DNA of 21,297 nucleotides from a virus. Positions within the stretch are counted from its first letter, which is position 1; every line of letters begins with the position of its first letter. Below, in pieces: positions 1 to 21,297 of this stretch. The notes below the pieces were generated by a model. The model was not told where the DNA came from, made no database searches, and saw only the letters and a program-made list of their open reading frames with translations. Position numbers and translations under genes: made by a program. The stretch is taken from IMG/VR virus record IMGVR_UViG_3300027736_000283, positions 1 to 21,297 of that record; one strand, given 5' to 3'.

Positions 1-11
1 GGGGGGGGGGG
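1..11. repeat. poly-G tract (11 G) at the window edge
   Basis: Eleven consecutive G form the first bases of the window. They lie in frame as glycine codons with the methyltransferase downstream. The tract may be longer to the left. A real homopolymer and an assembly-edge artefact are both possible. Confidence 0.6.
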
Positions 12-503
12 AAGCTAATAGTGTCTGAAAAAATAGCATCAACTTTGGAAACAACTGCTAATGATTATTCTAGAGCCGATGGTTTTACTATGATGGTTTA
101 TGAAAACCATCCAAGCGATAGCAGAGTTAAAGAAATGGGCAATGTTTGCCAAACAGTAACTAGTTCATGGGGAACAGGGGGGGGGAATGTGCCATTTGTT
201 CAAAAAACAATAATTAATACTTTTGCTTTACAAGGCGCTGGCTCTACAAGTCAAAATGCAAATGGTTCTGGTTATAAAGAAGAACAATCTTTTACTTTAA
301 ATGTAATTGATGTGCATGGAGTTGTTGCAGATTTAGCAGTTCGCAGACTTACACCAATTGAATGTGAAAGATTGCAAGGTTTTCCAGATAACTATACAAA
401 TATTAAAGAAAATTGTCCTGATGGCCCAAGATACAAAGCCCTTGGTAATTCTATGGCTGTCCCTGTAATGAAATGGATAGGAGAAAGAATTGAACGACTT
501 TGA
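1..503 (+). CDS. C5-cytosine DNA methyltransferase, C-terminal part (5' partial)
   Basis: This is the C-terminal end of a DNA (cytosine-5-) methyltransferase, which would methylate phage DNA, probably against host restriction. The last 50 residues carry conserved motif IX (RRLTPIECERLQGFPD) and motif X (YKALGNSMAVPV), which help bind the target strand and S-adenosylmethionine. The catalytic Pro-Cys and Glu-Asn-Val motifs are not present and would lie to the left of the window. A GTG at 21 could act as a start, but the frame is open to base 3 and the protein would lack all catalytic motifs, so I read it as an internal codon of a longer gene. The stretch before motif IX is the variable target-recognition region; it contains an in-frame run of nine G (177-185), and an eleven-G run sits at the window edge. 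It overlaps the next gene by 14 bases. Identity is confident; completeness is not. Confidence 0.85.
   Translation, partial: GGGKLIVSEKIASTLETTANDYSRADGFTMMVYENHPSDSRVKEMGNVCQTVTSSWGTGGGNVPFVQKTIINTFALQGAGSTSQNANGSGYKEEQSFTLNVIDVHGVVADLAVRRLTPIECERLQGFPDNYTNIKENCPDGPRYKALGNSMAVPVMKWIGERIERL
177..185. repeat. poly-G tract (9 G) inside the methyltransferase
   Basis: Nine consecutive G encode three glycines in frame, upstream of methyltransferase motifs IX and X. Such tracts are classic slippage sites: loss or gain of one G would truncate the enzyme before its essential C-terminal motifs. Phase variation itself is inferred. Confidence 0.75.
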
Positions 504-819
504 CCCGCATGATGCAATACAAACAATAGAAGATAACAAAGATGCTTTATCGGATGCTAAAGGCGAATTAGCAGAAATGGAAGCATTTAAAAGCAGTCTT
601 AAAGCAATTAAGATGATTGAATCAGGGGCATCAAGTCTAGGCGCACAGGAGCGTGATGCAAGCGCTAGTCAAGAATATCAAAACCATTGCAAAGCCATTG
701 GACAAGCTACTAAAAATGTTGAAAAACTTAAATGGACTATGACTATAGCCCAAATGAAATTTGATGCCTGGCGCACCGAACAAGCCAGTAACCGTAACTT
801 GGAGAAAATGACACGATGA
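490..819 (+). CDS. small coiled-coil phage protein, unknown function
   Basis: A 109-residue charged, helical protein starting at TTG 490, inside the last codons of the methyltransferase; no ATG is available nearer the overlap. The sequence is rich in Glu, Lys, Gln and Ala with no long hydrophobic segment, so it is probably a soluble coiled coil. The C-terminal pattern (hydrophobic helix, then AWRTEQASNRN) resembles a family of short phage proteins found in replication and recombination regions whose function is unknown to me. It ends in an ATGA overlap with the next small gene, so the two are probably translationally coupled. Coding status is well supported by position and composition; function is not. 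Confidence 0.7.
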   Translation: MNDFDPHDAIQTIEDNKDALSDAKGELAEMEAFKSSLKAIKMIESGASSLGAQERDASASQEYQNHCKAIGQATKNVEKLKWTMTIAQMKFDAWRTEQASNRNLEKMTR

Positions 820-971
820 ATGATTGGGCAGACGCATTACTTAGGTTAAAAAACCTGCAAAACGAACTATTTAGCGCTTTAATAAAAAGGGAATTTGATA
901 AAGCTCATGAAATAGCTTGTGTTTTGACTGATACGGCTCAAGAGCTAGAGGACAAAGTAGCAGGTTTATGA
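816..971 (+). CDS. 51-residue hypothetical protein
   Basis: A short frame starting at ATG 816, whose start overlaps the previous stop as ATGA, and ending with its stop overlapping the next ATG (968), again as ATGA. Both junctions are the tight coupling used throughout this cluster, which is the main reason to accept it as a gene. The protein begins MNDWADALLRLKNL and is a mixed charged and hydrophobic helix (LFSALIKREFDKAHEIA) with no recognised domain. It has no signal peptide or membrane segment. Function unknown. Confidence 0.6.
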   Translation: MNDWADALLRLKNLQNELFSALIKREFDKAHEIACVLTDTAQELEDKVAGL

Positions 972-1333
972 AGCTCATGCGCTCAAACCCCACCCATACC
1001 GATTATGGTGAATTTAAGGGTTTAATAGCGGATAACCCTAACTTTGTACCAAGTAATGTAGACGGTATATGTGAGCGAAAAGGGCGGTTTTTGGTCATGG
1101 AATGGAAAAGACCTAAGGAAACAGTTAGCGTGGGTCAAAAGATGCTATTACAATCATTAGCTTCCTTACCTAACTTTATCGTATTGATTATTATAGGAAA
1201 TACTGATGAACAAACTGTTGTTGATAAGTTTTATTTAGTGCAGCCACAGGGAAGGTGTATCCATGTTGGAAACGGATTTGATTCATTTAAACAATATTAT
1301 TCAGAATGGTATGCGTGGGCTAATGTATCGTAA
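968..1333 (+). CDS. small PD-(D/E)xK-type nuclease-like protein
   Basis: A 121-residue protein with the core of a restriction-endonuclease-like (PD-(D/E)xK) fold. Asp32 sits in NVDGICE, followed by a glycine turn (RKGRF) and a strand ending in Glu45-Trp46-Lys47, with Gln57 in the next helix (SVGQKMLLQSLA). This matches the D...ExK...Q arrangement of small phage nucleases in this superfamily. A DNA-end or junction-cleaving role in recombination or replication is inferred; the substrate is unknown. It overlaps the upstream gene by 4 bases and the following HNH-type gene by 11. The C-terminal 40 residues are aromatic-rich and not assignable. A catalytically dead relative with only a structural role cannot be excluded. 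Confidence 0.65.
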   Translation: MKLMRSNPTHTDYGEFKGLIADNPNFVPSNVDGICERKGRFLVMEWKRPKETVSVGQKMLLQSLASLPNFIVLIIIGNTDEQTVVDKFYLVQPQGRCIHVGNGFDSFKQYYSEWYAWANVS

Positions 1334-1610
1334 TAAAAAACTATTAGAATTAGCCAGACAATTACCTTGCCAACTATGTGGGGCTGAAGATGGGACAGTT
1401 GTTGCAGCGCACAGTAATCAGCTTCGTGACGGCAAGGGTCGAGGACTTAAAGCTGCAGATTACCGAATTGCCTCTCTCTGTTATCGCTGCCATGCGAATA
1501 TCGACCAGGGCAAATCGCTTGATAAGGCCCAACGGGTTGAGGTGTGGGAGAGTGCACACCGTCAGACCATTGGTCAACTTTTTGAACAAGGATTTATTAG
1601 TGTAGGCTAA
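1323..1610 (+). CDS. YbcO/DUF1364-like HNH-type nuclease
   Basis: A 95-residue protein resembling the YbcO (DUF1364) family, small metal-dependent nucleases of lambdoid and Rac-type prophage recombination regions. It has a first cysteine pair Cys16-Cys19 (CQLCG), then His30 in AHSNQLRDGKGRG, the family hallmark, then a second pair Cys53-Cys56 with His57 (LCYRCHANID), giving zinc-knuckle and HNH-like metal sites. The start at ATG 1323 gives MYRNKKLLELARQLP, the usual family N-terminus and length (about 96); an upstream in-frame ATG at 1263 or 1311 would add residues that only mirror the preceding gene. It probably acts with the neighbouring nucleases in DNA recombination. It lies 14 bases before the phosphoesterase gene. 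Confidence 0.75.
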   Translation: MYRNKKLLELARQLPCQLCGAEDGTVVAAHSNQLRDGKGRGLKAADYRIASLCYRCHANIDQGKSLDKAQRVEVWESAHRQTIGQLFEQGFISVG

Positions 1611-1624
1611 CTTATAGGGCTTCT

Positions 1625-2626
1625 ATGCCATACAACCCAGCATTTAGTGATGATGAATTTATAAAGATTTGGAATGAATTAGGTAGTCCGACTCTTGTAG
1701 CTCAAAAAATAAAGATGAATCCTAGGTCTGTTATGGCTAGGCGCAAATCTATAGAACTACGATTAGGCATTGAGTTACCTACTTTTAATTCCCAGCGAAT
1801 TGAAAAAAGGCCGCAAATTAGAAAAATTCATCAAACTCATGGTCATGTGCGTAGAGGCATTGAAATACTCGATAAAGGAAGGGTTATTGTTTTTAGTGAT
1901 GCCCATTTTTTACCAGGGGAAGTGAGCACAGCATATAAAGTTCTTTTGTTAATGATTAAAGAATTTAAAGGCCAATTAAAAGCGGTGGTGGCTAATGGGG
2001 ATATGATGGATGGCGCTGGGCAAATATCTAGTCATCCAAGAATGGGTTGGGAAGATGCTCCTACAGCCAAAGAAGAAATTGAATATTGCCAAGAAATGAT
2101 GGGCGGTATTGAAAAAGCTACGCCTAACCAAGTACCTTTAATTTGGACTGCTGGAAATCACGATGCTAGGCTAACTAACTATATCTCTAGAAACGCCCCC
2201 GCTTTAGAAGGTTTGCCAATGACTCAATTAAAAGATTTCTTTCCTTTATGGAAATCTTGCTATAGTTTTTGGGTAAACGAGGATACTTGCATAAAGCACC
2301 GTTGGAAAGGTGGATTCGGGGCTACAAGGTCAAATTCTTTAAATTCGGGCGTGAATTTTATTACGGGCCACACTCACAATTTATCTGCGTTTCCAATTAC
2401 AGATTTTAATCCTGCATTTAACTTGGGAACTCGTTGGGGCGTTCAAACTGGTTGTCTTGCAGACCCTCATTCAAATGCGTTTTTATATGCGGAAGATTCT
2501 CCTAAAGATTGGCGTTCTGGACTAGTGTTATTGTCTTGGGAAAACGGTAGGATGCTAATGCCAGAATTAATTATGGTTTCGGGAGAAGATGAGTTTGAGT
2601 TTCGTGGTTGTATAAACAGAGTATGA
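1625..2626 (+). CDS. calcineurin-like metallophosphoesterase with N-terminal HTH-like region
   Basis: A 333-residue calcineurin-like phosphoesterase. All signature metal-binding motifs are visible in order: Asp92-x-His94 (FSDAHF), Gly-Asp at 125-126 (NGDMMDG), Gly-Asn-His-Asp at 177-180, a His near 225 and Gly-His-Thr-His at 248-251. The site is therefore expected to be active on a phosphodiester or phosphomonoester; phage relatives are annotated as DNA-repair-type exonucleases or phosphatases, but the real substrate is unknown. Residues 8-48 (SDDEFIKIWNELGS then LVAQKI and MARRKSIELRLGI) look like a helix-turn-helix that could bring the enzyme to DNA. It is followed by a 4-base ATGA overlap with the SprT-like gene. 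No strong ribosome-binding site is visible before the ATG. Confidence 0.85.
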   Translation: MPYNPAFSDDEFIKIWNELGSPTLVAQKIKMNPRSVMARRKSIELRLGIELPTFNSQRIEKRPQIRKIHQTHGHVRRGIEILDKGRVIVFSDAHFLPGEVSTAYKVLLLMIKEFKGQLKAVVANGDMMDGAGQISSHPRMGWEDAPTAKEEIEYCQEMMGGIEKATPNQVPLIWTAGNHDARLTNYISRNAPALEGLPMTQLKDFFPLWKSCYSFWVNEDTCIKHRWKGGFGATRSNSLNSGVNFITGHTHNLSAFPITDFNPAFNLGTRWGVQTGCLADPHSNAFLYAEDSPKDWRSGLVLLSWENGRMLMPELIMVSGEDEFEFRGCINRV

Positions 2627-2970
2627 AACTAACCTCATTTATTCTAGAAAACTTGTATCTTTGTATGGCATCTTGCCACCCAATGCGTAATTGGGATTTG
2701 CCTGCGCCTGAACTTATTAGCTTTAAGGTGACTCGGGAAAGCGATGCTATGGCTACCTATCGCTATCAAGAAGATTTACAAAGACCTCATATTATTACTA
2801 TAAGTCGATTGCGTAATGAGCATTTTGATACTGTTCAGCGTAGCCTAGCGCATGAGATTTGTCATATGAGTTTTTGGAAAACAAATAACTGGGATAAGCA
2901 TGGGATAGCTTTTAGAAACCGTACTAGGCAAGTTGCAAGAGAATTTGGCTGGGATAGCTTAGAATTATGA
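2623..2970 (+). CDS. SprT-like zinc metallopeptidase domain protein
   Basis: A 115-residue protein with the zinc motif His77-Glu78-x-x-His81 (LAHEICHMSFW) followed by His93 in DKHGIAF, the spacing and third ligand typical of SprT-like (WSS1/Spartan-type) metallopeptidase domains. Cellular relatives cleave proteins crosslinked to DNA; phage members are common but little characterised, so a role in clearing DNA-bound protein is inference. The ATG at 2623 overlaps the upstream stop as ATGA and is preferred over a TTG at 2608. The N-terminal half holds the predicted strands before the metal helix and has two cysteines (14 and 18) of unknown importance. It sits among DNA-processing genes, which fits the family. 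Confidence 0.75.
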   Translation: MKLTSFILENLYLCMASCHPMRNWDLPAPELISFKVTRESDAMATYRYQEDLQRPHIITISRLRNEHFDTVQRSLAHEICHMSFWKTNNWDKHGIAFRNRTRQVAREFGWDSLEL

Positions 2971-3077
2971 AAGGGCGTCAAGCCGCCATTGTAGGATGCA
3001 GTAATTGGGTAGTTTTGCGGCTTTCTTACTTATTTGTAACAACTGCCAAATACAGCCCCAATTATGACCCATTATAA
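2967..3077 (+). CDS. possible 36-residue peptide between SprT-like and VRR-NUC genes
   Basis: A short frame that starts with an ATGA overlap on the preceding stop and ends 14 bases inside the next gene. It fills the 93-base gap between the two genes and has a hydrophobic middle (WVVLRLSYLFV). No family is recognised. The same DNA contains a 7-base inverted repeat, so the gap may instead be a structured untranslated spacer. I list it because the coupling pattern matches the confirmed small genes here, but it may not be translated. Confidence 0.3.
   Translation: MKGRQAAIVGCSNWVVLRLSYLFVTTAKYSPNYDPL
2980..3023 (+). repeat. inverted repeat AAGCCGC / GCGGCTT
   Basis: Perfect 7-base arms at 2980-2986 and 3017-3023 flank a 30-base spacer and are followed by a pyrimidine-rich but broken T stretch. 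It could form a hairpin in the messenger between two nuclease-module genes. The loop is long for an intrinsic terminator, so its role is uncertain. Confidence 0.35.
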
Positions 3078-3357
3078 AAAGCGCACCGATGCCAACCATG
3101 CAGAAATCATGCAGGCATTTAAAAAACTTGGTGCTAGCGTATTAGACCTTTCTAGAGTGGGTATGGGTTGTCCCGACCTTTTAATAGGGATAGCAAATAC
3201 CAGCGCTTTAGTAGAAGTTAAGGTAGGTAATGCTAAATTTACCCCAGCGCAGGAAACTTTTATGACTAATTGGCAGGGAGGCACAGTTTCTAGGATAGAT
3301 TCCCCCGAAGCTGCCGAAAGATTGGTAAAATGTATGAAAGGACTAAATTATGACTGA
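3064..3357 (+). CDS. VRR-NUC domain nuclease
   Basis: A 97-residue stand-alone VRR-NUC domain, a branch of the PD-(D/E)xK superfamily related to FAN1 nucleases and thought to cut branched DNA such as Holliday junctions. The active-site residues are visible: Glu14 in the first helix, Asp38 in GCPDLLIG, Glu51-Val52-Lys53 in ALVEVKVGN and Gln63 in FTPAQETF. The length is right for the single-domain phage and prophage forms, which act as dimers in known members. A role in resolving replication or recombination intermediates before packaging is inferred from the family and from the neighbouring nucleases. It overlaps the following gene by 8 bases. No ribosome-binding site is obvious. Confidence 0.85.
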   Translation: MTHYKKRTDANHAEIMQAFKKLGASVLDLSRVGMGCPDLLIGIANTSALVEVKVGNAKFTPAQETFMTNWQGGTVSRIDSPEAAERLVKCMKGLNYD

Positions 3358-3709
3358 ATCCGTTGCCCTATTTGCTGCCACTTTGTTGCACTCAGCGACA
3401 AACACTCATTTCTTCCATTGGTCTACCAATTCATTTAGCCAGCATAAGGCACTTCAAAAATATTACGAAGGAATTGTAGATTTTGTAGATAGCTATATTG
3501 AGACATATATGGGCTGTTACGAACAAATCAAGTCCTTTCCCAATGTTTATCATCAGCCGAAAGATGCGCTGAAATACATGGAATCCCTTAAAAAATTTGT
3601 AGAAGAAGCAACAACCGACTTACCCAATGAACAGGCATTAGTCAATATTCTGGCAAACATAGCAGAATTGATTGATACCACCATTTATAAACTTAAATAC
3701 TTGAAATAG
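3350..3709 (+). CDS. ferritin/Dps-like phage protein (DUF5856-like)
   Basis: A 119-residue, all-helical protein resembling the phage family DUF5856. The N-terminal helices carry THFFHW (His20, His23, Trp24), His32 in FSQHKALQ, Asp47 and Glu51 in FVDSYIE. The His32-Asp47-Glu51 spacing (15, then 4) equals that of the E. coli Dps ferroxidase ligands His63, Asp78 and Glu82, and the His-Trp pair echoes Dps His51-Trp52 with a shorter loop. This suggests a four-helix ferritin-like bundle that may bind iron or another metal. It is shorter than Dps (about 167 residues), so the oligomer may differ. Actual function in the phage is unknown. The gene starts at an ATG inside the end of the VRR-NUC gene, so the two are coupled. 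Confidence 0.65.
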   Translation: MTESVALFAATLLHSATNTHFFHWSTNSFSQHKALQKYYEGIVDFVDSYIETYMGCYEQIKSFPNVYHQPKDALKYMESLKKFVEEATTDLPNEQALVNILANIAELIDTTIYKLKYLK

Positions 3710-3714
3710 ACTAT

Positions 3715-3891
3715 ATGCCAATGGACAAATCGGGCAGCGCCCAATCGGTAGGAAAGAACTATAAAACTGAAGTTGCCGCAGGAAAGCCAAAGAAACAAGC
3801 ATTGGCAATCGCATTGTCAGAAGAACGCACCCATGCTAAAGGCAAACGCAAGGCTAAGTTAGAAGCCGCTTACGCAAAGTATATGAAATGA
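3715..3891 (+). CDS. 58-residue basic conserved phage protein
   Basis: A short lysine-rich protein beginning MPMDKSGSAQSVGKN, followed by AAGKPKKQALAIAL and a basic tail (HAKGKRKAKLEAAY). The segment 'S-V-G-K-N-Y-K-T-E-V-A-A-G-K-P-K-K-Q-A' is a pattern I recognise from small conserved phage proteins of unknown function. With its high positive charge it may bind nucleic acid, which is inference. It lies 5 bases after the ferritin-like gene and 10 bases before the next charged protein. No ribosome-binding site is strong. Confidence 0.6.
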   Translation: MPMDKSGSAQSVGKNYKTEVAAGKPKKQALAIALSEERTHAKGKRKAKLEAAYAKYMK

Positions 3892-3901
3892 AAGGTATGT
3901 A

Positions 3902-4129
3902 ATGGAACATATGACACGCAAATACAAAAAAGAAGATGCTCTATTACGCCCAGAACATGAATCAACGCTAGAGAAACAACAGCGTATGCGCCAAGAAAAG
4001 AGAAAGCCACCATTTCTAGCAGAGGGTGGTAAAGGCGAAATGCTTAATGCTAAAGAAAACGCTAGGATGAAGCGTAAAGAAGCATTAGCTAAAGCAATGA
4101 ACAAGTACCACGACCCAGACATAGGATGA
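3902..4129 (+). CDS. 75-residue highly charged protein, unknown function
   Basis: A protein of 75 residues in which Lys, Arg and Glu dominate (MTRKYKKEDA, then KQQRMRQEKRKPP and NARMKRKEALAKAMNKY). It is predicted helical and soluble, without a membrane segment. An AAGGT sequence lies a few bases before ATG 3902; the ATG at 3911 (MTRKYKK) is a possible alternative. Its place just before the terminase genes, after another small basic protein, suggests a DNA-associated or packaging-related job, but no family is recognised. It is the last gene before the promoter candidate at 4127-4135. Confidence 0.6.
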   Translation: MEHMTRKYKKEDALLRPEHESTLEKQQRMRQEKRKPPFLAEGGKGEMLNAKENARMKRKEALAKAMNKYHDPDIG

Positions 4130-4135
4130 TATAAT
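4127..4135 (+). promoter_or_regulatory. extended -10 promoter candidate before the terminase genes
   Basis: The sequence TGATATAAT is a perfect extended -10 element (TGnTATAAT). No good -35 hexamer lies 16-18 bases upstream, which extended -10 promoters tolerate. Transcription would start near 4142, giving a leader of about 26 bases for the small terminase, and could drive the packaging and structural genes. Position and perfect match support it; activity is inferred. Confidence 0.5.
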
Positions 4136-4167
4136 AAAAGCCTTATATATCAATTACTTGACAATAT

Positions 4168-4434
4168 ATGACTGAAAAACAATCTAAAAATTCAAAAGGT
4201 GGCGCTAGGATAGGCGCTGGTAGACCTAAAGGCGCTCTAGACAAGGGCAATGCCACTCTTAGACAGATGATACTCAACGCATTAGATACGGCTGGTGGTG
4301 AGGCTTATTTAGCTTTACAAGCCCAAGAGAACCCTAATGCTTTCCTAAGTCTAATCGGTAAGGTATTACCTACAACTCTTGCTAGTGATGAAACCTCACC
4401 AATAAAGATGATAGTAAGTTGGAAGAAGTCTTAG
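4168..4434 (+). CDS. terS: small terminase subunit-like protein
   Basis: An 88-residue protein with the glycine-rich N-terminal motif GGARIGAGRPKGALDKGN common to many phage small-terminase-like proteins, followed by helices (TLRQMILNALD, LALQAQENPNAFLSLIGKVLP). Small terminases recognise the packaging site and hand DNA to the large subunit. It is shorter than most (typically 100-200 residues), so the oligomerisation part may be reduced. Immediate linkage to the large terminase, which it overlaps by 16 bases, supports the call. No Shine-Dalgarno sequence is visible before ATG 4168, and the leader is AT-rich. Confidence 0.7.
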   Translation: MTEKQSKNSKGGARIGAGRPKGALDKGNATLRQMILNALDTAGGEAYLALQAQENPNAFLSLIGKVLPTTLASDETSPIKMIVSWKKS

Positions 4435-5756
4435 AAGTCGAACTAGACTACTGTCCTAGAACAGTATTTGAAGATTTCCACGATAGGAAAGAACGCTGGG
4501 CTGTTATAGTTGCTCATAGACGCTGCGGCAAGACTCTGGGTTGTATCCTAGATTTAATCTACCGAGCAATCTCCGAAGGTAAAGAAGATGGCAGATACGC
4601 CTATGTCGCACCGTATTACAGTCAGGCCAAAAACATTGCTTGGGACTATCTACAAAGGTACTCTCAACCAGTCCTTGCAAAGGCTAATCAATCTGAACTA
4701 TGGGTCGAACTCGTTAACGGGGCAAGGATTAGACTCTTTGGTGCTGATAATCCTGATGCCTTGCGTGGTCTGTACCTTGACGGTATCGTTCTCGATGAAT
4801 ACGCTGATATGCGCCCGAGGATATGGGGCGAGATTATTAGGCCGCTACTCTCAGACAGACTAGGATGGGCAGTCTTTATTGGTACGCCTAAAGGCCACAA
4901 TGGGTTCTGGGAGTTGTATAGCGCAGCAGTAAACAAAGATGATTGGTATGTAAAGACTTTAAGAGCTAGTGTTACTGGCTTAATTCCTGACTCAGAGCTT
5001 GCAGACGCAGCTAAGTCTATGACTCAAGACCAATATTTACAAGAGTTTGAGTGCGACTTTGAAAGTGCTATTGTTGGTGCTTACTACGGTAAAGAGATGC
5101 GCCTACTGACAGACCAAGGCAGAATTACTAAGGTTGAGTATGACCCTATGTATAAAGTAAATACAGCTTGGGACTTAGGCTATACAGATAGCACCTCAAT
5201 CTGGTGGTATCAAGTCATCCATGGCGAGATAAGAGTCTTAGAACATCACTCAAGTAATGGTCAGTCAGTCCCATTTTATACAGGGCTAATACAGTCTAAA
5301 GATTACGATTATGGGATACATTGGTTGCCCCATGACGCTAGAGCTAAAACATTAAGTTCTGGTGGAAAGTCGATAATTGAGCAACTTTCTGCTAAAATTC
5401 CATTAGAATCTATGAAAATTGTGCCAAATTTGTCACTTCAAGACGGAATACAAGCAAGTCGCATGGCGTTACAGAGAGCTTGGTTTGATGGTGATAAGTG
5501 CATGGAAGGCATAGAGTGTTTAAGGCAATATCAGCGAGAGTATGACGAAGATAAGAAAGTGTTTAGGGATAGACCTAGGCACGATTGGACATCACACTCG
5601 GCAGACGCTTTTAGGTATTTGAGTATTGCCTGGCGGGAAGAAGAAAAAGTTGCCTCGAAAGATGACTCGATTAAGGGCTTATTTGTCGGTCAAACAGATG
5701 TTAGCCTTAATGACCTTTGGAAACAAAAGCAAAGGACAACGGGTGGGAGAATTTAA
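4419..5756 (+). CDS. terL: large terminase subunit (ATPase and nuclease)
   Basis: The 445-residue DNA-packaging motor. The N-terminal ATPase has a Walker A motif AHRRCGKT at 32-39 (Lys38, Thr39), an adenine-side QAKN segment near 69-72, Walker B LDGIVLDE at 120-127 (Asp126, Glu127) and the coupling motif GTPKG at 155-159. The C-terminal RNase H-like nuclease shows AWDLGYTD (Asp252, Asp257), a middle acidic segment (LPHDARAKT) and HSADAFRY near the end. Start: the frame is closed by a stop at 4389-4391 and offers no ATG before Walker A, so TTG 4419, inside the small-terminase gene, is the only reasonable start and implies coupled translation. The stop overlaps the portal ATG as TAATG. Complete and normal in length. 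Confidence 0.95.
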   Translation: MEEVLEVELDYCPRTVFEDFHDRKERWAVIVAHRRCGKTLGCILDLIYRAISEGKEDGRYAYVAPYYSQAKNIAWDYLQRYSQPVLAKANQSELWVELVNGARIRLFGADNPDALRGLYLDGIVLDEYADMRPRIWGEIIRPLLSDRLGWAVFIGTPKGHNGFWELYSAAVNKDDWYVKTLRASVTGLIPDSELADAAKSMTQDQYLQEFECDFESAIVGAYYGKEMRLLTDQGRITKVEYDPMYKVNTAWDLGYTDSTSIWWYQVIHGEIRVLEHHSSNGQSVPFYTGLIQSKDYDYGIHWLPHDARAKTLSSGGKSIIEQLSAKIPLESMKIVPNLSLQDGIQASRMALQRAWFDGDKCMEGIECLRQYQREYDEDKKVFRDRPRHDWTSHSADAFRYLSIAWREEEKVASKDDSIKGLFVGQTDVSLNDLWKQKQRTTGGRI

Positions 5757-8032
5757 TGGCAGAACTTAAAGGCGAAGTAGCTCATACATATGAGGACTGG
5801 TATAACTGCATTTTGTCCTATGAACGGACATATAAAAACTGGCAGAATCGGGCAGAAAGAATTGTCAAACGCTATAGAGATGACACCCGTTACCAAAACA
5901 ACCCAAATGCTCGCTTTAATATCCTTTGGTCTAATGTCCAAACTATCACCCCAGCTATCTTTGCTAGACTGCCTCGCCCAGATGTAAGCCGTAGGTTTAG
6001 AGATAACGACCCAATAGGTCGAGTAGCTTCAATGATGCTGGAAAGAGCCTTGGAGTTTGAATTAGAGCATTACACCGACTATAAAGCCGCTATGTCTAAC
6101 TCAGTATTAGACAGACTATTGGGTGGTAGAGGCACAGCTTGGGTACGCTATGAGCCACATTTTAATGCTGATGTAGAGGGAGAACCTGACGATGGTTACC
6201 AGATTACAGAGGATACGGATGAATCAGAAACGCCTGGCGCTGAAGCAGCCGAAGCTCCTGAACGGATTGAGTATGAGTGCGCTCCTGTGGATTATGTGCA
6301 TTGGCGTGATTTTGGTCATACTGTAGCAAGGACATGGGAAGAAGTAACCGCAGTATGGCGTAAAGTCTATATGAATCGCCCTGCATTGGTTGAGCGTTTT
6401 GGTGAAGATTTAGGCTACCGTATCCCATTGGATACAAAGCCTGACACATCTAGAACCTACAATGAAAAGATGGGCGAAGGCGCATCACAAGCTATTGTCT
6501 ATGAAATCTGGGACAAAGAAACAGGCAAAGTCTTATGGATTTCTAAGTCATTAGGCAAAATCCTTGATGAAAGAGATGACCCACTTCAGTTAGAGAACTT
6601 CTGGCCTTGCCCAAAACCACTCTATTCAACGATTACAACTGATAGCTTAGACCCAATCCCTGACTACACGATGTACCAAGACCAAGCAAGAGAGCTTGAC
6701 ACCTTGGCTGACCGTATTGATGGATTGATTAACGCCCTTAAAGTGCGTGGAGTTTATGACGCTAGTTCTAGTGAATTAAGCCGCTTGTTCTCTGAAGGCG
6801 AAAACAATACCTTAATCCCTGTTAAGAACTGGCAAGCATTTGCCGAAAAGCAGGGCATGAGAGGTGCTATTGACCTTGTAGACATTACCCCATTTGCTAC
6901 TGCTTTGATAGCTGCTTATCAAGCTATGGAGCAAGTTAAGAATCAAATCTACGAAATCATGGGTATTGCTGATATTCAGCGTGGACAATCAGACCCGAAT
7001 GAAACCCTTGGCGCACAGATTATTAAGTCTAATAACGCTTCTGGTCGCTTAAAGACAATGCAACACAATGTAGTGGACTTTGCTACCGAATTACTTAGAA
7101 TCAAGGCGCAAATCATCTGTAATCACTTTACAGACGAAACAATCATTAAGATTAGCGGTGCAATGCAGCTATCTGATGCGGATAAGCAACACATTCCCCA
7201 AGCACTAGCCCTCTTAAAAGACGAAGCAAGCAAAAACTTTAGGATTGAAGTTACCTCTGACTCCATGATTTATCAGGATGAAGAACAAGAAAAAGCTGAC
7301 AGAATGGCGTTCTTGCAAGCAGTTAGTGGCTTTATTCAGACTGCTTTACCTGTTGGTCAGACTGCCCCTGAACTTACACCTTTACTCATGGAAATGCTCA
7401 AGTTTGGCGTAACAGCGTTTAAAGCTGGCAAACAAATGGAAGGCATGATTGATGAAACTGCTGATAAATTTAGGGAATCTGCTAAACAGATGGAAGGCCA
7501 ACCCAAGCCGCCAACACCTGAAGTTCAAAAAGCTCAGATGGATAACCAAGCTAAAACTCAACAGATTCAGATGTCAGCACAGTTAGAGATGCAAAAAATG
7601 CAGGCTCAGAATGAGTTAGAGAAAGCTAAACAAGAGTACCAGGCACAAGAAAATACCCTTAAATTCCAACTGGAAGCTCAAAGAAATCAAGCCGATAGAG
7701 AGATGGAAGCTAAGTTAGCCCAGATGAAGATGCACATGGAGCGCAATACCGCACTCTTACTTGCTTATGTAAACAATGGCGCTAAGATTGAAACTGCTCG
7801 TATCTCTGCTGGCGTAGATGATGGCATGGAAGCGTATAACGATAATCAAGATTTGGCTCAAGCTATGGAACATCCTTTAGCCCCGATTGCTAATACAATC
7901 GCCCAAGGCAATGACCAAATGACCCAGACATTGACAACATTAATTAATACGCTGCAACAACAACAAGAACAGGCAAATCGCCCCAAAACAGTAATCAGAG
8001 ATGAGAATGGCAAAATAGTGGGAGTCCATTAA
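5756..8032 (+). CDS. portal protein
   Basis: A 758-residue portal, the dodecameric ring at the head vertex through which DNA enters and leaves. The N-terminal region matches portals of P22-like short-tailed phages (FARLPRPDVSRRF, LLGGRGTAWVRYEPHF, VDYVHWRDFGH), and the central part has the stem and clip pattern (YTMYQDQARELDTLADRID, YEIMGIADIQRGQSDPNETLGAQ). Residues about 595-665 form a long Gln, Met, Lys and Glu coiled coil (MQKMQAQNELEKAKQEYQ), expected for the barrel extension of large portals. The ATG at 5756 overlaps the terminase stop (TAATG) and follows a GGGAGA ribosome-binding site; an upstream TTG at 5717 in the same frame is not needed. The stop again overlaps the next ATG. Confidence 0.93.
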   Translation: MAELKGEVAHTYEDWYNCILSYERTYKNWQNRAERIVKRYRDDTRYQNNPNARFNILWSNVQTITPAIFARLPRPDVSRRFRDNDPIGRVASMMLERALEFELEHYTDYKAAMSNSVLDRLLGGRGTAWVRYEPHFNADVEGEPDDGYQITEDTDESETPGAEAAEAPERIEYECAPVDYVHWRDFGHTVARTWEEVTAVWRKVYMNRPALVERFGEDLGYRIPLDTKPDTSRTYNEKMGEGASQAIVYEIWDKETGKVLWISKSLGKILDERDDPLQLENFWPCPKPLYSTITTDSLDPIPDYTMYQDQARELDTLADRIDGLINALKVRGVYDASSSELSRLFSEGENNTLIPVKNWQAFAEKQGMRGAIDLVDITPFATALIAAYQAMEQVKNQIYEIMGIADIQRGQSDPNETLGAQIIKSNNASGRLKTMQHNVVDFATELLRIKAQIICNHFTDETIIKISGAMQLSDADKQHIPQALALLKDEASKNFRIEVTSDSMIYQDEEQEKADRMAFLQAVSGFIQTALPVGQTAPELTPLLMEMLKFGVTAFKAGKQMEGMIDETADKFRESAKQMEGQPKPPTPEVQKAQMDNQAKTQQIQMSAQLEMQKMQAQNELEKAKQEYQAQENTLKFQLEAQRNQADREMEAKLAQMKMHMERNTALLLAYVNNGAKIETARISAGVDDGMEAYNDNQDLAQAMEHPLAPIANTIAQGNDQMTQTLTTLINTLQQQQEQANRPKTVIRDENGKIVGVH

Positions 8033-9855
8033 TGGCTGTTACAGTAACCCATACCAAAGTCAGTACCATCCCTGATGATGCAGATACAAGCCTAATCAGG
8101 CCGTCAGATTGGAACGCTACCCATACCCTTTCAGGCGTGGGAACAATGGCTACTCAAGATGCTAATGCAGTTGCTATTACTGGCGGCACAATTAGCGGTG
8201 TATCTGGTTTAGTAACTTCGGTTACTGGCACTTCCCCTGTGGTTTCTAGTGGAGGTACTACCCCTGCTATCTCAATGCCTGCTGCTACAACTTCAGTTAA
8301 TGGTTATCTAACCAGTACCGATTGGACAACCTTTAACAATAAAGGTAGTGGTTCAGTTACTAGCGTTGCAGCTACAGCAGGAACAGGAATTAGTGTAAGT
8401 GGCAGTCCTATTACTACTAGCGGCACATTAAACATTACAAACACCGCACCCGACCAAACAGTAGTTTTAACTGCTGGCACAGGAATATCTACTACTGGTA
8501 CATACCCTAACTTTACTATTACAAACACAAGCCCATCTTTAGGTGGTGATGTAGTAGGCCCAGCAAGTGCTACAGACAATGCAGTAGCTAGATTTGATAC
8601 CACTACAGGCAAGCTGATTCAAAACAGCGTAGTCACAGTAGGTGATACAGGTGCAGTATCAGGTGTTACCACATTAGCTGCCTCTACAAGCGTTACTACC
8701 CCTATTGTTCAAGCTACCAATTCAGGTGGTTTAGCCCTTAAAAACTCAGGTGGAACTACCCAGATGAGTGTAGGTGCTGGCGGTGGTGACAATATGTCTA
8801 TCAATGTTTCTACCAATTTAAACGGTACAAACGCACAAATTGATATTAGTCCTACTGGTACTGGTCATGTTCATATAAACCCTACTGGCGTTAATTCAAT
8901 CCAAATAAATCCTACTTATGTAGGAACAATGGACAATATAACTATTGGTGCTACAACACCTAAAGCCATTACAGGAACAACCATAACTGCCACAACATTT
9001 AGCGGTTCTGGCGCAAGTCTTACATCTATCCCTAATTCAGCTTTAAATAACTCAGCTATTACCATTAACGGCACAAGCACAAGCCTTGGTGGGTCAATTA
9101 GCGTAGGTACAGTTACTAGCGTTACAGGTACAGCCCCAGTAGTAAGTAGTGGTGGTGCAACTCCAGCTATAAGCATGGCTGCAGCTACGACCTCAGTAAA
9201 TGGTTATTTAACAAGCACCGATTGGACTACATTTAATAATAAGGGTAGCGGCACAGTTACTTCTGTAGCTGCTATAACTTTAGGCACTACAGGCACAGAT
9301 TTAAGCTCTACAGTTGCCACAGGAACAACTACCCCAGTAATTACATTACAAGTTCCTACCGCTTCAGCAACTAATCGAGGCGCTTTAAGTGCTGCCGATT
9401 GGACTATTTTTAACAGTAAAGGTTCAGGAACGGTAACTTCAGTAACAGGCACAAGTCCTATTGTTTCAAGTGGTGGCGCAACCCCCGCAATCAGCATAGG
9501 AAATATTCCTGTAACTAATTTAAATAGCGGCACAAGTGCAACATCATCTACATTTTGGCGTGGCGATGGCACATGGGCTACACCTAGCGCTACCCCCGCA
9601 GGCTCAACAACTCAAGTTCAATACAATAATGCAGGCGCATTTGGGGCTAATTCTGGCTTTACATTTAACTCTACAACGGGACTAATGATAGCCCCCGCAG
9701 TCCAAGCATCTAATGGATTAGTATTAAACGCAATAACTAACACAACTAGTTACACAATACTTACAGGGAATAACGCTATGAGTGTAGGGCCATTTACAGT
9801 AGCAACTAGCACTTCAATAACCGTACCTTCGGGTAGTCGGTGGGTGGTTCTATGA
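8032..9855 (+). CDS. repeat-rich tail fibre / receptor-binding protein
   Basis: A 607-residue protein made almost wholly of Thr, Ser, Gly, Val and Ala, with beta-repeat character typical of trimeric phage fibres. The N-terminus (MAVTVTHTKVSTIPDDADTS then LIRPSDWNATHTLSG) is the conserved opening of many environmental phage fibres and probably anchors it to the virion. A 52-residue unit (TSVTGTSPVVSSGG ... TSTDWTTFNNKGSG) occurs twice and a 20-residue part of it a third time. The C-terminus (SITVPSGSRWVVL) is another common fibre ending. It is translationally coupled to the portal gene (TAATG) and to the next fibre gene (ATGA). The receptor is unknown. Long reverse-strand open frames here are by-products of its composition. 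Confidence 0.8.
   Translation: MAVTVTHTKVSTIPDDADTSLIRPSDWNATHTLSGVGTMATQDANAVAITGGTISGVSGLVTSVTGTSPVVSSGGTTPAISMPAATTSVNGYLTSTDWTTFNNKGSGSVTSVAATAGTGISVSGSPITTSGTLNITNTAPDQTVVLTAGTGISTTGTYPNFTITNTSPSLGGDVVGPASATDNAVARFDTTTGKLIQNSVVTVGDTGAVSGVTTLAASTSVTTPIVQATNSGGLALKNSGGTTQMSVGAGGGDNMSINVSTNLNGTNAQIDISPTGTGHVHINPTGVNSIQINPTYVGTMDNITIGATTPKAITGTTITATTFSGSGASLTSIPNSALNNSAITINGTSTSLGGSISVGTVTSVTGTAPVVSSGGATPAISMAAATTSVNGYLTSTDWTTFNNKGSGTVTSVAAITLGTTGTDLSSTVATGTTTPVITLQVPTASATNRGALSAADWTIFNSKGSGTVTSVTGTSPIVSSGGATPAISIGNIPVTNLNSGTSATSSTFWRGDGTWATPSATPAGSTTQVQYNNAGAFGANSGFTFNSTTGLMIAPAVQASNGLVLNAITNTTSYTILTGNNAMSVGPFTVATSTSITVPSGSRWVVL
8215..8370 (+). repeat. fibre repeat unit, copy A (52 codons)
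   Basis: Encodes the unit from TSVTGTSPVVSSGG to GSGSVTSVA. It matches copy B (9115-9270) at 48 of 52 residues, but most shared codons differ at synonymous positions. Confidence 0.85.
9115..9270 (+). repeat. fibre repeat unit, copy B (52 codons)
   Basis: Same length and frame as copy A at 8215-8370. Only four residues differ (S to A, T to A, P to A, S to T). Confidence 0.85.
9436..9495 (+). repeat. fibre repeat unit, partial copy C (20 codons)
   Basis: Encodes TSVTGTSPIVSSGG and the following ATPAIS, the first 20 residues of the unit, after which the protein diverges into a different ending. Confidence 0.8.
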
Positions 9856-10406
9856 GTTCTATTGTCGTATCAGGAGATACCTCAGGCACAATTACCATTG
9901 CTGCACCTGCTGTAGCTGGTACTAATACGCTGACTTTGCCAGCTAATACTGGGACTGTATTAACTACAGCAAGCACTTTTGGGGCAACTGGCCCAGCTTT
10001 TAGTGCTTATTTGGCTACAACAAATCAAAGCATAACAACTAATACTTATACAAAAATTACTTTAAATGCTGAAACTTTTGACACAGCAAGTTGTTTTGAT
10101 TCAACCACTAATTATAGGTTTACACCAACCGTAGCTGGTTATTATCAAATTAATGGAGAAATATCTTATGCTGGTACTGGTATAACAAGGCAAATTATTT
10201 ACATTTATAAAAATGGTTCAAGTTATGCAATTTTATTTGATGGCAATGGTTCTCAATATGCTGGCGGTAATGGCACATTAATTTCAATGAACGGTTCTAC
10301 AGATTACATTGAATTGTATACATATATGAGTGTTGCAAGCGGTGGTGTTGTTGAATTTGGTTCTGCAAAAACTTATATGACTGGCTTTTTTGCGAGGGCA
10401 GCATAA
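9852..10406 (+). CDS. C1q-like tail fibre protein, copy 1
   Basis: A 184-residue virion surface protein. The N-terminal 45 residues are a Thr, Gly and Ala fibre stem (TSGTITIAAPAVAG, NTLTLPANTGTVL), and the rest is a C1q/TNF-like beta sandwich, recognised by GPAFSAY, the FDTASCFD turn, NYRFTPTVAGYYQ and the later MNGSTDYIELY strand. C1q-like heads in phages form trimeric fibre tips that bind host surface glycans or proteins; the receptor here is unknown. The start at ATG 9852 overlaps the previous stop as ATGA; an in-frame upstream start at 9840 adds only MGGS. It forms a pair with the 54-residue gene downstream, and the pair is repeated at 10570-11327. The stop overlaps the next start as TAATG. 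Confidence 0.75.
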   Translation: MSSIVVSGDTSGTITIAAPAVAGTNTLTLPANTGTVLTTASTFGATGPAFSAYLATTNQSITTNTYTKITLNAETFDTASCFDSTTNYRFTPTVAGYYQINGEISYAGTGITRQIIYIYKNGSSYAILFDGNGSQYAGGNGTLISMNGSTDYIELYTYMSVASGGVVEFGSAKTYMTGFFARAA

Positions 10407-10570
10407 TGACATTATTTGAAAAAATACTAGCTATTTACCCTGAATTAGTTAATTTTGATTTTTCAACAGGAATTATTAAACTTCAAAATAATTCAGATGG
10501 TAAAGGTGACTATATTGCCCAATGGAATCACCCTACATTAGCTAAACCAACAGATGAGGAATTAGCATAA
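10406..10570 (+). CDS. small fibre-associated protein, copy 1
   Basis: A 54-residue protein beginning MTLFEKILAIYPEL and ending WNHPTLAKPTDEELA. It overlaps the upstream C1q-like gene and the downstream copy with TAATG junctions, so it is certainly placed as a cistron. The ending resembles small XkdW-like or fibre-assembly-type phage proteins; the resemblance is short and the assignment weak. A second copy at 11160-11327 is very similar (DSDGKGDYIA core, same start). Being paired with each C1q-like gene, it may be a chaperone or a tip subunit for that fibre; this is inference. Confidence 0.65.
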   Translation: MTLFEKILAIYPELVNFDFSTGIIKLQNNSDGKGDYIAQWNHPTLAKPTDEELA

Positions 10571-11160
10571 TGGCTTCGATAATTAGCGCAGGAACTACAT
10601 CAGGTACAGCCCTTAATATGAGTGCTGATACTACTGGTAATTTAGCTTTAACTACTCAAGGTGGAACTTACACAATTACTGTGCCTAATACAACGGGTAC
10701 AGTTGCTTTAACTTCTCAGTTACCTGTTGCTGGCCCTGCTTTTAGTGCTTATGCAAGTTCGGATTTAAATGTTACTAGCGGAACTATTACAAAAGTTACT
10801 TGTAATACAGAAGAATTTGATACTGCTTCTTGTTATGACAATACAACAAATTACAGGTTTACGCCTAATGTAGCTGGTTATTATCAAGTAACTGTTCAAG
10901 TTTATTACAATACCAATGCTTCTAGCCCATCTTCTTTTTATAATCTTATTTATAAAAATGGTGTTGCTGTCAAAACTAATTTTTTATACGCAACAACATC
11001 AATTTTGTTAGGGCAAGCACCACTTACAGCATTAATTTCTATGAATGGAACAACAGATTATCTTGAGTTTTATGCAAGGTCTAGCGGTGGGACATCTACA
11101 TTTTTTGGTAATGGAGCTACAAATACATTCTTTCAAGCATTTTTGGCAAGGACAGCATAA
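10570..11160 (+). CDS. C1q-like tail fibre protein, copy 2
   Basis: A 196-residue paralogue of the gene at 9852-10406. The stem is different (SAGTTSGTALNMSADTTGN), but the C1q-like head shares GPAFSAY, EEFDTASCYD, TTNYRFTPNVAGYYQ and the late MNGTTDYLEFY strand, and ends FLARTA against FFARAA in copy 1. Divergence is greatest in the middle loops (YYNTNASSPSSFYN against SYAGTGITRQI), the part expected to touch the receptor. It may give the virion a second specificity or form heterotrimers. It starts and ends in TAATG overlaps with its two small partner genes. Confidence 0.75.
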   Translation: MASIISAGTTSGTALNMSADTTGNLALTTQGGTYTITVPNTTGTVALTSQLPVAGPAFSAYASSDLNVTSGTITKVTCNTEEFDTASCYDNTTNYRFTPNVAGYYQVTVQVYYNTNASSPSSFYNLIYKNGVAVKTNFLYATTSILLGQAPLTALISMNGTTDYLEFYARSSGGTSTFFGNGATNTFFQAFLARTA

Positions 11161-11327
11161 TGACATTATTTGAAAAAATTAAAACTATTTACCCTGAGTT
11201 TTCAGAGAATGACTTAGTGCCTATGGGCGGTGTAATTTTACAAAATGATTCTGATGGTAAAGGCGATTACATAGCAGTCTGGAATCATCCTACATTAACA
11301 AAACCTACTGAGGAACAATTAGCATGA
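11160..11327 (+). CDS. small fibre-associated protein, copy 2
   Basis: A 55-residue second copy of the gene at 10406-10570. It starts MTLFEKIKTIYPEF, keeps SDGKGDYIA and WNHPTLTKPTEEQLA, and the DNA around the start, including the end of the preceding gene, is identical for 25 bases with copy 1 (10401-10425 and 11155-11179). The small gene is therefore better conserved than its large partner. It ends in an ATGA overlap with the next gene. Function as for copy 1 is unknown, probably fibre-related. Confidence 0.65.
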   Translation: MTLFEKIKTIYPEFSENDLVPMGGVILQNDSDGKGDYIAVWNHPTLTKPTEEQLA

Positions 11328-11614
11328 GCCATTATGCAAAAGTAGTAGACGGTAAAGTTACACAAGTAATTGTGGCTGAAGCCGAGTTTTTTAATACATT
11401 TGTTGATACAAGTCCTGGCACTTGGATTCAAACATCCTATAACACCCAAGGTAATCAACATCCTGAAGGTAGACCATTAAGAGGCAACTACGCTGGTATT
11501 GGTTATACATATGACCATACACACGATGTGTTTTATGCACCTAAACCTGCCGATGATGCAACGCTAAATGAAACAACTTGGCTTTGGGAAGTACCTGAAA
11601 AACTAGAGGCATAA
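11324..11614 (+). CDS. conserved phage protein of fibre clusters, unknown function
   Basis: A 96-residue protein beginning MSHYAKVVDGKVTQVIVAEA and containing WIQTSYNTQGNQHPEGRPL, LRGNYAGIGYTYD and FYAPKP. I recognise the pattern (AKVV-G-VTQVIVAE, then NYAGIGYTYD, then FYAPKP) from many marine and freshwater phages, where it usually lies beside tail or fibre genes, but its role is not known to me. It is soluble, rich in aromatic residues and probably beta-structured, compatible with a virion part. It is coupled to the upstream small gene by ATGA and is separated by one base from the next gene. Confidence 0.7.
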   Translation: MSHYAKVVDGKVTQVIVAEAEFFNTFVDTSPGTWIQTSYNTQGNQHPEGRPLRGNYAGIGYTYDHTHDVFYAPKPADDATLNETTWLWEVPEKLEA

Positions 11615-11615
11615 G

Positions 11616-12521
11616 ATGAGTGTAATTATTGATGGTACTAACGGTATAAGCCCTGCTAACTGGACTACTGCTGGTAGACCATCAAGCCCTGTTGCTGGTC
11701 AGCAAGGATATAACACGACATTAAGTTCTTTTGAAATTTATTCTGGCACGACTTGGACAGCTATTACTACACAAACATACAGCATAGCTTCATTAGTTAT
11801 TGCTGGCGGAGGTGGTGGCGGTTCTAACGGAGGTGGCGGTGGTGGTGCTGGTGGTTTTATTTCTACAGCCGCTACAACTGTTACAGCAGGAACAGCATAT
11901 ACAGTAACTATTGGTGCTGGTGGAACTGGTGGCTCTACTTCAGGCTCAAGTTCAATATTAAGTTCAATAGCTACTGCAGTAGGTGGCGGTCTTGGTGGTA
12001 CTTTTTCTACAGGAAATGGTGCTTCTGGCGGTTCTGGAGGAGGAGGCTCTGCTGGTACTGCTGGTATTGGAACTACTGGAGGTGCTGGAACTTCAGGACA
12101 GGGTTTTGCTGGTGGTACTGGTATTTCATCTACGCACGATGCTGGCGGTGGAGGCGGTGGCGCAAGTGCCGTTGGTGCTAACGCTGGAACAACTAATGGC
12201 GGTAATGGTGGCGCTGGTACAGCTTCATCAATATCAGGCGCTTCTGTAACTTATTCTGGCGGTGGAGGCGGTGGTGACCGTCAAAATACTCCTGGTTCTG
12301 GTGGTGCTGGTGGTGGAGGTGGAGGTACTGGTGTAGCTGGAACAGCCAATACTGGTGGTGGCGGTGGCGGAAACGCTGCAAGCGCAACTGGCGGTAATGG
12401 TGGCTCAGGCATAGTAATTATTAGCTACACAGGTTCTCAGCGTGGCACAGGCGGTACAGTAACATCATCTGGTGGTTCGACAATACATACATTTACTAGC
12501 AGTTCTACCTATACTGCGTAA
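11616..12521 (+). CDS. glycine-rich tail fibre / adhesin-like protein
   Basis: A 301-residue protein. The first 60 residues (MSVIIDGTNGISPANW, then GYNTTLSSFEIYSGTTW) are a fibre-type module that probably attaches it to a virion component. Residues 65-275 are a glycine-rich domain with runs of five to seven Gly separated by Ser, Asn, Ala or Thr and ending GGSGIVIISY, the hallmark of Gly-rich domains in phage adhesins, in which polyglycine-II helices can pack as in the S16-type gp38 adhesin. The C-terminus (GGSTIHTFTSSSTYTA) is a common end of this family. A receptor-binding role is inferred. The other long frames in this region, on both strands, come from the repeated GGN codons. The stop overlaps the next ATG. 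Confidence 0.75.
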   Translation: MSVIIDGTNGISPANWTTAGRPSSPVAGQQGYNTTLSSFEIYSGTTWTAITTQTYSIASLVIAGGGGGGSNGGGGGGAGGFISTAATTVTAGTAYTVTIGAGGTGGSTSGSSSILSSIATAVGGGLGGTFSTGNGASGGSGGGGSAGTAGIGTTGGAGTSGQGFAGGTGISSTHDAGGGGGGASAVGANAGTTNGGNGGAGTASSISGASVTYSGGGGGGDRQNTPGSGGAGGGGGGTGVAGTANTGGGGGGNAASATGGNGGSGIVIISYTGSQRGTGGTVTSSGGSTIHTFTSSSTYTA

Positions 12522-12991
12522 TGGCTACAGCATTTCAAGTCAATGCGTTTCAAAACAACGCATTTCAAATAGTCATAACACCTACACCAACTGGTCAAAC
12601 AGGCGGTGATGGGTGGACTAAAGAAGAATGGAATCACTATAAAAAATTAGAGAAAAAGCGCATAAAGGCTGAAGAAAAACGCCTTTTAGCTTTTAAGACT
12701 GAGCAAGAATTACGCAAGCAGACTATTCGGGACTTAGTAGACCCAGAGTCAAAAGCTCGCAGACTTAACAAAAATAAAGTAAAATCAAATCAACAGGTTA
12801 GCGAAGATACACCGTCAGAAGTAACCAATTATGATGCTCTCATCGCTAATCTTGAACGACAAAAACAAGATTTGTTTGATGCGGTGTTAATAAGACAAGC
12901 TAAACAAAAGTTGGAACAAGAGTTAGCGGTTTTAGAAGCAAAGCGCCAGGCAGAATTAGACGATGAGGAAGCCATCTTATTACTACTGTAA
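12521..12991 (+). CDS. coiled-coil protein with N-terminal AFQ repeats
   Basis: A 156-residue protein. The N-terminus repeats 'F-Q-x-N-A' (AFQVNAFQNNAFQ), a pattern seen at the start of phage virion-associated proteins, followed by a short Thr, Pro and Gly linker and then long charged helices (WNHYKKLEKKRIKAEEKR, KQKLEQELAVLEAKRQAEL) that should form a coiled coil. It is linked by TAATG to the glycine-rich gene, so it may be a stalk or assembly partner of that adhesin; this is inference. It ends LLLL and overlaps the next gene by 13 bases if the ATT start at 12979 is used. Confidence 0.65.
   Translation: MATAFQVNAFQNNAFQIVITPTPTGQTGGDGWTKEEWNHYKKLEKKRIKAEEKRLLAFKTEQELRKQTIRDLVDPESKARRLNKNKVKSNQQVSEDTPSEVTNYDALIANLERQKQDLFDAVLIRQAKQKLEQELAVLEAKRQAELDDEEAILLLL
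12965..12971 (+). promoter_or_regulatory. Shine-Dalgarno site GAGGAAG deciding the ATT start
   Basis: A purine-rich AGGA core at 12966-12969 lies nine bases before ATT 12979, inside the end of the preceding gene. There is no ATG, GTG or TTG in the glycosyltransferase frame between the stop at 12964-12966 and 13303, so this site supports initiation at ATT. Confidence 0.5.
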
Positions 12992-13884
12992 ATCCGCACC
13001 AAGAATATAGACTAGCTTACGACCATCTACACGCAGGGCGTTATGAAGCTGGATTTCGTTTATTTGAATATCGTTGGCATCCTGAAGTTCAGGGTAATTT
13101 AATAGACGCTTATATTCAAAAGCCCAAAGGCGTATCACCTTGGCGAGGCGAATCTTTATTAGGCAAAACTATTGTAGTTCTTGCAGAACAAGGGTTTGGG
13201 GATATATTTCAATACGCTAGATTTCTACCTGCTTTAAAAGTTTTAGGCGCTAAAAAGGTTACATTCTTAGCTCATCAATCAGTTCTTAGGTTAATTGGGC
13301 AAATGGAATGTATCGATGTTCTAACTAACGCCAATGAAGGCGATGATGTTTTAAGCTCAAATTATTGGATAGGGAACATTTCGCTACCTCATTACATCTC
13401 ATTAGCTATGCCCTATGCTAAAACCCTGTTTCCCGTTACAAAGAGCAAAATCGTGGCTTCAGAGGGTTATTTTGATGTAGTGGCTACCAACATACCTAAA
13501 AAGATTGGAGTCAACTGGGGGGCTTCTAAGGGCAATCTGCACTATATTAAGTCAATAAACCCCCAACAGATAACCGAATTAGTTGGAGATGATTGTTATA
13601 GCTTTAATCCTGAAAGCAATGGCAATTTCTTGCCTTTACCCAATGACGGTTGGCAGCAAGATTGGAATACCACCGCTAAACACATGAAAGCCTGTAAGGG
13701 CATAGTGACTGTGGATACTGGAACTGCCCACTTAGCAGGCGCACTTGGCATTAAAACCATAGTTTTGCTACCTAAAGAAGAATTTGTCTGTTGGCGCTGG
13801 AAAAATGGGCGCTGGTATGACTCTGTAGTTGCTTTAAAACCCGAAGAATACGACCAAGTACCCGATTTAATAAGGAGAATGTGA
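12979..13884 (+). CDS. glycosyltransferase (GT9/GT41-like, TPR-type) with apparent ATT start
   Basis: A 301-residue protein if begun at ATT 12979. Residues 6-33 look like a TPR-type helix pair (EYRLAYDHLHAGRYEAG, FRLFEYRW), followed by PWRGESLLGKTIVVLAEQGFGD (53-74 region), the conserved nucleotide-sugar domain opening of TPR-linked glycosyltransferases, then the C-terminal IVTVDTGTAHLAGALG with LLP, as in GT9 heptosyltransferases. It probably transfers a sugar onto a virion or host-surface target; donor and acceptor are unknown. The first ATG (13303) would remove the TPR part and the EQGFGD motif, so it is not the natural start. The homology-bearing frame closes upstream at 12964-12966. The stop overlaps the next ATG. 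Confidence 0.75.
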   Translation: MTTVNPHQEYRLAYDHLHAGRYEAGFRLFEYRWHPEVQGNLIDAYIQKPKGVSPWRGESLLGKTIVVLAEQGFGDIFQYARFLPALKVLGAKKVTFLAHQSVLRLIGQMECIDVLTNANEGDDVLSSNYWIGNISLPHYISLAMPYAKTLFPVTKSKIVASEGYFDVVATNIPKKIGVNWGASKGNLHYIKSINPQQITELVGDDCYSFNPESNGNFLPLPNDGWQQDWNTTAKHMKACKGIVTVDTGTAHLAGALGIKTIVLLPKEEFVCWRWKNGRWYDSVVALKPEEYDQVPDLIRRM

Positions 13885-14258
13885 TGATTTGCCCTAAATG
13901 CGGCTGGAGCGAAGGTAGCCATGTCCAAAAATTGACCGATGAGGAGTATTTTATGGAAATTTGGACTCCTACCCTTGGTTTAGAGGAAGCTAAAAAGTCC
14001 TGGCATGAGAAACAAAACCAACCTAAACAGCTAACCCACATGGTTATGCCTGACATTGGCGGTTATGTATCTATGGTAGACGGCACTTGGATTAAAAGCC
14101 GAAGCCATCACCGAAGCCACCTAAAACAGCATGGAATGATTGAGCTTGGTAACGATGTACCTACGGCCCACAAGACTGTAGATATGAGTACCAAGTCTAA
14201 AGAGGCAAGAAAACAGCAAATCGCTGAACTAGCATACGCAAAACTTCAATATAAATAG
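13884..14258 (+). CDS. zinc-ribbon-like conserved phage protein
   Basis: A 124-residue protein starting at ATG 13884, six bases after an AAGGAG ribosome-binding site; a GTG at 13881 would add one residue. The N-terminus MICPKCGWSEG is half of a zinc ribbon (Cys3, Cys6), but a second cysteine pair is not present, so any metal must be completed by His or by a dimer. The C-terminal part has SRSHHRSHLKQHGMIELGND, a motif I recognise from short proteins beside scaffold genes in podovirus-like phages. Function unknown; the position between glycosyltransferase and scaffold suggests head assembly or regulation. Confidence 0.65.
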   Translation: MICPKCGWSEGSHVQKLTDEEYFMEIWTPTLGLEEAKKSWHEKQNQPKQLTHMVMPDIGGYVSMVDGTWIKSRSHHRSHLKQHGMIELGNDVPTAHKTVDMSTKSKEARKQQIAELAYAKLQYK

Positions 14259-14267
14259 GAGAATCAC

Positions 14268-15314
14268 ATGGCAGAGGAATTAAGCAGACGGGATATGTTG
14301 GAAAATGCCCTTGAACAATCAGAAGAAGGAACTTTAGATGTACCAGACGAAAAGACTATCGAAGTGGTTGAGGACAACATTTCCAAAGAATCCGCTAAAG
14401 CAGAAATTGATAATGAAATCGTGCAAGAAGAACCTACCCAGGAGTCTGAGGAATCTGAATCTGAGGCTACGGATGCGCCAAAGGATGCACTACCTCGCCC
14501 TAGCACTTGGAAAAAAGAGTATCTCCCAATTTGGGACAAAATCACCACAGGACAGCAATTAACTGCGGAAGAAGGTCGCAAATTAGCCGAATATTCTAAT
14601 CAGCGTGAGTCTGAATACAAGAAAGGCGTATCAACTTATAAGGCAGAAGCAGACAGAGCTAAAGGTTACGAGGAAGCAATCGCCCCGTTTGTGCCTGAGT
14701 TACAAAAACAAGGAATTAGTCCTGCAGCGTGGATTAATAACTTAGGTAGAGCGCACATGGTGTTATCAACTGCTCCGCAAAACCAAAGAATTGAGATGTT
14801 TCAACGACTTGCACAAGATTATGGTATACAATTAAATAGTAGCGGTGAGATTGTTCAACAACAACAAGACCCGTATACCCAACAGTTGATGCAACAGCTT
14901 CAGTATATGAATAATGAAGTTAGTTCAATTAAGGGTAGATTTGCACAAGAGGAAGAAAGCCGATTGCAGGCTGAAATCTCAAAGTTTAGTAGTGATGTGG
15001 AGAAACACCCACATTTTGAAGTGGTGAAGGGAGAGATGGCTCAATTACTTGAGACTGGTTTTGCCCAAGACCTAAAAACGGCTTATGACAAAGCGGTGCG
15101 ATTAAACCCTGATGTTTGGGCCTTAGAGCAGGATAGACTCCTTACTCAAGCGCAAAAACAGGCTTCAAAAGCACAGCAAGTAGCTAAAGCTAAGGCTGCT
15201 GCAGTTAGTCCTCGTTCTGTTACACCTAGCGGAACAGCTACCTCAGGAGATAAAAAGGATAGACGCTCAGTATTGGCTGAACAGATGGAAGCTAATAATG
15301 GGGGTCGGGTTTAA
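14268..15314 (+). CDS. scaffold / head-assembly protein
   Basis: A 348-residue hydrophilic, helical protein directly upstream of the coat gene, the usual place and character of a scaffolding protein that guides procapsid assembly and then leaves. The N-terminal 75 residues are strongly acidic (Glu-rich, QEEPTQESEESESEAT). A conserved-looking segment follows (LPRPSTWKKEYLPIWDKI, ending LAEYSNQRESEYKKG), then Gln-rich coiled coil (QQQQDPYTQQLMQQLQYM) and a basic, Ala-rich C-terminus (KQASKAQQVAKAKAAA, GDKKDRRSVL), as expected for a coat-binding tail. A TAGGAG site precedes ATG 14268. The 36 bases before the coat gene carry an AAAGGAAAA site. Confidence 0.8.
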   Translation: MAEELSRRDMLENALEQSEEGTLDVPDEKTIEVVEDNISKESAKAEIDNEIVQEEPTQESEESESEATDAPKDALPRPSTWKKEYLPIWDKITTGQQLTAEEGRKLAEYSNQRESEYKKGVSTYKAEADRAKGYEEAIAPFVPELQKQGISPAAWINNLGRAHMVLSTAPQNQRIEMFQRLAQDYGIQLNSSGEIVQQQQDPYTQQLMQQLQYMNNEVSSIKGRFAQEEESRLQAEISKFSSDVEKHPHFEVVKGEMAQLLETGFAQDLKTAYDKAVRLNPDVWALEQDRLLTQAQKQASKAQQVAKAKAAAVSPRSVTPSGTATSGDKKDRRSVLAEQMEANNGGRV

Positions 15315-15350
15315 CTAGGCTAATTTTGGCCGTTTTTAAAGGAAAATATC

Positions 15351-16331
15351 ATGGCATTTGCTAATAGTGCTATCACCGATATTATCGCTACCACGATTCA
15401 ATCTCGTAGCGGTGAATTGGCAGATAACTTAACACAAAACAACGCAATTCTTCAGCGCCTAAACAGCAAAGGTAACATTCGCCCATTTTCAGGCGGTAAT
15501 GTAATCCTTGAAGAAATTATGTATAACGACCCTAACACCAATAACGCTAACTCGTATAGTGGCTATGAAGTGTTAAACATTTCTCCAGACAGCCCAATTT
15601 CTGCTGCTCAATACAAAATTGCTCAATATGCAGATAGCGTAACAATGAGTGGACTAGAAATGTTACAAAATAGCTCAAAAGAAGCAATTATTGACCTGTT
15701 AGATGGTCGTATGCAAGTTTCAGAAGCTCGTTTGTTAAACCGTATCTCTGGTGACCTATATGGTGACGGTACAGGTAATGGCGGTAAGAACTTAGATGGT
15801 TTGGGTGCTGCAGTTTCAGCTACTCCTACTACTGGTACTTACGGTGGTATCAATCGTGCCAACTGGACTTTCTGGCAGAACCAAATCACTACAGGCGCAA
15901 CTTCGGCTTCGACCATTCTTGCAGCTATGACTTCTGCTTCAATCAAGCAGATTCGTGGTACAGACAAGGCTGACTTAATCGTTGCTGGTAACACGCTATA
16001 CACCTACTATGTAGGCGCATTGCAAGCTATCCAGCGTATTGCTTCCGAAGAATCAGGTGCAAGTGGTTTTGCATCGCTCAAGTTCTACGGTGGTGGTACT
16101 TCTGCTGATGTGGTCTTGGGTGGCGGTTATGGCGCACAAGAAACAGCGACTTATATGTATATGTTGAATACAAACTACATATCTTTCCGCCCACACAAAG
16201 AGCGTAATTTCGTTCCTATCGGTGGCGAGCGTCAATCAATTAACCAAGATGCAATCGTTAAACTCTATGGCTGGGCTGGTAACTTGACAACAAGTAACTC
16301 GTTCCTCCAAGGTTTGTTAACTGGCTCTTAA
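15351..16331 (+). CDS. major capsid protein
   Basis: A 326-residue major coat protein that forms the head shell. The opening (MAFANSAITDIIATTIQSR, then GELADNLTQNNAILQRL) is typical of this podovirus coat group: an N-terminal helix and then the E-loop-like stretch (GGNVILEEIMYND, SYSGYEVLN). Residues 105-150 (DLLDGRMQVSEARLLNRISG, DLYGDGTGNGGKNLDGLGAA) match the spine-helix region of HK97-fold coats; the C-terminal part has an A-domain-like ending (NYISFRPHKERNFVPIGGER). It follows a strong ribosome-binding site, is bracketed by scaffold and decoration genes, and has a codon pattern suggesting high expression (judged by eye). No frameshift or extra domain is seen. Confidence 0.88.
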   Translation: MAFANSAITDIIATTIQSRSGELADNLTQNNAILQRLNSKGNIRPFSGGNVILEEIMYNDPNTNNANSYSGYEVLNISPDSPISAAQYKIAQYADSVTMSGLEMLQNSSKEAIIDLLDGRMQVSEARLLNRISGDLYGDGTGNGGKNLDGLGAAVSATPTTGTYGGINRANWTFWQNQITTGATSASTILAAMTSASIKQIRGTDKADLIVAGNTLYTYYVGALQAIQRIASEESGASGFASLKFYGGGTSADVVLGGGYGAQETATYMYMLNTNYISFRPHKERNFVPIGGERQSINQDAIVKLYGWAGNLTTSNSFLQGLLTGS

Positions 16332-16354
16332 TCCATAGAAAAGGAAAATAAATC

Positions 16355-16639
16355 ATGGCATATACAATTACCCCCCTCTCTGGTGTCGATTTGAATAATC
16401 CTCAAACCGTAACCAGTCCTAACTTGCCTTCATTTGGCCCTTTAGGTGCTGAGGTATTTGGTTCTGATGGCTTGCGTTATGTATTCGCACAAGCTGGCGC
16501 TGCTATTGCAGCATCATTAACCACTTGCTCAGTAAATGCTTCAACTTTTGTTGCAACTCCATCCGCAGGTACATATTCAGGCCCATTAATCGCAATGGCT
16601 TCTGGTGACTATGGCTGGTTTGGTAAGGCTTCAGTTTAA
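16355..16639 (+). CDS. putative capsid decoration protein
   Basis: A 94-residue protein beginning MAYTITPLSGVDLNNPQ and rich in Ala, Gly, Ser and Thr, with a predicted beta-barrel-like pattern (SDGLRYVFAQAGAAIAASL, GDYGWFGKASV). Size, position just after the coat gene and a strong AAAGGAAAA ribosome-binding site fit a small decoration (cement) protein that stabilises the expanded head; no sequence-level proof is visible. An alternative is a head-fibre base or other minor head protein. It is the last gene before the terminator at 16663-16695. Confidence 0.55.
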   Translation: MAYTITPLSGVDLNNPQTVTSPNLPSFGPLGAEVFGSDGLRYVFAQAGAAIAASLTTCSVNASTFVATPSAGTYSGPLIAMASGDYGWFGKASV

Positions 16640-16662
16640 AAATTGAAGATGTTGTAAAAACG

Positions 16663-16695
16663 GGGCTATCTCAAAAGGGTAGCCCTTTTTCTTTT
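16663..16695 (+). terminator. intrinsic terminator after the capsid genes
   Basis: GGGCTATCT and GGGTAGCCC form a nine-pair stem (two G-T pairs) with a CAAAA loop, followed at once by TTTTTCTTTT. This is a complete Rho-independent terminator. It separates the highly expressed scaffold and coat genes from the connector and tail genes, and partial read-through would set their ratio. Confidence 0.9.
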
Positions 16696-16729
16696 AACCG
16701 TAGTACCTAAACCACTTTAGGAGATATTC

Positions 16730-17347
16730 ATGGGCATAGAGTCCGATAGCAGTAATGCAGATTCACGATTAGCAGTCCAATTCTATAAACGGTCTGTAAA
16801 CCAAGAGCAAGAATCTATTGCCGCAGGTAGACCGATTTTTAAAGAATTTGATTTTGTACGAATTTTAGTACCTGGCGATTCTTTAAGTGAAATTGACACT
16901 TATGCAGCAGAAAGCCATAAAACCCGTTTTCCTATCCAATGGGCTAACTATCAAAACAAAGTCGGCAATCAAGAGGGATTTAGCGGTACTCCGATTGAAC
17001 AATGGCCTCAAGTAACCCGTAGCCAGGCTGATGAACTTAGAGGACTCAAGTTTTATACCGTAGAAGCTGTGGCTCATTGCTCTGACCAACAACTGCAAAG
17101 AATCGGCATGATTGCTGGAATGTCCCCCCATAATTTCAGGGAAAAGGCCAAGGCTTATCTTAATTTAGCTGCTGATTCGGCAGATGTAGCCAAAAGAGAA
17201 GAAGAATTACAAGCATTAAGGGAAGAAAATGCTAAAATTAAGGCAGACACAGATGCGAAAATAGCCGAAATGCAGGAACAGATGGCTAATATACTTGCGG
17301 CTGTTGCGGAAAAGAAACCAAAACCCCGTAAGCTAAAGGTAGCCTAA
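16730..17347 (+). CDS. conserved structural protein of podovirus-like phages, unknown function
   Basis: A 205-residue protein I recognise from P22-like environmental phages by FKEFDFVRILVPGDSLSE, TRFPIQWANYQNK, GTPIEQWPQVTRSQADELR and QRIGMIAGMSPHNFREKA; its role is not established. The N-terminal 150 residues form the conserved domain; the C-terminal 55 residues are a Glu, Lys and Ala coiled coil ending in a basic tail (EKKPKPRKLKV). Position after the coat terminator and before the adaptor suggests a head-completion or internal virion protein. A TAGGAGAT ribosome-binding site precedes ATG 16730. It is one base away from the next gene. Confidence 0.65.
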   Translation: MGIESDSSNADSRLAVQFYKRSVNQEQESIAAGRPIFKEFDFVRILVPGDSLSEIDTYAAESHKTRFPIQWANYQNKVGNQEGFSGTPIEQWPQVTRSQADELRGLKFYTVEAVAHCSDQQLQRIGMIAGMSPHNFREKAKAYLNLAADSADVAKREEELQALREENAKIKADTDAKIAEMQEQMANILAAVAEKKPKPRKLKVA

Positions 17348-17348
17348 T

Positions 17349-18254
17349 ATGTCCCAAACGATGCTCGAATTGGTGCAACAAGTCACCGCAGAACTAAACC
17401 TTGCCGTTCCTACTTATGTAGCAGGTAATCCATCTCAAGATACCCAACAGATTTTGGCGTTAATGAATGGTGCTGGCTATGATTTAACCAAAGAGTTTGA
17501 TTGGCAGGCTTTAGAGAAAGAGTATCGTTTTTACACTCAATATGTAGCTACAACTGGTAGCACAATAGATGGCTCTACTGTTATTACAGGTATCCCAACA
17601 ACTGCTGGATTAACCACGCAATACTCAATTACAGGTACGGCAGTTAATCAAGATACCTATGTAACTACAGTAGACTCATCGACTCAAGTAACAATGAGCC
17701 AAATAGCCTCGGCAACGACCACAGGCGGTACGGTTAACTTTAGCCAAACTATTTATAATTTACCTGATGATTTTGAAACCATTACAGACCGTACGCAATG
17801 GGACAAAACTAAACATTGGGAAATGCTAGGCCCTGAAGATGCTCAACAATGGCAATGGCTGAAATCTGGATATATCTCAACTGGCCCTAGGGTTCGTTGG
17901 CGTATTCTAGGTGGTAAGTTTCAAATTTGGCCGCCAATGACCACAACCGAATATCTCGGTTTTGAGTATCGCTCTAAGGGTTGGGCTGAATCATCAACAG
18001 GCACAGTAAAAAACAGCTTTACGGCTGATACTGACACGACTTTCTTTGATGACCGTCTATTGGTTATCTTTACTAAACTTAAGTATTTTCAAGTCAAATC
18101 TTTTGATACTACTGCGTTGCAACAAGATTATCAGCGTTATTTAAGTGTAGTTAAAGCTAACGATAAAGGCGCTGCTACCTTATCATTTGCCCCATATCCA
18201 TCTAAAGTGCTTATTGGCTACGCTAATATTCCCGATACTGGGTACGGTTCATAA
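17349..18254 (+). CDS. head-tail adaptor-like protein with Ig-like insertion
   Basis: A 301-residue protein whose helical start (MLELVQQVTAELNLAVPTY, LALMNGAGYDLTKEFDWQALEKEY) resembles P22 gp4-type head-tail adaptors, which attach beneath the portal. The rest (YNLPDDFETITDRTQWDK, WRILGGKFQIWPP, FFDDRLLVIFTKLKYF) is typical of adaptors in related podoviruses. Residues about 69-133 form a Thr and Ser-rich Ig-like insert (DGSTVITGIPTTAG, YSITGTAVNQDTYVTTVD, TQVTMSQ) that interrupts the adaptor fold between EKEYRF and the IYNLPDDF segment. Its stop and the next ATG overlap (TAATG). The adaptor assignment rests on layout and fold-like pattern rather than a strict motif. Confidence 0.6.
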   Translation: MSQTMLELVQQVTAELNLAVPTYVAGNPSQDTQQILALMNGAGYDLTKEFDWQALEKEYRFYTQYVATTGSTIDGSTVITGIPTTAGLTTQYSITGTAVNQDTYVTTVDSSTQVTMSQIASATTTGGTVNFSQTIYNLPDDFETITDRTQWDKTKHWEMLGPEDAQQWQWLKSGYISTGPRVRWRILGGKFQIWPPMTTTEYLGFEYRSKGWAESSTGTVKNSFTADTDTTFFDDRLLVIFTKLKYFQVKSFDTTALQQDYQRYLSVVKANDKGAATLSFAPYPSKVLIGYANIPDTGYGS

Positions 18255-20248
18255 TGGCGCAGCCTAAGTCAAATACCGCTATAACCGCTAGTATTACTTC
18301 CCCCATTGGGGGATGGAACGCTAGAGATTCTATTGCGGAAATGCCTGCAACTGACGCTGTTACGCTTAATAACTTCTTTCCTACACCTACAGATGTTCAG
18401 TTAAGACAGGGATATACCCAATTTTCCCTTTTAACAACATCTACGGGCGCTCAGACAATATCAAGCATTACTCGTGTAACTACTACTGCAACGGTAACAA
18501 CTACTGTTGCTCATGCTTTAGCCACAGGAACTCAAATATCCGTAAGTGGGGCAAGTCCTTCTGAATATAACGGTGTTTACACTATTACCTCTACAGGAAG
18601 CACAACCTTTACTTATGTAATGGCTAGTACCCCAGCAAGTAGCGCTACGACTGTAGGGGCTTATACAATCCAAATTACGGATAAAGTTAATTCTTTAATG
18701 AATTACGCAGCAACTTCCCAAAAGCTATTTGCGGCTGCAGGAACAAAAATTTATGATGTATCGAGTACGACTGCAAGCTCGGTTCACGACATTACAGTTG
18801 ATAAACTTCAGCATATCAACATTACAACGCCTGGCGGTAGCTTTATGTCTGCGGTTAATGGCACAGACCCAGCCGCCTTATACGATGGCACAAATTGGAT
18901 AAATATAGCTGCAACTTCAACTGCACAGACAATTAGCTCAATTACTAATGTAACAACTACAGCCACTCTTACTACTGCAGTAGCTCATGGATTGGTTACA
19001 GGAAACAGTATTACGGTAACTGGCGCAACTGCAGCAGCTTATAACGGTACTTTTAAGATTACTAAGACGGGTAATAGCACCTTTACTTATGTAATGCTAA
19101 CAAACCCAGCCGGGAGTGCTACGGTTGTAGGCACTTATACCGTTAATTACGCTATTACAGGGGTAGATTCATCAACCTTTATTCATGTAAATTTGTTTAA
19201 AAACAGGCTTTTTTATACCCAAAAGAACACTATGAAAGTGTGGTATTTGCCTGTTAATTCGGTATCTGGCGCTGCTTCTGCTTTAGATTTTGGTGGTATT
19301 GCCCGTAACGGTGGTTTCCTTCAGGCAATGGGAACATGGACTATTGATGCTGGTCAAGGCGCTGATGACTATGCAGTATTTGTTACTAATATGGGTGAAG
19401 CTATTGTCTATAACGGTACAGACCCATCAGATGTAACAGCATGGGCGCTTAAAGGTGTATGGCAATTAGGGTATATCTTTAACCGTAGATGTTTTTTAAA
19501 GTGGGGTGGTGACTTATTACTACTTACTCAAGATGGCTTAGTTCCCCTAGCTTCGGCACTTCAATCAAGCCGCTTAGACCCTAGAGTCAACATTACCGAT
19601 AAGATTTACTACGCTATTTCTCAAGAAGCTACCCTTTATTCAACTAATTTTGGCTGGCAAATTGCCTATTACGCTAGTGAAAATATGCTTATTATTAATA
19701 TTCCTTCTGGTGAGGGAATTAAACAATTTTGTATGCACACCATTTCTAGGGCTTGGTGTAGCTTTACAGGACTTAATGCTAATTGTTGGGAATTAAGCGG
19801 TGATGTTATGTATTTTGGCAGTACGGGTTATGTGGCTAGATTTTGGGATGCATCTTCAGATAACGGCAATAACATTAGCGCTGAAGTTCAACAGGCTTAT
19901 TCTTATTTTGATGCTAGAGGGCAGTTAAAACGCTTTACTTTAGTACGGCCTATCTTCCAAACAGATAATGGCGTACCCAGCGTTTTATGCGGTGTAAATA
20001 CGGATTTTGCGGTACAAAACGACCTTGGTGCGGTTAGTTTTAATGCTATTAGCACAACTACAGGCACTTGGGATAACGCTATTTGGGATACAAGTGTTTG
20101 GGGTGGAAACCTCAGTATTACTAAGAACTGGCAAGGCGTTACAGGATTAGGCTTTTCTGGCGGCATTGTAATGAAAGTTGTATCTCAAGGAATTGATGTC
20201 CGTTGGGCTAGTTCCGACTATGTTATGGAGAGGGGGGGCGTTCTTTGA
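18254..20248 (+). CDS. tail hub / stabilisation-type protein with two internal Ig-like repeats
   Basis: A 664-residue virion protein in the place of the P22 DNA-stabilisation and tail-hub genes. The opening (ITSPIGGWNARDSIAEMPA, then AVTLNNFFPTPTDVQLRQGY) and the body (KNRLFYTQKNTMKVWYLPV, GGIARNGGFLQAMGTWT, FNRRCFLKWGGDLLLLTQDG, LDPRVNITDKIYYA) are familiar from podovirus tail proteins with a propeller-like repeated-strand architecture. Two Ig-like repeats, residues 66-139 and 224-298, are inserted before the body. The end of the gene contains seven G (20232-20238), close before the TTG start of the next gene. It overlaps the adaptor and the acetyltransferase genes. The exact role in the tail is inferred. 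Confidence 0.65.
   Translation: MAQPKSNTAITASITSPIGGWNARDSIAEMPATDAVTLNNFFPTPTDVQLRQGYTQFSLLTTSTGAQTISSITRVTTTATVTTTVAHALATGTQISVSGASPSEYNGVYTITSTGSTTFTYVMASTPASSATTVGAYTIQITDKVNSLMNYAATSQKLFAAAGTKIYDVSSTTASSVHDITVDKLQHINITTPGGSFMSAVNGTDPAALYDGTNWINIAATSTAQTISSITNVTTTATLTTAVAHGLVTGNSITVTGATAAAYNGTFKITKTGNSTFTYVMLTNPAGSATVVGTYTVNYAITGVDSSTFIHVNLFKNRLFYTQKNTMKVWYLPVNSVSGAASALDFGGIARNGGFLQAMGTWTIDAGQGADDYAVFVTNMGEAIVYNGTDPSDVTAWALKGVWQLGYIFNRRCFLKWGGDLLLLTQDGLVPLASALQSSRLDPRVNITDKIYYAISQEATLYSTNFGWQIAYYASENMLIINIPSGEGIKQFCMHTISRAWCSFTGLNANCWELSGDVMYFGSTGYVARFWDASSDNGNNISAEVQQAYSYFDARGQLKRFTLVRPIFQTDNGVPSVLCGVNTDFAVQNDLGAVSFNAISTTTGTWDNAIWDTSVWGGNLSITKNWQGVTGLGFSGGIVMKVVSQGIDVRWASSDYVMERGGVL
18449..18670 (+). 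repeat. Ig-like repeat 1 inside the tail protein
   Basis: About 74 codons (residues 66-139): AQTISSITRVTTTATVTT, then VAHALATGT, EYNGVYTIT, TFTYVMAS and VGAYTI. It matches repeat 2 at 18923-19147 along its whole length. Confidence 0.75.
18923..19147 (+). repeat. Ig-like repeat 2 inside the tail protein
   Basis: About 75 codons (residues 224-298): AQTISSITNVTTTATLTT, then VAHGLVTGN, AYNGTFKIT, TFTYVMLT and VGTYTV. Many shared residues use different codons from repeat 1. Confidence 0.75.
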
Positions 20249-20676
20249 GGAAAGTTGTTACTGATAATCAGGCTCATTTAAGGGGTTGGATTACAGGGGT
20301 TTTAGGGATGCAATTTAGCTCTTATGCAACATTTATAGGGCAAGAAATAGATGGTGAAGTAAAGGCGGTAGTGGCTTTTGACAATATTATGGATAATTCC
20401 TGCCAAATGCACACAGCCGCCATAGTACCGAATTGGATTAATAAGGATTTATTGTGGGCGTGTTTTAATTATCCCTTTAATAAACTAGGGGTTAAGGTTA
20501 TACTAGCGTCAGTAGCTTCTACAAATGAAGAAGCCTTAAAGTTAGACCGACACCTTGGTTTTGTAGATAAAGCGTATATCGAAGATGCCCATATGGATGG
20601 GGATTTGGTTATATTAGCAATGAGGCGTGAAAATTGTCGATGGCTCGGCATTAAAGCGCCCTTACAAGGAGCATGA
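20245..20676 (+). CDS. GNAT-family acetyltransferase-like protein
   Basis: A 143-residue protein with the GNAT acetyltransferase pattern: a strand pair with KAVVAFDNIMDNSCQMHTAAI, then the acetyl-CoA helix region (LLWACFNYPFNKLGVKVILASVAS), TNEEALKLDRHLGFVDKAYI (the Asn and the helix before the LGF strand that are typical of GNATs), and a final strand (GDLVILAMRRENCRWL). It would use acetyl-CoA on an unknown amine, in the host cell or on a virion part. Start: TTG 20245 overlaps the preceding stop and follows a GAGAGGGGGGG purine run; no ATG lies at the junction. Such genes are recurrent in the tail regions of P22-like environmental phages. Confidence 0.75.
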   Translation: MRKVVTDNQAHLRGWITGVLGMQFSSYATFIGQEIDGEVKAVVAFDNIMDNSCQMHTAAIVPNWINKDLLWACFNYPFNKLGVKVILASVASTNEEALKLDRHLGFVDKAYIEDAHMDGDLVILAMRRENCRWLGIKAPLQGA

Positions 20677-20677
20677 T

Positions 20678-21297
20678 ATGGGTGGCGGTGGCGGAATTTT
20701 AAGTCCTATTACAAACGCAGTATTTGGTTCACCTAAAACGGTGGATACGCCAAATTATTCCCAAGCGGCACAAGATACGGCTGCGGGAAACTTAGCTAAT
20801 GCTCAAGCAACTACTATAGCTAACCGAATAAATCAAAATACTCCTTATGGAAGTTTGAATTATGTTCAAGGGACAGATGCTAATGGCAACCCTACTTGGA
20901 CTGCCAACCAAACAGCAGCCCCCCAGCTTGGTAATGCCATTAGTTCTAATTTAGGTAATTTAGCCAATACTTACAGTCAAGGTTTCCAAGCCCCAAGCGC
21001 TTATCAACCTGTTCAAGCTCAAACCTTTAGTGGCGGTGATTTAGCGAGCATGGGGTATTACGGCTCTAAATTAAATAATCAACAATTAGACCCAAATGCT
21101 TTAAAAACATTACCTCAATACAATGTAAACACTCAAATTAACCAAGGTCAATTACCTTCTTACGGAATAGACCCAGGGCAATCTTACACCGATGCAATTA
21201 TGCAAAGGTTACAACCATCATTGGCAAGACAATCTGCTTCTAGTGATGTGCAATTAGCAAACCAAGGAATTATGCCTGGTTCAGAGGCTTATAAAAC
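20678..21297 (+). CDS. Gln/Asn-rich tail or DNA-ejection protein (3' partial)
   Basis: An open frame of 206 codons running off the right edge. It begins MGGGGGILSPITNAVFGSP, is rich in Gln, Asn, Ala, Thr and Tyr, and contains NRINQNTPYGSLNYVQG, a segment I recognise from long virion proteins of podovirus-like phages, often annotated as tail fibre domain or internal virion proteins, plus a YTDAIMQRLQPSLARQ helix and NQGIMPGSEAYK. ATG 20678 follows an AAGGAG site (20665-20670). Glycine at the start and the Gln-rich repeats suggest an ejection-type or tail-needle-type protein; the full length and end are not in view, so the function stays open. Confidence 0.65.
   Translation, partial: MGGGGGILSPITNAVFGSPKTVDTPNYSQAAQDTAAGNLANAQATTIANRINQNTPYGSLNYVQGTDANGNPTWTANQTAAPQLGNAISSNLGNLANTYSQGFQAPSAYQPVQAQTFSGGDLASMGYYGSKLNNQQLDPNALKTLPQYNVNTQINQGQLPSYGIDPGQSYTDAIMQRLQPSLARQSASSDVQLANQGIMPGSEAYK

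Follow-up and report, generated by a model that had tools for sequence, protein, structure and literature searches.

Dps assembles from dimers into a dodecameric cage and oxidizes Fe(II), preferably with H2O2. The two pairs of its ferroxidase ligands meet across a two-fold axis, and members of the family carry a short helix in the long connection between helices B and C. A Lys-rich N-terminal tail is found in Dps of the E. coli type only and is not universal. The metal-binding positions are referred to below as the A site and the B site. Dps is also borne by phages, as described in passages of PMC8008677 for gut phages (Gratiaviridae and others) and Lactobacillus phages, in which a role in oxidative stress was proposed. 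Two less well-characterized proteins are also pertinent. The rI.-1 gene of T4 is treated in review passages (PMC6832632) as an accessory lysis-inhibition gene of undefined role, whose over-expression slightly delays the collapse of lysis inhibition, as recounted there from Golec et al. 2010; according to a passage of PMC3622015, phage RaK2 lacks T holin and RI but has a protein resembling rI.-1. Gp217 of the Kuttervirus Sajous1 was called a ferritin by Phyre2 (confidence 96.7) and was detected in CsCl-purified virions, according to passages of PMC10892097. As will be seen, both proteins belong to Pfam family DUF5856 (PF19174), to which Pfam assigns no function. The open-access literature that was searched, mostly as records without full texts, contained no mention of DUF5856 and no tie of rI.-1 to Dps, and no work on phage or viral ferritins or Dps in the DUF5856 family was found among titles and the opening lines of abstracts.

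The window analysed here is the whole stretch of DNA in the virus record, 21,297 bases in length. A megablast search of the entire window against 50,697 phage records produced no match. The features relevant to this study are as follows.

3064-3357, plus strand: upstream gene for a VRR-NUC or Holliday-junction-resolvase-like nuclease (PHROG 93, E 7.9e-11)
3350-3709, plus strand: DUF5856/PHROG 858 gene for a putative mini-Dps-like protein of 119 aa (ATG start; open reading frame read, Pfam and PHROG matches, AlphaFold2)
3407-3409, plus strand: His20 codon; the matching Dps position, three residues ahead of the ligand His, is basic in 30 of 31 sequences
3416-3421, plus strand: His23-Trp24 codons, His23 corresponding to Dps His51 (A-site ligand)
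3443-3445, plus strand: His32 codon, corresponding to Dps His63
3455-3457, plus strand: Gln36 codon, aligned with Dps Asp67; no acidic ligand
3488-3490, plus strand: Asp47 codon, corresponding to Dps Asp78; presumably a ligand contributed by the other subunit
3500-3502, plus strand: Glu51 codon, corresponding to Dps Glu82; presumably contributed by the other subunit as well
3715-3891, plus strand: small downstream gene with a PHROG 2423 match, function not named
4419-5756, plus strand: terminase large subunit gene (PHROG 2, E 4.7e-35, scanned as 4434-5753)

The start of 3350-3709 shares 8 nt with the end of the upstream ORF, whose PF08774 score of 23.6 bits is slightly below the cut-off of 23.8. 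Given this overlap and the start of the next ORF at 3715, the gene is part of a gene cluster. The placement of the gene just before packaging genes, as originally described, is borne out by the terminase large subunit gene. Further upstream are a SprT-like metalloprotease (PF10263) and a metallophosphoesterase, at 2608-2970 and 1625-2626, respectively; a phosphoesterase is also situated near a relative of the 119-aa protein in another locus (L090). Elsewhere in the window, ORF 13303-13884, placed between long repetitive ORFs and the gene for the major head protein, has a match to glycosyltransferase family 9 (PF01075) that covers residues 124-155 only and is barely above the cut-off.

The 119-aa protein matched DUF5856 with an E value of 4.3e-23 and a score of 82.6 bits, as compared with a cut-off of 34.6; residues 23-115 aligned with positions 1-94 of the 94 in the profile. 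It matched PHROG 858 with an E value of 8e-24. By these sequence measures it is a full member of DUF5856/PHROG 858, and no difference from the family was found. In a tblastn search with the protein, 628 phage records contained relatives at E<0.01, RB16 rI.-1 among them; 1055 records were obtained at E<1, those listed including RB49 rI.-1 and Kuttervirus Cba120 orf108, and 12 of these phages were included, along with T4, in a member alignment. The IMG/VR loci obtained for four different members were the best 80 of 91, 34, the best 80 of 102, and 19. In view of the 628 records, and of the relative already called a virion ferritin (PMC10892097, in part), the initial annotation went too far in describing such a protein as unusual for a phage. 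NCBIfam contained no family for the protein, and a peptide-pattern search of genome contigs revealed no relatives of it. A search with PF19174 of genomes from the phylum of an Escherichia genome gave a match in just 1 of 398, so that, within that genome set, this is mainly a phage family; cellular membership of DUF5856 was set aside on this basis. The lone match (locus L345, 1459-1815; DUF5856 E value 1.1e-9) derives from a genome of 0.9 Mb. Its product has the short loop of the phage proteins, but is acidic at the place of Dps Asp67 and has a Lys three residues before the His of the HW pair; in our own reading of its sequence, it may fall between Dps and the phage family.

Some records required separate treatment. 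The IMG/VR copy of RB43 rI.-1 (L354, 2501-2882) has a broken reading frame, and the RB43 records in the phage collection gave a one-piece alignment over residues 2-118. The Methylophilaceae phage P19250A was considered as a link to lysis genes and was dropped, as the adjacent gene annotated as a 'holin' (L082, 20354-20791) resembles, in our own reading, an HNH nuclease.

The residues listed above were all found where the initial annotation had put them, with codons beginning at 3407 (His20), 3416 (His23-Trp24), 3443 (His32), 3488 (Asp47) and 3500 (Glu51). To assess conservation, 230 sources were searched with a profile made from 15 ligand-bearing sequences, yielding 229 proteins. Three of these were left out of the count as incomplete, and the 226 that were long enough comprised 167 distinct sequences. 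The columns invariant across 15 diverse members were Met1, His20, His23, His32, Asp47, Glu51 and Leu115. Among the distinct relatives, His23, His32, Asp47 and Glu51 were each present in 167 of 167, and theirs were the only columns to reach that number; His20 was present in 166, with Arg in the exception (L228). The intervals of 15 residues from His32 to Asp47 and of 4 from Asp47 to Glu51, which had been likened to those of the Dps ligands, are exact in this protein and in every one of the 167. Relatives were found partly by means of peptide patterns that contain ligand residues, a bias that is checked only in part by the ligand-free subset, in which the five residues were again invariant (29 proteins matched only by ligand-free search peptides); they were likewise invariant in 10 proteins with no exact match to a search peptide. 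Residue spacing alone is weak evidence, since H-15-D-4-E arose in 1.4% of 200,000 shuffles of the 119-aa protein; H-(9 or 12)-H-15-D-4-E arose in 0.07%, and H-9-H-15-D-4-E led by HW in none. It is the conservation across the 167 relatives that settles, at the level of sequence, the reality of the ligand motif.

The initial annotation had left open whether the counterpart of Dps His51 was the His of the HW pair or His20. The former was upheld, with a loop three residues shorter, and His20 was ruled out. The His23-His32 spacing is 9 residues in 154 of the 167 relatives and 12 in the other 13, and it is this three-residue longer loop, which restores the exact Dps spacing of 12, that identifies His23 as the equivalent of His51. 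The structural alignment with E. coli Dps leads to the same assignment, since its offset is 28 (residue 1 of the model = Dps 29); in the T4 rI.-1 model, the offset (13 = 31) places T4 His33 on Dps position 51. Both offsets were taken from the first aligned residues alone and not from residue-by-residue alignments, and by both of them the His of the HW or HF pair would sit on Dps His51. At the place of Dps Asp67, most of the 167 relatives have Gly (92) or Gln (65), and only four (T4, T2, RB16 and RB49) have an acidic residue, so that this Dps ligand is replaced outside the T-even branch. The family thus appears, from its sequences, to have kept the A-site ligands of Dps along with His63, the B site being mostly incomplete.

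AlphaFold2, with 52 sequences, predicted a four-helix bundle (pLDDT 96.9, pTM 0.89) in a single-chain model, with helices at residues 2-25, 29-56, 73-90 and 95-117. In a Foldseek search of the PDB, Dps occupied ranks 1 to 8, with probabilities of 0.91 to 1.00 and E values of 0.08 to 0.29; no match reached an E value of 0.001, either with this model or with that of T4 rI.-1. VIA gave a Z score of 13.3 to MsDps2 (rmsd 2.5, 119 residues aligned) and 12.4 to E. coli Dps, both alignments being full length. YciF, bacterioferritin and CopM also gave Z scores above 11, the YciF-type proteins being close to Dps, and a Z score near 13 can be attained by common helical bundles and is not decisive alone. 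The fold comparison and the conservation check that had been proposed in the initial annotation thus gave a four-helix bundle that is matched best, for the most part, by Dps in the PDB, and His32, Asp47 and Glu51 in 167 of 167 relatives, and the ferritin/Dps-like, ferroxidase-type character that it had suggested is sustained by the predicted fold and by the alignment of the four invariant residues with Dps ligands.

The model also bears on how a metal might be bound. His32 and Asp47 lie on one unbroken predicted helix, and at a rise of 1.5 Å per residue the 15 residues between them amount to about 22 Å. It follows that His23/His32 and Asp47/Glu51 cannot bind one metal within one chain. The joint invariance of the two pairs is most simply explained if they meet across a two-fold axis, and the model accordingly suggests a metal site common to two subunits, as in Dps.

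Matches to the predicted fold were also seen in BFVD. Those to A0A6J7WIS1, A0A6J7XDU5 and A0A8S5MNG7 are to large phage proteins with a similar region. Matches named as prohead proteases were of 432 and 333 aa (E values 0.2 and 0.3) and one named as a NUDIX hydrolase was of 713 aa (5e-3); the regions in the large proteins may be domains of ferritin type joined to proteins of head maturation or to others. A0A481ZC29 and A0A7D3V608, proteins of Pithovirus LCPAC404 and Fadolivirus, also resemble the fold (5.5e-4 and 1.3e-3).

Comparisons at the level of sequence were performed as well. The best match of the single 119-aa protein among PDB sequences was NapA (3t9j), a weak lead with an E value of 0.0086. 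With the family profile, Dps was first (2d5k, 5.8e-6), with NapA 1ji4 at 1.9e-5, in a search in which a designed helical protein also scored (4.5e-5). PF00210 (Ferritin) was not among the matches of the 119-aa protein at E values up to 10 with the HMMER filters on; a relative with the longer loop (L119) scored 12.6 bits, below the cut-off of 24.5, as compared with an E value of 1.6e-22 for E. coli Dps. Profile-profile comparisons used a set of 31 Dps sequences (E. coli Dps and 30 sequences from genomes in the phylum to which the Escherichia genome belongs, two of the E. coli-type sequences being identical), which replaced a set of nine enterobacterial Dps that gave an hhalign probability of 9.3 and was set aside as too narrow a profile. 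All 31 have His, His, Asp and Glu at positions 51, 63, 78 and 82, and Asp or Glu at position 67; the residue three before the ligand His is basic in 30 (K 16, H 8, R 6).

The hhalign comparison of the 167-member profile with the 31 Dps gave a probability of 91.7 (E 7.8e-7) and paired the ligand residues of the family with the ferroxidase ligands of Dps. Forty column-shuffled controls gave probabilities no higher than 4.1, and a reversed Dps profile gave 0.5. When the four ligand columns were masked, with an input lacking insert columns, the probability decreased from 89.7 to 14.9, and when four other conserved columns were masked (20 trials) it ranged from 52 to 93. The drop to 14.9 indicates that the sequence signal comes in large part from the ligand motif. 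After masking, positions 32, 47 and 51 were still aligned with their Dps partners, residue 23 falling outside the shorter alignment, and the register of helix B is therefore independent of the ligand motif.

Gene neighbours were determined for 74 representatives with less than 90% identity, using script-called genes and leaving out proteins longer than 700 aa. Among the 73 upstream neighbours, for the best 25 of 64 families, PHROG 93 endonuclease was found 12 times, PHROG 5702 Holliday junction resolvase 11 times, PHROG 96 HNH 8 times, and three RusA-like families, which may overlap, 6 times each. Among the 72 downstream neighbours, for the best 25 of 81 families, PHROG 2423 was found 12 times, HNH families 9 times, and terminase small subunit 6 and 3 times. 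Among the matches listed, named upstream neighbours are thus most often nucleases and resolvases, and named downstream neighbours HNH and terminase small subunit genes. Proximity to DNA-processing nucleases and packaging genes fits late DNA protection and proves nothing.

T4 rI.-1, as read directly from its locus (L095), matched DUF5856 with an E value of 5e-33 and so belongs to the same family. Its residues His33, His42, Asp46, Asp57 and Glu61 make up the full five-residue Dps set. An AlphaFold2 model of an identical copy (L346) has a pLDDT of 92.3 and four main helices. Foldseek placed 3fse (ferritin-like domain) first for this model, followed by Dps chains and CopM (rank 4), and the VIA Z scores, 14.2 to MsDps2 vs 13.7 to a YciF-like entry, are a tie by the rule of that tool; the T4 sequence alone found no Dps in the PDB at E values up to 5. 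From its sequence and model, T4 rI.-1 is probably a protein of the Dps type in which the ligand set is complete, and we regard this as the most useful result of the analysis.

Sajous1 gp217 is also a DUF5856 protein (profile E value 2.3e-42), identical to Cba120 orf108 (117/117). Its virion count was 10, alongside 196 for gp214, 32 for gp215 and 20 for gp216 (PMC10892097, in part). The label 'putative structural protein', given in Kuttervirus records, was disregarded, as the ferritin-fold PDB entry 7tmv bears that name and may be its source. In our own reading, gp214, gp215 and gp216 (L230, 6642-9898) have similar Phe/Tyr/Pro-rich starts with a Glu within about 12 residues, presumably recalling the capsid-targeting sequence of T4 internal proteins. 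That sequence is mentioned in a passage of PMC3012670. These three may be internal head proteins; gp217 is without such a start.

The observations made here concern family membership, the predicted fold, the conservation of the ligands, their register with Dps and the gene context. A Dps-like fold and metal site are well supported by sequence and model, and an iron protein is likely. We consider it probable that the gene encodes a miniaturized, Dps-like ferroxidase, with subunits paired as in Dps, that protects DNA chemically. By analogy with Dps, its most likely function would be to bind and oxidize Fe(II), limiting oxidative damage late in infection. Two subunits would pair in Dps fashion to create the metal sites, each formed by His23 and His32 of one chain and Asp47 and Glu51 of the other. 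Fe(II) would be bound there and oxidized, probably with hydrogen peroxide, so that both Fenton reactants might be removed while late phage DNA is being recombined and packaged. Because a lysine tail like that of E. coli Dps is absent, protection would be chemical and not by coating of DNA. For the DNA protection envisaged in the initial annotation, a mechanism by direct binding is not supported, inasmuch as the basic tail has no counterpart in a protein whose first helix is predicted to begin at residue 2; the observation on which that annotation rested is thus confirmed, and its interpretation partly supported. A low pI was dropped as an argument against DNA binding, E. coli Dps being equally low: the values are 5.66 for the 119-aa protein and 5.72 for E. 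coli Dps, so near to each other that net charge says nothing on the matter.

The absence of an acidic ligand at the Asp67 place from most members could weaken di-iron chemistry, and it lends some weight to a different function, in which a site for a single metal (Zn, Mn or Fe) stabilizes the dimer or acts as a metal sensor, and the protein is a scaffold or has a regulatory task such as the control of lysis timing proposed for T4 rI.-1. The fold similarity to CopM, annotated as silver- and copper-bound, would suit such a protein, as would the 4 nt that the T4 rI.-1 gene shares with the rI antiholin gene and the slight effect of rI.-1 over-expression noted above (PMC6832632, in part). However, rI.-1 itself retains all five Dps ligands, RaK2 possesses a protein like rI.-1 but neither T holin nor RI (PMC3622015, in part), and lysis-inhibition families are rare among the upstream neighbours (PHROG 1246 in 3 of 73 and PHROG 9446 in 2 of 73, possibly overlapping, for the best 25 of 64 families). 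We judge a binder of metal that is not a ferroxidase to be somewhat unlikely. The label of PHROG 858, 'starvation-inducible transcriptional regulator', would make the protein a DNA-binding regulator of transcription, but a single predicted four-helix bundle spanning residues 2-117 leaves no space for a further domain that binds DNA, and the label would most simply have been inherited from the name of Dps; this function is very improbable.

The presence of gp217 in purified virions raises the idea of a packaged protein that carries iron, either for entry (the Ferrojan horse idea) or for protection of the packaged DNA. Low counts such as that of gp217 may nevertheless reflect debris, and tonB and feoB mutants were infected similarly (PMC10892097, in part). 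Moreover, no single virion gene recurred beside the family among the best 25 of 64 upstream and best 25 of 81 downstream families. A virion role for the 119-aa protein is therefore regarded as quite improbable. The preferred interpretation, a Dps-like ferroxidase, can be extended to DUF5856 as a whole, in a broader proposal that we offer as an unlikely one: miniature Dps ferroxidases would be phage-wide, with T-even rI.-1 coupling iron or peroxide state to lysis inhibition by buffering or reporting oxidative load while lysis stays blocked, and with the proteins acting elsewhere as DNA shields that are sometimes virion-borne.

These results give DUF5856, a family represented in T4 as well as in hundreds of phage records, a testable predicted metal site, and they provide a chemical lead for T4 rI.-1 and for the virion 'ferritin' of the Kuttervirus. 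A Dps-type site in which, for the most part, four ligands are left, in a protein of about 119 residues, bears, in addition, on the minimal needs of a ferroxidase.

In comparison with known systems, the phage protein shares with Dps, NapA and MrgA the four-helix bundle and the His51, His63, Asp78 and Glu82 ligands, with exact spacing in helix B, and, with Dps, a basic residue at the third position ahead of the ligand His. It differs in having 119 aa, as opposed to 167 in E. coli Dps, an A-B loop that is three residues shorter (in 154 of the 167 phage relatives), a non-acidic residue (Gln36) at the Asp67 place, no predicted helix between B and C (residues 57-72) and no Lys tail of the E. coli type, helix A being predicted from residue 2. 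Since Asp67, the B-C helix and the Lys tail are absent, it is best described as a relative of Dps in a family of its own and not as Dps proper. The Dps of gut and Lactobacillus phages is likewise phage-borne, and these are Dps-family enzymes by description; it is by description only that they are set beside DUF5856 here. Sajous1 gp217 and Cba120 orf108 belong to the same family as the 119-aa protein, but to another phage group and another gene neighbourhood. T4 rI.-1 and its Straboviridae relatives share the family and the predicted fold with the 119-aa protein, whereas rI.-1 has an N-terminal extension, an acidic residue (Asp46) at the Asp67 place and a gene that adjoins rI.
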